NCBI RefSeq assembly: GCF_003337435.1 | Contig: NZ_QPJS01000002.1 | Location: 62,001-126,000 of the forward strand | Direction: 5' to 3' | DNA length: 64,000 bases | Source of the DNA: Schleiferia thermophila | GTDB taxonomy: Bacteria > Bacteroidota > Bacteroidia > Flavobacteriales > Schleiferiaceae | Shown here: piece by piece, positions 1-64,000 of the stretch | Position numbering within the stretch: the first letter of the stretch is position 1 | Layout: the number at the start of each line of letters is the position of its first letter | Notes under the pieces: model-generated | Databases searched by the model: none | Told to the model about the DNA's origin: nothing | The model's input: the letters and a program-made list of their open reading frames with translations, nothing else | Translations under genes and position numbers: made by a program

Positions 1-9
1 CATACCGTT

Positions 10-561
10 ATGAATCAACTTATCAACAAGGATATACATACCGAATTCAAGGACATCATTAATCTTCATTATAAAAAATTTTACAAACATGCCTGTATTC
101 AGGTTGGAGATAAAGAATCGGCTAAAGACATAGTCCAAGAGACATTTTTATCTGCATACAAAAGTCTGTCTACATTCAAAGGAAAATCCTCCATGGAAAC
201 CTGGATCTTTGGCATTTTAAATCACAAAATATCGATGTATTTTAGAGAAAAAAATATTGAAAAGAAAATGATTCAGGAAAACTTAGAAGAAAAGTTGTTT
301 AAGAGAGGTGGGCAATGGAAAGAAGAATGGATCAGTTCAAACAGCGAAGAGGCAATTATAAATTTTTTAAAATTCTGTATTAACAAACTGAAAGACCAAA
401 GTAAACAAGTACTCCTGTTGAGATTCTATCAAAACAAAAAGACAGAAGAAATTTGTACGATCTGTAATATAACCAAAGATAATTTATGGCAGATATTGCA
501 TAGAAGTAAATTACAATTAAAAGTTTGCATTCAATCAAAATTAAAAGTTACAAATGATTAA
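10..561 (+). CDS. ECF-type RNA polymerase sigma factor
   Basis: A 183-residue sigma-70 family protein of the extracytoplasmic-function class. Region 2 is visible in the first 80 residues (DIVQETFLSAYKSL, then a TWIFGILNHK motif) and region 4 as a helix-turn-helix near residues 125-170 (LLRFYQNKKTEEIC... ILHRSKLQLK). It should direct transcription of its own operon in response to a signal relayed by the next gene. The stop overlaps the start of the anti-sigma gene by 8 bases. The ATG lies 10 bases from the window edge, so an upstream start or an upstream operon gene cannot be excluded. The family call is firm; the inducing signal is unknown, though a metal or oxidant would fit the MNIO genes downstream. 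Confidence 0.9.
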   Translation: MNQLINKDIHTEFKDIINLHYKKFYKHACIQVGDKESAKDIVQETFLSAYKSLSTFKGKSSMETWIFGILNHKISMYFREKNIEKKMIQENLEEKLFKRGGQWKEEWISSNSEEAIINFLKFCINKLKDQSKQVLLLRFYQNKKTEEICTICNITKDNLWQILHRSKLQLKVCIQSKLKVTND

Positions 562-793
562 CTGCCGAAAATATACCCGATACTTACATAAATCTGAGAT
601 TCAGGAACTCGAATGGTACGAGAAAATGCTTAGCAATTATCATATAATGATTTGCAAATCATGTAAAATATATACTAAGGAAAACTCCTTAATAAATGAA
701 TATATCAAACATCAAATTGAAAAACATCTAAATATAGATGAACAGGATATTATTATGCAAAAACAAGAACTGTTAAAAAAATTAAAACTATGA
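554..793 (+). CDS. Small zinc-type (ZAS) anti-sigma factor, putative
   Basis: A 79-residue protein without a membrane segment. It contains H-x3-C-x2-C (HIMICKSC, residues about 30-37), the signature of zinc-binding anti-sigma domains, with an early Cys at residue 4 as a possible fourth ligand. It overlaps the sigma gene by 8 bases and the next gene by 4 (ATGA), so the three are probably translationally coupled. In the ZAS family the zinc site holds the sigma factor and can respond to redox or metal changes; that this protein does so is inferred from motif and position. It is too short to judge further, and a structural zinc protein is the main alternative. Confidence 0.6.
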   Translation: MINCRKYTRYLHKSEIQELEWYEKMLSNYHIMICKSCKIYTKENSLINEYIKHQIEKHLNIDEQDIIMQKQELLKKLKL

Positions 794-1623
794 TCGGTGT
801 CGGTTATAGAAAAGACTTTGCAGAAGAATGGGAAAATAATCCTGATTCATTAAGTGTTGATTTCATAGAAGTAGCCCCAGAAAACTGGATGAATGTAGGT
901 GGGTATTGGAAAAAATTATTTGATAAAAAATTACAGGACTATCCTTTATTCACTCATGGCCTTTCCTTGTCCATCGGAAGTCCAGATGAACTTGATTTTA
1001 AGTTTTTAAAAGATCTGAAAACATTTTTAGATAGTAATAACGTAGTAATTTATTCAGAACATTTAAGTTTTTCAAAATGCGACAACGCTCACTTATATGA
1101 CCTTTTACCTGTTCCATTTACTGAAGATGCAGTAAAACATGTAGTCAAGAAAGTAAAAAGTGTTCAAGATATACTTGAACGCCCGCTTGTGTTAGAAATA
1201 GTAAGTTATTATTCGCCTTTAGCAGCGGAAATGAAAGAAATTGATTTCGTAAACGCAATAGTACAAGAAAGTGATTGTCAACTACTACTCGATGTAAATA
1301 ACATATATGTCAATAGTTTTAATCATGGTTTTAATCCTGTAGAATTTATCACCTTACTTCCCAGAGATAAAATTGCATATATTCACATGGCAGGGCATTT
1401 ACAAGTAGATGATAACTTAATTATAGACACACATAGTGAACCAATCATCAATCCGGTATATCGCCTTTTTGAATTTTCGCTTAAATGGTTACAAAAGCCT
1501 ATTCCGGTGTTGTTGGAGCGAGATTTTAATATTCCTGATTTGAAAGAAATTCAATCTGAAATCAATGAATTAAAACGCCTGTACAATAAATCCTTACAAA
1601 AAGAAAAGGAACATGTATCTTAA
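790..1623 (+). CDS. DUF692 / MNIO-family multinuclear iron oxidase (BufB-like)
   Basis: A 277-residue TIM-barrel enzyme of the DUF692 family, now called multinuclear non-heme iron dependent oxidative enzymes (MNIO). Conserved metal-site motifs are present in the usual order: HGLSLSIGS, YSEHLSFS, LEIVSYY, LLLDVNNIYVN, IHMAGH, DTHSEP and LLERD. Known members modify cysteines of ribosomally made peptides into oxazolone/thioamide or thiooxazole groups, often giving copper-binding products. The DUF2063 protein directly downstream is the usual substrate-recruiting partner. No DUF2282-like precursor with a signal peptide and Cys motif is seen between positions 1 and 2696, so the substrate gene is probably upstream of the window or unlinked. 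Confidence 0.88.
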   Translation: MIGVGYRKDFAEEWENNPDSLSVDFIEVAPENWMNVGGYWKKLFDKKLQDYPLFTHGLSLSIGSPDELDFKFLKDLKTFLDSNNVVIYSEHLSFSKCDNAHLYDLLPVPFTEDAVKHVVKKVKSVQDILERPLVLEIVSYYSPLAAEMKEIDFVNAIVQESDCQLLLDVNNIYVNSFNHGFNPVEFITLLPRDKIAYIHMAGHLQVDDNLIIDTHSEPIINPVYRLFEFSLKWLQKPIPVLLERDFNIPDLKEIQSEINELKRLYNKSLQKEKEHVS

Positions 1624-2362
1624 GGAAAAAACAAAAAGACAGCAATCCTTATTGGCACAATTTACAAGAACTGGTGATCAAACCATAATAACCCATTTAG
1701 ATGGTATTAAAGTGCAGGGTATACGCTATTACAGAGAATTAATTTTTAATATTATTTATGACGGGATCAGTAATGCATATCCTATTACCACAAATTTTTT
1801 AAGTGAAAGGGTGATGATGAATCTTACACATCAATTTTTTTCTCACTTTAAATGTCAGACACCTCAGGTATGGGCAATGCCCAAAGAATTTATGGATTAT
1901 ATCATACAAAATCAAACCAAGTTATGCTTGAAATATCCGTTTTTATCTGATTTACTTTTATTCGAATGGGCTGAAATAGAAATGTTTATGATGCCTGACC
2001 AACCTTTTCCAAACTTTTCAGAAAAAGGGAACATTGCAACAGATAAGGTGGTATTAAATCCTGAAATACAAGTTTTATATTTTCAATATCCAGTACATAT
2101 ACTTCATCCCCGAAAAATTAAAAAGAAACATAAGGGTGAATACTTCTTATTGGCTTATAGACATCCTGAAAGTAAACAAGTAATTTTTACTGAATTAAAT
2201 CGATTTGCCTACCTAATTATAGAAGCTCTTCATCAAAGACCATTAAGCATTGAAGAGCTGCTGAAAAAATTTTTCAATTCCTATTCAGAAAACGAAGAAG
2301 CGATTGTGCATTTTATCAAGCAAGCGTATGAGAATAAAATAATACTTGGATTTGCTAAGTGA
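1613..2362 (+). CDS. DUF2063 family protein (BufC-like partner of MNIO)
   Basis: A 249-residue protein. Its N-terminal half resembles the DUF2063 'putative DNA-binding' domain: a helical segment with RYYRELIFNIIYDGISNAYP (the usual Y-R-x-N/E...AYP pattern), followed by a winged-helix-like C-terminal part (LNRFAYLIIEAL... IEELLKKFF). In characterised MNIO systems this partner delivers the precursor peptide to the enzyme rather than binding DNA. The start overlaps the end of the MNIO gene by 11 bases. It ends the operon; the next gene is on the other strand after a 334-base gap. Confidence 0.75.
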   Translation: MYLKEKTKRQQSLLAQFTRTGDQTIITHLDGIKVQGIRYYRELIFNIIYDGISNAYPITTNFLSERVMMNLTHQFFSHFKCQTPQVWAMPKEFMDYIIQNQTKLCLKYPFLSDLLLFEWAEIEMFMMPDQPFPNFSEKGNIATDKVVLNPEIQVLYFQYPVHILHPRKIKKKHKGEYFLLAYRHPESKQVIFTELNRFAYLIIEALHQRPLSIEELLKKFFNSYSENEEAIVHFIKQAYENKIILGFAK

Positions 2363-2696
2363 TTTCTGTTAATTTTTTATAAATAAATAACATCAAGAAG
2401 CTTTAAATCAAAAAAACATATTTAAAAATATCTCCCAATTTTTTAGAGGTATAGCTTGGCATCGTTACACTGTTTGAATTATTTTTTAATATCCAGGGTT
2501 ATGTTATTACTTAAAGAGTTTTTGTTTTTGTGCAATTAATATTTTCAACATGAATTTCATTAAAACAAAGCAATTATGTTTTATCTATATTGGAATATGG
2601 AAAATCTTCAAAAATTCAAGGCAAATAGAATGAAGAGCTTTGAAGTAATGAAAAAATAAATACTGAAAATTACATTGCCTAAAGGTTTAGTCCTTA
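2363..2696. other. Convergent intergenic stretch, no gene recognised
   Basis: This is 334 bases of AT-rich DNA between two genes that end towards each other. The longest ATG-initiated frame noticed is about 27 codons, without features of a RiPP precursor such as a signal peptide or Cys core. No convincing terminator hairpin or RNA gene was seen. Confidence 0.5.
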
Positions 2697-3713
2697 TCAG
2701 GTGAACTTTCTAGAAAGCTTTTCGATCACTTTAGCAGCAGGTTTGCCTTCGTAAAGAATTTTATACACTGCATTGGCAATAGGCATTTTTACATCGTATG
2801 CTTTTTTGATGTTCCTGATCAGCTCAGTAGCATAGTAGCCTTCAGCTACCATGCGCATTTCAAGCATGGCTGCCTGGACCGAGTAACCCTTTCCTACCAT
2901 GGTTCCGAGGGTCCGGTTACGGCTAAACTGGGAGTACGCCGTAACCAGTAAATCGCCCATGTAGGCTGAGCCTGCTATATCGCGTTTTATCGGATGAACA
3001 GCTTTTATAAATCGCTTCATTTCTCTGAGTGCATTGCTCACTAATACAGCTTGAAAATTGTCGCCGTAGCCCAAACCATGACAAATGCCTGCAGCTATGG
3101 AATATATGTTTTTTAGTACGGCTGCATATTCGGTACCGTAAATGTCGTCGCTGATCTGTATGCGCATGTACCTGCAGCTCAAATGGGACCCCAGCACATA
3201 GGCATGCTCCATATCGATGCTGGCTAATGTCAGATAGCTGAGTCGTTCTAAGGCAACTTCTTCAGCGTGGCACGGGCCGGCTATTACGCCTATATTGTCA
3301 AGCGGTATGTTCAAGACAGCATTGAGATACTCACCTACGATCATATTGACTCCCGGCACAATGCCTTTGATGGATGAAAAGATGATTTTTTCCGAAATGT
3401 CTACCGTTATCTTTTCCATAGCATCGCGCAGGAAGGCTGAAGGAATTACAAGTATGATGATATCAGCCAGTTCACAAATCTCATCAATGTTTTGGCTGAT
3501 GTGGATGTTTTCGGTATTGAGCTCTGCATTACTTAAGTAGCGGGGATTATGTCCATATTTTTGGATGTGTTCTATGACCTCCTGATTGCGCATCCACCAG
3601 AAAACGGTTTCATTGTTCTCGCTTAGAACTTTTACTAAAGCTGTAGCCATACTGCCCCCACCCAGTACAGCTATTTTTTTGTTTTCAACGTTATAAAATT
3701 CCGATAAAACCAA
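2697..3713 (-). CDS. gpsA: NAD(P)H-dependent glycerol-3-phosphate dehydrogenase
   Basis: A 338-residue enzyme that reduces dihydroxyacetone phosphate to sn-glycerol-3-phosphate for phospholipid synthesis. The N-terminal Rossmann motif VLGGGSMATAL (about residues 15-25), the middle segment VIAGPCHAEEV and the catalytic-lysine region YAAVLKNIYSIAAG are all typical of the family, and the length is normal. The start is a TTG: an in-frame stop lies six codons upstream and the first ATG falls inside the nucleotide-binding loop. It is encoded alone, 90 bases downstream of trhO on the same strand. Confidence 0.95.
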   Translation of the reverse strand: MVLSEFYNVENKKIAVLGGGSMATALVKVLSENNETVFWWMRNQEVIEHIQKYGHNPRYLSNAELNTENIHISQNIDEICELADIIILVIPSAFLRDAMEKITVDISEKIIFSSIKGIVPGVNMIVGEYLNAVLNIPLDNIGVIAGPCHAEEVALERLSYLTLASIDMEHAYVLGSHLSCRYMRIQISDDIYGTEYAAVLKNIYSIAAGICHGLGYGDNFQAVLVSNALREMKRFIKAVHPIKRDIAGSAYMGDLLVTAYSQFSRNRTLGTMVGKGYSVQAAMLEMRMVAEGYYATELIRNIKKAYDVKMPIANAVYKILYEGKPAAKVIEKLSRKFT

Positions 3714-3803
3714 CCTGGAAAATTAAATGGCGTGGGCAAAAGTATGTATTCCCGCCTAATGGAGAATTCAGGCTTTAGACGTTATGAGATTTTTGATTTC
3801 GGA

Positions 3804-4874
3804 TTAGGAACACTCTGGTTTCCAACGCCGGTATCGCATAAAGGTCTTTTTTTGTTTTACCTGTTGCAGAATTTTCTTTTGTTCTTCTGTAGGTAGGTGC
3901 AGGACCTTTTGGCATTCTTTCGAGCAAGTCCCTTCGAACCGAGCTGCGCATTCATCGCACTGGATAAACAAAATATTGCAAGCCTTATTGGCACAATTTC
4001 GATGCGTGTCACAAGGTTTACCGCATTGATGGCAATGGGCAATGACCTCCTCACTCACTTGCTCCCCCAAACGATTGTCGAATACAAAATTTTTACCTCG
4101 AAATTTATTTTCAAGATTTTCCTGTTTTACTTGTCTATAGTAGTCGATAATGCCTCCATGAAGCTGATGGACATGTTTAAATCCATGGTGTTTTAAATAG
4201 GCGGAGGCTTTTTCGCAACGTATTCCTCCCGTACAGTAAAGCAATACAGGTGCATCCTCATTGCCTTTCAGCAGATTTAGCACCTCGGGTAGCTCTTCAC
4301 GAAAGGTTTCGGCCTTTGGCAAAATAGCACCTTCAAAATGCCCTATTTCACTTTCGTAAAAATTGCGCATGTCTACAATTTTCACATTGGGTAGGGTCAT
4401 CATCTGGTTCCATTCGCTGGCAGATAAATGCTTTCCGACGTTGGTTACATCAAAGGCATTGTCGTCCAGGCCGTCCGCTACAATTTTCGGTCTTACCTTT
4501 ACAGTAAGTTTAATGAAGGACTTATTGTCATCTTGGATGGCTGTTTTAATGGGCACGTTTTCAAACTCTGGAATGGAGTACAGCTCTTTTTTGAAAGTAT
4601 CAAAGTGATGTTCGGGTACATTCATTTGTGCATTGATGCCTTCTCGTGCCACGTAAATTCTGCCAAGGCAGTTGAGCCGGCTCCACATGGAAAACAAACG
4701 ATCGCGCAGGGAATTAGGGTCATCGATGAGCACATATTTATAAAAAGACAAGGTTATTCGCCTGAAATTTTCATTTTCAAGTTTTTTGAGCAGTTCTTCT
4801 CTGCTGAGCCTATTGACCAATCTCGCTTTTTTGTGCGCGTTTGGATCCATAGTTCTTAACAACATCGGTTTCAT
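3804..4874 (-). CDS. trhO: tRNA uridine(34) hydroxylase (rhodanese-related)
   Basis: A 356-residue protein of the YceA/TrhO family, which makes 5-hydroxyuridine at the wobble position of tRNA using oxygen. It has the N-terminal acylphosphatase-like domain, a rhodanese domain with the active loop YCTGGIRCEKAS (C214 and C220) and a Cys-rich C-terminal part (CHQCGKPCD, then CANKAC, CDEC, CSKEC) of the zinc-ribbon kind seen in this family. The full family length is present. A second ATG lies three codons after the chosen start, and either could be used. Confidence 0.93.
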   Translation of the reverse strand: MKPMLLRTMDPNAHKKARLVNRLSREELLKKLENENFRRITLSFYKYVLIDDPNSLRDRLFSMWSRLNCLGRIYVAREGINAQMNVPEHHFDTFKKELYSIPEFENVPIKTAIQDDNKSFIKLTVKVRPKIVADGLDDNAFDVTNVGKHLSASEWNQMMTLPNVKIVDMRNFYESEIGHFEGAILPKAETFREELPEVLNLLKGNEDAPVLLYCTGGIRCEKASAYLKHHGFKHVHQLHGGIIDYYRQVKQENLENKFRGKNFVFDNRLGEQVSEEVIAHCHQCGKPCDTHRNCANKACNILFIQCDECAARFEGTCSKECQKVLHLPTEEQKKILQQVKQKKTFMRYRRWKPECS

Positions 4875-4948
4875 CGGGCAAAAATATAGCAGTCAGCAGG
4901 CAAAAAAATATGACCACCACAGTCAATGAATGCTTTGCAAAAGCTTCT

Positions 4949-6466
4949 TTACATCTTTGAGCTCTTTTGTATAGATGCACTCAGAACATCTCGAACACAG
5001 AGGTCCTGAATCCACTGAGCATAGAAATCTATAGCCCTCAGAAAATCTGAAATGCTTACCCGCTCATTGATGCCATGTATTCTGGACAAATCATCTGGCT
5101 TGAGCAGAATGGGATTAAACCGATAGACATGTGTACAAACCTGGTAAAAATGCCTCGAATCTGTAGCACCGAGTACCAAATAAGGGGAAACAACTGCCTC
5201 CGGAAATGTGGTCTTAATCACAGAAACCAATTGTCTGAAGATGTGATCACTGTGCGGAGATGATGGACTTCCGGGAGTGTAAGGAGCATCTGGGTGCATT
5301 CTAACAGTGACTCTTGGATCGTTAATAATTTTAATTACTCTCTTGATTACTGAACTGTCTGTATGACCAGGGAGCAGTCTAAAGTTATACACTGCTTTTG
5401 CAACATTAGGAATCACATTGTCTTTTACGCCTGCAGCTACTACAGTAGGTACTTGAGTAGTGCGCATCATGGCTGCGCCTTGGGGGGTTTTTGAGAATGA
5501 GTTGAATATCAATTTTTTAAAAAGCCATTTGTTGGCAAAAGCCATCCTGGCTGGAAAGTCCATGTATGGGCCTGCACACTCCAGAAAGCCTTCGACGGGT
5601 TTGGACAATTCAAACGGGAATGGGTTTTCGTTGAGCCGATGCATGGCACGTGACAAGATGCTCAAAGTGTTGTCCGGGCCTGGCATCGAGGAGTGCCCTC
5701 CAGAGCCTTTAACCAGCAGTTCCAGGCTTAAATACCCTTTTTCGGCAGTGCCGATCAGTGCCGTGGGGGCCATAAGGCCGGGCACAAGACCGAGCCCCAT
5801 TGTCCCACCCTCATCGAGAATGATAGCTGGTTCAATTCTTTTTTGGCTGAGCTTTTCGACTACTTTCACGGCTCCATCATTGCCGCCGATTTCTTCGTCA
5901 TGGCCTATGGAAATGAGCAATGTTCGCTTCGGCTCAATGCCATATGACAGTAAGTTTTCAACGGCTTCGAGGATAGCAATGCAGGGAGTTTTGTTGTCTA
6001 TAGCTCCTCGGCCGTAAATGTACCCATCGGATATCCGGCCAGAGAAGGGAGCTTCTTCCCATTGATCAAGTGTGGCAGATTCTACCGGCACCACATCGTA
6101 ATGGCCCATCAGCATGGCCGGAGCCAGAGTGGTATCCCTTCCCCTCCAGGTGATCAGCAAGGTGTAGTCGTTTACGGTATCTATCTGAAGTTTTGAAAAA
6201 ACATTCGGAAAACTGTGAAAAAGAAATTGAAGAAATCCATCATAAGCTTCAAGATCCATCATCTCACGCTTGTGGCTGATGGTCGGATATGTGAGTGCCT
6301 GGCTGAGTTTTCTTACAGCATTCGATTCGTCAATTTTCCAATTGATTGGCTCTTCAGAGGGTTTTACATCAGCTAAAGGAGAAGTGAAGGTAAACGTTTT
6401 CCAGAGCACAAGTGCAGCTGATCCGGCAATCGCGGCTAAAAGTATTTTTACGGCCTTTTTTATCAT
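4949..6466 (-). CDS. M20 family metallopeptidase, membrane-anchored (PM20D1-like)
   Basis: A 505-residue zinc peptidase with an N-terminal membrane anchor or signal (residues about 5-25). Metal-site motifs in order are GHYDVVPV, GRGAIDNK and GHDEEIGG, with a C-terminal histidine in DSRHFYQV; a lid/dimerisation domain lies between about residues 245 and 375. Length and arrangement resemble the carboxypeptidase S / PM20D1 branch, which cleaves or forms N-acyl amino acids or short peptides; the exact substrate cannot be read. The next gene of the pair, ElyC-like, lies 3 bases upstream on the same strand, so they are co-transcribed. Confidence 0.88.
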   Translation of the reverse strand: MIKKAVKILLAAIAGSAALVLWKTFTFTSPLADVKPSEEPINWKIDESNAVRKLSQALTYPTISHKREMMDLEAYDGFLQFLFHSFPNVFSKLQIDTVNDYTLLITWRGRDTTLAPAMLMGHYDVVPVESATLDQWEEAPFSGRISDGYIYGRGAIDNKTPCIAILEAVENLLSYGIEPKRTLLISIGHDEEIGGNDGAVKVVEKLSQKRIEPAIILDEGGTMGLGLVPGLMAPTALIGTAEKGYLSLELLVKGSGGHSSMPGPDNTLSILSRAMHRLNENPFPFELSKPVEGFLECAGPYMDFPARMAFANKWLFKKLIFNSFSKTPQGAAMMRTTQVPTVVAAGVKDNVIPNVAKAVYNFRLLPGHTDSSVIKRVIKIINDPRVTVRMHPDAPYTPGSPSSPHSDHIFRQLVSVIKTTFPEAVVSPYLVLGATDSRHFYQVCTHVYRFNPILLKPDDLSRIHGINERVSISDFLRAIDFYAQWIQDLCVRDVLSASIQKSSKM

Positions 6467-6469
6467 ATC

Positions 6470-7204
6470 CTAAAATGTTAAAATCAGTCCCAGGTATTCG
6501 TGTAGTGCTGTCTCGGATATTTTCAGATTTTCTACGGAAGGCAGTATGTCTGAGATCCAGAATTTCGCCGGTTTCAGTTTATAGTCAGTAGGGGCAGGTA
6601 TAACCTCTATTCCTTGATTTTTAAAGTTTTTTACGGCACGTGGCATATGCGAAGCGCTTGTGACGATTACTACCGGGCGCGACTTTCCAAACTGCAGTTT
6701 AAAGACTTCGGCTTCCTGTTTGGTATCGCGGGAGTCGTATTGGATTTTTATTCTCTCGGACGGAAATAGCTTTTTGGCAAATATAGCCCCTAATTCACCC
6801 ACGTCACAAGTGCCCCGCCAGCTCGTTCCGCTGAAGACCAATTCCGTATTCGGATACATTTGCCCGATCCTGACACCTTCCAGTACACGGCGTAGCGCAC
6901 TTTCGCTTAAGCGCTCTGCATCCGAATGGCCACTGGCACTGCAGCCCCCTCCCAGCACCACTACATAAGCATTTCGGTCTTCCTCCGCTAATTCAGCTAT
7001 GGGATCATACTGGCTTTCGAGAGGCTTCATCAGAAGCCAGGCTCCCGGACGAGTACTGAAAAGCCAAAAAGCAATGACCACACCCAACAGTAGTTTCCGG
7101 ATTGCAGAATTTCCTTTCAGATTCAGCAGACTCAGTACCAACAAAACAATGCCCAAAAGCGGTGTGAGCATTAGAAAGGCTTTAAGTAGCTTTTTAAACA
7201 CCAT
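6470..7204 (-). CDS. YdcF/ElyC-family (DUF218) membrane protein
   Basis: A 244-residue protein with two N-terminal hydrophobic helices (residues about 8-50) followed by a DUF218 domain: YVVVLGGGCSASG, AERLSESALRRVLEGV and the SASHMPRAVKNF motif near the end. In enterobacteria the relatives ElyC and SanA influence envelope integrity and peptidoglycan or lipid-carrier metabolism; whether this one does is unproven. It is transcribed just ahead of the M20 peptidase gene with 3 bases between them. The start lies 91 bases from the divergent deacetylase gene. Confidence 0.85.
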   Translation of the reverse strand: MVFKKLLKAFLMLTPLLGIVLLVLSLLNLKGNSAIRKLLLGVVIAFWLFSTRPGAWLLMKPLESQYDPIAELAEEDRNAYVVVLGGGCSASGHSDAERLSESALRRVLEGVRIGQMYPNTELVFSGTSWRGTCDVGELGAIFAKKLFPSERIKIQYDSRDTKQEAEVFKLQFGKSRPVVIVTSASHMPRAVKNFKNQGIEVIPAPTDYKLKPAKFWISDILPSVENLKISETALHEYLGLILTF

Positions 7205-7295
7205 CGTCCGATAGTTTTTTTAAATCCTTTGACAAACGTATGTATTTTTCGCAATTTTAGAATCCGTTTAAACCATAAAAATTTGCCATTTGGAA

Positions 7296-7916
7296 ATGAG
7301 AATCAGAAAAATGCCGGCAATATTTTCCAAACTCTATCCTGGAGCCTGGTGTACATTGCCTGCTAAGGAGACCAAAACAGTTTACATCACTTTCGACGAC
7401 GGACCACATCCGCAAATTACACCCTTCGTATGTGAATTGTTGGCGCAGTACAATGCTGCTGCCACATTTTTTCTCATAGGAAACAACATGTGTAAGCACC
7501 CGGATTTCACCACCGAATGGTATTCAGACAGAGGACATTCCGTAGGAAATCACACCTATCATCACCTCAATGGTTTTTTTACCGAAAATCAAATCTATTT
7601 CGACGACATTAAGCAATGTGACCTCCTCGTCCGGTCCAGGTTATTCCGACCACCATATGGCCGAATAAAATTTTCTCAATTCAGATACCTGTCGCGCAGG
7701 TATCAGATTGTGCTGTGGGATTTGGTCACCTACGACTGGGATCCCACCTTATCACCCCAATCCATATGCAGTCACATCCGTTCCAATGTTCAAAATGGCT
7801 CGATCATCGTATTTCACGATTCAGAAAAAGCATGGAACAATATGAGCAAGTCGCTGCCTGAAATCTTAAAGTTTCTAAATCAGGAAGGTTGGAATATGGC
7901 TAAACTGGTAGTTTAA
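7296..7916 (+). CDS. Polysaccharide deacetylase (NodB domain)
   Basis: A 206-residue protein that is almost entirely a NodB homology domain. Motif 1 is VYITFDDGPHP (catalytic Asp plus metal Asp), motif 2 GHSVGNHTYHH (metal His pair), motif 3 FRPPYGRI, and the C-terminal motifs are LWDLVTYDWD and IVFHDSEKA. Such enzymes remove N- or O-acetyl groups from peptidoglycan, chitin-like or capsular sugars. The ATG was chosen at 7296; a TTG two codons earlier is possible. No signal peptide is evident, which is unusual for an envelope-acting deacetylase but common in short Bacteroidota members. Confidence 0.92.
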   Translation: MRIRKMPAIFSKLYPGAWCTLPAKETKTVYITFDDGPHPQITPFVCELLAQYNAAATFFLIGNNMCKHPDFTTEWYSDRGHSVGNHTYHHLNGFFTENQIYFDDIKQCDLLVRSRLFRPPYGRIKFSQFRYLSRRYQIVLWDLVTYDWDPTLSPQSICSHIRSNVQNGSIIVFHDSEKAWNNMSKSLPEILKFLNQEGWNMAKLVV

Positions 7917-8064
7917 AGCGGCCGGGTTTTTTCTATCCAGTTTGTTTCATAGAAAACATCTTTATTACTCCGAAGTAAAATTGTCAACTTTGAACCTTCC
8001 GAGAAATTTTTACTAAAATGTTAAAAGATTGCTATTAGATTTACGGCTGTAATTCCTGACCTCA

Positions 8065-9531
8065 ATGAAAATTGATTTTACCCATCAATGGTCAATCGAT
8101 ACGGCCCTTTGCTTTGTGCCAATCACAGAAGATGAGTCCTCTGAAGTTATTCTTTCACGGCTTGCAAATGAAAACGGGCTGATTAAAGAATTTTTAAGCA
8201 AAAAAAGCATTGCCAAGCTTCATATCCTAATTGACCAGAAGTTTTACGTTCTGATAAAAGTAAATGCATCAAAATCCTTTTCTGCTATTACAGCCGACTT
8301 CAGAAAGGTCATTCGTGAAGTAAAGGATTTTCCCTCGGGCAACTGGGCAATTGATTTAACTACGATTACGGACAAGGCTTTTACCAACGTTTTGGCCAGA
8401 GCCTGGGTGCATGCTTGTGTAGTATCCCTCCAGAAAATCGGTAAAAACAAAACCACAGAAGAACTGTTCCACTGTCTCGACAGTGACAAAGCACACTTGC
8501 AACTTGTGACTCCCTACGCCGATGATATTCGCGAGGATGTACTTCAGCAAGTTGTCGTAGCGAATGCCCAACTCAATGCCATGACGCTCGGCAATGCACC
8601 CTCTAACAAAAAAGACATCAACTTTCTGACCGCTTATTGCGAAGTAATGGCCCGAAAAGCAGGATTGGAAATTGAAATTTTTGACCAGGACAGACTTATG
8701 GTCGAAGGATTCAAGGCTCTTTTGGCAGTAAACAGAGGCAGCGAGCAACCGGCTAGATTTATCCTACTGAAATACAACATGTCTGCATCGGACCTTCCCC
8801 TTGTGGCATTGGTAGGCAAAGGAGTCATCTTCGACACAGGAGGAATCAACCTAAAGCCATCCGACAATCTTTTTCTGATGAAAAGCGATATGTGCGGAGC
8901 AGCAGCTGTGCTGGGAGCTGCAGAGGCCATAGCGCTGAACCATCGCAAAATACGATTACTTGCAGCCATACCGCTTACCGACAATGCCATCGACGCAAAA
9001 AGCACCAAACCGGGAGATGTGATCGGCTCATACAATGGCAAAACCATAGAAGTAATAGACACAGATGCCGAAGGCCGGTTATGCCTTGCCGATGCATTGA
9101 GCTATATAAGCCGAAACTACTCACCCGACTACATCATAGATATAGCCACACTTACCGGCTCAGCTGCCCGGGCTTTGGGCCATCACTATGCAGCCCTCTT
9201 CAGCCCTGATGAAAACTTCCAAAACATCCTTCGCACGGCAGGTCAAATCACCGGAGAGAAACTTTGGCCTTTGCCCCTCGACGACGACTACAAGGAAGAC
9301 CTCCATTCCGATGTAGCCGACCTGGCCAATTTTTCAAACAAACCCACAGCAGGAGCCATCAGTGCAGCCTTGTTTTTAAAGGAATTTGTAGACGACCCCA
9401 ACAGGTGGGCTCACATCGACATAGCTGGCACTGCCTTCACATCATCTGAATTTGGAAAACAGCGAAATGCTTCCGGATTCGGTGTCCAGCTGCTCTATCA
9501 ATTTGTCAAAACCATAGAAAGCATCTATTAA
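8065..9531 (+). CDS. Leucyl aminopeptidase, M17 family
   Basis: A 488-residue cytosolic exopeptidase. The C-terminal catalytic domain carries the family hallmarks: VGKGVIFDTGGINLKP (metal Lys/Asp), MKSDMCGAAAV, NAIDAKSTKPGDV and DTDAEGRLCLADAL (the canonical form is NTDAEGRL, so the first residue differs), then TLTGSAARALG. The N-terminal ~170 residues are the less conserved M17 domain. It releases N-terminal amino acids in peptide turnover using two divalent metals. The ATP-grasp gene follows after 12 bases and is likely co-transcribed. Confidence 0.93.
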   Translation: MKIDFTHQWSIDTALCFVPITEDESSEVILSRLANENGLIKEFLSKKSIAKLHILIDQKFYVLIKVNASKSFSAITADFRKVIREVKDFPSGNWAIDLTTITDKAFTNVLARAWVHACVVSLQKIGKNKTTEELFHCLDSDKAHLQLVTPYADDIREDVLQQVVVANAQLNAMTLGNAPSNKKDINFLTAYCEVMARKAGLEIEIFDQDRLMVEGFKALLAVNRGSEQPARFILLKYNMSASDLPLVALVGKGVIFDTGGINLKPSDNLFLMKSDMCGAAAVLGAAEAIALNHRKIRLLAAIPLTDNAIDAKSTKPGDVIGSYNGKTIEVIDTDAEGRLCLADALSYISRNYSPDYIIDIATLTGSAARALGHHYAALFSPDENFQNILRTAGQITGEKLWPLPLDDDYKEDLHSDVADLANFSNKPTAGAISAALFLKEFVDDPNRWAHIDIAGTAFTSSEFGKQRNASGFGVQLLYQFVKTIESIY

Positions 9532-9543
9532 ATTCCATCTCCC

Positions 9544-10752
9544 ATGAAAAAGACCTTTCTCTGCATCACTTTCTACTTCAAAGGCAACGAATTTCTTCAA
9601 CAGTGCAAAGCAGAAGGCAACACTGTATTTCTACTGACCAAAAAAAAGCTTGAAAATAAACCCTGGGCATGGGAAAGCATCGATGAGGTCTTTTACATGG
9701 AAAGCGATGAAAACTCCCCCGAAAACATCAACAACCTCATCAAAGGTGTAGCCTGGCTGATGCGAAAGCACAAAATTGACCGCGTTGTCGCACTCGATGA
9801 TTTCGATGTCGAAAAAGCTGCTGCTGTACGTGAAGAATTCCGCATACCCGGAATGGGACAAACCACCGCAAGATACTTCCGCGATAAACTTGCCATGCGC
9901 ATCAAAGCCCGCGATGCAGGTCTACGCGTGCCGGCTTTCTCCCCACTCTTCAACGATGAGGAAATCAACCTCTTTGCCAATCAAATCCCTACCCCCTGGC
10001 TGGTTAAACCAAGAAGCGAAGCTTCCGCCACCGGCATCCGAAAGGTGCACAGCACAGACCAACTTTGGGAAGTCATCCACCAACTGGGCGACAAACGGCA
10101 TATGTATCTTGTAGAACAGTTTAAACCCGGCGATGTATATCATGTAGATGCTCTTACCATAAACGGGGAAATGGCATTTAACTGGACCTCAAAATACCTG
10201 TCTACCCCTTTCGATGTGGCCCATGGAGCTGGAATTTTCAGGTCAGCTACCCTACCTCACAACTCCGATGACGACATCCTTCTCAAAGAGTTCAACAACA
10301 GGGTCATGAAGGCATTTGGCATGAAAAACAGCGCATCACACACCGAATACATCAAATGCCATGAAGACGGGGAATTCTATTTCCTGGAAACTTCTGCAAG
10401 AGTAGGAGGGGCGCACCTGGGTACCATGGTGGAAGCTGCCTCAGGCATAAATCTCTGGCGCGAATGGGCACGCCTTGAATCCGCTTTGCTTAAAGGTGAA
10501 GCATATCAACTCCCGGAAGTAAAAAGGCATTACTCAGGAATTCTCATCTCACTTGCCCGACAGCAGCACCCCGATCTATCCCCATTCAACGACCCAGAAA
10601 TATACTGCCACATTCCCGAAGAACATCATGTAGCCCTGATTATTCACAGCAGTAATCACCAAAGAATCATCGAACTTCTGGATAAATATGCACAAATCGT
10701 AAAAGAGCACTACCACGCCTCTGCTCCTGTGCCAGATAAGCCATCACACTGA
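9544..10752 (+). CDS. ATP-grasp domain protein of unknown substrate
   Basis: A 402-residue carboxylate-amine/thiol ligase-like protein. After an N-terminal Rossmann-like lobe come the ATP-grasp elements: a 'TARYFRDKLAMRIKARDAG' helix typical of biotin-carboxylase-like grasps, WLVKPRSEASATGIRKV (Lys and glycine-rich loop), YLVEQFKPGDVYHVD and FYFLETSARVGGAHLG (metal-binding Glu in the last strand). It forms an acyl-phosphate and couples it to a nucleophile, but nothing here identifies the acid or amine. It follows the M17 aminopeptidase by 12 bases, which might hint at peptide-like substrates; that is only a guess from position. Confidence 0.85.
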   Translation: MKKTFLCITFYFKGNEFLQQCKAEGNTVFLLTKKKLENKPWAWESIDEVFYMESDENSPENINNLIKGVAWLMRKHKIDRVVALDDFDVEKAAAVREEFRIPGMGQTTARYFRDKLAMRIKARDAGLRVPAFSPLFNDEEINLFANQIPTPWLVKPRSEASATGIRKVHSTDQLWEVIHQLGDKRHMYLVEQFKPGDVYHVDALTINGEMAFNWTSKYLSTPFDVAHGAGIFRSATLPHNSDDDILLKEFNNRVMKAFGMKNSASHTEYIKCHEDGEFYFLETSARVGGAHLGTMVEAASGINLWREWARLESALLKGEAYQLPEVKRHYSGILISLARQQHPDLSPFNDPEIYCHIPEEHHVALIIHSSNHQRIIELLDKYAQIVKEHYHASAPVPDKPSH

Positions 10753-11077
10753 TATCACGGCTTTTTTAGTTAATCAGTCTTCTTTATGATATATGTCAAG
10801 CACATATGCATTTGCTCACATCAGCCCGACTGAATTGAAATCCAATTTCTGGATTTTTACGCCTGGTGCATTTCAGGGTTCATCGGCCTATCGTTGATAA
10901 AAACTACCGGTAAGTAAAAAAAATTTTCTCAACTAATAAATGAAATGTAACTAATTAATACTGTAAAATAGTTGATGAAATCATCCGATCAAAAAGGATC
11001 GGATTTTGCTAAATAGGAAAATTTTTTGACGTTTTCAAGAAACCATTTCTTCACATTCATCGCACAACAATTATCTG
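10753..11077. other. Convergent intergenic stretch with one hairpin
   Basis: This is 325 bases between the ends of the ATP-grasp and TerC genes. Apart from the terminator-like hairpin listed at 10,983 nothing was recognised: no frame of gene quality, no tRNA and no repeat seen elsewhere in the window. Confidence 0.5.
10983..11007 (+). terminator. Putative intrinsic terminator
   Basis: A perfect 8-base-pair stem (ATCCGATC / GATCGGAT) with a 6-base loop is followed by a short T run. It lies 230 bases past the ATP-grasp stop, farther than usual, so it may end a long 3' leader or simply be a hairpin. The T run is short (4), hence moderate confidence. Confidence 0.4.
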
Positions 11078-12139
11078 CTACTTTCTGCTGCTAATTAGAG
11101 CACCTCGCACCAGACTAGCCACTATTGATACCAACAGGATCAATATTACCACTGCCAAAGAAACCCTGGCATCGATGCCCATTTGGTCGAAATAACGTTC
11201 AAATACCAGTTTGAACCCTATGAATATCAAAAGCACTCCAAGCCCATATGTGAGATAATGAAACAAATCCACGACCCGGGCCAACAAAAAAAACAGACTC
11301 CTTAAACCCAATATGGCAAAGATGTTTGAAAAAAACACAATATACGGATCCAGTGTAATGGAAAAAATTGCCGGAACACTATCTACCGCAAACACTACAT
11401 CGCTAAACTCCACAACCAACAACACCACAAACAAGGGTGTCACATACGTCTTCTTGTGCTCTTTATGACGGAAAATCAGCAGCGACTTTACATTTCGTGG
11501 AAACACATTCAGATATCTGCCCACCAGCTGTACAAGTGGATGTGCCTCGGGTGTGAGGTTTTCATCTTCTTTTTTGCTCAGCAGAATTTTAAATCCAGAA
11601 TAGATCAAAAACACACCAAATACATACAACAGGAAATGAAACCGTTGAATCAAACCTGCTCCCAGAAAAATAAACACAAACCTCATGATCACTGCACCCA
11701 AAATGCCCCAAATTAAAATGGTCTTGTAGTCCTTTTTTCTTACACCAAAATTTCTGAAAATCAATAAAATTACAAATAAATTATCCGCCGACAAACTGTA
11801 TTCGATGAAGTAACCCGTCAGATATTCAAGTGCTATTAAATTTCGGTATCGCTGAAGCGCCTGCTCAAAGCTCAAACCCTTCACATCGAGTTTCTGATTG
11901 TAGCGCGTTGTGATGGACACCAAATCATCGATTGATTCAGGATTGTGCAGCAAGTGACCATATCCTCTGAGGAAAAAATAAAACCCCATTGACAAGCCAA
12001 ACCACACTATTGTCCATATCAAAGCCTCTCTGAACGATACTTCGTGCTTATGCCTATGGAATACACCAAGGTCAAAAGCAAGAATCAAAAAAATAATCGC
12101 AATAAAAATCCCGAAAAAAAGCTGCTCGCTCATGTGCAT
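11078..12139 (-). CDS. TerC/Alx family integral membrane protein
   Basis: A 353-residue multi-pass membrane protein with about eight or nine hydrophobic helices. It matches the TerC/Alx group: FHRHKHEVSFREAL after helix 1, EYSLSADNLFVILLIF (the conserved acidic S-x-DN motif) and VVEFSDVVFAVDSVPAIF (second acidic motif). Relatives export manganese or act in tellurite and alkaline-stress responses; Mn2+ export is the best-supported role for Alx-type members. The start is uncertain: GTG at 12,148, ATG at 12,139 or ATG at 12,133 (MSEQLFF). No PRE-type riboswitch could be recognised upstream, where only about 70 bases separate it from the next gene. Confidence 0.9.
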   Translation of the reverse strand: MHMSEQLFFGIFIAIIFLILAFDLGVFHRHKHEVSFREALIWTIVWFGLSMGFYFFLRGYGHLLHNPESIDDLVSITTRYNQKLDVKGLSFEQALQRYRNLIALEYLTGYFIEYSLSADNLFVILLIFRNFGVRKKDYKTILIWGILGAVIMRFVFIFLGAGLIQRFHFLLYVFGVFLIYSGFKILLSKKEDENLTPEAHPLVQLVGRYLNVFPRNVKSLLIFRHKEHKKTYVTPLFVVLLVVEFSDVVFAVDSVPAIFSITLDPYIVFFSNIFAILGLRSLFFLLARVVDLFHYLTYGLGVLLIFIGFKLVFERYFDQMGIDARVSLAVVILILLVSIVASLVRGALISSRK

Positions 12140-12210
12140 TTCAAGCACAAAAGTACCTGCCCGGCACTCTTGGAAAATCCAAACTTAGTGCCCCCGAAAT
12201 TAATCTTAGG

Positions 12211-12366
12211 TTAATTCAGATGTATCAACCACCGCTCACCTCCTATGGCGACGGCTTTGGCAGATTTTGAATAATTCAACAGGCGCTGAAGGGTTTCTTT
12301 CTTCGCACCTCCAGACTTTCTGCCTTTTTTTTCATTCTTGCTGCAAGGGGTAATCGTTTTTTCCAT
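12211..12366 (-). CDS. Small basic protein of about 51 residues, hypothetical
   Basis: A short frame starting at an ATG (MEKTITPCSKNEKKG...) and ending ERWLIHLN. It is rich in Lys and Arg in its first half and has a helical ETLQRLLNYSKSAKAV segment, a pattern reminiscent of small conserved Bacteroidota proteins. It sits alone, divergent from the DUF2461 gene with about 80 bases between starts. The longer version of the frame begins inside the neighbour's start region and is less likely. Without comparison it remains uncertain whether it is made. Confidence 0.45.
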   Translation of the reverse strand: MEKTITPCSKNEKKGRKSGGAKKETLQRLLNYSKSAKAVAIGGERWLIHLN

Positions 12367-12446
12367 AAACAACCTAATTTTAAACATTCCTACCCTCTTA
12401 ACGGTCATTACATCACATATATTTCCGAACTCATTAAATTTTTTCC

Positions 12447-13157
12447 ATGCTATCAAAAGAAAGTATTAAGTTTCTCGAAAATCTACGCGACAACAACCAC
12501 AAAGATTGGTTTTCCGCCAATCGCACCCGCTACGAATACTACAAAACCGAACTTCTGCAAGCCGCCCGCCAAATCCTCAAAGCCCTTCAGCAAGCAGACC
12601 CCTCACTGGCCGATGTAAAGCCTCACCAATGCCTTTTTCGCATCAATCGCGACATACGCTTTTCACCCGATAAACGACCCTACAAAACACACGTATCCCT
12701 TGGATTTGCCCCGGGTGGGCGTAAAGGTGATCTTGCCGGATATTACGTACACTTCGACCCTGAAGAAAGCTTCGTAGGAGGCGGGCTTTACATGCCTATG
12801 TCAGAGCCACTCAAAAAAGTTCGCACAGACATAGACCTCTATTGGGATGAATTCACCGAAATCCTTCATCAGCCAGATTTTGTCCAGATGTACGGCGACC
12901 TCGACTTCGATCCCCATTTCACCCTCTCCCGCCCACCCAAAGGTTATACCTACGACCACCCGGCCATTCGCTACCTCAAGCTTAAATCCTTCACCGCTAC
13001 CCGCCCTCTCCGCTATTCACAACTCACCGAACCAGCTACCATAGAACTGCTTATACAACATCTGCTCCCCCTCAGACCATTGCTTCATTTTCTCAACCGG
13101 GCACTCCAGGCCGATGATGAGCCCAACATTATTTTAAAGCCTTTTTATAAAAGTTAA
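12447..13157 (+). CDS. DUF2461 family protein
   Basis: A 236-residue protein of the DUF2461/TIGR02453 family. It opens with the typical SIKFLENLRDNNHKDWFSANR segment and contains CLFRINRDIRFSPDKRPYKTH and the GYYVHFDPEESFVGGGLYMP motif. Function is unknown in bacteria. From here to 14.6 kb the plus strand is clearly C-rich and the GC content is higher than in the flanks. It is followed after about 50 bases by the unknown gene at 13,209, which has its own -7 promoter element. Confidence 0.88.
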   Translation: MLSKESIKFLENLRDNNHKDWFSANRTRYEYYKTELLQAARQILKALQQADPSLADVKPHQCLFRINRDIRFSPDKRPYKTHVSLGFAPGGRKGDLAGYYVHFDPEESFVGGGLYMPMSEPLKKVRTDIDLYWDEFTEILHQPDFVQMYGDLDFDPHFTLSRPPKGYTYDHPAIRYLKLKSFTATRPLRYSQLTEPATIELLIQHLLPLRPLLHFLNRALQADDEPNIILKPFYKS

Positions 13158-13182
13158 GCCCTGCACCAAAGACCCCTTTGCA

Positions 13183-13190
13183 TACCTTTG
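13183..13190 (+). promoter_or_regulatory. Promoter -7 element (TACCTTTG)
   Basis: An exact match to the Bacteroidota TAnnTTTG element, 18 bases before the ATG at 13,209. No TTTG was found at the expected -33 position. It overlaps a possible TTG start at 13,188, which argues for the downstream ATG. Confidence 0.5.
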
Positions 13191-13208
13191 TATCAAAGCA
13201 TACCAGCC

Positions 13209-14633
13209 ATGGAGCGTTACATTCTTACAACCCAGCAAAAAGCCCTGAAAATCAACCTAAACCAATCCATCTATGGCACATTTGCTGAAATCGGCGCCGG
13301 TCAGGAAGTCGTCCGTCACTTTTTCCGGGCTGGAGGAGCCTCCGGCACCGTGGCCAAAGCAATGAGCGCCTACGACAAAGATTTCAGCGATGCAATTTAT
13401 GGTCGGGAACCCGACGGCCGCTACGTTACCGAAAGTCGCCTTCGCAAAATGCTCGCCCAGGAATACAGGCTCGTCGAAGAGCGCATCGACCGCTCCAAAA
13501 ACCCCAACAAATGCTTCTTTACCTACGCCAATACCGTGGCCACCATCGATTTCGCCAAACGCTACAAAGGACATGGCTGGATGGGATGTAAATTTCAGCT
13601 TACCCCAGACAGCCCGCCAAACGAAGTCATCTTCCACGTCCGGCTAAAAGAAAACGAAGCCGTCCTCCAGCAGGAAACCATCGGCGTCATGGGCGTAAAT
13701 CTCATATACGCCTGCTTCCACATCATCAACGATCCTAACGAACTGCTCAAATCCCTCTACGACAACCTTTCCCGCGAAAAAGTCGAAATCGATATGATCA
13801 ATGTCTCCGGACCCGATTTCGAAGGCGTCGACAACCGCCTCCTTTCCCTCCAGCTCATCAAAAACGGATTTACAGACGCCGTCATCTTCGGCCCCGACGG
13901 CAATAACCTCCTCCCCGCAGGCCTGCTCTACAAAAAAAACATCCTCGCTCTGCGCGGCAGCTTCCGCCCCGTCACCAAGGTCAACATGGACATGATGACC
14001 AAAGGCTACCAATACTTTATCAGAGATCCGCGCGTCAAAAAAGACAACGTCGAAGTCCTCTTCGAAATCACCCTCAATAACCTCCGTGCCGAGGGCGAAA
14101 TCGACGAACAAGACTTTCTGGACCGCGCTGAAATTCTTTGCTCGCTCGGTTACAAAGTACTCATCTCCAATTTTCAGGAATATTACAAACTCGTGCACTA
14201 CTTCGCCGAGTTTACCAAAGCGCGATTGGGCATTATCCTTGGAGTTTCCAGCCTGAAGGACATCTTCAATGAAAAATACTACAGAACCCTCCCAGGAGGC
14301 ATCCTAGAGGCCATGGGCATCATGTTTTCCCGCGACATAAAAATTTATGTTTATCCCTCAAAACCTACAGACGAAAGTCCCCTCGAAACCTCCAAAAACA
14401 TGTGGGTACATCCACGCCTGCGCCCCCTATTCGATTATCTGACCTTCAACGGGCGGATCAAAGACATCGAAACCTACGACCCCTCCATTCTTCATATTTT
14501 CTCACCCCGCGTGTTAAGGATGATTAAAAAAGGCGAATCCGGATGGGAACATATGCTGCCTGAAGGTGTTGAAAACATCATTAAGTCAAAGAAACTCTTT
14601 GGCTATGAGCCTCATAAAGAAGTTGCCACATAA
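13209..14633 (+). CDS. Conserved protein of unknown function
   Basis: A 474-residue soluble protein beginning MERYILTTQQKALKIN. Striking conserved-looking stretches are YGTFAEIGAGQEVVRHFFRAGG, GASGTVAKAMSAYDKDFSDAIYG, GHGWMGCKFQL, GVMGVNLIYACF and ISGxD-type turns. I recall this as a widely distributed bacterial family of about 480 residues, given unreliable names in databases (for example 'TonB-dependent receptor', which it cannot be: it has no signal peptide and no barrel). No catalytic motif that I can name is present. A TTG start seven codons upstream is possible but lies inside the promoter element. Confidence 0.75.
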   Translation: MERYILTTQQKALKINLNQSIYGTFAEIGAGQEVVRHFFRAGGASGTVAKAMSAYDKDFSDAIYGREPDGRYVTESRLRKMLAQEYRLVEERIDRSKNPNKCFFTYANTVATIDFAKRYKGHGWMGCKFQLTPDSPPNEVIFHVRLKENEAVLQQETIGVMGVNLIYACFHIINDPNELLKSLYDNLSREKVEIDMINVSGPDFEGVDNRLLSLQLIKNGFTDAVIFGPDGNNLLPAGLLYKKNILALRGSFRPVTKVNMDMMTKGYQYFIRDPRVKKDNVEVLFEITLNNLRAEGEIDEQDFLDRAEILCSLGYKVLISNFQEYYKLVHYFAEFTKARLGIILGVSSLKDIFNEKYYRTLPGGILEAMGIMFSRDIKIYVYPSKPTDESPLETSKNMWVHPRLRPLFDYLTFNGRIKDIETYDPSILHIFSPRVLRMIKKGESGWEHMLPEGVENIIKSKKLFGYEPHKEVAT

Positions 14634-14657
14634 ACTTCACCCTTGCACCAGATACTG

Positions 14658-14688
14658 TTTGGAAAATTTTTAGCCCTTTATATATTTG
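14658..14688 (+). promoter_or_regulatory. tRNA-Gln promoter (TTTG-N19-TATATTTG)
   Basis: The -33 TTTG (14,658-14,661) and -7 TATATTTG (14,681-14,688) are separated by exactly 19 bases, a perfect Bacteroidota housekeeping promoter. The -7 box ends 17 bases before the mature tRNA. This is the clearest promoter in the window. Confidence 0.85.
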
Positions 14689-14705
14689 CAGCCCGTTTCA
14701 CGGAT

Positions 14706-14776
14706 TGCCCGATCGTCTAATGGCAGGACTACGGATTTTGGTTCCGTCTGTGTTGGTTCGAATCCAGCTCGGGCAA
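14706..14776 (+). tRNA. tRNA-Gln (anticodon TTG)
   Basis: A 71-base cloverleaf. The acceptor stem TGCCCGA/TCGGGCA has seven perfect pairs. The anticodon stem ACGGA/TCCGT encloses loop TTTTGGT (anticodon TTG), the T-arm has the loop core GGTTCGAATCC, and the discriminator is A. CCA is not encoded. It is a stand-alone unit with its own promoter and a terminator hairpin. Confidence 0.97.
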
Positions 14777-14786
14777 CTTTAGAATG

Positions 14787-14811
14787 ACCCACCTCCAGCG
14801 GTGGGTTTTTT
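14787..14811 (+). terminator. Intrinsic terminator after tRNA-Gln
   Basis: A 7-base-pair stem ACCCACC/GGTGGGT with a 6-base loop is followed immediately by a run of T. It starts 10 bases after the tRNA and is well placed to end its transcript. Confidence 0.85.
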
Positions 14812-14824
14812 ATTTTCTCCTTTT

Positions 14825-14999
14825 GGGCGCCTCCCCCGGCCGCTTTCTGCCCGCGGCCGGGGGCCGGTCTACGACTCCTATTCCCCTTGCGGATCGGGCA
14901 TGACTCATCGGGCTGCGGTGGCTCGCTCTCGCTCCGCCTCCTCGCCCGTGTGCCATACTGCCCGCCCGCTGCGGCTCATATCCGCCTCCGCCCAGGCGC
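14825..14999 (+). repeat. GC-rich dispersed repeat, copy 1
   Basis: A very GC-rich 175-base block inside much more AT-rich DNA. The same sequence occurs inverted at 63,236-63,409 with roughly 85-87% identity by eye. It begins GGGCGCCTCCCCCGG and ends GGCGC, so the ends can pair (GCGCC/GGCGC). An 11-base-pair perfect hairpin, CCCCCGGCCGC (14,833-14,843) with GCGGCCGGGGG (14,853-14,863), encloses 9 bases. Open frames across it look like composition artefacts. The 148 bases after it, up to the next gene, show nothing recognisable. Confidence 0.85.
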
Positions 15000-15147
15000 T
15001 CAAAGCAACTCCAGGCCCTCCACCACTATTCCCCCTGATTACCCAACTGCTCATCCCTTATTCATCCATACTCATGCACCTATCCGGCATTATAGGCCAT
15101 CCCGGCTTCCACATCCCATCCTCACCAACCTAAATCGAGTATAAACA

Positions 15148-15624
15148 TTAATCCCTGTTTAGATAATAAGGCAGCCTGCCATCAAAATCCCTGAACCTCA
15201 GCATAACAATACTATCCGTATGCTGAGCCAAAACATTCAGGTCAAATTCTCCAAAACCTTCCAACAGTCGTTCACAGTCCCCCACATCCGACACATACAT
15301 TGCCAGCAAAGCCTGGGGAGGATAACTTTTCAGTAAAAGACCATTCCACACCAGCTTTGCTTTACCTTCCTGACAACCACTGTATTGATATGTGATTCGC
15401 AAACAATTTCCGTCCTGATACACTTCTTTTGGAATGGCTACCTGAGCTCCTGCTGAATCTTCCATCGTCTGAAATGCAGCGACGACTACGGGCTCGCAAG
15501 CAGGTTTGCTTGCCGATTCCGGGATATCTTCTTTCACAGCCATCGGTGCATCAATGTTTTTCTTGGTCTTACAAGCTGCGTAAGCCAAAAGCACACCACT
15601 AATCAGCCACCACCACTTTTTCAT
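15148..15624 (-). CDS. Hypothetical lipoprotein-like secreted protein
   Basis: A 158-residue protein starting MKKWWWLISGVLLAYAACK, a short signal ending in a loosely lipobox-like AYAAC. The rest contains several cysteines and no family I recognise (middle: NCLRITYQYSGCQEGKAKLVW; end: LRFRDFDGRLPYYLN). A start nine codons upstream is possible but less convincing as a signal peptide. It overlaps the end of the upstream protease gene by 26 bases, so it is likely translated from the same message and may be a partner of that exported protease. Confidence 0.65.
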   Translation of the reverse strand: MKKWWWLISGVLLAYAACKTKKNIDAPMAVKEDIPESASKPACEPVVVAAFQTMEDSAGAQVAIPKEVYQDGNCLRITYQYSGCQEGKAKLVWNGLLLKSYPPQALLAMYVSDVGDCERLLEGFGEFDLNVLAQHTDSIVMLRFRDFDGRLPYYLNRD

Positions 15625-17098
15625 ACCATCTGTGTTTATCTGTTCTGACACCTATCAAGTATACACCTGGTTTGTTGAATACAAAGTGATGTACGTGCCC
15701 TGTCTCTACTTCCCCGATATGTTCCTTCAGTAGCACCCTTCCTGACAGGTCCACAAGACTCACTTCAGCGTCTTTACATGCTTCAGTGCCTTCGTATCTG
15801 AGTGTAATACGACCATTTTTTGCTGGGTTGGGCATAAGGGTCCAGTGCATCGGGTCCTTGTAAAATTCCTCCTGCCCGACATACAGTCCTGCCAAACTGG
15901 TAACCCCGGTATTTAAAGGGTCCAGCCAGGGCTTCAATTGCCTGTTGTTGGTTGTGCCGTTTTTATCCCAGTGATACCAAAATTTTCCGTAAAAGTCCGT
16001 ACCCGTCCGAAAGTTGCACGAAGCTGATCCTCCTGTTAGCGTTCCCACTATTTCACCAGCCGAGTTAAAAAGGGGTGAACCACTACTGCCCCCCTCTGTC
16101 ACCCCATGACCGCTTTGTGTGGCCACCCAGTTTACAAGCCAAAAAGCACCGGCCGCCTGCTGAAAGGTCCCGCTTTGCAAAGTCATGGTAAATGTGCTGA
16201 TTTTTTTGATATCGCCACTGGGGTGATGTATGCCCGCTCCCCCCAGGGCCGGAATGTTGGACCTATTCCATCCTGCATAAAACACATTATAACTAGCCGG
16301 TGGCTGTATAGCAAGCTCCAGCAGGAGCATATCTGACCCTGTAGCACCCCCCCCGTCATTCGACCTGGCTCTGAGTCTGCCACCGGTTACAATCTGATTG
16401 GGCAACCCCGTCTGACTTGACGGATTTGCACAAGTAGGTGACTCCCAGTTAAACCGAAATATGATGGATGCCAAAGCTGCCGAATCAATGATTACATCGT
16501 TGTCGTCCAGCACACAGTGCTCAGCCGAAAGCAGATAGGGCTTTTTGTCCATAGCCGTATTGTTGATCATGGCACCTGTACAGTAGTAGATAAATCCACC
16601 AATAGGTACATTCATCCGTACCACAGCTCTGCGCTGCAGTTGGTAATTATCGCCTTCCGGACATCTTGCATTTACATTGCAGGAGCCTGAAGTTCCGAAA
16701 TCTGCTGTCTGCTTTTCCAACTGCCACACAGCCGTAACTCTTGCCCCATTAATCGACTCAAGTACCATTTCCCCTGTGCCGCTCAATGCTATGCTTTCAA
16801 TCTTATTGGCATACAATTCCTCTTCCCTCTTTTCACCATTCAGATAATATTGGACCTTCACTTTTTCTCGCTGTGAAGGGATATTTATCTGAACCCACAC
16901 TTCATCCTCTGTTACATTCCTAACGATAAGTGGCTCGTCAAGTGAGATATCGCTGCCGATTATTACACCGGCAGGTGTCAGTCGGGGTATGGGATTTTTC
17001 GCAAACAATTCGCTGAGATTTTCCGATGCGATCAGGATGTTTTGTCCGTTTGCCACAAAGTACAGCAACCACAACAACCAAAAAATTCGAGTCTTCAT
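15599..17098 (-). CDS. Trypsin-like serine endopeptidase with T9SS sorting domain
   Basis: A 499-residue secreted protease. A signal peptide (MKTRIFWLLWLLYFVANG) is followed by a pro-region to about residue 130. The S1-type catalytic domain resembles lysyl endopeptidase, with the histidine in LLSAEHCV and the nucleophile in GGSSGSPLF. The C-terminal ~80 residues are a type A T9SS sorting domain (MPNPAKNGRITLRYEG ... GVYLIGVRTDKHRW). It should be exported by Sec, then moved across the outer membrane by T9SS and attached or released. A TACATTTG promoter element lies just upstream. Confidence 0.9.
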   Translation of the reverse strand: MKTRIFWLLWLLYFVANGQNILIASENLSELFAKNPIPRLTPAGVIIGSDISLDEPLIVRNVTEDEVWVQINIPSQREKVKVQYYLNGEKREEELYANKIESIALSGTGEMVLESINGARVTAVWQLEKQTADFGTSGSCNVNARCPEGDNYQLQRRAVVRMNVPIGGFIYYCTGAMINNTAMDKKPYLLSAEHCVLDDNDVIIDSAALASIIFRFNWESPTCANPSSQTGLPNQIVTGGRLRARSNDGGGATGSDMLLLELAIQPPASYNVFYAGWNRSNIPALGGAGIHHPSGDIKKISTFTMTLQSGTFQQAAGAFWLVNWVATQSGHGVTEGGSSGSPLFNSAGEIVGTLTGGSASCNFRTGTDFYGKFWYHWDKNGTTNNRQLKPWLDPLNTGVTSLAGLYVGQEEFYKDPMHWTLMPNPAKNGRITLRYEGTEACKDAEVSLVDLSGRVLLKEHIGEVETGHVHHFVFNKPGVYLIGVRTDKHRWYEKVVVAD

Positions 17099-17121
17099 GC
17101 TGAGAAATCTGATTAAATGTT

Positions 17122-17129
17122 CAAATGTA
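17122..17129 (-). promoter_or_regulatory. Promoter -7 element (TACATTTG)
   Basis: On the minus strand TACATTTG lies 23 bases before the ATG of the serine protease gene. No good TTTG is found at the expected -33 spacing. It sits in a 259-base gap that otherwise holds no recognised feature. Confidence 0.5.
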
Positions 17130-17357
17130 TCAAAACTTTTTGGCTCTGATTTTTTGAATTGTTATTTTTCTCATACATTAATAGCTGTATGCTTAAATTC
17201 ATACCAAATTGCCGATATTAAATCGTTTTTTTGGTAGTCTTACTCAGTAAGAATACTTTATGATAAAAACTCTTAATAGCACCAATGGTATTATATCCCC
17301 CAGGCCGATATTCATCGAAAATAAAACACATTGTGGCAAAGCAAAATCCCCTCAGGA

Positions 17358-18977
17358 CTATCTGTTGATGGTAATTTTTTGTGTTGCGTAATAGAGGTCG
17401 TCAAAGACCACTGTCAAATGAACTACACCTGTGGATATGCTGTTGTCCTGAGAAATCCGAATACTGTGTTGACCTGGCTGAAACAGTTGATTTACACTTC
17501 TCTTAAGCAATTTCCCTGATCCGTCGGTAAGGATGTACGAAATTTTTGTGGGCTTCTCAATGTCAAATAAAAATGAAAAATCACCAGTTGCAGGATTAGG
17601 GAATACTTTTATGTCATATGGATTCTTTCCATCCAATTTGAATTCTGAATTCGATGTCGTAGAGTTGGTAATCCAAACTTCATAAATGGTGGCATCAGCA
17701 GAGGTGGTGTTGGTTTGATTTGCCGAAAAAGGATTCAAAGTCGGGCTTGAAATACCTCCGTAAATATACCCTGCCAAAAATGCTCCCTGTGAGATCTCAT
17801 TAAGCTTGATCACTTTATTGGAAAAATGTGGTATGCTTAGATTTAAAATAAATTCTGCTCCAGCACCTTTCAATCCAGGCATCTGGACAGGCATGACATA
17901 TTCTGTCAGATTGCCCGCAGAATCTTTTTGCAAACGGCTGATGGTACTTACAAAGGGGACCTGATCATCTTTAATCAGCAATGAGTTTTGGTAATAATAT
18001 TGACTTATTCCACCGAAAAAAAGTGAATGCATCATTTTCTTGACGGAGTCATACATACAAACTACGGGTGAGTGGTAGTGGCTAAGATATTGACTAAAAC
18101 CTGTAATTGGCTGATAACTACTATACGTGATCTCTACCGGATGAAGAAAAGGCAAATCGGCATTCAGCTGGAAAACTCCTGCGGAGATCAAAAGTCCTTG
18201 TTCACCATTAGGCAATATCTGCGGCAATAGATTGTAATCTCTCCTGCGAAGGTGAACCGGATCCGTTGTTATACTTAGATCAGAATAGCTCACCTGATTG
18301 GCTGAATTGTTGATTTTGAATTTTCGGATTTGGTTGGTATATTGTTGCGTAAAGGTGGGATTACCCATAGGGTTGTATCGTCCGGTGAACGTATGCCCAC
18401 CAACCAAAAAGAACAAATCATTGATTTTTTTTAAATGACCACCAGTCACCTGAAATATTGTATCCTGAATTTGCTTGAAATAAGGAACAATACTCTGATT
18501 ATTTACAATGGATTGAATTAAGCTACTTACCTGTACAGTAGTCAGATATGGATAAGTGATATGGTTGTTTGCAGAGGCAGAATAACCATACCCTCCTATA
18601 ATGTATAGAGTATCCCCATCTTGATAAAAATTCATATTCGTTGACTGGAGTTGCTCTCTTAGACCGGTAGGTAGCACATTTAGACTAGCGGTCCAGAACT
18701 GACCATTTGCCACATCAATTACAAAAATATCCGTATTGCTTTGAGATGCCGGAAATGAATTGAAAGGTTGACGGGCATGAATGCCGTCCTTTCTTCCTCC
18801 GATTATCAGCCATTTGCCATTGTGCTGTGCAATCGTATAGGAATGAAGTCCGGGAAGATTGGGAATTGTCACAGGAACAAGAGACACCTGGAACGGAAAT
18901 TCTGATATCTGGCCGTACCCGTCAAGTGCACTTACAGCTGATAGCACCACACATGCCAAAAAATCGCGAATGCTCAT
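17358..18977 (-). CDS. Kelch-like beta-propeller protein with T9SS sorting domain
   Basis: A 539-residue secreted protein. The chosen ATG gives a clean signal peptide (MSIRDFLACVVLSAVSAL, cleavage near GYGQ); a frame extending 25 codons upstream would bury it. Repeated GG-containing segments (KWLIIGGRKDG, LYIIGGYGYSA, LFFLVGGHTF, SLFFGGISQYY, AGYIYGGIS) suggest a kelch or galactose-oxidase-like propeller. The final ~75 residues form a T9SS type A sorting domain (VFPNPATGDFSFLF ... ATQKITINR). It is probably a surface or secreted adhesin or binding protein; no enzymatic residues can be named. Confidence 0.8.
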   Translation of the reverse strand: MSIRDFLACVVLSAVSALDGYGQISEFPFQVSLVPVTIPNLPGLHSYTIAQHNGKWLIIGGRKDGIHARQPFNSFPASQSNTDIFVIDVANGQFWTASLNVLPTGLREQLQSTNMNFYQDGDTLYIIGGYGYSASANNHITYPYLTTVQVSSLIQSIVNNQSIVPYFKQIQDTIFQVTGGHLKKINDLFFLVGGHTFTGRYNPMGNPTFTQQYTNQIRKFKINNSANQVSYSDLSITTDPVHLRRRDYNLLPQILPNGEQGLLISAGVFQLNADLPFLHPVEITYSSYQPITGFSQYLSHYHSPVVCMYDSVKKMMHSLFFGGISQYYYQNSLLIKDDQVPFVSTISRLQKDSAGNLTEYVMPVQMPGLKGAGAEFILNLSIPHFSNKVIKLNEISQGAFLAGYIYGGISSPTLNPFSANQTNTTSADATIYEVWITNSTTSNSEFKLDGKNPYDIKVFPNPATGDFSFLFDIEKPTKISYILTDGSGKLLKRSVNQLFQPGQHSIRISQDNSISTGVVHLTVVFDDLYYATQKITINR

Positions 18978-19067
18978 ATGGAAGATCCTCGCGCTAAAAT
19001 AAGCAAAAATTCGTTGGTTGAAAATGATTTTGTTCATCAATTGGATTTTCAAATCTGTAAAATGTCA

Positions 19068-19976
19068 TCAGCTGGTAATCTTTTGCTTTTGCCTGCGCAG
19101 ATAGGCCTCAATAAATACCACTGAAAGTATTATACCGGTGCCAATGTAAAACTGATAACTCATTTGTTCACTTTCACCCAGGAAAAGTGCTGCCATCAAA
19201 ATTCCATATACCGGTTCGAGATTGATGGTGAGCATTACACTGTAGGGACTTAGTACTTTCATCACCTTTACGCTTTCAATAAAGGCATATGCCGTACATA
19301 CACTGGCCAATATGAAGATCATTGTCCAGTCGCCGTTGAGATATCCCCAGGAACCTTTTGACATCGGCGCTGTAAACAATTCCTGATTGAGCCGGTCTGT
19401 GAGCAGAAAAAATACCGATAGCGCCATCCAACCTCCGGTCAATTCATAGGTTGTGATCACATTGGGTTTCAGTGTTTTTACCATGATTCCGTTAATAACG
19501 GAAAACAAAGCCGAAAGGAAAGCGCTGGTCAACGCTATCACGATTCCAAGAGTGTATCTGGTTTCGAAGTTGAAAATGATGTAAAGTCCCACAACTACGG
19601 ACAGCCCGAGCACAATCTCACGCACATCAATCGCCCTACGGAAAAAAATCGGCTCCAGAAATGCTGTAAAAAGCGCTCCCGTACTCAGACAGGCCAATGT
19701 CACGGATACCGTACTGACCTTAATCGCGTAAAAAAAGGTTACCCAGTGTGCGGCTATAATGGAGCCGGCAAGCATAAGGAGTATTGCCTCTTTAGCTGTA
19801 GTTTTAAAACTTCGTCCGATCAGCAATAAATAAATGGCAAGCACTACAGTCGCCATCCACATCCGATGCCACACCAGGGTAAATGCATCTATGGTGATCA
19901 AATGTCCAAGTATGCCTGTAAAACCCCATATAAAGACGATGAAATGCATGCGCAATCTCGCGCTGAACTGACTCAA
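19068..19976 (-). CDS. EamA/DMT family transporter
   Basis: A 302-residue inner-membrane protein with ten hydrophobic helices arranged as two EamA repeats (first beginning MHFIVFIWGFTGILGHLI, second near LGIVIALTSAFLSALFSV). The conserved LEPVYGILMAALFLGE near the end is typical. Members export amino acids, metabolites or nucleotide sugars; the substrate is not predictable. The start is TTG at 19,976, or ATG nine codons later at 19,949. The gene lies between T9SS cargo genes with 47-90 base gaps. Confidence 0.88.
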   Translation of the reverse strand: MSQFSARLRMHFIVFIWGFTGILGHLITIDAFTLVWHRMWMATVVLAIYLLLIGRSFKTTAKEAILLMLAGSIIAAHWVTFFYAIKVSTVSVTLACLSTGALFTAFLEPIFFRRAIDVREIVLGLSVVVGLYIIFNFETRYTLGIVIALTSAFLSALFSVINGIMVKTLKPNVITTYELTGGWMALSVFFLLTDRLNQELFTAPMSKGSWGYLNGDWTMIFILASVCTAYAFIESVKVMKVLSPYSVMLTINLEPVYGILMAALFLGESEQMSYQFYIGTGIILSVVFIEAYLRRQKQKITS

Positions 19977-20023
19977 ATCCCTTCTTTACTTTTTCATCTA
20001 TGGAGACAAAAGTATTGCAGTTT

Positions 20024-22003
20024 TTAGTCTGTTTTCTTAACCCACTTTCTGTGGTACAACCCCTGGTCAGTTTCCACTCCGATGAGGTAAACTCCTGCCG
20101 GCCAATGCGAAGTCAGCAGATGAATTTCAGTATTTTCTACAGTCAGCTGCTCCGATGATTTGGTCATTAGTATTCTACCGTCCGGAAACGTCACCTTAAT
20201 GGATTTCAATGATTGAATAATCGACCCCAGCTGCACCTTGAGTACATCAGTTCCAGGATTGGGATATATGTCAATTTTAGGCTGCAGTTCCTGAAGCTGA
20301 CCAATATGTAGGGCAATACTATTTTTTGAGATCAACCACAATTCAGGATCGAAACTGATTGTGGCGGCTCCTGTCGGCAAATAATAAGCATATGAAAAAC
20401 TTGCAGCAGGCACCTCAATTCTTAAATCGATAGGATTCTGGTTGCTGTCCGTGATACGCACCGGTACAGGAATGCTGAACCACGGTACTGATGTATGACT
20501 TGTTGTCTGCGAAATATCCATTCGCAGGGTGTCTCCATCCTGCCACCAGATGATTTGATAGGTAGGATATCCTTCGCCGTATATCCATTGATTGAAGAAA
20601 TCGCTAAGAGAGCACTGGCAGGCAGCTTCCATATGGTATTTAAAATCAGGTGTTAGCGCAAAAGAATACGCCAGAGACGTATCGTTGAGATAATTTCTTG
20701 TGCCGGCAAAAAAGGCTGAATCACCGATCTGCCACCTCAACATGTGAAGCACATAACCAGCTTTTGAATAGGTCAACCTTCCGCTGAAAAGTCTGCTCAG
20801 ATTCAGTGTATCCAATGTATAAACTGACCCTCCCGGTTGGGAGGTAATTTTATTGATTTCGTTTGTTTTATACGCCTGATAAAGTCCGGGTTTTATGTGC
20901 TCATAGGTAAGCTGCGTCAGATATACTGCCCAGCCCTCGTTGAGCCATAGGTCTGCCCAGGAGCCGCAGGTCACTTTGTCGCCAAACCACATATGCGCAA
21001 GTTCATGGGTGATCAGATCCTGTTGCCACCCACCCATAAAACTCATGGTCTGATGCTCCATCCCTCCATTCCACCCGAAGCGTGCATGGCCGTATTTTTC
21101 ATTTTTAAACGGATAAGGACCAACAAGTGTATCAAATAGCTGCATCACCTGATGGGCGTACTGCACACTTTGATATACAGTCGGAGTATCCGTGGGATAC
21201 ACATAGTTTACAAACGGTAAGGAATGTCCCGACGACGGCAGCACGATCACTTGATCAAAAACCACATAAGGTGCCACTGCCACTGCTACCAGATAAGGTG
21301 CCACCGGATAGCGGTGTTTCCAATAACTGGTCCTGAATCCGCTGATTACTGTATCGCTCACCAGCACTCCCAGCGAAGCTCCCCTGTTAGGCACTGGGGT
21401 TGTAATTAGTATATCTATGGAGTCTATCTTATCGCTAAGCCCGTCTTTACACGGCCACCAGTCAGGCGAACCATACGGTTGTGACAATGTCCAGAAAGCA
21501 CTGCCGAAGGGATAGGTCATTCGGCCTACACTGCCCAACCCACTGCCAACTGGTACACCCCGATAGTAAATGACCAGGCTATCCGTTTGTCCCTTTGACA
21601 ACACCGCAGGAAGTACAATGCTGACCTGATGAAACTGATGCTGAAAGTTGAGCGTCTGGCCGGTTCTCAGACTTTTCACTGAATCTATCGTCATTGAATT
21701 TTTAAGATCAAAAACCACTAAGTCAACTGAATCCACCGTGGCTTTAAAATAGGAAACTGCTGAGGCACTTATTGGCTGCAATGCGGGGTTGATCTGGAAG
21801 TGCAGTCTGTGATATAGAATGTCGTATTTCGCCATCACTGGTGACGATAGTTGGCCTGCTTTTCTCAAAAAGCTTTTCAGGACTATCGGTCTTTTACATA
21901 TCATTTCGTCGGTACATAGCGGTCCTTCAGATGACATCTGAGCTTTTACCTGAAAAGAATGAACCAAAACAGCAGCCCATAAATACACTATTGTGAATCT
22001 CAT
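20024..22003 (-). CDS. M1 family metallopeptidase with T9SS sorting domain
   Basis: A 659-residue secreted aminopeptidase-like protein. It has a signal peptide, an N-terminal beta domain, the exopeptidase motif region GGMEHQTMS, and the zinc site H333-E-L-A-H337 followed by E356 in NEGWA, an exact HExxH-x18-E spacing. The C-terminal ~80 residues are a T9SS sorting domain (IDIYPNPGTDVLKVQ ... GVYLIGVETDQG). It should work outside the cell on peptides, matching the secreted serine protease nearby. The start overlaps the end of the TraB/GumN gene by 4 bases (ATGA). Confidence 0.92.
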   Translation of the reverse strand: MRFTIVYLWAAVLVHSFQVKAQMSSEGPLCTDEMICKRPIVLKSFLRKAGQLSSPVMAKYDILYHRLHFQINPALQPISASAVSYFKATVDSVDLVVFDLKNSMTIDSVKSLRTGQTLNFQHQFHQVSIVLPAVLSKGQTDSLVIYYRGVPVGSGLGSVGRMTYPFGSAFWTLSQPYGSPDWWPCKDGLSDKIDSIDILITTPVPNRGASLGVLVSDTVISGFRTSYWKHRYPVAPYLVAVAVAPYVVFDQVIVLPSSGHSLPFVNYVYPTDTPTVYQSVQYAHQVMQLFDTLVGPYPFKNEKYGHARFGWNGGMEHQTMSFMGGWQQDLITHELAHMWFGDKVTCGSWADLWLNEGWAVYLTQLTYEHIKPGLYQAYKTNEINKITSQPGGSVYTLDTLNLSRLFSGRLTYSKAGYVLHMLRWQIGDSAFFAGTRNYLNDTSLAYSFALTPDFKYHMEAACQCSLSDFFNQWIYGEGYPTYQIIWWQDGDTLRMDISQTTSHTSVPWFSIPVPVRITDSNQNPIDLRIEVPAASFSYAYYLPTGAATISFDPELWLISKNSIALHIGQLQELQPKIDIYPNPGTDVLKVQLGSIIQSLKSIKVTFPDGRILMTKSSEQLTVENTEIHLLTSHWPAGVYLIGVETDQGLYHRKWVKKTD

Positions 22004-22785
22004 ATACTCCGGATTGTAAAACCCTCTTTTTCCAGTAATAAAAATAATCCATGCTCACCAATCAAATGAGCAGCCCCCACAGCAAAAAATGCCGGACTTT
22101 TAATGGCAGCTTTTTTAATCTCTGGCAACCAGCTTTTGTTTCTTCGGATTAAGAAAACTTCTTCAGCAGCTTTAGACAATACCAATTTGGAATTGTCATT
22201 GAAAAAATCACTCATTTTATCCACGTCGCCATTGTAATAGCAATCTGTCATCTCAGTAAACAACTTCTTTAATTCATCATAGTTTTCGAGTAAATCCTGA
22301 AGAAGGTTCATATGTTCATGTTTCTCTATTTGGCCGATGGTTCCCAGGTGAGCCTCCAATGATTCCAGACCGCGCACTTCCAATCCATACTGAAATGCCA
22401 TAGCTCGTAATCCTTCTTCAGGGGAAATTACTTTACAGTCAAACATTTGATTTTGAAGCTGAGTCAAAATAAAAAAGGGATGCAGATGGGCCAGTTCTTC
22501 CTTTGGATAATGAAGCGTGGTTTCATTTAATTCCCAAAGCTTTTGCCATTGAGTATTTGTAAGTGTTTCTCTTAAATTTGAGAAGGAGCTTAAAAAGTCC
22601 CAACTTATTTCTGTCTCATTTTGAAGATCTGTTTCCAGATACAGCACCCCGCAGTTTTTAAGAGCCTCCTGTAGCCTTTCAGGCCATGTAAACCGATCTT
22701 CACATACCAGGTGCATCGTACCAAACAGGTAAGATGTAAAATTTGTATCGGCTCTCCTCAGCTCGTACAACCAGGCATTCTTCAT
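22000..22785 (-). CDS. TraB/GumN family protein
   Basis: A 261-residue protein of the TraB/GumN (erythromycin-esterase-like, 'Tiki') fold. Markers are SYLFGTMHLVCEDRF near the N terminus, VLYLETDL, and the C-terminal AFFAVGAAHLIGEHGLFLLLEKEGF with the conserved G-x-x-H. The family is thought to be metal-dependent proteases or hydrolases, but bacterial roles are unclear. No signal peptide is present in this one, whereas many relatives are secreted. It shares single bases with rsmI upstream and overlaps the M1 gene downstream, so it lies inside an operon. Confidence 0.85.
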   Translation of the reverse strand: MKNAWLYELRRADTNFTSYLFGTMHLVCEDRFTWPERLQEALKNCGVLYLETDLQNETEISWDFLSSFSNLRETLTNTQWQKLWELNETTLHYPKEELAHLHPFFILTQLQNQMFDCKVISPEEGLRAMAFQYGLEVRGLESLEAHLGTIGQIEKHEHMNLLQDLLENYDELKKLFTEMTDCYYNGDVDKMSDFFNDNSKLVLSKAAEEVFLIRRNKSWLPEIKKAAIKSPAFFAVGAAHLIGEHGLFLLLEKEGFTIRSI

Positions 22786-23477
22786 TATGTGCTGTGCTCT
22801 TTTCTGTGTAGCTTCTTTCCAATCACGATCACAATTTCACCTCGTAAGGGCTGTTTTTTTATCGCTTCGGTAAGTTCGGTAACTGTCCCCCTGAGTGTTT
22901 GATGAAATTTTTTGGACAGTTCCCTACTTACACTGATGTTCCTGTCAGGTCCCAGATGTACCGCTATGTCGTTCAGAGTTTTTTCAATTTTATGTGGAGA
23001 TTCGTAGAGTACGATTGTTTCGTCGATTTCTGCTAGTCGATTGAAAAAGGTTGATCTCCCCTTTTTCACCGGAGGAAATCCCAGAAAAAAAAATTGCTCA
23101 CAGGAAAGACCGCTCTCTACCAAAGCGGGTACAAATGCAGTAGGGCCGGGAAGGCATTCAACCTCTATTCCGGCCTTAATACACTCTCTGACGAGCAAAA
23201 ATCCGGGATCACTGATGGCAGGGGTGCCTGCATCCGATATAAGAGCAGCCTTGAACTCTCCGAGAAGCTTGCCTACTATTTGTGCTGTCACTGCATGTTC
23301 ATTGTGCATGTGATAGCTCTTAAGGGGAGTGGTGATCTGGTAGTGCGCCATCAACACGGAACTCGTGCGGGTGTCTTCACAATAAATGATGTCCACATCC
23401 TTTAAAATTCTCAGCGCGCGAAGTGTAATGTCTTCCAGATTGCCTATGGGCGTTGGCACTACATACAGCTTTCCCAT
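22785..23477 (-). CDS. rsmI: 16S rRNA 2'-O-ribose C1402 methyltransferase
   Basis: A 230-residue SAM-dependent methyltransferase of the tetrapyrrole-methylase fold. It shows the RsmI signature LYVVPTPIGNLEDITLRA, then CEDTRTSSVLM, the GTPAISDPG loop and FLGFPPVKKGR. It modifies the ribosomal decoding centre. The ATG at 23,477 was chosen; the preceding codon is a TTG that could extend it by one residue. It lies between a conserved unknown gene (1 base overlap) and TraB/GumN (1 base overlap), suggesting a coupled operon. Confidence 0.95.
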   Translation of the reverse strand: MGKLYVVPTPIGNLEDITLRALRILKDVDIIYCEDTRTSSVLMAHYQITTPLKSYHMHNEHAVTAQIVGKLLGEFKAALISDAGTPAISDPGFLLVRECIKAGIEVECLPGPTAFVPALVESGLSCEQFFFLGFPPVKKGRSTFFNRLAEIDETIVLYESPHKIEKTLNDIAVHLGPDRNISVSRELSKKFHQTLRGTVTELTEAIKKQPLRGEIVIVIGKKLHRKEHST

Positions 23478-24199
23478 CAATCTTCAATGATTTCAGGCTT
23501 TCCAAACCTTCTTCTGATCAGGTTTTCAAAACGAGTTACATATTCCTTCTTGTCCTGCCAATGAGCATGCTCTGAAACTGTCTGGTAGAAATGCTGAATC
23601 GCATCTTCAAACTGATTGGCTTGATTGATTGTTCTGACCAACTCCGACAACTTGTTCTCATTGCCCTCAAACAGATGCCTGGTAAATGCAATTTTATCAT
23701 TAAGTCCAAGAGTGAAGTTTGACGCTGTAGCGAGTCGTTCATTCAATCCAATGGTGACTTCCGAAAGGGTTTTTTCTGCTTTTGATACAACTTTTTTCTC
23801 AGATACTGAGCCTCCGGGTATATATGTATCTACATGTATTTTTTCTTCTTTAATAGTGAGCCTTTTTTGATGGAGAAATACATTATTATTTTCGTGAATA
23901 TCAATACTTTCAGAAGTCTTCAAATTTTGGTCAGATTTATTGGGTTGCGAAAGTTGCTGAAACTCGGAAGGTGGAATTATAGTTTCATTTGCATCTTTTG
24001 TATCTACAATTAATTTTTTGGATTCCTCGAAATCATCCGCTGTTTTACCCACAGCCTGGTTGTGTTCCAGGTAAGAGATCACAACCAGATTCTCATACAG
24101 TTCTCTAGACCAGCTTACCAATTGATTTAAATCTGTTTTTTCACTGCTTAAAATTTCTTTGCACAATTCATCAAGTGCTGATTTTACTTCTTTGATCAT
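23477..24199 (-). CDS. Conserved Bacteroidota protein of unknown function
   Basis: A 240-residue soluble protein. The N-terminal helix begins IKEVKSALDELCKEIL, the middle is a low-complexity acidic/Ser/Lys linker (about residues 70-120), and the C-terminal ~100 residues form a helical domain with TIGLNERLATASNFTLGLNDKIAF and KEYVTRFENLIRRRFGKPE. I have seen this C-terminal pattern (a 'glycine-leucine-asparagine-D-x-I-AF' motif) in Bacteroidota proteins of unknown role next to housekeeping genes. It is divergent from tdk with only 41 bases between the starts. Confidence 0.7.
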   Translation of the reverse strand: MIKEVKSALDELCKEILSSEKTDLNQLVSWSRELYENLVVISYLEHNQAVGKTADDFEESKKLIVDTKDANETIIPPSEFQQLSQPNKSDQNLKTSESIDIHENNNVFLHQKRLTIKEEKIHVDTYIPGGSVSEKKVVSKAEKTLSEVTIGLNERLATASNFTLGLNDKIAFTRHLFEGNENKLSELVRTINQANQFEDAIQHFYQTVSEHAHWQDKKEYVTRFENLIRRRFGKPEIIED

Positions 24200-24217
24200 C
24201 GGTTTTACTTTGAAGTC

Positions 24218-24225
24218 TACTTTTG
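24218..24225 (+). promoter_or_regulatory. Promoter -7 element (TACTTTTG) for tdk
   Basis: An exact TAnnTTTG match 15 bases before the ATG at 24,241; a TTTG at 24,191 is 23 bases upstream, slightly too far. It overlaps a possible TTG start at 24,223 and so favours the ATG. The predicted leader is very short. Confidence 0.45.
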
Positions 24226-24240
24226 AAGTTTGTTTGTCCT

Positions 24241-24828
24241 ATGTTTCTGGAAAGATACAAAAGCGAAAATACAAAAGTCGGTTGGATAGAAGTAATCTGT
24301 GGTCCGATGTTTAGCGGAAAGACGGAAGAATTAATCAGAAGGCTTCGCAGGGCGCAGATTGCGCGATTGAAAACGGAAATTTTTAAACCTGCTGTAGACA
24401 CCCGATATCACGATTCGGACATTGTATCGCACGATCAAAACCGAATTCCCTCCACACCGGTAGATAACAGCTCGGCTATACTCCTTCTGAGTGATGGAAT
24501 TGATGTAGTAGGTATCGATGAAGCCCAATTTTTTGATTACGGCATAGTGGAGGTATGCAATCAACTGGCCAACAGAGGTATCAGGGTGATTGTAGCCGGA
24601 CTTGATATGGATAGTGAAGGTCGCCCCTTTGGCCCTATGCCGTTTCTGATGGCTACTGCCGAATATGTAACCAAGGTTCATGCTATCTGTACCCGAACAG
24701 GTGAATTGGCCCACTTTAGTTACAGGAAAAAACCCGTAAAAGACCAAATCTTTTTAGGTGAAAAAGAAGAATATGAACCACTGAGCAGACGCGCATTTAT
24801 AGAAGCACGTAAAAAAGAACAAAACTGA
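24241..24828 (+). CDS. tdk: Thymidine kinase, type II
   Basis: A 195-residue enzyme that phosphorylates thymidine for salvage into dTTP. It has the P-loop [15 protein letters not shown], the DEAQFF motif and the [13 protein letters not shown] lasso region. The usual zinc-ribbon CxxC near the C terminus is altered here (AICTRTG), as in other Bacteroidota thymidine kinases that I recall; the rest is normal. The ATG start is supported by a -7 promoter element overlapping the alternative TTG. The stop and the start of murF-alr overlap by one base. Confidence 0.95.
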
Positions 24829-27329
24829 TGCTCCCTGTCAATCACCCCAAGCCCTATACCGTAGTAGAAATTGCACATATTCTTAAAGCCGACATTTTTG
24901 GCTCTCAAGCAAATAATCATATCCTGATTCGGAACCTTTGGACAGATACCCGTCAAAGTGTTAAAACTTCGGAGAGCATCTTTTTTTGTTTGAGAGGTCC
25001 TCATTTTGATGGTCACAATTTTTTAGATGAAGCTGCAAAAAAGGGAATGTTCTGCTGTGTAGTGGACTGTCTTCCAGAACAATTGAGACCTGATGTAACC
25101 TACTTAATGGTCAGAGATACTAAAGAAGCTCTTCAGCAGCTGGCCGCTCACCATAGAAGTCAGCTGTTAGAGACCCGATTTATCGCAATTACAGGTTCCA
25201 ATGGAAAAACAATGGTAAAAGAGTGGCTGTATGATCTTCTGCATCCCCATTATAATTGCTCGAAGAGCCCCTTAAGCTATAATTCTCAAATCGGCGTGCC
25301 GCTTTCGGTTTGGAAATGTTCTGCCGAAAATCAGTTTGCCATTATCGAAGCCGGGATTTCTCTTCCTGGCGAAATGGAAAGACTACGGCACATCATCCAG
25401 CCACAGATTGGCGTATTTACTCACCTGGGAAGTGCCCACGATGCTGGTTTTCAGAGCAGAGAACAGAAACTGGCCGAAAAAGCCCGGCTTTTTTATACCT
25501 GTGAATCTATTCTTGTCGGCGCCGATCAGCCAGATGTAGTCGATTACTTTAGAAAAATCTATCCCGAAAAAAAACTGCTAACGGTCTCTTCCACTTGTAC
25601 AAAGGCTGATTTTACATTTCAAACAAATGCTTCAGGTGAAGTATTTTTTTCCAGCAAACACTACGATTTGGAAAGAATAAAAATTTCCTCTCCTTTTAAA
25701 GACATCATTTCCAACAAAAATCTCATACTTGCGCTAAGTGCAGGCCTGGTGCTTACTGACGGAAATTTACAGCTGATTGAAAAGATTCCCACCCTTTTTC
25801 AGGTGCGAATGCGAATGGAATGGACCAGGGGGCTCAATGATTGCATGATACTGAACGACTGTTATACTTCTGATCCAGAAGCACTGCAGCAAGCATTACA
25901 AACTTTACTGACTTCTGGCCAGTACCGAAAAAAAATAATTGTACTCTCAGAATTTGACCAATTGACAGAAGCAGATGAACAAATGGCGTTTTCCACACTG
26001 CTCGAAACGCTGAAATCATCAGAAAAACTATCAGATACCAAAGTACTGTATGTAGGAGCCGACAAATTTGAAAAATTATCTGAACTACCTGTTGAAAAAG
26101 CAGTGTTCACTACTACACAACATTTATTGAGCTACCTCAAAAAAAATCCTCCGACCCAATCCGATATTTTACTCAAAGGTGCCAGAAAATTTCAATTTGA
26201 ATCAATAGCCGAACAGCTTTCGGCCAGTCTCCATGAAACGCGAGTGGAAATCAATCTATCCGCAATTGGTAGAAACCTTTCCTTTTTTAAATCCTTACTG
26301 CCAGTGGGAACCAAATTGATGGCAATGGTAAAAGCAGCCTCCTACGGCTCCGGCTCCTTTGAACTTGCACGCTATCTTGCCTCATTAGGCGTAGATTATC
26401 TGGCTGTCGCATATGCCGACGAAGGAGTAGAGCTGAGAAATGCTCACATTACCATGCCCGTGATGGTAATGAACGCCCATACTCATCTATTGCCCCTGAT
26501 TTTTGAGAATAATCTTGAGCCTCAGATTTTTAGTTTTGGACAAATCAACTTCTTGAAAAATTTTGAAACCAATTCTCCCCTGAGCATTCATATTAAAATT
26601 GATACGGGAATGCATAGACTTGGTTTTAAAAGCACTCAATTGAAGACTTTACTAAATGAACTATCCGTGCTGAAAGAGACACTACGCGTAAGAAGCATTC
26701 TTTCTCATCTATCTGCTGCTGACGATCCTAAAGAAGACAAGTTTACACATTGGCAAATCGAACAATTTCACAGAGCTGCTGATCAAATCGATAAGGTATT
26801 GGGGTATCATCCTATCCGGCATATATTCAATACTGCCGGAATTCTTGACCATATGGATGAGAGAAGTGAAATGGTCAGAATCGGTATCGGAATGTATGGC
26901 ATTTCGCACAGACCTGACTTACAAATTCATTTGCAACCCGCTATCGAATGGCACTCTTTCGTATCTCAGGTAAAAGATTTGGAACCCGGGGATTCCATTG
27001 GTTATGGACGTTCGTTTGTAGCAACAAAAAAAATGAAAACCGCAACCATAGCTCTGGGATATGCCGACGGGTTTCGGCGAATTCTGAGCAATGGCCGCGG
27101 AGGCGTTTATATCAAGGGTATTTATTGCCCTGTGATAGGAAGGATTTGTATGGACATGACCATGGTAGATGTCAGCCACATACCGGATGTTGAAGAAGGT
27201 GACCCTGTCGAAATCATTGGACCAAACCAAGCCATCGAAAAACTGGCACAAGCCATGAACACGGTACCCTATGAAGTGCTGACTTCTATAGGAACCAGGG
27301 TAAAAAGGGTGTATTTTAAAGAAAGTTAA
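24828..27329 (+). CDS. Bifunctional MurF ligase / alanine racemase
   Basis: An 833-residue fusion. Residues about 1-455 are UDP-MurNAc-tripeptide:D-Ala-D-Ala ligase with the ATP loop T122-GSNGKT128 and the substrate segment SPLSYNSQIGVPLSVW. Residues about 465-833 are a PLP-dependent alanine racemase with the Schiff-base lysine K502 (MVKAASYGSG), the catalytic tyrosine Y726 (GYGRSF) and GRICMDMTMVD. One polypeptide would both supply D-Ala and add D-Ala-D-Ala to the peptidoglycan precursor. This fusion is characteristic of Bacteroidota. It overlaps tdk by one base at the start and the convergent barrel gene by 4 at the end. Confidence 0.95.
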   Translation: MLPVNHPKPYTVVEIAHILKADIFGSQANNHILIRNLWTDTRQSVKTSESIFFCLRGPHFDGHNFLDEAAKKGMFCCVVDCLPEQLRPDVTYLMVRDTKEALQQLAAHHRSQLLETRFIAITGSNGKTMVKEWLYDLLHPHYNCSKSPLSYNSQIGVPLSVWKCSAENQFAIIEAGISLPGEMERLRHIIQPQIGVFTHLGSAHDAGFQSREQKLAEKARLFYTCESILVGADQPDVVDYFRKIYPEKKLLTVSSTCTKADFTFQTNASGEVFFSSKHYDLERIKISSPFKDIISNKNLILALSAGLVLTDGNLQLIEKIPTLFQVRMRMEWTRGLNDCMILNDCYTSDPEALQQALQTLLTSGQYRKKIIVLSEFDQLTEADEQMAFSTLLETLKSSEKLSDTKVLYVGADKFEKLSELPVEKAVFTTTQHLLSYLKKNPPTQSDILLKGARKFQFESIAEQLSASLHETRVEINLSAIGRNLSFFKSLLPVGTKLMAMVKAASYGSGSFELARYLASLGVDYLAVAYADEGVELRNAHITMPVMVMNAHTHLLPLIFENNLEPQIFSFGQINFLKNFETNSPLSIHIKIDTGMHRLGFKSTQLKTLLNELSVLKETLRVRSILSHLSAADDPKEDKFTHWQIEQFHRAADQIDKVLGYHPIRHIFNTAGILDHMDERSEMVRIGIGMYGISHRPDLQIHLQPAIEWHSFVSQVKDLEPGDSIGYGRSFVATKKMKTATIALGYADGFRRILSNGRGGVYIKGIYCPVIGRICMDMTMVDVSHIPDVEEGDPVEIIGPNQAIEKLAQAMNTVPYEVLTSIGTRVKRVYFKES

Positions 27330-27928
27330 AACAACTTATATCCTATGGATATCATCCAGAGCGAGGCTCTCGAATCGGTTGAAATACTTTGTCCTTCGAC
27401 CTTTACTTGATTGGCAAATCGGGAAAGTCCAAATTCATATCTTGCTTCCACCATCAGCTTCCAGAAATCCAGGCCTATTCCTATTTGACCTCCTAAGCTT
27501 CCATCTTTCAGACCATTGTCCAGCACATCGTTGGTAGAATAAAAATTATAACTCAACACAGGGCCAATGTTGGCACGTGCAGGTCCCAATTTTAACCCAA
27601 ACAGGACTGGAAAATCCAATCGGCTCACAGCAACTGATTCCGAAATTGGCTCATTGTTGGCATTCCTGCCCGAGTATTCTACATTTATTAATGAATAATA
27701 AGCCTCTGCTCTGACCTGATACGTAAGAAAGTTGATCGCACTGAATACACCGAAGTGAAAACCGTATTTTGATTCACCAGCTTGTAGTGATTCGACGATT
27801 TGACCGGGATTATTAATGTCATCCATGTTCAATCTCGTATTGTTAAGCCCGGCCTTAAAACCTAAATCAAATTGAGCGGTTGCCGCTAAGCCTGAGAAAA
27901 GCAACAAGGCGAATAACAGGTTTTTCAT
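27326..27928 (-). CDS. Outer membrane beta-barrel protein, porin-like
   Basis: A 200-residue protein with a signal peptide ending in the Bacteroidota-style TAAATAQ site (MKNLLFALLLFSGLAATAQ). It then shows alternating hydrophobic beta-strand patterns (FDLGFKAGLNNTRLN, YGFHFGVFSAINF, VRAEAYYSL, GGQIGIGLDFWKLMVEARYEFG) and ends in WMISIGYKLF, the aromatic-terminated last strand expected of an outer membrane barrel (PorT/OmpA-like 'outer membrane beta-barrel' family). No specific function can be assigned. Confidence 0.85.
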   Translation of the reverse strand: MKNLLFALLLFSGLAATAQFDLGFKAGLNNTRLNMDDINNPGQIVESLQAGESKYGFHFGVFSAINFLTYQVRAEAYYSLINVEYSGRNANNEPISESVAVSRLDFPVLFGLKLGPARANIGPVLSYNFYSTNDVLDNGLKDGSLGGQIGIGLDFWKLMVEARYEFGLSRFANQVKVEGQSISTDSRASLWMISIGYKLF

Positions 27929-28030
27929 TGTTAGGTACTTTTATCTGCAAACTAATAAAGAAACTATTTCAATTGTTTTGTTTTTTCACGTACCAGGGAT
28001 ATTACATATGTGTTTTCGAATTTTTCTCCA

Positions 28031-28957
28031 TTAAAGGCTGGACAATATTTTTTGCACTATTTCACTTTGGCTTGGATAGGCAAATCTGTTGAACTTTTTT
28101 CCGGTAATCATTTCGTAAAGCAGCATATACCTTTCGCTGATTTCGAGTACTTTTTCATCTGTCATTACTGGTATTTTATCCCCCGGCCGGCCCTGAAAAC
28201 CGTTTTCAATCAACCATTGTCTGACAAATTCTTTGGAAAGTTGCTGCTGAGCGAGTCCTTTTGATTGCCGCTCATTATACTCATGCCGGTAAAAATACCG
28301 CGACGAATCCGGTGTGTGAATTTCGTCAATAAGAACCAGATTACCTTCTTTATCTTTTCCAAACTCATACTTTGTATCTACTAAAATAAGCCCTCTGTTT
28401 GCTGCCAGCTGCGAACCATGTTCAAATAGTTTGAAGGAATAATCTACAAGTGTGTCCCACTCTTTTTCGGTTACAATGTTTCTTTTCAAAATTTCTTCTG
28501 CCGAAATATCCTGATCGTGCACTCCTACGGCTTCCTTTGTAGTCGGTGTAATGATCGGCTCGGGAAGCTTGTCGTTTTCTTTCAAGCCTTCAGGTAGTTT
28601 TATGCCACACAACTCTCTGCTGCCCGCCTGATATACACGCCAGGCATGGCCTGCGAGATAACCTCGCACCACCATTTCTATTTTGATCGGTTCTGCTGCA
28701 TATCCGATACTGACAAATGGCAACGGTGAGCTGATGTACCAGTTGGGTACCAGGTGTTTCGAGGCTTCCAGAAAATGAGTAGCAATTCCATTCAATACAG
28801 CTCCTTTGTAGGGAATCGACCTTGGTAAAATCACATCAAAGGCAGAAATTCGGTCGGTAGCAATCATAGCCACCTTTCCAGATTCAAAAAAATAGACATC
28901 TCTAACTTTTCCTCTGTAGAAATGTTTCACTCCGGGGATTTCTAAGCAATCGCTCAT
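28031..28957 (-). CDS. purC: Phosphoribosylaminoimidazole-succinocarboxamide synthase
   Basis: A 308-residue purine biosynthesis enzyme that joins CAIR and aspartate using ATP to give SAICAR. Diagnostic segments are FYRGKVRDVYFF, ATDRISAFDVILPRSIPYKGAVLN, IEMVVRGYLAGHAWRVY, LVDTKYEFG and LIDEIHTPDSSRYF. The length matches the longer (SAICAR synthase, eukaryote-like) class common in Bacteroidota. It lies 9 bases downstream of phoH and is probably co-transcribed with it. Confidence 0.96.
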   Translation of the reverse strand: MSDCLEIPGVKHFYRGKVRDVYFFESGKVAMIATDRISAFDVILPRSIPYKGAVLNGIATHFLEASKHLVPNWYISSPLPFVSIGYAAEPIKIEMVVRGYLAGHAWRVYQAGSRELCGIKLPEGLKENDKLPEPIITPTTKEAVGVHDQDISAEEILKRNIVTEKEWDTLVDYSFKLFEHGSQLAANRGLILVDTKYEFGKDKEGNLVLIDEIHTPDSSRYFYRHEYNERQSKGLAQQQLSKEFVRQWLIENGFQGRPGDKIPVMTDEKVLEISERYMLLYEMITGKKFNRFAYPSQSEIVQKILSSL

Positions 28958-28966
28958 TAAAATTTT

Positions 28967-29962
28967 TTAAATCATATTAATATCTTCGGGATTGACTTTT
29001 CTGATGCCTGTGTGTTCATATTTGTTGTACTCATTGATGATTTTTTTGACCAATTTATGTCTGATCACATCCATCTCATCCAATTTCACAACAGCAATTT
29101 CTTTTATTTCCTTCACGATTTTCAGTGCCTGAATCAGACCTGATTTTTGGTTTTTTGGAAGATCAATTTGTGTAAAGTCCCCTGTTATCACAAATTTGGC
29201 CGATCTTCCCATTCTGGTGAGAAACATTTTCATCTGAGCCTCTGTAGTGTTCTGTGCTTCATCCAAAATCACAAATGCATTGTCAAGCGTTCTACCCCGC
29301 ATAAAAGCCAATGGGGCTATCTGAATAACCCCTGTTTCCATATACATAACCAATTTTTCGTGGGGTATCATGTCCAGCAGAGCATCGTAAAGAGGCTGAA
29401 GGTATGGATCCAGTTTTTCCTTCAAATCACCAGGTAAAAATCCGAGATTCTCCCCAGCCTCCACCGCCGGCCTGGTCAAAATAATTCTCTTCACTTGTTT
29501 ATTTTTAAGAGCGCGGACTGCCAGCGCTACAGCGGTGTAAGTCTTTCCAGTGCCCGCGGGGCCCACAGCAAATACCATATCGCTTGTTTCTACGGCATCT
29601 ATTATTTTTTGCTGATTTGGAGTTTGTGCTTTGACGATGTGACCATTTACACCGTACAAAAGCACTTTTTCCCTGGCACTTTCGCTGAGCATCTTATTTC
29701 TCTCCTCTGCAGAAGACACCAATATTCTCTCCAGTTGATGCTCCGAAATAGATTGAAATCTCTCTAAGTGCGTAATGATGTGTTCGATCTTTGATTCAAA
29801 ATCGATTAAAATTTCTTCCGGACCACTGGCTCGTAATTCATTGCCTCGGGCAGTAATCTTCAAGGCTGGAAAATGCGCTTGTATGATGTTAAGGTATTTA
29901 TTATTGGTTCCATAGATCTTGCCCGGCAAGGATTTTTCTAACTCTAAAGCCTTTTCTGTCAA
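28967..29962 (-). CDS. phoH: PhoH family ATPase
   Basis: A 331-residue protein. A short N-terminal KH/NYN-like segment (AHFPALKITARGNELRASG) precedes a P-loop ATPase domain with GPAGTGKTYTAVALAV (Walker A), FVILDEAQNTTEAQM (Walker B) and TGDFTQIDLP. PhoH/YbeZ proteins act in ribosome maturation and RNA turnover together with YbeY, whose gene is about 12 kb away here. There is no ATG before the conserved region, so the start is taken as TTG, with an in-frame stop about ten codons farther upstream. Confidence 0.93.
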   Translation of the reverse strand: MTEKALELEKSLPGKIYGTNNKYLNIIQAHFPALKITARGNELRASGPEEILIDFESKIEHIITHLERFQSISEHQLERILVSSAEERNKMLSESAREKVLLYGVNGHIVKAQTPNQQKIIDAVETSDMVFAVGPAGTGKTYTAVALAVRALKNKQVKRIILTRPAVEAGENLGFLPGDLKEKLDPYLQPLYDALLDMIPHEKLVMYMETGVIQIAPLAFMRGRTLDNAFVILDEAQNTTEAQMKMFLTRMGRSAKFVITGDFTQIDLPKNQKSGLIQALKIVKEIKEIAVVKLDEMDVIRHKLVKKIINEYNKYEHTGIRKVNPEDINMI

Positions 29963-30009
29963 ATGCTTATCTGTTTTTTTGTGAAATGATTACTTAAAAC
30001 CTCTTATCT

Positions 30010-30017
30010 TAACTTTG
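30010..30017 (+). promoter_or_regulatory. Promoter -7 element (TAACTTTG)
   Basis: An exact TAnnTTTG match 48 bases before the first gene of the six-gene operon at 30,066. A TTTG at 29,978 is too far upstream for the standard spacing, so only the -7 box is supported. Confidence 0.4.
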
Positions 30018-30065
30018 TCTGCAAAATAAATGTTTTCCAGCCACTAATCAAAGCCCACTACCGGA

Positions 30066-30893
30066 ATGTCCATCATCACATTAACCTCCGACTATGGATT
30101 AAGGGATCATTTTGTGGCTTCACTTAAATCATTGATTTACCAACATTACGAAAATTGCAGAATCATAGATATATCTCATCAAATATCTACTTTCAAAGTA
30201 GCCGAAGCAGCTGCACTCCATCTGCTTTGCAAACCTTTCTTTCCTGAAAAAAGCATTCATCTGATTTGTATAAACGAAAATCCACCCAACTCCACGGCCA
30301 AAATTCTTTGCTCTATGGTCGAAGGTCAATACTATATTTCATTTAATAACGGTTTTATTCCAAGTATCAATTTTTTTTCCACTCCTGTTAAGGTCGTTGA
30401 AATTCCGGTTAATTCCGGGGATAGACATACATGGAAAGCACAGACATTGGCCAAAGCTGCTGCCTCCCTAGCAAGGGGAGCCTCACTGACCGACATAGGG
30501 ATTGAAACACAAGACATCGGAACTCCTTTTTTTCAACAGCCATTTGCTAAGAATAGTGGTCAGCTCTTTGTTGGACAGGTCATTTTTATTGATGAATATG
30601 GAAATGTTGTCACTAACTTTCACAAAAAGCTATTTGAAAAAATTTTGCTTAAATCACCCTTTGAAATCATAATTCGCAACCACGCTACAAAAAAAATCAT
30701 TGGTTCATATGAAGAGCTTTCATCAATCAATGAATCTGAGATGTTTGCTATATTTAATGCATCTGGTTTTCTGGAACTGGGGTTGAAAAACAGTGCAAAT
30801 ACGCATCAACCTAAAGGATATGCGAAAAGTATAGGCATTTCCAGTTTGTTTGGGATTAAACACAACGACTTGGTCAATATACATTTAATATGA
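30066..30893 (+). CDS. SAM hydrolase / SAM-hydroxide adenosyltransferase (DUF62)
   Basis: A 275-residue protein of the DUF62 / fluorinase-like family. The N-terminal SIITLTSDYGLRDHFVASLKSLI holds the conserved Asp-Tyr-Gly and the following D-x-x-V. DISHQISTFKVAEAA and the C-terminal FIDEYGNVVTNFH are also typical. Family members use water (hydroxide) to split S-adenosylmethionine into adenosine and methionine; none of the halogenase-specific loop is expected here. It opens a compact operon whose later members include a nucleosidase and a radical SAM enzyme. Confidence 0.9.
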   Translation: MSIITLTSDYGLRDHFVASLKSLIYQHYENCRIIDISHQISTFKVAEAAALHLLCKPFFPEKSIHLICINENPPNSTAKILCSMVEGQYYISFNNGFIPSINFFSTPVKVVEIPVNSGDRHTWKAQTLAKAAASLARGASLTDIGIETQDIGTPFFQQPFAKNSGQLFVGQVIFIDEYGNVVTNFHKKLFEKILLKSPFEIIIRNHATKKIIGSYEELSSINESEMFAIFNASGFLELGLKNSANTHQPKGYAKSIGISSLFGIKHNDLVNIHLI

Positions 30894-31183
30894 TACGGAT
30901 CGTAAAAATGACTTTTTCAGAACATAAAACTGAGGATTTTCTCAAACTTTTTGATGCAACCAAAGATTTGATCCGAAATCAGCCCGGCTGTAAAGGTTTA
31001 AAGCTTATTCGCAACTTAAATCAACCAAATGTGTTTTTTACCATTTCGATTTGGGAGGATGAAAAAAGTCTGGAAAACTACCGAAACAGTGAAGTATTCA
31101 AAACTGTTTGGACTCAGACAAAACGCTTATTCGCAGATAAACCTGAAGCATGGAGCACAGAAGAAATTTTCCATTTAGAATAA
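30890..31183 (+). CDS. ABM-domain protein (putative quinol monooxygenase-like)
   Basis: A 97-residue single-domain protein with the dimeric alpha-beta barrel pattern of antibiotic biosynthesis monooxygenases: an opening strand (MIRIVKMTFSEHK), helix FLKLFDATKDLIRNQPGCKGLKLI, the strand FFTISIWEDEKSLENYRNSEVFK, and a C-terminal helix. Such proteins act on quinols or degrade haem, or simply serve as small oxidoreductase folds. It overlaps the SAM hydrolase by 4 bases (ATGA) and the next gene by 34, so translation is coupled. Confidence 0.8.
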   Translation: MIRIVKMTFSEHKTEDFLKLFDATKDLIRNQPGCKGLKLIRNLNQPNVFFTISIWEDEKSLENYRNSEVFKTVWTQTKRLFADKPEAWSTEEIFHLE

Positions 31184-32040
31184 GACCGATAGTATTTATT
31201 ACCTTTTTTGGACTGTCGCTGCATTTAAATGCACAGAAAAAACCGGATTTGTTTAAAATTTTTAACAGTAAAGGGAAAGAGGTTTCCTGGAAAAAACTTG
31301 TAAACACTGCTCGTACCTCAGATCTGGTCTTTTTCGGAGAATATCACGATGACCCGATAATTCACTATTTGCAATTACAAGTACTCAAAGAACTTTCCAA
31401 GACTGTCAGAAACCTCGCCCTGGGATTGGAAATGATAGAATGGACGGATGCTGACCTACTTGAAAAATATGTATCACACACCATTGATGAACACACATTT
31501 TTAAAAAATGCAAAGTCATTGTGGACCAATTATTCCACAGATTATGCTCCAATGGTGAAATGGGCTGTAGACAACAAAATTGTTGTATTTGGTTCAAACG
31601 TTCCGAGAGCCTGGGCTTCCGGTGTATACAAATATGGTTTCACCTATCTGGACACGATTCAGTCCGAACTTAAATCGAAACTGCCACCTCTTCCAATCCC
31701 TTTTGAACCGGACCTTCCCGGCTATAAAAAAATGCTTGAAATGGTACCTGGTCATGGAGGAGAAAACTTTCCTAAAGCGCAGGCAATTAAAGACGCATCC
31801 ATGGCCTGGACCATAGCAAAAAAACTTGCTGATGGACATACGGTCCTTCACCTTAATGGTGCCTATCATACTCTGAATTTCGAGGGGATTATTTGGTACA
31901 TCCAGCAATATACATCCAATGTGAAAATAATTTCAATAACTACGGTAAGACAAAATCAAATTCAAAAATTGGAAAAAGAACACAGAGGTAAAGCGGATTT
32001 CATCATTGTCGTTCCGTCAGATATGATCAGAACTCACTAA
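31150..32040 (+). CDS. ChaN-like haem-binding family protein
   Basis: A 296-residue protein with an N-terminal hydrophobic signal ending near LHLNAQ. It has the ChaN/PhuW family motifs: SDLVFFGEYHDDPIIHYLQLQVL (conserved GE-x-H-D) and LALGLEMIEW near the N terminus and, in the C-terminal part, LNGAYHTLNFEG. Characterised relatives are iron-regulated lipoproteins that bind stacked haem; here no lipobox Cys is apparent, so a periplasmic protein is likelier. It begins inside the last 34 bases of the ABM gene. Confidence 0.8.
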   Translation: MEHRRNFPFRIRPIVFITFFGLSLHLNAQKKPDLFKIFNSKGKEVSWKKLVNTARTSDLVFFGEYHDDPIIHYLQLQVLKELSKTVRNLALGLEMIEWTDADLLEKYVSHTIDEHTFLKNAKSLWTNYSTDYAPMVKWAVDNKIVVFGSNVPRAWASGVYKYGFTYLDTIQSELKSKLPPLPIPFEPDLPGYKKMLEMVPGHGGENFPKAQAIKDASMAWTIAKKLADGHTVLHLNGAYHTLNFEGIIWYIQQYTSNVKIISITTVRQNQIQKLEKEHRGKADFIIVVPSDMIRTH

Positions 32041-32047
32041 CAGAAAC

Positions 32048-32869
32048 ATGAACGAACTTTTACTTGTTTTTGCTACCATTCAAGAGGCAAAGCCCTTTAT
32101 AGAGATCACTGATGCCAAAAGTAACCGAAAAAGGCCATTTATTCATACGGCAACCGACGAAAATACTTCTATTCTGATCACCGGAATAGGGGTTTTCAAT
32201 GCGAGCATTCGCTTGACAGAATACCTTTCTACACAGCCACTTCCTTCCCTAGTAGTTAATGTTGGATTGGCTGGAAGTTTTGGTTTAATCCAGGGTCAGT
32301 GGTACAAAGCATCTGCAATCAGTTATTACGATAGCAAAACACATTACACAGATATCATATGTCGAGAAGAAAAATACGCACATTTGCATACGGTAAATAC
32401 ACCAGCTGACAAAGTAAAAATGGCTGAAAATCCAAACTGGATGTACGACATGGAGGCCTATGGTCTATTTGCGTCTGCAAGATATTTTCTTAACCATCAT
32501 CAATTTCAGATTTTCAAATATATTTCTGACAGGGACGGCACATTAGTATCGATTAAAAACTCTCTATCCGGCTATACAGATTTATGCCCGATGGTTTGGT
32601 CCGGAGTAAAACAATTATTTCAGAAAATTATGTCTTTTAAAAATGACGAAAGTACAATGCATTCATTTAGAGATAAATTTGAAGTATTTTGTACAAAAAA
32701 CAGACTTTCTTTTAGTCAAAAAAATTTATTAATGGAACGTCTTACATATTTAAAAAATTTAGGATTTAAAGAAGTAGTAGACACACTTCTTCAAAAATCC
32801 TATCGTGAATTTACCGATAGAGACAGGAGATTTGCTGAAATACTTAATGAGTTAAATAAATATGAATAA
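32048..32869 (+). CDS. Nucleosidase / nucleoside phosphorylase-fold protein
   Basis: A 273-residue protein. The first ~200 residues follow the PNP/MTAN fold: LLLVFATIQEAKPF, ITGIGVFNASIRL, LVVNVGLAGSFG (GLAGS motif) and MYDMEAYGLFASARYF, corresponding to the D-M-E motif that recognises the ribose. It is similar in outline to futalosine hydrolase and methylthioadenosine nucleosidase. The last ~75 residues are an added helical, charged extension of unknown role. A radical SAM gene begins inside its last codons, which suggests it may recycle 5'-deoxyadenosine or process that enzyme's product; this is inference. Confidence 0.75.
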   Translation: MNELLLVFATIQEAKPFIEITDAKSNRKRPFIHTATDENTSILITGIGVFNASIRLTEYLSTQPLPSLVVNVGLAGSFGLIQGQWYKASAISYYDSKTHYTDIICREEKYAHLHTVNTPADKVKMAENPNWMYDMEAYGLFASARYFLNHHQFQIFKYISDRDGTLVSIKNSLSGYTDLCPMVWSGVKQLFQKIMSFKNDESTMHSFRDKFEVFCTKNRLSFSQKNLLMERLTYLKNLGFKEVVDTLLQKSYREFTDRDRRFAEILNELNKYE

Positions 32870-33848
32870 AAAAGTAATTTATATAGAAAATACACTCGTA
32901 GAAAATGAATATGCCGCCGTTGTAAAAAAAATTCATCCTGAACATATCGAATTTATTGACTCTTATAAAGACGTCTTAAACCAAAAAGGTGGGAACTGGC
33001 GCTTCCAAAAAAACTATCAATCCATCATTTTAGCAAAAAGAAGGGACACATTCTTCTATAAAGCAAGTCCTTTAACTCAAGTGATCGAATCGAAAAACTT
33101 TTACTACAATACCCTGGCAATCAATTGTCTTTTTGACTGTGAATACTGCTATTTACAGGGAATGTTTACGACTCCTCATCTTGTATTGTTTCTCAACAAT
33201 CAGGACTTTATATGCGAAACCCGAAAGTTAAGCAGCTCCCTGGGTGAGCCTTTTTACATGGCTATTTCTTACGATACAGATTTACCAGCTCTTGAACATT
33301 GGTACCCCTATTGCTCGGAGTGGATAGATTATGCAGCTTCCGACCCCAACATTACCATCGAAATACGGTCAAAAAGCGGCTTGAAATCTCATTTTTCTAC
33401 AAAGAAACCTTTGAAAAATGTGATCCTTTCCTGGAGTATTTCACCCAATGAAATACTATCGGCATATGAACACTCTACACCTTCTCTTGAGCACAGAATT
33501 AAAGCAATCAATCACGCGATCTCTCAGGGTTGGAGAGTAATGCTGTGTATTGACCCGATTATCAAAATAAAAGGATATCAGGAAATCTACTCTCGTTTTA
33601 TAAAATATATTACCCAGATAATTGATCTGAAAAAAATTTATGGGTTTAGCATAGGAACCTTCAGAATGCATACCAACTATCTAAACAACATCCGAGCACA
33701 AAGACCGGAAAGTTCCTTATTGTGGTATCCCTATGAAAGAAATCATCAGCATGCAGGTTATCCAGAAAATGAGAAGAAAAAATTGATTCAGCTTGTAAAA
33801 TTTGAATTAGAACAAATTGGTGTTACAAAAATCTTTGAATATGAATAA
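32862..33848 (+). CDS. Spore photoproduct lyase-like radical SAM protein
   Basis: A 328-residue radical SAM enzyme of the SPL family. The iron-sulfur motif C-x3-C-x2-C is C89-C93-C96 (NCLFDCEYCYLQG), almost the same position as in the Bacillus enzyme. Downstream segments LSWSISPNEILSAYEHSTPSL and RIKAINHAISQGWRVMLCIDPI match the SPL pattern. By recollection of the Bacillus sequence, the H-atom-donating cysteine (C141) has no equivalent here: the region reads MAISYDTDLPALEH. The organism shows no sign of sporulation. The start overlaps the nucleosidase stop by 8 bases (ATGAATAA). Confidence 0.85.
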   Translation: MNKKVIYIENTLVENEYAAVVKKIHPEHIEFIDSYKDVLNQKGGNWRFQKNYQSIILAKRRDTFFYKASPLTQVIESKNFYYNTLAINCLFDCEYCYLQGMFTTPHLVLFLNNQDFICETRKLSSSLGEPFYMAISYDTDLPALEHWYPYCSEWIDYAASDPNITIEIRSKSGLKSHFSTKKPLKNVILSWSISPNEILSAYEHSTPSLEHRIKAINHAISQGWRVMLCIDPIIKIKGYQEIYSRFIKYITQIIDLKKIYGFSIGTFRMHTNYLNNIRAQRPESSLLWYPYERNHQHAGYPENEKKKLIQLVKFELEQIGVTKIFEYE

Positions 33849-34539
33849 AAATGTCATTATCACCGGGCATTCTAAAGGAATTGGTAAATGTATTGTTGAC
33901 AAATTATTAGAAACGGAAAACTTCTCAATTACGGGAATATCTAGAACAGTTGTTGGAAACATAAAAATCCGCGAAATCTCCTGTGACTTATCCAATATAA
34001 ATGAAAGTAAAAAATTATGTCGGATGCTCTCTGATATGGATGCCCATATCTTAATACTCAACGCTGGAGCCAATGTGATAAAACCGGCCGAATCCTATTC
34101 ACTGGAAGAAATTGCTGAAATTGAAATACTCAATTTCATCTCCCCATCTCTGCTCATTAAGACCTTTTTGCCAAAACTAATAAAAAACAAAGGCCATGTG
34201 ATTGTGATTGGCAGTTATTCAGGTCTTGAAGTAAAAAAATGGAACAACTATTACGGAGCTGCTAAAGCTGGACTGCATCATTTAACCAGAAACCTCTTTG
34301 AACAATATCGGAACAGCGGTCTGAAAACAACTTTGATAATTCCAGACATTGTAAATTCAGGCTTCTACAGCAAAAGCGAGGTTAACCCTGTAAACGATCC
34401 TATCTTTTCAATACAACCGGAAGAGTTAGGAAAGTTGGTTTTAGAGTTACTAGAAAATGCTACTGATTACATTCCTTTTGAAATAGTGGTAAGGCCTCAG
34501 CGATTTAGATTGGACAAAAAGCTTCCCAAACCTGACTAA
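33841..34539 (+). CDS. Short-chain dehydrogenase/reductase (SDR)
   Basis: A 232-residue classical SDR. It has the NAD(P)-binding TGHSKGIG loop at residues about 8-15, the LILNAGAN motif, the catalytic serine in VIGSYSG and the YYGAAKAGLHH tyrosine-lysine pair. The ATG at 33,841 overlaps the previous stop by 8 bases with the same ATGAATAA arrangement as the junction upstream; a TTG eight codons earlier is less likely. The substrate is unknown. Its place as last gene of the six-gene operon suggests a role in the same small-molecule pathway. Confidence 0.88.
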   Translation: MNKNVIITGHSKGIGKCIVDKLLETENFSITGISRTVVGNIKIREISCDLSNINESKKLCRMLSDMDAHILILNAGANVIKPAESYSLEEIAEIEILNFISPSLLIKTFLPKLIKNKGHVIVIGSYSGLEVKKWNNYYGAAKAGLHHLTRNLFEQYRNSGLKTTLIIPDIVNSGFYSKSEVNPVNDPIFSIQPEELGKLVLELLENATDYIPFEIVVRPQRFRLDKKLPKPD

Positions 34540-35729
34540 TCATTTAGGATAGCAGCTATTCCAGGCAGGGTAATGCCTTCAAGGTACTCAAGCATGGCTC
34601 CACCTCCTGTTGAGACGTAAGAAACCTGGTCTTCCAGTGAGAATTTTTTTACAGCAGCTACAGAATCACCCCCACCTACTAATGTAAAAGCTCCTGATTT
34701 GGTGGCTTCAGCAATCATTTTTCCAAGTTCCAACGTACCTTTTTCGAACCTCTTCATTTCAAATACGCCTACAGGCCCATTCCACAGGATAACTTTGGAA
34801 TTGCTTAGTACCTCATGATATTTTCGTATTGTTTCTGGTCCTACATCCAAGCCCATCATTTGATCTGGAATAGAGTCAATGGCAGTAATGCACACTTCTC
34901 CATTCTCAGAAAATTCAGAAGAATTTACGGAGTCAATTGGTAAAATAATAGCTACACCCAAGCGTTTTGCTTCATCTAAAATTTCTTTAGCTTTTTCCAG
35001 CAGGTCATCCTCGACCAATGATTTGCCCACATTACCTCCCAAAGCTTTTACAAAAGTGTAGGCCATTCCTCCGCCTATAATGATGTTATTCGCCCTTTGC
35101 AGCAAATTTTGAATGATACCCAATTTTGTCGAAACTTTTGCACCACCGATAATGGCTGTTACAGGCTTTTCGGTAGCCTGAAGCACACGTGAAACATTTC
35201 GTATTTCATTAGCCATTACATATCCAAAAGCTTTTTTTCCTGGAAAAAATTTAGCGATTATTGCAGTCGAAGCATGCGCTCTGTGTGCCGTTCCAAACGC
35301 ATCATTTACATAGAAATCTCCGTGCATTGCCAGCTTTTGAGCAAACTGCTCATCACCCGCTTCTTCCTCAGCATAAAATCTAAGATTTTCCAATAGCAAT
35401 ACTTTACCTTTTGAAAGAGATTTTGAAAGAGTGTATGCACTCTCGCCAATGCAATCATCGGCAAACAGCACTTCTTTACCCAAATGACGTTGAATAGCAG
35501 ATATTGTATGTCGTAGTGAAAACTCCTCAGCAGGGCCTTTTTTAGGTCTTCCTAAATGTGACATTAATATCACCGAGCCACCGTCTTGCAATATTTTTTG
35601 AATAGTAGGTATGGTAGCTTTAATTCTAGTGTCATCAGTTACCTGTAAATTTTTATCGAGTGGAACATTGAAATCAACTCTGATCAATACTCTTTGATTT
35701 GAAAAATTAAAATCATCTATTGTTTTCAT
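34536..35729 (-). CDS. pgk: Phosphoglycerate kinase
   Basis: A 397-residue glycolytic enzyme that transfers phosphate between 1,3-bisphosphoglycerate and ADP. Family motifs are plain: VLIRVDFNVPLD, VILMSHLGRPKKGP, LLLENLRFYAEE, the FGTAHRAHAST loop, AIIGGAKVSTK and the nucleotide-binding FTLVGGGDSVAAV. It overlaps the convergent SDR gene by 4 bases at the stop. Its coding sequence contains an 11-base half match to parS (noted under rejected items). Confidence 0.97.
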   Translation of the reverse strand: MKTIDDFNFSNQRVLIRVDFNVPLDKNLQVTDDTRIKATIPTIQKILQDGGSVILMSHLGRPKKGPAEEFSLRHTISAIQRHLGKEVLFADDCIGESAYTLSKSLSKGKVLLLENLRFYAEEEAGDEQFAQKLAMHGDFYVNDAFGTAHRAHASTAIIAKFFPGKKAFGYVMANEIRNVSRVLQATEKPVTAIIGGAKVSTKLGIIQNLLQRANNIIIGGGMAYTFVKALGGNVGKSLVEDDLLEKAKEILDEAKRLGVAIILPIDSVNSSEFSENGEVCITAIDSIPDQMMGLDVGPETIRKYHEVLSNSKVILWNGPVGVFEMKRFEKGTLELGKMIAEATKSGAFTLVGGGDSVAAVKKFSLEDQVSYVSTGGGAMLEYLEGITLPGIAAILND

Positions 35730-35800
35730 TTCTGAATATATTTACGGCTACAAAGAAACAAAAGCGATTAAAAATTACTGTAAAAATTTAGTTTCCGATT

Positions 35801-36910
35801 ATGTGGAGTTTCTCAAAGTTGTTTTCAAACAAAGAAAAATTAGAAAATCTGAAGAACAATGTTATACAAAATCGAATCAGCCATGCACAATTGTTCTATG
35901 GACATGAAGGCAGTGAAGTATTGCCTGCAGCCTTTGCTTACATTAAATATATTTTTTGTGAAAATAAAAAAGAATCCGATGCCTGCGGCCAATGCATCTT
36001 TTGTAAACAAGTAGAAACCTTATCCCATCCTGATTTCAGGATGATCTTGCCTTTTCCATCTATAAAAGATAAAATTGAGTCATCTAAAGATGTTCTATCT
36101 GACTTTAGAATAGAATTCAAAAAAAACCCTTATATGGATTTAATGCAGTTTGGACAAAAATTAGCTCAGGAAAAAAAGAGTTTTGCAATTCCAAAAAGAG
36201 AATGCTCGGAACTAATACATTTCTTGAATTTAAAATCTTATTATGGGGGAAGAAAAGTAGTATTAATTTGGTATCCAGAGTTGATTAATACGGAAGGAAT
36301 GAATACTATTTTAAAGACCTTGGAAGAACCGAATGGTTCAACATTAATTTTATTAGTATCATACGATATCCATAGTATTTTGCCAACTGTATTAAGCAGA
36401 TGCCAAAAGACATTTTTCAATAAGCCAAACACTCAAGAGGCAAAAGCTGCCCTTGAAAATCACTTAAATACAGTATATTCAGAGGATTTTGAGGCACTTA
36501 GCATTCTTACAGACTCACATATGGGTTTAATGGCTGAAATGCTGATGAACAAAAATCCTGTTGGTGAATACGAACATTATTTTGAAGCATTCAGACAGTA
36601 TATTTTTGGGATTAAAAACAATTATCTTGAAATTCTAGAATTCATAGAACAACTCAACAATAAAGGCAGAGAGACCACAAAATACTTTTTATTATTTTTT
36701 CTGAATAAAATTAGTACAAAACTCAGGTCAAGATCAGCTGTAAATTATCATATATTTCAAATGTTTTCAGAAATCATTGAACGAAGTATTTTTTTAGTAG
36801 AAAGAAATGTTTCTATAAAAATGACACTTTTGTCAATGATTATAAAAATGAGTAAAGTTTATCGATATCACAATAAGTCCAACCGTATACATGAAATAAT
36901 AGAAATATGA
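35801..36910 (+). CDS. holB: DNA polymerase III delta' subunit-like clamp-loader protein
   Basis: A 369-residue AAA+-like protein. After a degenerate Walker A region (FYGHEGSEVLPAA, lacking the usual GK[ST]) comes a four-cysteine zinc module (CENKKESDACGQCIFCKQV) and the conserved HPDFRMILPFPS. Later, LIKTLEEPNGST-type and LPTVLSRCQKTFF segments correspond to sensor 1 and the S-R-C motif. The lack of an intact ATP site is expected for delta'. It overlaps the next gene by 4 bases. DnaX-type gamma/tau is excluded by the missing P-loop. Confidence 0.85.
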   Translation: MWSFSKLFSNKEKLENLKNNVIQNRISHAQLFYGHEGSEVLPAAFAYIKYIFCENKKESDACGQCIFCKQVETLSHPDFRMILPFPSIKDKIESSKDVLSDFRIEFKKNPYMDLMQFGQKLAQEKKSFAIPKRECSELIHFLNLKSYYGGRKVVLIWYPELINTEGMNTILKTLEEPNGSTLILLVSYDIHSILPTVLSRCQKTFFNKPNTQEAKAALENHLNTVYSEDFEALSILTDSHMGLMAEMLMNKNPVGEYEHYFEAFRQYIFGIKNNYLEILEFIEQLNNKGRETTKYFLLFFLNKISTKLRSRSAVNYHIFQMFSEIIERSIFLVERNVSIKMTLLSMIIKMSKVYRYHNKSNRIHEIIEI

Positions 36911-38703
36911 AAAAAATAAACAATAAAACAATTCTTTTTGAAGTATCCTGGGAAGTAGGAAATCAATTGGGAGGAATTTACACCGTGATAAGAAGTAAAT
37001 TGCCCTCTATTACAAAAGTTTTTGGTGAAAATTATTGTTTACTTGGGCCGTTAATTAACGATTCCATCAGTGCAGAATTTGAAGAAATAGACGACAGTTT
37101 GGATTTTTTTTCAAAAACAGTTAAGGGTTTAAGAGATTTAGGGTTTGAAGTCAGATATGGCCGATGGCTCGTCAGTGGAAGACCTAAAATTATTTTAATA
37201 AACCCTATCGCTGTATACAACAGATTGGATGTGTTCAAGCGCCATTTGTTTCAGGATTTCGCAATAGAACCCAGAGATAATGACGATTTGTACGATCAAG
37301 TTATAATGTGGTCAGATACATTGAGATCCTTTTTCCGTATCGTCAATCAGTTTAAGGGGACACATACAGTAATTGCTCACTTCCATGAATGGATGGCATC
37401 TATACCAATACTCGATATCAAAAAAGAAGGTCTTAAGATTAAAACCGTCTTTACAACTCATGCCACCATGCTTGGACGTTATTTGGCCATGAACGATCCG
37501 GAATTTTATCAAAAATTGCCATATTACAATGCTGAAGAACATGCGCGTAGATTCGGTATCACATCCATGTATCAGATTGAAAAGCTTTCTGCCCAAAATT
37601 CTGATACGTTTACAACAGTAAGCGAACTCACCGCAAACGAATGTCTTTATTTATTGGGCAAAAAGCCTGATGTAATTACACCTAACGGATTGAATTTGGC
37701 CAGATTTTCAGCGAATCACGAAATTCAAGTACGTCATGAAAATTACAAAAAGAAAATTCAAACATTTGCAATTTCTCACTTCTTTCCCAGCTATACGTTT
37801 GACTTATCTAAAACACTTTTTTTCTTTACCTCTGGCAGATATGAGTACAAAAACAAAGGATTTGATGTAACCATTGAAGCTTTGAAAAATCTCAATAAAC
37901 TGATGATAGAGGCCAATATCGATCAGACTATAATTACCTTTTTTATTACTAAATCACAAACCTGGAATATTCTGCCTGATGTACTGGAACAAAAAGCTAA
38001 ACTTGATGAAATAAAAAATACTTGCTCAGCCATTGAACAACAAATAGCTGAAAAACTATTTTACAAAGCTGCTTCAACACATGACCACAACCTGCCTGAT
38101 TTGAACGAGCTGGTTGATGAATATTGGAAATTAAGATATAGACGCACTATAATTAACTGGAAATCAAATAAATGGCCTATAATTGTAACACATAATCTCG
38201 TAAACGACGTTGACGATCAAATATTAAATGGTTTACGATTTCATCAGCTTTTCAACAGTCCTTTTGACAAAGTAAAAGTAGTTTATCACCCTGATTTTAT
38301 CGTATCTACCAACCCCCTTTTTAGCATGGATTATGGACAGTTTGTCCGCGGTTGTCATTTAGGAATCTTTCCAAGCTACTACGAGCCTTGGGGTTATACT
38401 CCTTTAGAATGTATTGCTAGAGGAGTACCTGCAGTTACTTCAGACCTATCTGGATTTGGAAGGTATGTAATGAATATGGAAGAAGATTTTTACAACAGTG
38501 GAGTATATGTCCTAAAAAGACTGGAAAAGACTCATCAGCAATTGGTATCTGATTTGACTAAATTTTTGTTTCAATTTGTAAAAATTTCTCAACGTCAGAG
38601 AATGATAATGAGAAATAAGCTGGAGGATTTTAGTGAAAATTTTGACTGGAATAATCTTATTCAATTCTATATTGATGCGTATGAAAAATCCATGACAACT
38701 TGA
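36907..38703 (+). CDS. GT3-type glycogen synthase
   Basis: A 598-residue glycosyltransferase resembling eukaryotic glycogen synthase (GT3) rather than bacterial GlgA (GT5). It opens LFEVSWEVGNQLGGIYTVIRS, has FKGTHTVIAHFHEWM and TTHATMLGRYLA in the first Rossmann lobe, and FPSYYEPWGYTPLECIARGVP with conserved glutamates in the second. It should extend alpha-1,4-glucan from UDP-glucose in the cytoplasm. The ATGA overlap with holB suggests co-transcription, a pairing of replication and storage genes that looks incidental. Confidence 0.88.
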   Translation: MKKINNKTILFEVSWEVGNQLGGIYTVIRSKLPSITKVFGENYCLLGPLINDSISAEFEEIDDSLDFFSKTVKGLRDLGFEVRYGRWLVSGRPKIILINPIAVYNRLDVFKRHLFQDFAIEPRDNDDLYDQVIMWSDTLRSFFRIVNQFKGTHTVIAHFHEWMASIPILDIKKEGLKIKTVFTTHATMLGRYLAMNDPEFYQKLPYYNAEEHARRFGITSMYQIEKLSAQNSDTFTTVSELTANECLYLLGKKPDVITPNGLNLARFSANHEIQVRHENYKKKIQTFAISHFFPSYTFDLSKTLFFFTSGRYEYKNKGFDVTIEALKNLNKLMIEANIDQTIITFFITKSQTWNILPDVLEQKAKLDEIKNTCSAIEQQIAEKLFYKAASTHDHNLPDLNELVDEYWKLRYRRTIINWKSNKWPIIVTHNLVNDVDDQILNGLRFHQLFNSPFDKVKVVYHPDFIVSTNPLFSMDYGQFVRGCHLGIFPSYYEPWGYTPLECIARGVPAVTSDLSGFGRYVMNMEEDFYNSGVYVLKRLEKTHQQLVSDLTKFLFQFVKISQRQRMIMRNKLEDFSENFDWNNLIQFYIDAYEKSMTT

Positions 38704-39594
38704 CTAATTTTTTTTGAAAACATATAATAATGAAGAATAATTTCCATCTTTTATAGCTAAAATATTGCTGTATAGACCCATTAAAAAACCCCTGAACATA
38801 GGAACTTTATTTTTTTTGATTTTTTCACTTAAATACGATATATAGAAAGCATCAAAATACAGTGGCTTGATTTTCAAAATGTCAAATCCATTGGATTCCA
38901 CAAATTGTACAATGGAATCCTTTCTGAAATGATGATAATGTATTGGAACATCCCAAGCCGCCCATTCAGAGCTGTAGTAAAAACAATCATAACTATCAGG
39001 GTTTGGGAGTGCTATGACCAATAACCCATTAGGTTTTAATTTACTTCTGAATACTTCCAGATTAAAATTCGGATTTTGTAAATGCTCAAATACATGAAAT
39101 AACGAAATTACATCAAACGTCTTCTGTAATGAATAAAACTCATTGACAGAATATACAATTTTTCCATTATTTTTCAGCGATTTGACAAGATGCTCATCAA
39201 ATTCCACTCCTTCTGCATGTATAGAATTTCTAATTGCTGTGTCAATAAAACTTCCATTTCCACAGCCATAATCCAGAAGATTAAAAGTCTTATTATTGCC
39301 AATATTCCTTTTAAGTAATTTTATTTTTTGATATGCATTTATATTTCTTATTTGATTGTATAAAAAGCCAAAAAAGCTTTCGGATTTAGTGGTCACGGCA
39401 TGAGAGTCATAATTTTGAAAATTGTAGTAATCATGGATTTCTGATTCCTTTATCTCCGGAAACGTTTTTATGACTCCGCAATTTGTACATTCAAATAAGC
39501 TGAATTTTTCAAACGTTGAACGCCAGGCAATAGGTTTTTCATTCCTCTCAACCCAATGTTTATTTCCACAAAGCGTACATGTTGCATCATTCAT
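38704..39594 (-). CDS. Class I SAM-dependent methyltransferase with Cys-rich N terminus
   Basis: A 296-residue protein. Residues about 5-45 contain CTLCGNKH and [14 protein letters not shown], a likely zinc-ribbon. A Rossmann methyltransferase core follows, with [18 protein letters not shown] (motif I), a VEFDEHLV acidic loop and [16 protein letters not shown]. This layout is common among methyltransferases of surface-polysaccharide or quinone pathways; the substrate is unknown. The start overlaps the mnmG stop by 4 bases on the same strand, so they share a transcript. Confidence 0.85.
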
Positions 39595-41462
39595 CGTCCC
39601 ATAAAAATTAAAATAATATTTATATCTGAGGGATTAATACCACTTATTCGTTGTGCTTGACCAATGGTTTGTGGACGTATTTTTTTTAATTTTTCCCTTG
39701 CCTCAGAACTAAGTGATTGTATTTTATCATAATCAAAAGTATAGGGTATTTCAAGATTTTCGTATTTATATAATTTTTCCGCTAATTCCTTTTCTTTTTG
39801 TATGTATCCCTGATATTTAATAAATATTTCGGCCGAAGTAATAATTTCTGAATCTAGTTTATTTTCTTCAATGTATTCACTCAAAGGTTGAAGGGTTTTA
39901 AATTCATACAATGTAATATTTGGTCTTGAAATTAAATTGATGAGCTTCAAACTCTGTTTAATTGGGGTTGAATTGTTTTGAAGCAAAATAGGATTTACTT
40001 CAGTCGGTTCCACACTTAAATCCTGTAAAAAATTAATTAATTTATTTCGTTTAGTATATTTAAGGCAAAATTCCTGATATCTGCTTTCATCAATTAGACC
40101 AATCTGATAACCTATAGGTGTAAGTCTTTCATCAGCATTATCCTGCCTTAGGTGCATTCTAAATTCTGATCTGCTGGTAAACATACGATATGGTTCATCC
40201 GTACCTTTAGTTATCAAATCATCAATTAGCACACCGATATAGGCTTCATTGCGTTTAATTGTAATTTGCTTTTCACTGTGTGCTGATTTATGTGCATTAA
40301 TACCTGCGACAATGCCTTGAGCAGCTGCTTCTTCATAACCAGTAGTACCGTTGATTTGTCCGGCAAAAAACAGACCTTCAACTAATTTAGTTTCAAGAGT
40401 ATGTTTGAGCTGTGTTGGTGGAAAATAATCGTATTCTATAGCATAGCCTGGTCGAAAGAATTTTGCATTCTCAAAACCTGGAATTTTTCTAATTGCATTA
40501 TACTGGATTTCAGCAGGGAGAGAAGTTGAAAATCCATTAATATACATCTCATAAGTGCGTCTTCCTTCTGGTTCAATAAATAGTTGATGACGGTCTCTGT
40601 GAGCGAATCTATTTATTTTGTCTTCAATTGAGGGACAATACCTTGGACCAGTACCTGAAATTTGGCCAGTAAACATGGGACTTTCATCAAATCCTTCTTT
40701 TAATAGATCGTGAACTTCCGGCGATGTATATGCTATGTAACAAGGTAATTGGTCAGATACCGGGGAGGTATTCGTAAAGCTAAATTTTCCAGGATTATCA
40801 TCTCCATATTGTATTTCAAATTTTGAAAAATTTAATGACCTCCCGTCAACACGTGGAGGTGTGCCGGTTTTCATTCTCCCATAGTCAAATCCTACTTTAA
40901 TTAAGCTTTCCGTAATGCCTCTAGCAGAACCTTCGCCCATTCTTCCCCCTCCAAATTTATTTAATCCAACATAGATCGTACCATTTAAAAAAGTGCCATT
41001 GGTAAGTACAACAGATTTTGCAAAAAATTCTAAATTTAAATTTGTTCGAACCCCAATAATTCTATCGTTTTTTATAATCAGGTCGGTCACCATATCTTGA
41101 AAGAAAGAAAGATTTTGCAGAGATTCTAGTTGAAACCTCCAATCGGCTGCAAACATCATTCGGTCATTTTGTGACCGCGGTGACCACATTGCTGGACCCT
41201 TTGATTTATTCAGCATTCTGAATTGTATTGTGCTATTGTCTGATACAATTCCACTAAGTCCACCAAGGGCATCAATTTCCCGAATGATTTGTCCTTTCGC
41301 AATACCACCCATTGCAGGATTACAGCTCATTTGACCTATGACCTGCATGTTCATAGTAATCAACAAAGTCCTGGAGCCAAGCTTAGCGGCAGCAGCAGCA
41401 GCTTCATTTCCTGCATGTCCAGCTCCTACCACAATAACATCAAAATTTCTATTAGGTACCAT
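39591..41462 (-). CDS. mnmG: tRNA uridine-5-carboxymethylaminomethyl modification enzyme
   Basis: A 623-residue FAD-dependent enzyme that, with MnmE, modifies the wobble uridine of certain tRNAs. It has the FAD motif [21 protein letters not shown], the [12 protein letters not shown] segment, [32 protein letters not shown] and the C-terminal [17 protein letters not shown] followed by [18 protein letters not shown]. The length is standard. The old name is gidA, and in many bacteria it lies beside the replication origin; here the gene starts 8 bases from a parS site. It overlaps ybeY by 11 bases. Confidence 0.97.
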
Positions 41463-41886
41463 TTTTTAGTGTTTCACGTGAAACATTGAAAAACTTTTTT
41501 AAAATAAGATTTTCGAAAGAAGTCATTTTTTCTTTTTCTTCAAATGTGTGATCGTTGAAACCAGCAGCGTGCAATAAACCATGAATGTACAATCTGTAGA
41601 GTTCTGTTTTAAAATTTTCTCCTTCCTTAAGATCGCTTTTTAAATATTCAGAAGAAAAATAAATCTCAACATCTTTAAATTTTTTAATAGTATAAGAAAA
41701 TGTAATAACATCTGTGGGATAATTGTGTAGCAATGAAGAAGAATTAAGTTCAGTAATTTTATCAATGCTTAAATCATATAATGAAATTTTTCTAAACTTT
41801 ACATTAAACAGATTACTACATATTTCAGTAATTTCATTTAAATCTCCAACTTTGAGATATTTACAATTAGAATTAATAGAAAACAT
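41452..41886 (-). CDS. ybeY: Endoribonuclease YbeY (16S rRNA maturation)
   Basis: A 144-residue metalloprotein with the zinc site H102-GLL-H106-AAGFND-H113, close to the usual H-G-x-L-H-x-x-G motif but with one extra residue before the third ligand. It takes part in 16S rRNA 3'-end processing and ribosome quality control, functionally linked to PhoH-type proteins. Its last codons (VSRETL, about residues 135-140) are read from a perfect parS palindrome. It overlaps mnmG by 11 bases and the DUF4175-like gene by 14, forming a coupled three-gene run. Confidence 0.93.
41470..41485. promoter_or_regulatory. parS centromere site (ParB binding)
   Basis: TGTTTCACGTGAAACA, a perfect 16-base palindrome identical to the consensus parS site bound by ParB in most bacteria. 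It lies within the 3' end of ybeY, 7 bases upstream of the mnmG start codon. No other full match was noticed in the window, and parA/parB are not in it. Such sites cluster near the chromosomal origin. Confidence 0.9.
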
Positions 41887-44227
41887 TTTTCTTCTTACGC
41901 AATGTTTGTTTTTTTATTATTAAAAGATTTTCTGGTTTATCGTAGGTAAGTTTAAATGGTTCTGTTTCAATGGTATTTACATAATTTCCTTTTCGCTTAT
42001 TATCAAAATCAGGGTTGATTCTTTCCGTTCTGGAATAATCAAGCCATTTGATTTTCCGTTTAAAAACAGAATCCTGATTATCATAATTTCCAATTTTATT
42101 TATAAGTTGTTTTTCTATTTCCTCCAAAGATAAACTGTTTCCATTATGACCTTTATTATTGTTTTCATTTTTTATATCATTAGTATTTCCATCATCTTTT
42201 GAATTAGATGTATTACCTTTTCCATTCTTGTTCTCCCCATTTTCTTGTTCACTATCATTATTCCCCGAATTACCATCACTTAAAATATCGGATAAAAGCT
42301 CACTTAATCCAGGTTTTTTAGAGTTTCCATTACTATCCGAACAATTCGAATTTTGTTTGTTTTCTCCTGACATTGAATTCAAAACTTCTCTATTTTTTAA
42401 TACATTGTAAATTTTTACTGTTAAATTATTAATTCGATACCGTACTTCTAAAATATCTGAATTTTTGTTTTCTGCAAGATTCTTAATACTCAGAATATCT
42501 AAGGATAGAATTTCACCTATTTTTCTGTTTTTATTTGATAAAACATTAAGGGAGTCAATGACCGATAACAAAGATGAAACCCGAATTAATTGACTGGTAT
42601 TTCTATAGATGTTTTTATCAATATTTAGACTTATTAGATTTAAATTCACCAGATAATTTTCTAAATTGATAACATCTTCCGCCGTTAAAACATCACCATC
42701 ACTTTCATTAGGAGTGTTGATGCTGTTCCTTTTATTCATAAATTTATTCAAGTTGTTATTCAATTTTTTCTCTTCATTATTTATATTTTTAGTATCTAAT
42801 TGTTTATTAGAAATCTCTTTAAAAATTTCATTCAATTCTTTAAGATCTTGTTTTATATCATTTTTTATTTTTAAATCGTTCGAATTGTTAAAAATTTTCA
42901 TTTGTTTTAGTAAATACTCTTTAATATCCAAATACACTTTCTTTTCTATTAATGTACTATTGTAAAATAAGTCTAAGGTTTTTATCAAATTATTTAGATC
43001 TTCAAAAATGTCATCATGCATTGAATTATTATTAATATCATTACCATCAAAAGAATCAGAAGTTTCGTATGAATAATCAACTGAAGTTTTATTATTTAAT
43101 ACAATAAAGGTTTTTTGATTTAAAATATTTTCTGCCATTACTCTGAAAATACCACTGTTACTACTATTGAGTATCATGCTAAATCCTAATCCACTTAAGT
43201 TTCTTTTTTCTTCATTCACTTCCAATCTTTTTAAACCATATAAATCAGAGATATAAATCTTATATCCTTGATCATATTCTTCATAATTAATGCTTGGAGC
43301 TATAGGTTGACTTCCTTTAAAATAATATTGAACACTATCAGTTATTTTATCATTACTAAATACAATATTAATAACCGTATCTTTTTTTAATGAAAAATTT
43401 ATTTGTTTTCCTTTTTCTGTAGCATTATCTAAATTTAAATAAATACTTATCTTAGAATCAATGAAAGCATCAATAATAAATTCATTTTTAAATTTTTTAT
43501 TATAATTTTCACCAAAACGAACATCGACAATTGAATTTATAATTTTTGGCTTTTTAACAACATCAAAATAAATTTTTTTATTATAGTTCCCTAAATTTAA
43601 AGTAATGTAATTATTTTGGCCATTTACAAATCCTAGATAAATAGTATTAGTATTTAACAGACTGAAATTTCCTTGATACCCAATACTGATATCTTCAGAG
43701 ATTTTATCCGTCATAACAATTAAACTATCACCTTCTAGGTAAAGACTTTTATTGGTAACTATATTGAATTTTTTTAAATATGTATCATAAACAGAAGTTT
43801 TTAAAGGATTAATAACTTGATTATTTAATATTGATACAACAGTAATAAACAATAATGTAAAAAAAACAAAAATTATAACATCTTTTAATTTAATAAATGA
43901 TTTTTTTAATCTGCTTTGTAGCTCAATATTTTTAAAAACAGAATTTTTATTTTCCAGATCTTTTATAAACCTCCAATTTAAGAAGCTTTCTTTTTCAAGC
44001 AAAATTTTATTTACTAAAAAATTGAATTTGAAAATCCTCGTAAACAGAATATACACAATAACTGCACTTAATACAAAATAAAATAAAAATGATACAACTT
44101 TAAAAGAGGTTTCAGTAAATTTAAATGAATTATTAAAAATAATTAAGTAATATAATAAGGTATTTATACTGAAATACAATAAAACAAATATGATCAGGGG
44201 CAACACAACTATTGCCGTATTCAACAT
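41873..44227 (-). CDS. Large DUF4175-like membrane protein
   Basis: A 784-residue protein. The chosen ATG (MLNTAIVVLPLIIFVLL) begins directly with a hydrophobic helix; two more membrane segments follow at about residues 55-75 and 115-140. A long extracytoplasmic region of beta and helical segments leads to an Asn/Ser/Gly-rich low-complexity stretch (about residues 640-720) and a conserved-looking end (TIETEPFKLTYDKPENLLI). Position beside ybeY and mnmG and overall design match the Bacteroidota DUF4175 family, whose function is unknown. A longer frame starting at 44,368 would overlap gltX and is unlikely. Local GC is very low. Confidence 0.7.
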   Translation of the reverse strand: MLNTAIVVLPLIIFVLLYFSINTLLYYLIIFNNSFKFTETSFKVVSFLFYFVLSAVIVYILFTRIFKFNFLVNKILLEKESFLNWRFIKDLENKNSVFKNIELQSRLKKSFIKLKDVIIFVFFTLLFITVVSILNNQVINPLKTSVYDTYLKKFNIVTNKSLYLEGDSLIVMTDKISEDISIGYQGNFSLLNTNTIYLGFVNGQNNYITLNLGNYNKKIYFDVVKKPKIINSIVDVRFGENYNKKFKNEFIIDAFIDSKISIYLNLDNATEKGKQINFSLKKDTVINIVFSNDKITDSVQYYFKGSQPIAPSINYEEYDQGYKIYISDLYGLKRLEVNEEKRNLSGLGFSMILNSSNSGIFRVMAENILNQKTFIVLNNKTSVDYSYETSDSFDGNDINNNSMHDDIFEDLNNLIKTLDLFYNSTLIEKKVYLDIKEYLLKQMKIFNNSNDLKIKNDIKQDLKELNEIFKEISNKQLDTKNINNEEKKLNNNLNKFMNKRNSINTPNESDGDVLTAEDVINLENYLVNLNLISLNIDKNIYRNTSQLIRVSSLLSVIDSLNVLSNKNRKIGEILSLDILSIKNLAENKNSDILEVRYRINNLTVKIYNVLKNREVLNSMSGENKQNSNCSDSNGNSKKPGLSELLSDILSDGNSGNNDSEQENGENKNGKGNTSNSKDDGNTNDIKNENNNKGHNGNSLSLEEIEKQLINKIGNYDNQDSVFKRKIKWLDYSRTERINPDFDNKRKGNYVNTIETEPFKLTYDKPENLLIIKKQTLRKKKNVFY

Positions 44228-44259
44228 CTTCCACTTTTCCGTATGTCTAATCACAATTA

Positions 44260-44267
44260 TACATTTG
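44260..44267 (+). promoter_or_regulatory. Promoter -7 element (TACATTTG) for gltX
   Basis: An exact TAnnTTTG match 13 bases before the gltX ATG, with only a TTTT about 21 bases upstream in place of the -33 TTTG. It implies a leader of under 10 bases. Confidence 0.5.
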
Positions 44268-44280
44268 TGCAAAATTACGA

Positions 44281-45780
44281 ATGATACGAGTAAGATTCGC
44301 ACCAAGCCCGACGGGACCTCTTCATATGGGTGGTCTTCGTACCGCACTCTACAATTATCTGTTAGCAAAGCAATGCGGAGGTAAATTTATTCTTAGGATA
44401 GAAGATACTGACCAAAGTAGAACAGTAGAATATGCAGAAAATTATATTATTGAAAGTCTTAAATGGTTAAAAATTATACCCGATGAAGGCTTTGAAGCAT
44501 CGGAACGGGACCAGTACAAACAATCGAAAAGAAGAGAAATCTATAAAGAATATGCATATCAATTAATTGAGAAGGGATTTGCTTATTATGCATTTGACAC
44601 TCCAGAAGAATTAAACGAAATCCGGCAAAGGGTACAGCAACCGGGTAAAAATTGGCAATATGACTCTATATCCAGACAATATATGAAAAATAGTCTCACT
44701 TTACCAGAAGATGAGACTAAACGATTAATTGAGCAAGGCACACCATATGTAATTCGTATAAAGACTGAAAGAAATCAGGAAGTTAAAATTAACGATTTAA
44801 TCAGAGGACCGGTAATCTTCAATACAAATGTTCTCGACGACAAAATTTTGCTAAAAAGCGATGGTATGCCTACCTATCATCTTGCCAATGTGGTCGATGA
44901 TCACCTAATGAACATTAGTCATGTGATTCGTGGTGAAGAATGGCTTCCATCTACTCCTATTCATGTACTTTTATACGAATACCTAGGAATTAAACACAAA
45001 ATGCCTGAATTTGCCCATCTCCCACTATTACTTAGACCTGATGGCAATGGAAAATTAAGTAAGCGAGACGGTGAAAAATATGGATTTCCAGTTTTTCCGC
45101 TTTCAATCCCCTCAGATAATGGAACTATCGTACCGGGTTATAGGGAACTAGGATTTTTACCAGAAGCCTTTATAAATGTTCTAGCCTTATTAGGTTGGAA
45201 TCCGGGTACGGAAAAGGAAATCTACACAATGGAGGAACTTATAAATGATTTTTCAATTGAAAAAGTTTCTAAATCAGGTGCTAAATTTAATTATCAAAAA
45301 TGTTTATGGATCAATCATGAACACCTCAAAAAATCAGAAACAAATTATATTAAAGAATATATAATTTCAACATACAAGGATATATCTTTCGACGATATTA
45401 TCTTAACAAAAGTAATTGAAACAGATAAAAAAAGAGTGAATTTATTGACTGAAATTTTGGATGACTACCGACGAGCTATAGATTTTAATTATGTAAAAAA
45501 TAATATATCAAAAAATAGTTCAGAAATTAACGTTAAAATTCTTTCGAATTTTTATGAATTTATCCATACAAAAATTAACGATATAAATGGAGAATTAGAT
45601 ATAGAAAAAGTAATCAAACTATACATAAAAGATAACAAAATTAAATTTCAGGAAATTGGAATTCCCTTAAGAATTGCAACTTTTGGAATTAAAACAGGGC
45701 CTTCAATTTCAGAAATATATTATATCTTAGGAAAAACAGAATTTTTTAACAGAGTTAAAACAATTACAGATGACTTTTGA
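44281..45780 (+). CDS. gltX: Glutamyl-tRNA synthetase
   Basis: A 499-residue class I synthetase. The HIGH-type motif is APSPTGPLHMGG (H15), LRIEDTDQSR follows, and the KMSKS-type loop is K258-LSKR, with the usual RGEEWLPSTPIHVLLY between. It charges tRNA-Glu, and possibly tRNA-Gln if the organism uses the indirect amidation route. It has its own -7 promoter element and overlaps folB by 11 bases. The C-terminal third is unusually AT-rich and Lys/Ile/Asn-rich, in keeping with the local base composition. Confidence 0.96.
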   Translation: MIRVRFAPSPTGPLHMGGLRTALYNYLLAKQCGGKFILRIEDTDQSRTVEYAENYIIESLKWLKIIPDEGFEASERDQYKQSKRREIYKEYAYQLIEKGFAYYAFDTPEELNEIRQRVQQPGKNWQYDSISRQYMKNSLTLPEDETKRLIEQGTPYVIRIKTERNQEVKINDLIRGPVIFNTNVLDDKILLKSDGMPTYHLANVVDDHLMNISHVIRGEEWLPSTPIHVLLYEYLGIKHKMPEFAHLPLLLRPDGNGKLSKRDGEKYGFPVFPLSIPSDNGTIVPGYRELGFLPEAFINVLALLGWNPGTEKEIYTMEELINDFSIEKVSKSGAKFNYQKCLWINHEHLKKSETNYIKEYIISTYKDISFDDIILTKVIETDKKRVNLLTEILDDYRRAIDFNYVKNNISKNSSEINVKILSNFYEFIHTKINDINGELDIEKVIKLYIKDNKIKFQEIGIPLRIATFGIKTGPSISEIYYILGKTEFFNRVKTITDDF

Positions 45781-46117
45781 AATCAGGATTAGCAAAATAA
45801 AATTTTACTCGTATAACGGATGTTTAAAAGAAGAATCGCTTATCGGTGGGGAATATATTTTTAACATAAATATTCAAGCTAAAAATACATCATATATTAC
45901 AGATGAATTACATAAAACTGTAAACTATTCAGAAGTGTATAAAATAACTGAAGAAGAATTTCAAAAGAGTTATAAATTAATAGAAACTCTTGCCTACAAG
46001 GTGTTCAAGCGTATTAAAAAGCTCCCAGGAGTTATCAATTGTAAGATTGAGTTAAAAAAAATAAATCCACCTATTAATGGAAATGTTGAAGAAGTTTCTG
46101 TTATATTTGCAAGCTGA
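45770..46117 (+). CDS. folB: Dihydroneopterin aldolase
   Basis: A 115-residue folate-pathway enzyme that converts 7,8-dihydroneopterin to 6-hydroxymethyl-dihydropterin and glycolaldehyde. It shows the FolB pattern: an opening ISKIKFYSYNGCLKEE (with the conserved Tyr and Glu), ELHKTVNYSEVYKI, the LIETLAYKV helix and the IELKKINPPINGNVEEVSVIF end, where the catalytic Lys region K-x-x-P lies. Length is normal. It overlaps gltX by 11 bases, and tRNA-Cys begins 3 bases after its stop. Confidence 0.92.
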   Translation: MTFEIRISKIKFYSYNGCLKEESLIGGEYIFNINIQAKNTSYITDELHKTVNYSEVYKITEEEFQKSYKLIETLAYKVFKRIKKLPGVINCKIELKKINPPINGNVEEVSVIFAS

Positions 46118-46120
46118 AAT

Positions 46121-46191
46121 GGTTCTGTGGCCGAGTGGCTAGGCAGAGGTCTGCAAAACCTCGTACACCGGTTCGAATCCGGTCGGAACCT
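46121..46191 (+). tRNA. tRNA-Cys (anticodon GCA)
   Basis: A 71-base cloverleaf. The acceptor stem is GGTTCTG/CGGAACC with one T-G pair. The anticodon stem GAGGT/ACCTC encloses loop CTGCAAA (anticodon GCA). The T-arm is CCGGTTCGAATCCGG and the discriminator is T (U), as usual for tRNA-Cys. No CCA is encoded. It lies between folB (3 bases) and an ALDH gene (14 bases), so it may be cut out of a longer message. Confidence 0.97.
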
Positions 46192-46205
46192 CTAAGCACA
46201 TTATT

Positions 46206-47717
46206 ATGTTCTTCCAATTTAATGAAAATGAAACCCTTCCAGGAGCATTAAGCTGTTATCATAAATATACAAGTAACGACCTCCTATATTCTACATCACC
46301 TATAGATAATACCTTATTAGCAAGAGTTTCTTGTATTAACGCTGAACAGTACGAAAAATTTGTACAAATAGCACAAGAAAATTTTCTAAAATGGAGAAAC
46401 ATACCGGCTCCTCAAAGAGGCATTTTTGTTAAACGATTTGGCCAGGAAGTCCAAAATAAAAAAGGAGAATTAGCGCAATTAATAACTCTTGAAATGGGAA
46501 AACCCATCAGAGAAAGTCTTGGAGAAGTTCAGGAAATAATTGATATATGTGATTTTGCTGTAGGTCTATCAAGACAATTATACGGTTTAACAATACAGTC
46601 CGAAAGACCGGAACATAAAATGATTGAAAACTGGCATCCATTGGGATTGGTTGGCATTATTACAGCTTTTAACTTTCCAATGGCTGTGTGGGCTTGGAAT
46701 AGCACTATATCCTGGGTCTGTGGAAATGTAAATATTTGGAAACCCAGTGAAAAAACACCCCTTTGTGCATTGGCATTGCATAAAATAGTTTCTAATCTGG
46801 TAAGAGAAATGAATTTACCCGATATTTCATTTGTCTTCACCGGAGATTATAAAATTGGAGAGCAATTATCCTTGGATAAAAGGATTCAATTAATTTCAGC
46901 TACTGGTTCTACACGAATGGGCAGACAAGTAGCAAGAAATGTAGCTTCACGACTAGGAAAATACTTGCTGGAATTGGGAGGAAACAATGCTATTATTATT
47001 ACAGAATCTGCTGACTTCAATTTAGTGATACCATCTGTTGTTTTTGGAGCAATTGGTACGGCAGGCCAGCGTTGTACATCAACAAGGAGATTAATAATCC
47101 AGGAATCAATCTATGAGAGAGTTAAAGAAGCCCTAGTACACGCATATAAACAGGTCAAAATAGGTGATCCCAATGATGAGCAATATCACTACGGCCCATT
47201 GATTGATGAGAATGCCGTCATTTTATATGAAAAGTCCATCCAATCCGCAGTATTTCATGGTGGAAAACTGCTTTATGGAGGTAAAAGAATTGAATCCTCT
47301 GAACTTAAGTCTAAAAACTACGTATTACCCACATTGATTGAAGTAGAAAAAGACAATCCAATCGTCCAGGAAGAAACGTTTGCTCCAATATTATATCTTT
47401 TAAAATACAAAACAATACAAGAAGCCATAGAAATAAATAACCAGGTTGCACAAGGATTATCATCTGCCATTATGACTTTGAATCTCAGAGAATCTGAGCT
47501 ATTTACATCCCAAAACGGTAGCGATTGCGGCATAGCCAATATTAACATAGGAACATCCGGAGCAGAAATTGGTGGCGCATTTGGTGGAGAAAAAGATACC
47601 GGAGGAGGACGCGAAAGTGGTAGTGATTCCTGGAAAAATTACATGCGAAGACAAACAACAACAATCAATTATGGGATAAATCTACCATTAGCACAAGGAA
47701 TTAAGTTTGAAATTTAA
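46206..47717 (+). CDS. ALDH7-type aldehyde dehydrogenase
   Basis: A 503-residue NAD-dependent dehydrogenase. Motifs are PLGLVGIITAFNFPMAVWAWN, WKPSEKTPLCALA, ELGGNNAIIITESAD (catalytic Glu region) and TAGQRCTSTRRL with the nucleophilic Cys. The G-N-N-A and Q-R-C-T-S-T-R-R forms are typical of the ALDH7/antiquitin group, which oxidises alpha-aminoadipic semialdehyde (piperideine-6-carboxylate) in lysine breakdown. It is probably the lysine-pathway enzyme, although no other lysine-degradation gene is nearby. It follows tRNA-Cys by 14 bases. Confidence 0.9.
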   Translation: MFFQFNENETLPGALSCYHKYTSNDLLYSTSPIDNTLLARVSCINAEQYEKFVQIAQENFLKWRNIPAPQRGIFVKRFGQEVQNKKGELAQLITLEMGKPIRESLGEVQEIIDICDFAVGLSRQLYGLTIQSERPEHKMIENWHPLGLVGIITAFNFPMAVWAWNSTISWVCGNVNIWKPSEKTPLCALALHKIVSNLVREMNLPDISFVFTGDYKIGEQLSLDKRIQLISATGSTRMGRQVARNVASRLGKYLLELGGNNAIIITESADFNLVIPSVVFGAIGTAGQRCTSTRRLIIQESIYERVKEALVHAYKQVKIGDPNDEQYHYGPLIDENAVILYEKSIQSAVFHGGKLLYGGKRIESSELKSKNYVLPTLIEVEKDNPIVQEETFAPILYLLKYKTIQEAIEINNQVAQGLSSAIMTLNLRESELFTSQNGSDCGIANINIGTSGAEIGGAFGGEKDTGGGRESGSDSWKNYMRRQTTTINYGINLPLAQGIKFEI

Positions 47718-47911
47718 AAAAATAATATATACAATATTTTCGAAATTGTACAAATTTATTAATGTCCTGGTTATAAGACTATTTAATAAAAAATAGCCTA
47801 ATTATTGATAAAATCCATACACCACAATTTACATCTTTTACATTATCAGTTATGTTACATTTTTCTATGATAGAAAATAAATGTAAAATAGTATTCTTAT
47901 AACTTTAATTA

Positions 47912-49375
47912 TTACAATTTTTTTCCGTTTATCTTTACAGTAATGTCATCTTTATATTCTACTGTCAGATATTTGTTGCCATTTAAATCAAAATAGTTCC
48001 ATACTCCATTGCGTTTGCCACTCTTATAAATGCCTCTGATTGATACTTTTCCATTTAGATGAAAATATGTAGCAGGTCCATTGGCCAAGTCTTCTATGTA
48101 AAAAACCTCAGAAACGAGGATACCCTCAGAGGTATATGATTTCCATTTATTAACCTTCCTATCATCTTTATAAGCACCTTCTTCAATAAAATTATTAACC
48201 TTTCGGATATATCTTCCGTTTTTTAAGCCGTAATCATATTCTAAAATTAAAATTGTATCGCCATTGCAATCATATTCAACAGAAATTCCATCTAATTTAC
48301 CATCTACAAAGTTTGAGATTTTTCTAATTTGTTGATTTATACAATAGTATTTCCATACGCCTTCAATTAATCCTTTTCGGTAAACGCCTTCTTCAGCTAA
48401 GCTACCATCTTCAAAATAATACCTCCAATGACCATCGGGCAAATCGTCATTATAATGTCCAATACTTTTTATTTTCCCATTTTCATAATATTCAATCCAT
48501 TTTCCATATCTTTTTCCATTTGAATCAAACAGTCCTTCAGCCATTATCCTTCCATTATAATCATAAATTTCACTTTTAAGTAAATCCCCGTTTGTATCAA
48601 AGAAATCATGCCTTCCTACAGGTATGGAATCAAACACATAAAAACCTGATTTCTTTTTATTGAAAGTACCTGTAAAATATTCAACTTTATTAGTAAGAAG
48701 ATTAGAACTTTTTACATTATCCATTAAATTATCATTTTCCCATATTTCATATCTTATCAATTCGCCACTTTTGGCATAATACTTAAACATTCCATTTTTT
48801 TTTCCATTTTTGTAAAAACCTTCAACTTTAATGGTATTATTATCATGTAATTGAACAAAAATACCATTTAGAAGTCCATCAGAATTTTTTTGATTTACCT
48901 TTAGTTCTTTAAATAAAATACCTTTTTTATAATATAGTAATTTAGACAATTCACCTTTTTCATCGAATTCAAAACCTAATCCATCTTCCAGTCCATCTTT
49001 ATATTCAATAATTTTTCGAATAAAATTATCCTCATAATAAAATTTTTTTCCATAGATTAAATCGTCACTATAAAAACAAGAATCGATAAGTACTCCATCT
49101 ATAAAATTTAAGCTACTTCCATTCTTAAATCCATTTTTATACTCCGTTATATTGGATATATTACCTAATGAGTCATAAAAGATCCATTTTCCATCCAGAA
49201 GATAATTCACTCTGTTTCCTTCACTTGCTTTTACACCGTTGGGATGAAATGAAATCCAGTATCCATCGGGTTTATTGTTTCTCATAAAACCTATACTAGC
49301 CACTTTTCCGTCAGGATAGAAGTACTTAACTTCAGTCAAAACATCGCTGCTTTGACTATTAACAAATTTCACCAC
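47912..49375 (-). CDS. MORN/YwqK-type repeat protein, probably exported
   Basis: At least 487 residues made of about 18 short repeats of the form G-x-W/F-x-x-Y-x-x-x-G-x-x (for example DGKWIFYDSLG, NGMFKYYAKSG, DGHWRYYFEDG, NGVWNYFDLNG), the MORN-variant seen in YwqK-type proteins. The first standard start is GTG at 49,375. Reading the frame upstream to a stop at 49,448-49,450 gives a clear signal-peptide-like stretch (IPIKNILFIIFYLSVVKFVNSQ), but no ATG, GTG or TTG precedes it, only ATA, ATT and CTA codons. Either a rare start codon is used or the true start was lost. Function is unknown. Confidence 0.8.
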   Translation of the reverse strand: MVKFVNSQSSDVLTEVKYFYPDGKVASIGFMRNNKPDGYWISFHPNGVKASEGNRVNYLLDGKWIFYDSLGNISNITEYKNGFKNGSSLNFIDGVLIDSCFYSDDLIYGKKFYYEDNFIRKIIEYKDGLEDGLGFEFDEKGELSKLLYYKKGILFKELKVNQKNSDGLLNGIFVQLHDNNTIKVEGFYKNGKKNGMFKYYAKSGELIRYEIWENDNLMDNVKSSNLLTNKVEYFTGTFNKKKSGFYVFDSIPVGRHDFFDTNGDLLKSEIYDYNGRIMAEGLFDSNGKRYGKWIEYYENGKIKSIGHYNDDLPDGHWRYYFEDGSLAEEGVYRKGLIEGVWKYYCINQQIRKISNFVDGKLDGISVEYDCNGDTILILEYDYGLKNGRYIRKVNNFIEEGAYKDDRKVNKWKSYTSEGILVSEVFYIEDLANGPATYFHLNGKVSIRGIYKSGKRNGVWNYFDLNGNKYLTVEYKDDITVKINGKKL

Positions 49376-49771
49376 AGATAAATAAAAAATAATGAAAAGT
49401 ATGTTTTTGATAGGTATTATTATTAGGGTGTTAATTGTGTTAAAAAATTATTATCTAAAAACTTGATTTTCTCTGTATTCAAAATTAATCCACAACTTTT
49501 AACACACAAAATTTAATTAATGTATTGAAATTCAAAATATTATTATTTAAATTGTTAGCTGTGAGTAATTACAATCAACATGTTTTGTTAGTAAAATTAC
49601 AGTTGTTTGACTGTTTGTTAATTAGACTTAAACTAAGGCTACCGGTTTTAAAAAATTTTATAACTGAGATTTTGTATCTTTAAGCGATGTTGATATAGAG
49701 AACATAGCTCATATAATAAAAAAAATTAATCTCTAATTTTTCAACAGTTTTCAACACCTACATTTGTATAA
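49376..49771. other. AT-rich divergent gap, candidate replication origin
   Basis: This is 396 bases, strongly AT-rich, between a minus-strand and a plus-strand gene. It contains TAATCCACA at 49,486 (one mismatch to the DnaA box TTATCCACA), a 10-base inverted repeat TGTGTTAAAA (49,436) / TTTTAACACA (49,497), and two direct TTTTCAACA copies exactly 10 bases apart (49,738 and 49,748). The plus-strand C excess on the left turns to G excess about here, and parS lies 8 kb away. The upstream 40-75 bases also encode the apparent signal peptide of the neighbour. The origin call is inferred, not shown. Confidence 0.4.
49759..49766 (+). promoter_or_regulatory. Promoter -7 element (TACATTTG) for rpiB
   Basis: An exact TAnnTTTG match only 5 bases before the first possible ATG of rpiB. 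With initiation about 6-7 bases downstream the message would be leaderless or start from a later ATG (49,781 or 49,784). Confidence 0.45.
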
Positions 49772-50212
49772 ATGTCCATAATGATGAAAATAGCCATAGC
49801 CAACGACCATGCAGGTTATTCATTGAAAGTGAAAATATTAAACACTTTAAACGAGTATCAATTCATTGACCTTGGTGCAGATACCGACCAAAGCGTAGAT
49901 TATCCGGATTTTGGACACGCACTGGCAAATGAGGTGGAGAGAGGAAATGTAAACTTTGGAATAGCCATTTGTGGAAGTGGTAACGGTATAAATATGACAG
50001 TAAATAAACATAAAAACATAAGAGGTGCTTTATGTTGGAATGTAGAAATAGCCAGATTAGCCAGATTACACAATGATGCAAATATTGTTTCGTTACCTGC
50101 AAGATTTTTGTCTGATAATGATGCAATTGAGATTGTCCGTGTATTTTTAAATACCGATTTTGAGGGGGGTAGACATATAAACCGCGTAAGAAAAATACCT
50201 TGTCAAGTTTGA
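49772..50212 (+). CDS. rpiB: Ribose-5-phosphate isomerase B
   Basis: A 146-residue (or 142-143) sugar isomerase that interconverts ribose-5-phosphate and ribulose-5-phosphate. It has the RpiB markers KIAIANDHAGYSLK, DLGADTDQSVDYPDFGHALA and the anion hole/catalytic FGIAICGSGNGINM, with the active Cys in ICGSGNG. Three ATGs lie close together (49,772, 49,781 and 49,784); the promoter position favours one of the later two. Its end overlaps the convergent DUF3298 gene by 10 bases. Confidence 0.93.
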   Translation: MSIMMKIAIANDHAGYSLKVKILNTLNEYQFIDLGADTDQSVDYPDFGHALANEVERGNVNFGIAICGSGNGINMTVNKHKNIRGALCWNVEIARLARLHNDANIVSLPARFLSDNDAIEIVRVFLNTDFEGGRHINRVRKIPCQV

Positions 50213-51033
50213 TGTTTTCTTACAAAAGCCTGTAACACTTCGGATTTTATGTATGGAAATACGTCAGAAAGTGGGACTTGTATTTCTATAATACCTTCAC
50301 TATATGGAGCGATTTCATACCTGTTGTAAATAAAATGTAGTAAATTATCTCTTATATAATAATTATCTGGAATATAAAATTTGTCGGCATTGAAATAAAA
50401 GCCAGATTCACTTAAAGATGACTTTGCATCCAATTTGTATTTTTTTCTAAAAATTTGCTCACATAGAGATAAAAATTCTTTCGACATATCGAATGCAGAA
50501 TCGACACGTACTTTTGCACCATCAAATAAGTTGTAATTGACATATTTTATATATTCATTACCATGTGCTCCACCTCGGTAGCTATAGTAATTTATTTCTA
50601 CTGTTAAAAGTCCTAAATTATTGTTTACTACATTTATTGTATAATTTACTTCCCAAGGTAAAAAGTAATCCTTTATTGTACTGATTAAATTTTTATATTC
50701 ATCCAGCAATACATCAATTAAATCGTCAATATTCTTAGCTGTAGCTGCTTCATTACCTTCTATCATTAAGATTTCATTTATGATATCCAGTTCAATATTT
50801 ACGGCCTTTTGGTCTGTAATGCCGGACTTAATGTCTAAAGATTGGATTTGAATTTTTGCACACTGCATATTTTCATTACTGCAGGTACCAACTTCTTTAC
50901 TTCTGGTTACAATAGTGTATTGTACTGAGTCAATCAAATTGTTATCAGATTTTTCAATAGTTTCTTCTGACTGACAAGCATTAACTATAATAAATAAAAA
51001 TAAGGTAAATGGATACAGTTTTAACTGCTTCAT
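50203..51033 (-). CDS. DUF3298/DUF4163-domain lipoprotein
   Basis: A 276-residue lipoprotein. The signal MKQLKLYPFTLFLFIIVNAC ends in a lipobox-like VNAC. A DUF4163-like half follows, and then a DUF3298 half with YYSYRGGAHGNEYIKYVNYNL and SAFDMSKEFLSLCEQIFRKKY. Such PdaC/RsiV-type domains bind cell-wall sugars or lysozyme in some bacteria; no transmembrane anti-sigma part is present here. It lies 42 bases downstream of the metal-efflux adaptor on the same strand, perhaps within that operon. Confidence 0.8.
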   Translation of the reverse strand: MKQLKLYPFTLFLFIIVNACQSEETIEKSDNNLIDSVQYTIVTRSKEVGTCSNENMQCAKIQIQSLDIKSGITDQKAVNIELDIINEILMIEGNEAATAKNIDDLIDVLLDEYKNLISTIKDYFLPWEVNYTINVVNNNLGLLTVEINYYSYRGGAHGNEYIKYVNYNLFDGAKVRVDSAFDMSKEFLSLCEQIFRKKYKLDAKSSLSESGFYFNADKFYIPDNYYIRDNLLHFIYNRYEIAPYSEGIIEIQVPLSDVFPYIKSEVLQAFVRKHQT

Positions 51034-51075
51034 AAAACGATTTAATTTAAATCAAAAGTAATAACTTTTCATAAG

Positions 51076-52194
51076 TCAGCTCTCTTCAAAAAGTTTGGCT
51101 CTTAGAATTTCTACTCCTTCTACAACAGCATTATTAATAGTTTGCTCATCATCTATAGTGTTGAAAATAATGTCTTTATATGTTCTTTTGATTAGATTTA
51201 TTTCTTTTAGGACAAACGTTTTATCATCTTTTTTAATAAATATATAATTTTTATTGTCAATGAATATCAAGGTTTCCTTAGGAAGTATAAATGCTTTTAG
51301 AAAACCTCCTTTTATCAAAACCTGTACTTGCTGGCCTACAATAAATGCGTAATTGGTATCGGTTAAATGGCAATGGACATGGACCAATTTTGATGTTTCA
51401 TCAATAAACGGACTGATATTAATCACTTTAGCGTATGTTACTAAATTGCCGTTGGCGTCCTTTACTATTAGAGTATCGTTGAGGTCTATTTTTTTTGAGA
51501 TATCAAGATTTACAAACAATTCAACGTGAACATGATGTATATCCAGTATACTGAACATAAGTGTATTTGGTTGTACAAGACCTCCTGAATTTACAAAGAT
51601 ACTTTTAATATAACCATCTACCGGTGATTTAATTGCTACCTGACTATAGGTTTTACCATCTTTTACATTTTTTGGAATTAAGTTTATGTCTATCAATAGT
51701 TTTTCTATTGATTTAAGTTGTGCTCTTGTACTGTAAAAGGTGCTTTTAGCTACTTCCAATGTACGTGCAGAAGTTGCAGAATCATTAAATAATTTTAATT
51801 GTCTTACATATTCCAAAGAATCCGTTTGATATTGTGTATAGACACGTAAAAAATCCTGTTGAATGGTCATAATATCAGGATGTGAAAGATAACATATCAC
51901 GTCGCCCTTTTTAACAAATGAACCTTGGTAAACAGATAATTCTTTTACAAATCCGGGTATAAGGGAATAGACAGAATGAATACTTTGGGGGGGTGCAGAT
52001 ATCAGACCAATAAATTCTAGTGTATCAAAATAGTTCTGTTTTTCTAAACTTGTAACAGTAATTTTGGATAGAAACAACGAATCTGTTTCTTCAATTTTTA
52101 TGACATTGTCATCTCCATCAAGTCTTTCTTTTTGCAATTGATTATTACACGATAGAAATGTAATGAAAAGCAATAAAAAATAACTAATTTTCAT
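51076..52194 (-). CDS. RND efflux periplasmic adaptor (CusB/CzcB-like)
   Basis: A 372-residue membrane-fusion protein. The lipoprotein signal MKISYFLLLFITFLSC anchors it in the inner membrane. It then has a barrel-sandwich/lipoyl half (VHSVYSLIPGFVKELSVYQGSFVKKGDVICYLSH), a helical hairpin (residues about 110-160), the second lipoyl half (VAIKSPVDGYIKSIFVNSGGLVQPNTLMFSILD) and beta-barrel domains. It bridges the pump below and the outer membrane channel. It overlaps the pump gene by 11 bases. The pump type points to divalent or monovalent heavy metals. Confidence 0.9.
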   Translation of the reverse strand: MKISYFLLLFITFLSCNNQLQKERLDGDDNVIKIEETDSLFLSKITVTSLEKQNYFDTLEFIGLISAPPQSIHSVYSLIPGFVKELSVYQGSFVKKGDVICYLSHPDIMTIQQDFLRVYTQYQTDSLEYVRQLKLFNDSATSARTLEVAKSTFYSTRAQLKSIEKLLIDINLIPKNVKDGKTYSQVAIKSPVDGYIKSIFVNSGGLVQPNTLMFSILDIHHVHVELFVNLDISKKIDLNDTLIVKDANGNLVTYAKVINISPFIDETSKLVHVHCHLTDTNYAFIVGQQVQVLIKGGFLKAFILPKETLIFIDNKNYIFIKKDDKTFVLKEINLIKRTYKDIIFNTIDDEQTINNAVVEGVEILRAKLFEES

Positions 52195-55100
52195 CGCACA
52201 AAAAATTTATTTCATTTATTAAAAGATAATATTGTAATAATACCTGTAGATAAGTAACTTCAGTATTTATCATCTGTGAAATAGCTTGCACATATTCGAA
52301 AGAACTAATAGAGCCATTTATAAACTCGGATAATGCTGTTTGTTTTAATTTTATTGAGTAATTTAATTGATTTTTTGAGTAATCTTCAATTTCTTTTGAT
52401 AGTCTTTCAAAAGAATCAATCAAAAATTTCAAATCATTACTTAATTCTATTTTTCTTTGAATAGCATTATTTTTCTCTATAAGATACATAAGTTTTGATT
52501 GTTTAATTCTTGCTATAGCAGAATGTGCAACCAAGGGAATTTGTATTCCAATGTATACTCCTCGAAATCCTCTTTCTTTTTCGAGACTTTGATTGAAGTA
52601 TCCTATTTGTATATCAGGGAAAAATATTTGTTCCATTATCTTCATATCTCTATATGCTAACATTTCTTTTAATTCTATTTCTTTTGTAAATAAGTCGGAT
52701 AAAAGTAACGCTTCGAACTCATGTTGATGATTGAAAATAGTATCTTTTGGTATAACTTCTATATCCGCCGGTAGTGATAAAATCTTTCTAAGATCACTTT
52801 GATATCTAGATACGTTGTTTTTAGCTGTTTGATATCGAATAGAAATTTCTTTTAATTGGTTTTCGATGAGCAATATATTTATTGGTTTTAAGGCTTGATT
52901 ACTTTTTAATGAATTTATTTGTTGCTTGAGGTTTATGGCATTTTCGTATTCCAGTTTATATATATTCATAATCCAATTAGCAAACAATAGATTTGTCCAT
53001 GTATTTATAATGTCTCTTCGCAATATTTTCCTGGCAAGTAATTGATTATTTTTTGTATACTCATACTCCACTATCGCCCTCTTGTAATTAGCAATTTGTC
53101 TTGTAATGGAGTTTAAATTTTGAAATGTTTCAAAATTATAATCGTTGTTGATAAAATTTATTTGTCCGTATGTATAGGATATAGTTGTTGGGCCTGGATC
53201 AATCGCAGTGAGTTTTGCTAATCTTGAAATTTCAGTTTGAATAAGAGAATTCTTGATACTTAGGTTATTTGTCATACCAATTTCTATTGCCTCATGGAGT
53301 GATATTTCCAATTGTTCTGGTTGCGCATTTAGAGAAAAATTGCCAGACAATATGGATAAAATTACAGTGAATAAAAATGACTTATGCTTTATAAATTTTC
53401 TGATTGTTTTTAGTACCAGAAAAGTATTTGGTAGGACAAAAAGGGTTAGTATTGTTGCAGTGATTAAACCACCAAAAACCACTGAGGCCAGAGGTCGCTG
53501 GACTTCAGCTCCTGCAGAGGTGCTAAGAGCCATTGGTAAAAAGCCGAATGCAGCCACCATACCTGTAAGAAGTACGGGTCTGACTCTTTGCATGCACGCC
53601 TTAAGAACAACTTTATATATATTCTCCCCGGGATTATTCCTTAATTCTCTTTGAATAACAGACATTAAAACAACACCATTTAAAACTGCTATTCCAAACA
53701 ATGCAATAAAGCCAATGGATGCCGAAATACTAAATGGCATATTTCGAAGTAACAGCGCAAAAACCCCACCTATAGTGGCCAATGGAACTACCGAAAAAAT
53801 CAAAAAGGCTATAGAAATATCGTTGAAAGCAATATATAATAAAAATAAAATGATGAGAATTACAATGGGAAGAATGAGTTCTAATTTGTTGACGGCTCTT
53901 TGCAAATTTTCAAATTGACCACCATAATCAATGAGTACTCCTGGGGGTAGTTCTACATTGTTTTTTACATAATTCTCTATTTCGTTTACTACAGATTTTA
54001 CATCTCTCCCTCTTATATTAATGCCTATTTCTACTTTTCTCATTCCCCTTTCTCTCGAAATTTGTCTTGTTCCGTTTTGGTCTCTGATTTTTACAAAATG
54101 GTAAAAGGGTAAATTTCCATATGCAGTTTTGATGGGAATGAAATGAACCGATGCATTATTCGTTGTATCTGCTGACCTAATTACAATTGAAAATCTCTTT
54201 TCATTTTCATAAAATTGTCCTACTTCTATACCAGCTCTGAATGATTGTAAGGCAGTATTGATATCTGATACACGTACACCTGATATGGCCGCAAAAGGTC
54301 TATTGATTTCATAAATGCGATAAGGGAGTCCTGTATTAATTTCAATGCGTACATCAGCCGCTCCTTTTACGTTTTTAGCGAATGAAAACACTTGTTTTGA
54401 TATTGAATTAAGCACATCTCTGTCTTCTCCTAAAATTTTTATAGAAATATCCGATTTATTTCCAGAAAGCAATTCATTGAACCGCAATTGAATTGGCTGT
54501 GAAAATTCCATTTGAATGTGAGGGAAACTTTCGGATAAGAGAGATTTCATAGCGCTTACAAGTTCATTTTTATCCCGGTGTTTCCATGAAGATTTTGAAT
54601 GTAATATTATCATGATATCTGCCTCTTCAATGGCCATTGGGTCTGTTGGTACTTCAGAAGAGCCAATTTTTGAAATAACATGCTTGACTTCCTGAAAATT
54701 GTTGAGCAATACACTTTCTATTTTAGTGGTTGTAGCTATCATTGATTCCAATGACGAGCCTGGTTCAATCAATACCTGTAAGGCTAAATTTCCTTCTTCC
54801 AGATTGGGAACAAATTCAGCTCCACGGTTCACCAGAATGAAAATTGATGCTACAAATGATAAGAAAGCAATAAAAATGATTATTTTTCCTCTACTAAAAG
54901 ACTTCTCAAGCAAGAGGGAGTATAGGGATTCAATTTTTTTCTGAAAAATGTTTGAAAATTTCAAATGTTTATCATCGGGATGCAAAAACAAGGTACATAC
55001 AACGGGCACATAAGTCATTGAGAGAATTAAAGAACCGATTAAAGCAAACGACAATGTTAAGATCATTGGCTGAAACATCTTTCCTTCTACTCCTTCAAAA

Positions 55101-56494
55101 CTTAATACAGGTAACAGTACCAGTAGAATAATTAGGATTCCAAAAAATGCTTTGCTGTAAATGGATGATGATATGGTTGCAATTTCTTGTTTTTTGATAT
55201 TGAAGTTTGCCATGGAAAGGGAGCTGTTTCTAATGTTGAAATGGTGCATAACACCTTCAACTATTATTACTGCACCATCGACCAGGATTCCAAAATCAAT
55301 GGCACCAAGCGACATTAGATTTGCTGATACGCCAAATACATTCATCATTCCGAAGGCAAAGAGCATGGACAGGGGAATGACACTGGCTGTGATTAAAGCA
55401 GCTTTGTAGCTGCCAAGAAAAAGCAGTAATATCAGAACTACAATTAAAGCTCCTTCAGTTAAGTTTTTAATCACAGTTGTAATGGTTCTTTGGATGAGAT
55501 GCGACCGGTCCAGAAAAGGATAAATTGTGATGCCTGGTGGGAGTGTAGATTCTATTTTTTTTATTCGTTCGTGAATGTTTTTCAGTACTTTGGAAGAACT
55601 TTCATCTTTAAGCATTAAGACAATACCCCCAACGACTTCCCCCTTCCCGTCCATTGTACATGCACCGTATCGGAGTGCATGTCCCGGACGAACATCTGCA
55701 ACATGCTTTATTTGTATTGGTATATTGTTTTTCAGCGCTACTGGTACATCTTTGATTTGTTGTTCGTTTTTTAGCAACCCATCCGTTTTTACATACACTG
55801 CATTACTGCCGAAAGACAGATAACCACTTCCTACATTGGCATTGTTAGCCAAAATTGCCGTGCGGATATCATCGATGGTAATTTCATGTTGGGATAGTTT
55901 TTCCGGATGATAGGCAATTTCATATTGTTTTACAAAGCCACCCAGCGATGAAATGTCAATGACTCCGGGTATTCCGGCTAATTGTTTTTTGACAATCCAG
56001 TCCTGAATAGTTCTCAGGTCATAAAGGGAATATGCATTTTCGTATTTAGGGTCAATAACCAGCACATATTGAAAGATTTCGCCCAGGCCAGTTGTGATCG
56101 GCATCAATTCGGGCTTGCCGTACTCCAATGGGATTTCATCGCTGAGGATGTTGAGTTGTTCTGCAATGAGTTGCCTGCATGTGTAGATGTCTCTGTTTTC
56201 CTCAAAGACCACTGTGATGACACTCAGTCCATATCTGGTGATACTTCTTAATTCATTGACTCCCGGTAAGTTGGCAAGCTTACGCTCAATCGGTGCTGTG
56301 ATGAAATACTCTACTTCATCGGCTGATAATGCTGGCGAAAAGGTCACTATCTGAGCCTGATTGTTTGTGATGTCGGGGACTGCGTCAAGAGGAATCCTAA
56401 ATAAAGACCAGATGCCCCAGCCTGTAAGCAGAACTATTCCAAGAAATACGTACAATGGATTGTTAACGCTATAAGAAATAATTTTTCTGACCAT
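52184..56494 (-). CDS. CusA/CzcA-type heavy-metal RND pump fused to TolC-like channel
   Basis: A 1436-residue fusion. Residues about 1-1040 are an HME-family RND transporter: opening segment ISYSVNNPLYVFLGIVLLTGWGI, the FRIPLDAVPDITNNQ periplasmic motif and the proton-relay helix with DFGILVDGAVIIVEG (about residues 400-415). Residues about 1060-1436 are a TolC-like outer membrane factor (LHEAIEIGMTNNLSIKNS; ending with paired coiled-coil helices). The junction contains a second signal-peptide-like stretch (SFLFTVILSILSGNFSLNAQ, about residues 1033-1052). With the adaptor downstream, it forms a full tripartite metal exporter in two genes. Confidence 0.93.
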   Translation of the reverse strand: MVRKIISYSVNNPLYVFLGIVLLTGWGIWSLFRIPLDAVPDITNNQAQIVTFSPALSADEVEYFITAPIERKLANLPGVNELRSITRYGLSVITVVFEENRDIYTCRQLIAEQLNILSDEIPLEYGKPELMPITTGLGEIFQYVLVIDPKYENAYSLYDLRTIQDWIVKKQLAGIPGVIDISSLGGFVKQYEIAYHPEKLSQHEITIDDIRTAILANNANVGSGYLSFGSNAVYVKTDGLLKNEQQIKDVPVALKNNIPIQIKHVADVRPGHALRYGACTMDGKGEVVGGIVLMLKDESSSKVLKNIHERIKKIESTLPPGITIYPFLDRSHLIQRTITTVIKNLTEGALIVVLILLLFLGSYKAALITASVIPLSMLFAFGMMNVFGVSANLMSLGAIDFGILVDGAVIIVEGVMHHFNIRNSSLSMANFNIKKQEIATISSSIYSKAFFGILIILLVLLPVLSFEGVEGKMFQPMILTLSFALIGSLILSMTYVPVVCTLFLHPDDKHLKFSNIFQKKIESLYSLLLEKSFSRGKIIIFIAFLSFVASIFILVNRGAEFVPNLEEGNLALQVLIEPGSSLESMIATTTKIESVLLNNFQEVKHVISKIGSSEVPTDPMAIEEADIMIILHSKSSWKHRDKNELVSAMKSLLSESFPHIQMEFSQPIQLRFNELLSGNKSDISIKILGEDRDVLNSISKQVFSFAKNVKGAADVRIEINTGLPYRIYEINRPFAAISGVRVSDINTALQSFRAGIEVGQFYENEKRFSIVIRSADTTNNASVHFIPIKTAYGNLPFYHFVKIRDQNGTRQISRERGMRKVEIGINIRGRDVKSVVNEIENYVKNNVELPPGVLIDYGGQFENLQRAVNKLELILPIVILIILFLLYIAFNDISIAFLIFSVVPLATIGGVFALLLRNMPFSISASIGFIALFGIAVLNGVVLMSVIQRELRNNPGENIYKVVLKACMQRVRPVLLTGMVAAFGFLPMALSTSAGAEVQRPLASVVFGGLITATILTLFVLPNTFLVLKTIRKFIKHKSFLFTVILSILSGNFSLNAQPEQLEISLHEAIEIGMTNNLSIKNSLIQTEISRLAKLTAIDPGPTTISYTYGQINFINNDYNFETFQNLNSITRQIANYKRAIVEYEYTKNNQLLARKILRRDIINTWTNLLFANWIMNIYKLEYENAINLKQQINSLKSNQALKPINILLIENQLKEISIRYQTAKNNVSRYQSDLRKILSLPADIEVIPKDTIFNHQHEFEALLLSDLFTKEIELKEMLAYRDMKIMEQIFFPDIQIGYFNQSLEKERGFRGVYIGIQIPLVAHSAIARIKQSKLMYLIEKNNAIQRKIELSNDLKFLIDSFERLSKEIEDYSKNQLNYSIKLKQTALSEFINGSISSFEYVQAISQMINTEVTYLQVLLQYYLLINEINFLCDEN

Positions 56495-56553
56495 AAAATT
56501 CCGAGGTAATGAAATGAAGAAATTACCGAATCAAAGAATTGAGAAAGAAAGGA

Positions 56554-56937
56554 TTATTTGGACAAGGGTGGACCTCGGAATGATTTGCTGCTGAAAATAC
56601 CAGCATTAAAGTAATGGAAATGATGCCAATACCGTAATTTATTATCCTGAAAAAGATATCTCGGATTGAAGGAGTGATTTTTATCGGAAAAAAATGGTGT
56701 AAAGACGAAAAAAAGCAGGGAATTATTTTTCGTGAATTCTTCAAGATGGTCCTTCCCCTGGTCGAAGGAAAAAATTTTTTCCAGTACGGATAAGAGGGTT
56801 GTATTCTCTCTGTTTGGGTCGGTTAAGATGACTGCATCATGCTGGTGTAGTGTATTTGAATGAAAATGCGGTATGGCGGCATGTAACTGTACTATAGACA
56901 GAGCAGTCCAGAGTAGTAATTTTCGAACCGCATTCAT
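56554..56937 (-). CDS. Small secreted His-rich protein heading metal-efflux operon
   Basis: A 127-residue protein. The chosen ATG gives a signal peptide (MNAVRKLLLWTALSIVQLHAA) followed at once by the His-rich patch IPHFHSNTLHQHD. The remainder is aromatic and His-containing (RYWHHFHYFNAG) with no named domain. A longer frame beginning at 57,096 would overlap tadA on the other strand. It stands about 60 bases upstream of the RND pump gene, where Bacteroidota metal-efflux operons often have a small metal-binding exported protein. Metal binding is inferred from composition and place. Confidence 0.6.
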   Translation of the reverse strand: MNAVRKLLLWTALSIVQLHAAIPHFHSNTLHQHDAVILTDPNRENTTLLSVLEKIFSFDQGKDHLEEFTKNNSLLFFVFTPFFSDKNHSFNPRYLFQDNKLRYWHHFHYFNAGIFSSKSFRGPPLSK

Positions 56938-56967
56938 GCTGACAAAAATAAACAGAACATACCGAAT

Positions 56968-57402
56968 ATGTTGGACCATGAATATTTTATGAACATAGCT
57001 CTGAATGAGGCAAATAAGGCATTTGAGAGTGGCGAGATTCCGGTAGGTGCAGTCATTGTCAGTCAGAACGTAATCATCGCTAAAGGGCACAACCAAACTG
57101 AATTACAGGAAGATGTCACGGCTCATGCAGAAATGCTTGCCCTCACGGCGGCTTCCAACGCGATAGGGAGTAAATATCTGAAAAACTGTACGCTGTACGT
57201 CACTCTGGAGCCTTGCGTGATGTGCGCCGGAGCCTTGTATTGGGCTCAGATCGGACAGGTTGTGTTTGGTGCTCCGGACCCAAAGAGAGGATACCGTCGA
57301 TATGGTAGTTTGTTGCATCCAAAAACCAAGGTTGTATCTGGAATATTTGAAAACCAATCGGAAGAGTTGTTAAAAAAATTTTTTTTGAGACTAAGAAGAT
57401 GA
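56968..57402 (+). CDS. tadA: tRNA adenosine(34) deaminase
   Basis: A 144-residue zinc deaminase that converts adenosine to inosine at the tRNA wobble position. The catalytic sequence is H53-A-E55 and P82-C83-VM-C86, with the characteristic GEIPVGAVIV and NCTLYVTLEPCVMCAGAL segments and the C-terminal PKRGYRRYGSLL loop. Length is normal. It is divergent from the His-rich protein with 30 bases between starts. A 146-base gap with no recognised features follows it. Confidence 0.93.
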   Translation: MLDHEYFMNIALNEANKAFESGEIPVGAVIVSQNVIIAKGHNQTELQEDVTAHAEMLALTAASNAIGSKYLKNCTLYVTLEPCVMCAGALYWAQIGQVVFGAPDPKRGYRRYGSLLHPKTKVVSGIFENQSEELLKKFFLRLRR

Positions 57403-57548
57403 TCACTTTCCATTTATGAAATATAAATCCCATAATAGGAATAATTCCAATCCGCAATATTTTATAAGTTTTTGTATATCAATATTATAAAGTGCTGAAA
57501 GGTCTTTGGCATCTGCTTGGTCATATTGGATAAAAACCTCTTCAGACA

Positions 57549-58016
57549 ATGAAAACGACCACACCAAATTACGTAAAATGGCTCAGAGTAGCTTTTTTAG
57601 TGCTCACGGCACTTTCTATTGCTGAATATTTTGGCGCAGCATTTAGCACTATTCCATACTTGTGGGGATATAGTTTTATCGTAGTTGCTGCTTTAATAGT
57701 CTTGGTTTACGCGGTTCTTGGCCGGCCATACTTCAGGATGGATTCGACTACGGATATAATAGAGTTTGAGAATGGTTTTTCAATGTTTGATTTCTTGGAC
57801 AAATACCTAATTGTGAAAAAAGACATGATTCGCGAAGTAAGGTTGGAAGAGGGAATGTTCAAAAAAAAGCTTGTAATTGCATATGAAGACTCAGGGGAGA
57901 TAGAAGAAATGAGTTTTGAATTAAGTTTTCTGCACGATGAGCAAATAAAGCAGATATTGAATGAATTGCAAAAAGCGCAGAATCAACCCCACTTCTACGA
58001 ATCGGTGACAGGTTAA
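57549..58016 (+). CDS. Hypothetical two-helix membrane protein
   Basis: A 155-residue protein not recognised as a named family. Two N-terminal hydrophobic helices (about residues 10-30 and 37-58) are followed by a soluble domain of about 90 residues (YFRMDSTTDIIEFENGF, then KKDMIREVRLEEGMFKKKLVIAYEDSGEIEEMSF), which could be a PH-like beta structure with a final helix. It reads in the same direction as the bacilliredoxin gene 40 bases later, which has its own promoter element. Confidence 0.7.
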   Translation: MKTTTPNYVKWLRVAFLVLTALSIAEYFGAAFSTIPYLWGYSFIVVAALIVLVYAVLGRPYFRMDSTTDIIEFENGFSMFDFLDKYLIVKKDMIREVRLEEGMFKKKLVIAYEDSGEIEEMSFELSFLHDEQIKQILNELQKAQNQPHFYESVTG

Positions 58017-58056
58017 ATCAGTCCCAAATGTCATATTTTTGTCCAAAAATTATCGT

Positions 58057-58470
58057 ATGTATCCTGAAGAGCTTATTGCCCCGATGCGTTTAGAACTGGT
58101 TAAGTCCGGATTTACAGAAACAAGAACAGCGGAAGAAGTAGAAGACTACATTAAAAATAAGAAAGGAACAGTACTGGTCGTGGTCAATTCGGTATGTGGC
58201 TGTGCTGCTGCTAATGCAAGGCCTGCGGTAAAAATGGCGGTACAACACGCCAAAAGACCCGACTATTTAATCACGGTATTTGCCGGTAATGATGTAGAGG
58301 CAGTAAAAAAAGCGAGAGAGTATATGCTGCCGTTTCCGCCCTCATCACCTTCCATTGCTCTGTTCAAAGACGGCACCTTGGTGCATATGATTGAACGGCA
58401 TCATATAGAGGGGCGACCGGCCGAACTGATTGCTCAGAATCTGATTTCTGCATTTGAGGAGAATTGCTGA
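58057..58470 (+). CDS. BrxA/BrxB family bacilliredoxin-like protein
   Basis: A 137-residue thioredoxin-fold protein with the defining C47-G48-C49 motif (VVNSVCGCAAANARPA). Opening EELIAPMRLELVKSGF and the tail LVHMIERHHIEGRPAEL agree with the YphP/YqiW family. In bacilli these reduce mixed disulfides between proteins and bacillithiol; some Bacteroidota also make bacillithiol, which would fit. The ATG at 58,057 gives the family length. A TTG at 58,039 is rejected because it lies in a TATTTTTG -7 promoter element (58,034-58,041). Confidence 0.92.
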   Translation: MYPEELIAPMRLELVKSGFTETRTAEEVEDYIKNKKGTVLVVVNSVCGCAAANARPAVKMAVQHAKRPDYLITVFAGNDVEAVKKAREYMLPFPPSSPSIALFKDGTLVHMIERHHIEGRPAELIAQNLISAFEENC

Positions 58471-58495
58471 GAGGGTTGTATCCATGTAATTTGGA

Positions 58496-59164
58496 TTAAA
58501 AAGTAATGGGAATAATCTTGTCTTTTGCAATTAGATAGACCTCCTCACCAGTTGAGGGCTGAATGTTGAAAAGTCCTGTAAAATCTCCGTATGCCGGTAG
58601 TATGGCTTTGTTGTTTGTTTTGTAGAGACAGGGGAGTCGTACCGATTGTTTTCCTTTTCCCTTAAGCAGGTAGCCCGGGTGCATATGACCACAAATTTCA
58701 AATTTTGAGACCTCTTCGGTGGCCTGATGGACAAAAGTGATTCCGTCTGTTGAAAATATATCGCAGATTTTCAATCCAGCTGATAAATATTGTCCGGAAG
58801 GGAGAATGTCGTGATTACCTCTGACCAGAATAAACGATGTACGATTTAAACTGAGGATTTCGGATTTAAAAATTTCCCATTCTGAATTCACATCTGAGTG
58901 AAACAAATCGCCCAGGAAAATTACCTGTTTTGGTTCAATGCTACGGATAAGCTCTTTAAGCCTGGTCATTTGAGTTAGAATGGCATCCACCGGCAGAGCT
59001 ACTCCTGCTTTGCGAAAATGTGTAACTTTTCCAATATGTGCATCTGCAATAATCAATATATGATATTTGGGCCATAGCAGTGCTCGCTGAGGCAGGAGAA
59101 GAAATGAATGCCCGGCCAAATGCACATTATATCCGTAGTACAAAGGCAGTCTAATGGAGTTCAA
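58496..59164 (-). CDS. pdeM: PdeM-type ligase-associated metallophosphoesterase
   Basis: A 222-residue calcineurin-like phosphoesterase. The metal-binding motifs are LIIADAHIGKVTHFRKAG, VIFLGDLFHSDVNSEW, LVRGNHD and the final GHMHPGY. It matches the COG1407/PdeM group, usually encoded with a DNA ligase, an exonuclease and an Lhr-type helicase in a DNA-damage response set. None of those partners is in this window, so the gene appears separated from its usual cluster. It starts 33 bases from the divergent epimerase gene. Confidence 0.88.
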   Translation of the reverse strand: MNSIRLPLYYGYNVHLAGHSFLLLPQRALLWPKYHILIIADAHIGKVTHFRKAGVALPVDAILTQMTRLKELIRSIEPKQVIFLGDLFHSDVNSEWEIFKSEILSLNRTSFILVRGNHDILPSGQYLSAGLKICDIFSTDGITFVHQATEEVSKFEICGHMHPGYLLKGKGKQSVRLPCLYKTNNKAILPAYGDFTGLFNIQPSTGEEVYLIAKDKIIPITF

Positions 59165-59197
59165 AGTTTTATTTTCGTGTTTTTAAAATCAACCACA

Positions 59198-59599
59198 ATG
59201 TTTGGAAAAATTGAACACATTGGCATAGCTGTAAAAAACCTCACTGAAGCAGAGCAACGATATACGCAGCTTCTTGGAACCAGCCCATATAAAAGAGAGG
59301 AAGTTGCTTCGGAGGGAGTACTCACATCATTTTTCCTGGCAGGTGTTAATAAAATAGAATTGTTGCAGGCACTGAATTCCGAGAGTGCGATTGCAAAATT
59401 CATCGAAAAAAGGGGGGAAGGAATACATCATGTGGCCTACGAGGTAGAAGACATCTACAAAGAGATGGACCGATTGAGAAATTCGGGATTTACTTTGCTG
59501 AATGAGCACCCGAAAAAAGGAGCAGATAACAAGCTTATTTGTTTTGTTCATCCGAGAGATGCTCATGGGGTTTTGGTTGAGCTTTGTCAAAGTATCTAA
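59198..59599 (+). CDS. mce: Methylmalonyl-CoA epimerase
   Basis: A 133-residue glyoxalase-fold enzyme that interconverts the two epimers of methylmalonyl-CoA between propionyl-CoA carboxylase or succinyl-CoA steps. Metal ligands are visible in KIEHIGIAVKNL (His), IELLQAL (Glu region), GEGIHHVAYEV (His) and the final GVLVELCQ (Glu). The ATG at 59,198 gives the exact family N terminus; upstream in-frame codons would overlap pdeM. Its last 65 bases overlap the end of the HAD gene on the opposite strand. Confidence 0.93.
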   Translation: MFGKIEHIGIAVKNLTEAEQRYTQLLGTSPYKREEVASEGVLTSFFLAGVNKIELLQALNSESAIAKFIEKRGEGIHHVAYEVEDIYKEMDRLRNSGFTLLNEHPKKGADNKLICFVHPRDAHGVLVELCQSI

Positions 59600-60182
59600 G
59601 ACTTTGGGGAGAGGTGTAGTGAAGGACCTGAAGTCCCAAAGAGTTGGCGGTGGAGATATTTTGTTCGTTGTCGTCAATTAGAAGAGTTTCATCAGCTTTC
59701 CAATTCATTTCGTTCAGAATTAAATAAAAAAATTCAGGTTCGGGTTTTCGGGTCTGATGTTCGTAGCTGAAATACAGTTTAAGGAAAGCTTTTTTGAAAT
59801 ACGCAGAGGTAAATGGACCGTGTTTTTCCCAGATATGCCGAATGTGGGTGAGGTTTGTGTTTGAACAGAGCACCTGATTAAGGCCTCTTTTTTTCAGTTT
59901 GTGCAGCAAGGCCAACTTTTTTGTGGGAATATGGTCTATCAGTGAGTTCCAGATTTCTTTAATGGTGGAAATGCTGACCCATCCTGGAAATAAAAGTTTG
60001 ACTTCGCGGAAGAATGTGTGTTCATCGATGAGGCCTTTTTCGAAGAGGTGCGAAAAGTGGGTGTTCAGAATATGAATATCCGATTTTATACCATAATCAC
60101 GGCATTTTTTGTGAAACAGGTCAAAATTTAAATCGATAAGTACGACTCCGAAGTCCCAAATGATGTTTTTTACTGGCTTCAT
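59535..60182 (-). CDS. HAD family hydrolase
   Basis: A 215-residue phosphatase-like protein. Motif I is IIWDFGVVLIDLN (nucleophile Asp in WDFG), motif II is near VLCSNTNLTH, Lys motif III is near RKPEPEFFYLIL, and motif IV is TLLIDDNEQN. The G-x-V-L-x-D form is typical of the YihX/epoxide-hydrolase-like subgroup (sugar-phosphate phosphatases). The stop overlaps the convergent mce gene by 65 bases. It overlaps the lipoprotein gene upstream by 4 bases (ATGA), and so belongs to the histidine-kinase operon. Confidence 0.88.
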   Translation of the reverse strand: MKPVKNIIWDFGVVLIDLNFDLFHKKCRDYGIKSDIHILNTHFSHLFEKGLIDEHTFFREVKLLFPGWVSISTIKEIWNSLIDHIPTKKLALLHKLKKRGLNQVLCSNTNLTHIRHIWEKHGPFTSAYFKKAFLKLYFSYEHQTRKPEPEFFYLILNEMNWKADETLLIDDNEQNISTANSLGLQVLHYTSPQSLRYFDKAQPKPHEHLSDEQNK

Positions 60183-60658
60183 GGATATACGAAAGAGGTT
60201 GAATCGAGAGGTGCATAGTTTTTTTCAGACCGGATGGTTGTGTTTTTTAGCTGAAAATCGAGTACTCTGCAATGCCTATCAAGGGTATACATGGCACCCG
60301 AAAGTGGGTCAATGACCAAGAGTGAAATAGGGGCTAAAGGTGGAAAGAGTAAATTGGCCAGATACCATCCATCCAGATGAAACGTAATTTGCTTAATCTG
60401 ACTTTCAAAATCAGGGTCGTTGACCAGCACGGTGTATTTCTGTCTGATAAAGGGCAGGTATGAGGAGGAGACATAAATCATTTCGGGTGTTCTGCCAGTG
60501 TGAATGCGGTTCTGAAACCTGTCGTAGACATCAAAAGAAACGTTATAAGGGGAAGAGGTGATATGAACGGGATAGGTAGAGGAAGAAAACAGGGTGGCAC
60601 AACTGCAAAGCATCAGGAGAAAAGATGAGATGGAACTTAACTTCAGCCAGGTTTTCAT
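60179..60658 (-). CDS. Hypothetical lipoprotein
   Basis: A 159-residue protein with a good lipoprotein signal (MKTWLKLSSISSFLLMLCSC, lipobox LCSC). The rest is beta-rich with a PEGA-like character: YPVHITSSPYNVSFDVYDRFQNRIHTGRTPEMIYV. A hydrophobic segment (YLANLLFPPLAPISLLVIDPLSG) lies near residues 95-120, a pattern seen in short Bacteroidota outer-membrane lipoproteins of unknown role. ATGA overlaps on both sides couple it to the histidine kinase upstream and the HAD gene downstream. Confidence 0.75.
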   Translation of the reverse strand: MKTWLKLSSISSFLLMLCSCATLFSSSTYPVHITSSPYNVSFDVYDRFQNRIHTGRTPEMIYVSSSYLPFIRQKYTVLVNDPDFESQIKQITFHLDGWYLANLLFPPLAPISLLVIDPLSGAMYTLDRHCRVLDFQLKNTTIRSEKNYAPLDSTSFVYP

Positions 60659-63138
60659 ACATTTAACAAGGTTTCTTTTTTCTCGTATTTTGGCCAGATA
60701 AAGTGGAAAGAAGACCCTTTGCCAACTTCTGATTCTACCCAGATACGGCCCCCTTTGTCTTCTACAATTTTTTTAACGATGGCCAGCCCCACACCTGTAC
60801 TTTCAACCTCATCACGGGCCTTGAGGGTCTGAAACATAAGGAAGATTTTTTCATGAAAATCGGGATGTATGCCTTCGCCGTTGTCAGTGATGACAAATTC
60901 TAATTCCTTTCCGTGGTCAATCCACTGAATCCGGATTTTCGGGGTTTCCTTGTCGTTGTATTTTACTCCATTGGAAATGAGGTGAGCCATAACTTTTTCG
61001 AGGGCTGCTTTTTCTGAAAACAGGGAAATTTCATCTTCTTGAATGGTGATTTCAACATGAGGTGGAAAATTCATTCTTGCGACGAGGTCTTTGGTCATGG
61101 TGTTGGCTGAGAAGCTCTCTACCCGGGAGCGTATGCGACCGACTCTGGAGTATTCGAGAATGCCGTTGATGAGGTCTTCGAGTCGACGAACCCGACCTCT
61201 GAGTAGTCTGAATTGTTCTCTGGTTTCGCCTTCGAGTTTATCGCCGATATCTTCTTCAATCCATTCGCTCAGATTGTTGATGGCTCTGAGGGGTGCTTTC
61301 AGGTCATGGCTTACGATGTAGGCGAAGCGATTGAGTTCATTGTTGATTTTTTCGAGGGTGCTGTTGTATTTGAGAATTTTTTCATCGGTCCATTTTCGGT
61401 GAAGACTTACGGCTATCAGGTCGCCAAAGACTCTTAGCAGGCGGATGTCTTCTTCACTCCAGGTGCGCTTGAATCGAACTGCATCGAAGCCGGCAAAACC
61501 TATGAGACGCTCATTGACTACAAGTGGGACTACTACCAGGGATTGAATGCCTTGTGGCTCGAGGATTTCTCTTACGCTTTGCCAGTCATCGGGGAGGTTT
61601 TTTACATCGGGAATGTGGATGATTTCCAGGTTTTGCAGTTTTTCATTCCACTGTGGAATGAGGTCGGCGGGTATCATCTGGAGGTTATCTTTTTCAGGGG
61701 AGATGCCCTCGGCACACCATTCATGGGTGTTGCTCATTACTTTACCGGGTTCGTCGTACTGGAATACATAGACGCGGTCGGCTTCACAGAAGCGGCCTAC
61801 CCGTTCCAGGGCCAGGTTAATTTTTTCGTCCAGCTCTCCCTGAATGGAATTGATGAAGCTGGCAGAGAGCTCGACGAGCAACATTTCAAAGTCTGCCCGG
61901 TATTTAAGGTCTTTTATGAGTTCTTTAATTTGTGAGATGTCTCGACTGATGCCTACTAGTCCATATATCAGGCCGTTTTCATCTTTGAGGGGGACTTTAG
62001 ACCTCTGTAGCCAGAAGGCTCTTCCTTTGTTGTTGATGAGAAAATGTTCCTGATCGATGATGGGTGTGCCCTCGTTCAGTACCTGGTGGTCGTCTTCGTT
62101 GAAGATGGAGGCATGTTCTGATGGATAAATTTCGTCGTTTGTTTTGCCAATCATGGCATCGATGCTGTCGAGTCCGGCAAATTCGGCATCTTTGGCATTG
62201 GAGATAATTCTCCGGCCATTGCTGTCTTTTACAAATATTGCGTCGGGGATCAGGCTGATGACGGTTTTCAGCAGTTTGCTTTCGCGTTCCAATTCGTGCT
62301 GAAGGTTGTAGATGGGGGTTACGTCGTAGGCTTCTACTAAGGCGGCTTTGGTATGGGAGTCTTCGTAAAGGATTGGGGTGATGGTCAGGTCAAAGTGGTA
62401 TATTTTGTCATCATACCCTGATTGTATGTGGAGGTGTTGTTTTTTTTGTGTGTTGAGGGCTTTTTGCAGGGTGCTTAAGAGAAGCTTTTTGTCTTCTTTG
62501 GGGTTGATGAAGTTGATTTGGTCGATGGATGCTTTTTGAATCAGATGGGCGGAGTCGCCGGCCAAGGTTTTGAACTTATTGTTGCAATTGAGTATTTGTC
62601 CGTTTTCATCGACAAGGGCGGTTATGGCGGTGGATGAGTCGAAGAGGGACTTGAAGCGTTTTTTTTCGTTTTCGAGTTCTTCGAAAAGTTCGCAGTTGCG
62701 ACAGGCAAGGGCTAGTTTTTGAAGGGGGATGGAGAGGGATTTGACAAAGTTGTCGGAGTGGCTAAGGGTGTCGGCAGAGAGCAACAGAAAACCGTAGTCG
62801 TTGAGTTCCCAGATGGTGGTTTGTGGGTTGATTTGTCCGGGTTTGGTGGGAAGATGGTGTTTGAACGTATGGGTTGGGTTTTTAATCAGGTTGGTGGTCC
62901 ATTGGATGGCTTGGGCGATATGTGGCTGGTCGTCGTAGGGTTTTACGGAGTAGAATACTTTGATTTGATTTTCGGGTAGATGGTGCTTTAGGACGAGTGC
63001 ATTGTTGAGTCTGAGTATTTTTACCAGGGGGGCGAGGCTTTGGGAGAGCATATCGTGCAGGTGATTGGAGTTTCCGATGCTGTTGGAAAATTCAAATGCT
63101 GAATGCAGGTCCCATAGGAAATCGATATCTGCTGACAT
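60655..63138 (-). CDS. PAS/GAF sensor histidine kinase, cytoplasmic
   Basis: An 827-residue kinase without membrane helices. After an N-terminal helical or GAF-like region come two PAS domains (about residues 170-280 and 285-405; markers LFDSSTAITALVDENGQILN and LIPDAIFVKDSNGRRI ... GLVGISRDI). A GAF domain follows (about 430-580), then HisKA with the phosphoacceptor in YIVSHDLKAPLRAI, and HATPase_c with HLISNGVKYND, DNGEGI and GVGLAIVKKI. No receiver domain or response regulator gene is adjacent. The start is ATG 63,138; a TTG eight codons upstream is possible. The GC-rich repeat lies just upstream. Confidence 0.92.
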   Translation of the reverse strand: MSADIDFLWDLHSAFEFSNSIGNSNHLHDMLSQSLAPLVKILRLNNALVLKHHLPENQIKVFYSVKPYDDQPHIAQAIQWTTNLIKNPTHTFKHHLPTKPGQINPQTTIWELNDYGFLLLSADTLSHSDNFVKSLSIPLQKLALACRNCELFEELENEKKRFKSLFDSSTAITALVDENGQILNCNNKFKTLAGDSAHLIQKASIDQINFINPKEDKKLLLSTLQKALNTQKKQHLHIQSGYDDKIYHFDLTITPILYEDSHTKAALVEAYDVTPIYNLQHELERESKLLKTVISLIPDAIFVKDSNGRRIISNAKDAEFAGLDSIDAMIGKTNDEIYPSEHASIFNEDDHQVLNEGTPIIDQEHFLINNKGRAFWLQRSKVPLKDENGLIYGLVGISRDISQIKELIKDLKYRADFEMLLVELSASFINSIQGELDEKINLALERVGRFCEADRVYVFQYDEPGKVMSNTHEWCAEGISPEKDNLQMIPADLIPQWNEKLQNLEIIHIPDVKNLPDDWQSVREILEPQGIQSLVVVPLVVNERLIGFAGFDAVRFKRTWSEEDIRLLRVFGDLIAVSLHRKWTDEKILKYNSTLEKINNELNRFAYIVSHDLKAPLRAINNLSEWIEEDIGDKLEGETREQFRLLRGRVRRLEDLINGILEYSRVGRIRSRVESFSANTMTKDLVARMNFPPHVEITIQEDEISLFSEKAALEKVMAHLISNGVKYNDKETPKIRIQWIDHGKELEFVITDNGEGIHPDFHEKIFLMFQTLKARDEVESTGVGLAIVKKIVEDKGGRIWVESEVGKGSSFHFIWPKYEKKETLLNV

Positions 63139-63235
63139 AAGGAGGAGCTTTTCTACGTGCAAATATTGAAACTAATTTTCATTGGTGTGTTTAGGAGGTA
63201 AATTTTGTTGTGGGATGTATGTACAGTGGGGTAAT

Positions 63236-63409
63236 GCGCCAGGGCGGAGGCGGATATGAGCCGCAGCAGGCGGGCTTAGTGGCACACGGGCGAGGAGGCG
63301 GAGCGGTAGCAAGCCACCGCAGCCCAATGTGCCAGGCCTGCCTGCAAGGGGAATAGGAGCCGCAGACCGGCCCCCGGCCGCCGGTCGGAAGCGGCCGGGG
63401 GAGGCGCCC
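63236..63409 (-). repeat. GC-rich dispersed repeat, copy 2 (inverted)
   Basis: 174 bases matching copy 1 at 14,825 in reverse orientation, about 85-87% identical by eye. The 11-base-pair hairpin stem (63,371-63,381 with 63,391-63,401) is identical in both copies, while 4 of the 9 loop bases differ. The copy begins 48 bases after the stop of the DUF4286 gene, read in that gene's direction. Open frames through it (63,172-63,854) are artefacts of composition. Confidence 0.85.
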
Positions 63410-63457
63410 AAGGTTCTAAAGGAAGTATTTTGTTTTTGGAGTGTTGAGTGAGTGGGT

Positions 63458-63775
63458 TCAGAATTCGTCGATGATTTCGAGGATGGTGCGGAAGGCGACG
63501 AATTTGTCGGCGTATCGTTGGGTATGTTCGTTTTGGAGGTCCGGGGCGAAGAGGTTTTGATACAGGGTAAGGGATTCGCGGTCTTTGGCGATGTACTGGA
63601 TGGCGTAGGTAGTGCCTTGGGGGTCGTCGGCCAGGACTTTGGATATTTTGCATTCGTCGAACATGCCGGTGGCCAGTACATCGGGGATGTGTCTGGTGCG
63701 CATCCAGTGGAGCCAGTCGTCGTGGACGGTGTCGTCGATGTTGATGGTGACGTTGTAGATGTATCGTTTTTTCAT
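63458..63775 (-). CDS. DUF4286 family protein
   Basis: A 105-residue protein of the DUF4286 family, a ferredoxin-like or dimeric alpha-beta barrel-like fold common in Bacteroidota. Typical segments are YIYNVTINIDDTVHDDWLHWMRTRHIPDVLATGMF and TYAIQYIAKDRESLTLYQ. Function is unknown. Its ATG overlaps the stop of the TPR gene upstream (ATGA), so they are co-translated. The plus strand here is markedly G-rich. Confidence 0.9.
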   Translation of the reverse strand: MKKRYIYNVTINIDDTVHDDWLHWMRTRHIPDVLATGMFDECKISKVLADDPQGTTYAIQYIAKDRESLTLYQNLFAPDLQNEHTQRYADKFVAFRTILEIIDEF

Positions 63776-64000
63776 GATGGGTTTTGACTAAGGAGTGTGC
63801 GCAGGCGCATGCGGGCCTGATGGTGGAGGAAGCTATCGGTAAATTCGAGGACAATGAGTTCGAGTAGTTCTATGGCCCGGCGTGGGTTGTTGAGTTTTTC
63901 CTGGTGCAGGACTGCTGCTTTGTAGATGGCCTGGTCGGCCAGGAGGTCGTAGCCGAAGATGGTGTAGACGCGTTCGTACCATTCTACGGCCTGCTGGTAG
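63772..64000 (-). CDS. TPR-repeat protein, C-terminal end (runs off window)
   Basis: The last 75 residues of a protein whose start lies beyond the window. The sequence reads YQQAVEWYERVYTIFGYDLL, then ADQAIYKAAVLHQEKLNNPRRAIELLELI and ends in TLLSQNPS, with the spacing of tetratricopeptide-like helix pairs. The stop codon overlaps the DUF4286 start by 4 bases. The function of the whole protein cannot be judged. Confidence 0.75.
   Translation of the reverse strand, partial: YQQAVEWYERVYTIFGYDLLADQAIYKAAVLHQEKLNNPRRAIELLELIVLEFTDSFLHHQARMRLRTLLSQNPS

Follow-up and report, generated by a model that had tools for sequence, protein, structure and literature searches.

The window, a stretch of 64,000 nt of the Schleiferia thermophila genome, carries a GC-rich sequence twice, in inverted orientation and at near-equal length. 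What is this sequence, and how did its copies come to lie where they do? A sequence-only reading of the window had left the choice between a MITE- or REP-like element and a repeated RNA.

Copies, ends and gene context of the repeat

The inverted pair is real. Indeed, blastn within the window aligns the two copies with 154 of 176 positions identical (88%, 3 gaps, E 4e-54). The copies and the genes that precede them are:

14706..14777, plus strand: tRNA-Gln (TTG) preceding copy 1, ending 47 nt before the element
14825..14999, plus strand: element copy 1 in GGGCGCC-first orientation; the strand apparently selected for folding is the minus strand
63236..63409, minus strand: element copy 2 (blastn to copy 1), with its GGGCGCC end at 63409
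63458..63775, minus strand: DUF4286 gene preceding copy 2, ending 48 nt before the element

A whole-genome search of the genome carrying the window (G000; 2.6 Mb in 23 contigs) located the element in 26 places, 25 of them full-length copies and one a 75-nt partial copy (L026). The sequence-only reading had expected a multi-copy repeat and had named a want of further copies as the finding that would speak against it; its expectation is borne out. The full-length copies are 82-100% identical to copy 1 and 77-99% identical to one another (mean 87%). The element is 175 nt long, with indels between copies, and its GC content of 74% does stand out, as had been remarked, against the 24-50% found in the 2-kb steps of the window. 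Its ends are sharp, GGGCGC... on one side and ...GCGC on the other, and the flanks are otherwise unrelated. One 5′ flank is common to L019, L021 and L026; since L021 and L026 also adjoin N runs, L026 being cut by an N gap, these three may reflect a local duplication or an assembly effect. Two ORFs of at least 80 aa overlap copy 1 and neither has a Pfam match, which, together with the indels between copies, led us to reject coding sequence. The repeat is thus non-coding, and the gene context described below agrees with a location outside conserved coding sequence, the other outcome that had been named as damaging.

Gene context was taken from a simple ORF caller (at least 80 aa) and not from annotation. 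With the copies turned GGGCGCC-first, the left ORF has the same orientation as the element in 23/25 copies, and in 19/25 a same-strand ORF ends 9-65 nt before it. L018 and L021 are without a near left ORF in this context. The near left genes of L001 and L016 were identified apart from the ORF caller, and once these two, tRNA-Gln (copy 1) and DUF4286 (copy 2), are added, a gene end lies close upstream of 21 of the 25 copies. That the two window copies are inverted relative to each other means nothing in particular, the orientation of a copy going with that of the gene beside it. The right-hand ORFs point toward the element in 15 cases and away from it in 10.

T makes up 64% of the 12 nt on the 5′ side of the element, but only 30-40% of the sequence that follows 21 control genes in the window; it stands at -1 in 21/25 copies and at -2 in 21/25. 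By eye, a hairpin and a T-run lie between tRNA-Gln and copy 1. For the element itself we rejected an ordinary terminator, as its T-run stands before the hairpin and not after it. A target-site duplication of at least 4 nt borders none of the 25 copies (null from mismatched pairs 3.3%). In the 3′ flank, 19 of the 25 copies have A at +1, 15 have T at +2 and 20 have C at +7, perhaps a target or end signal.

A common three-way fold and the strand that adopts it

Structure was studied in two alignments of the 25 full-length copies, the partial L026 being left out: A1, with the copies GGGCGCC-first, and A2, with the same copies on the other strand. The copies share a three-way fold made of a closing helix P1, a long rod and a GC hairpin P2. 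On copy 1 its parts are:

14994..14999, minus strand: 5′ strand of the closing helix P1, reading GCGCCT on the strand that folds, from the minimum-free-energy fold; P1 covaries in other genomes
14866..14992, minus strand: long rod of short helices with 3x3 purine-rich internal loops between them, then a GC-rich stem (consensus and copy-1 fold)
14853..14863, minus strand: hairpin P2, 5′ strand (consensus and copy-1 fold)
14844..14852, minus strand: P2 loop, near-random among copies (column identities)
14833..14843, minus strand: hairpin P2, 3′ strand (consensus and copy-1 fold)
14827..14832, minus strand: closing helix P1, 3′ strand (AGGCGC), from the same fold, with covariation in other genomes

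The A2 strand reads GCGCC...GGCGCCC, P1 pairing GCGCC with GGCGC, and P2 has the form CCCCCGGCCGC-loop-GCGGCCGGGGG on either strand. In the RNAalifold consensus, 3x3 purine-rich loops separate the helices of the rod, each 2-3 bp long (GGC[GGA]UAU[GAG]CC...), and the GC-rich stem comes after them. RNAalifold on A2 closes the structure with an overlapping GGGCG/CGCCC pairing in place of P1; the minimum-free-energy fold of the copy 1 minus strand forms P1 as GCGCC/GGCGC, and in copy L025 the closing helix reads GCGCA/TGCGC. The folding energy of the copy 1 minus strand has a z of -4.05 as RNA and of -3.19 as DNA.

This fold covaries. Across the 25 copies, 13 of the 51 consensus pairs show changes on both sides (for example CG 18/UA 7 and GC 14/AU 9), against 4.6 +/- 1.2 in shuffles, none of 500 being as high. 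Double-changed cells number 43 against 11.0 +/- 2.8 in shuffles, and 98.7% of cells pair, against 39-43% when the alignment is slid. The measure of further pair types is unexceptional (26 against 23.6 +/- 1.5; 45 of 500 shuffles as high). The sequence-only reading was right in taking the repeat for a structured one with no transposase inside. The covariation reflects selection on each copy or on parent copies, and a host-useful RNA would look alike.

On the A2 strand, which is also that of Flavo-1 (see below), wobble comprises 17 G-U cells in 11 pairs and a single A-C cell in one pair, as counted with a structure fitted on the A2 strand itself. The structure fitted in A1 leans the same way, more weakly: a hand count in the A1 sense, omitting the invariant pair 2-155 (G-U 25/25) and the loop-closing pair 20-29 (UG 10, AC 2), gives 11 A-C cells and 7 G-U cells. 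Given that both structure fits share this wobble lean, folding seems to belong to one strand, which is antisense to the gene upstream of the element.

The P2 loop departs from the rest of the element, with a mean pairwise identity of 0.40 where paired columns reach 0.92 and the remaining unpaired ones 0.87. We rejected plain age as the cause: L006 and L012 are 98% identical outside the loop and 20% within it, and no correlation was found (Mantel p 0.81). This test is weakened by gene conversion of the rod, which could also produce such a pattern, since orthologous sites in G159 and G173, two genomes considered below, carry different variants. We also rejected the idea that the loop is a guide, either a copy or a complement of the sequence beside it, own flanks matching no better than those of other copies (mean longest match 4.8 and 4.8 at 40 nt; means alike too at 100, 300 and 1400 nt).

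Kinship with Flavo-1 and the behaviour of its relatives

Only tRNAs reach an Rfam gathering score in the window, so that a known family at that level was rejected. The blastn search of relatives that had been recommended covered 88 family genomes, the own one included. Two more genomes gave matches, G060 with at least 9 copies and G061 with 4; the best match has E 1.3e-19 and spans query positions 36-161. These relatives have different outer parts, GGGCGTGCCC...GGGTCGGGCTATCCGCT...TATCCCTCACGC. The pattern GGGTCGGGCTNTCCGC occurs 58 times in 29/196 genomes of the order, 11 times in G060, and its backward control once. We scanned 16 loci, 14 from the pattern search plus L027 and L032, with the Rfam model of Flavo-1 (RF01705; gathering cut-off 42 bits). 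In eight of them Flavo-1 scores above the cut-off, and the pattern lies on its opposite strand; L121 (40.2 bits), L136 (34.6) and L133 (26.9, E 0.08) fall below it, and L027, L029, L030, L032 and L135 have no match. In G000, RF01705 has no match at E<=1e-3 and its gathering score is not reached; window positions 14600-15200 contain no Flavo-1 at E<=5.

The RF01705 model is without P1 and P2. We compared long Flavo-1-type elements of other Flavobacteriales, 16 of 21 of which form alignment A3 (L127, L133, L135, L144 and L145 were omitted for mis-set ends or a long P2). In A3 the closing helix covaries (pair 4-177 TA 8/AT 8; pair 3-178 GC 13/AT 2/GT 1), as does rod pair 12-137 (GC 6/TA 5/AT 5), some rows being orthologous copies of one site, so that these events are not independent. 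Wobble on the same strand, over 14 model pairs, amounts to three G-T cells and no A-C cell. A covariance model, R1, was built from A3, leaving out pair 145-175 (CG 9, CT 4, CA 3). R1 detects all 12 loci given from G060, G061 and G023 at E<=1.1e-4; they represent 11 distinct elements, L039 and L135 being one, and L031, L035 and L036 were omitted from the set. It also detects at E<=1e-3 each of 20 ordinary Flavo-1 copies sampled from the 81 of G242, 18 of which align to R1 positions 9-88 only, without P1 and P2. R1, a covariance model built from relatives, recognises Flavo-1 but finds 0/25 G000 copies.

Among 12 unrelated loci, R1 has no match at E<=1e-3. One of them, L040 of Thermaurantimonas aggregans, gives E 0.16 and has by eye the ends of the family; a second copy, of the G060/G000 kind, lies near it. 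The nearest named relative of one kinase gene of G000 is also from T. aggregans (72%).

The homology of the G000 repeat with Flavo-1 is found in steps, blastn joining G000 to G061 and G060, and R1 joining G060 and G061 to the Flavo-1 of G242. As R1 detects none of the G000 copies, the link is indirect. Sequence comparison thus makes the window element kin to Flavo-1 by way of intermediates; by Rfam's own test it is not a member. The two have in common the strand, the rod in which 3x3 purine internal loops alternate with short helices, and, through the G060, G061 and Thermaurantimonas intermediates, the blocks GCG..AGGGAT..AGCGG / AGCGGA.AGCCCGACCC. The G000 element differs in its added P1 and P2, its GC content, its length and its ends (GGGCGCC/GGCGC). 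R1 matches 11/41 family genomes (up to 30 copies each) and RF01705 3/88, which makes R1 the better model for marking such repeats in the family.

Flavo-1 is itself a dispersed repeat. RF01705 matches 31 of 40 genomes at E<=1e-3, 28 above the cut-off, and none of 14 controls, the 40 having been chosen to include known pattern carriers. Seven of them have more than 80 matches each, among them G089 (at least 89; 89 of 89 scored candidates), G138 and G205 (at least 88 each) and G159 (at least 84); G220 has 70 among its scored candidates. The orientation rule of G000 is looser in other genomes: left and right neighbours of 30 pattern loci are (+,+) in 15, (-,-) in 6, (-,+) in 5 and otherwise in 4, the left ORF having the orientation of the element in 19/30, and 20 Flavo-1 copies of G242 give (+,+) 13, (-,+) 4 and others 3. 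Element ends in these loci were set by rough patterns, and distances are approximate.

The presence of relatives was judged by eye at two orthologous sites, in 30 of the 54 genomes that match at one and 30 of the 61 that match at the other. At the aroC|gltP site in the genus of G242, a recognisable element is present in 4/30 loci (L251, from the query genome, L255, L264 and L265), and in 7/30 gltP starts no more than 20 nt from the aroC stop (L252-L254, L256, L257, L259 and L276). AroC of the nearest short locus is 95% identical to that of the element-bearing query. The remaining loci have other spacers or no gltP there (6/30 without gltP downstream; L271 ambiguous). Clean empty sites exist at aroC|gltP, and the T-run beside the G242 copy is missing from the short ones. 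At the second site, in another genus, 9/30 loci carry the element and one a partial copy, the others having other sequence; the P2 sequences of orthologous relatives look alike across species there, by eye. Since presence varies at both sites, relatives come and go at orthologous positions. For the copies of G000 no empty site was found, the family genomes searched having given no second species of the genus. We rejected as a clean empty site the Thermaurantimonas site upstream of a histidine kinase, where there is no element but the upstream gene differs.

In G159 and G173, orthologous sites carry different variants by eye (L289/L298 and L294/L296), which suggests gene conversion or replacement. 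Among L285-L304 of these two genomes, several Flavo-1 copies are preceded by a GACAAATCCC-like sequence and many are followed by a CTCCTAAAAA-like one (by eye); these flanks are perhaps parts of the element beyond the Rfam model. In genus g24, the spacer 5′ of a 275-aa gene (L208, L213 and L221) contains by eye an AT-rich palindromic repeat (ccacaaaag...cttttgtgg) where the Flavo-1-type element is absent.

A table of Weinberg et al. 2010 (PMC2864571) lists Flavo-1, and Rfam classes it as an sRNA. The passages on it in a transcriptome study give no clue to its role and no consistent strand (PMC9723704). Another paper names it where the most abundant small RNAs are treated (PMC9029176), so that its abundance is already in print; PMC3765529 and PMC7682815 also carry the accession RF01705. 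As far as the accessible portions of the literature on Flavo-1, RF01705 and repeats of Flavobacteria go, we found no paper treating Flavo-1 as a dispersed or mobile repeat. The long, GC-rich, overlooked variant related to it is new.

Origin of the copies

On balance, we hold that the 175-bp repeat is probably a GC-rich, long-form and lineage-amplified relative of Flavo-1. Most likely it is a non-autonomous inserting element, with selection acting on its fold as a single strand. Its copies would arise by polar insertion beside T-rich sequence, without target duplication and for the most part shortly after the ends of genes. One strand would fold into P1, rod and P2 in an intermediate or at a recognition step, this strand being antisense to the gene after which the element lies, and a protein supplied in trans would perform the insertion. 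Likeness within one genome would be kept by continuing spread, gene conversion or both, with the P2 loop unconstrained. We infer that the copies of G000 themselves insert, that the folded single strand is the form moved or recognised, and that the protein acts in trans; the presence and absence of relatives, by comparison, were observed directly at orthologous sites elsewhere. As orthologous sites carry different variants, likeness within a genome is also explicable by gene conversion without movement. Seen as a high-copy, inserting and structure-selected repeat, with two further helices and relatives missed by Rfam, Flavo-1 would raise the question of its sites, its strand and its enzyme.

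A broader reading, which we advance tentatively as possible rather than probable, would make Flavo-1 as a whole an order-wide family of mobile elements and not an RNA gene family. The folded single strand (P1, rod and P2) would be selected throughout, placement would be polar and close to the ends of genes, and the enzyme would be neither of Y1 type nor a reverse transcriptase; the G000 repeat would be its GC-rich lineage, its P2 loop perhaps renewed at copying.

The main rival is a useful role in cis: a structured RNA, or its antisense, would sit at gene ends to stabilise, terminate or insulate transcripts in the manner of bacterial BIME/REP sequences, and selection would keep it site by site. 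We consider it rather unlikely. According to the transcriptome study cited above (PMC9723704), in the part concerned with Flavo-1, hits fall sense and antisense to transcribed regions and many fall in none, which speaks against such a role. The near-fixed place after gene ends in G000, the compensatory changes in individual copies, the RNA folding energy and the similar P2 sequences of orthologous relatives would all suit it. The favoured folding strand is nevertheless antisense to the upstream gene. It could lie in the 3′ UTR of the right-hand gene in the 15 copies whose right-hand ORF faces the element, but in the other 10 this ORF runs away and, judging by ORF orientation, no neighbouring gene would read the folding strand. 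L001 and L020, moreover, follow a separate hairpin and T-run (by eye), and presence at orthologous sites is patchy.

Returning to an inserting element, known systems offer partial parallels. REP/BIME elements lie between genes in numerous folded copies, usually close to where a gene ends, and REP elements have a GTAG/CGTC head. The G000 element resembles them in its many folded intergenic copies near gene ends and differs in being much longer and in having no RAYT-type Y1 gene near its copies. IS200/IS605-derived MITEs (PATEs) combine a lack of target duplication, a strand-biased fold and polar placement beside T-rich sequence with two terminal hairpins. The G000 element shares the first three features, but its fold is three-way instead of two terminal hairpins, and Y1 was not found in some carriers.

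An element moved as ssDNA by a Y1 (HUH) transposase, of IS200/IS605 or REP/RAYT type, is in our view improbable. It would account for the strand bias of the single-strand fold, for the lack of target duplication and for the fixed T-rich side; T at -1 and -2 is suggestive only, as sequence, of a TnpA-like fixed left flank. Y1_Tnp (PF01797) is present in 9/12 genomes examined, but has no match in the carriers G060, G061 (a genome 70% complete) and G220. The single Y1_Tnp of G000 (C1:430618) lies 21 kb from the nearest copy, and the neighbourhoods examined in G000 hold no Y1 transposase close to any copy, where a REP/RAYT system would have one. The target-site duplication of a TIR-type MITE is likewise lacking. 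What stands of the original alternative is kinship with a family that Rfam files as RNA and whose behaviour is that of a dispersed, inserting repeat; a classic TIR MITE, with 0/25 duplications and no Y1 nearby, does not stand. A retro-type, SINE-like element, whose RNA strand would end with an A-rich tract and whose copying by a reverse transcriptase would be primed by T-rich DNA, would suit the T-rich side, the T-run of the G242 aroC|gltP copy that short empty sites lack and the G-U bias of the would-be RNA strand, but is very improbable, the reverse transcriptase it needs in the cell being absent, as judged by RVT_1 (PF00078; present in 7/16 genomes examined), from the carriers G000, G060, G061, G089 and G159.

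The window holds other features of note. In a 1436-aa protein (52184-56494, minus strand), an AcrB-type pump (PF00873, 5-1028) is joined with an outer-membrane efflux domain (PF02321) whose best stretch is 1280-1432; an HlyD-type gene adjoins (51076-52194). The lowest GC of the 2-kb steps (0.236) is found at 42001-44000, overlain by an 831-aa ORF (41873-44368, minus strand) with no Pfam match. Finally, the right end of the window (62001-64000) has a strong GC skew of 0.358 and an AT skew of -0.223.
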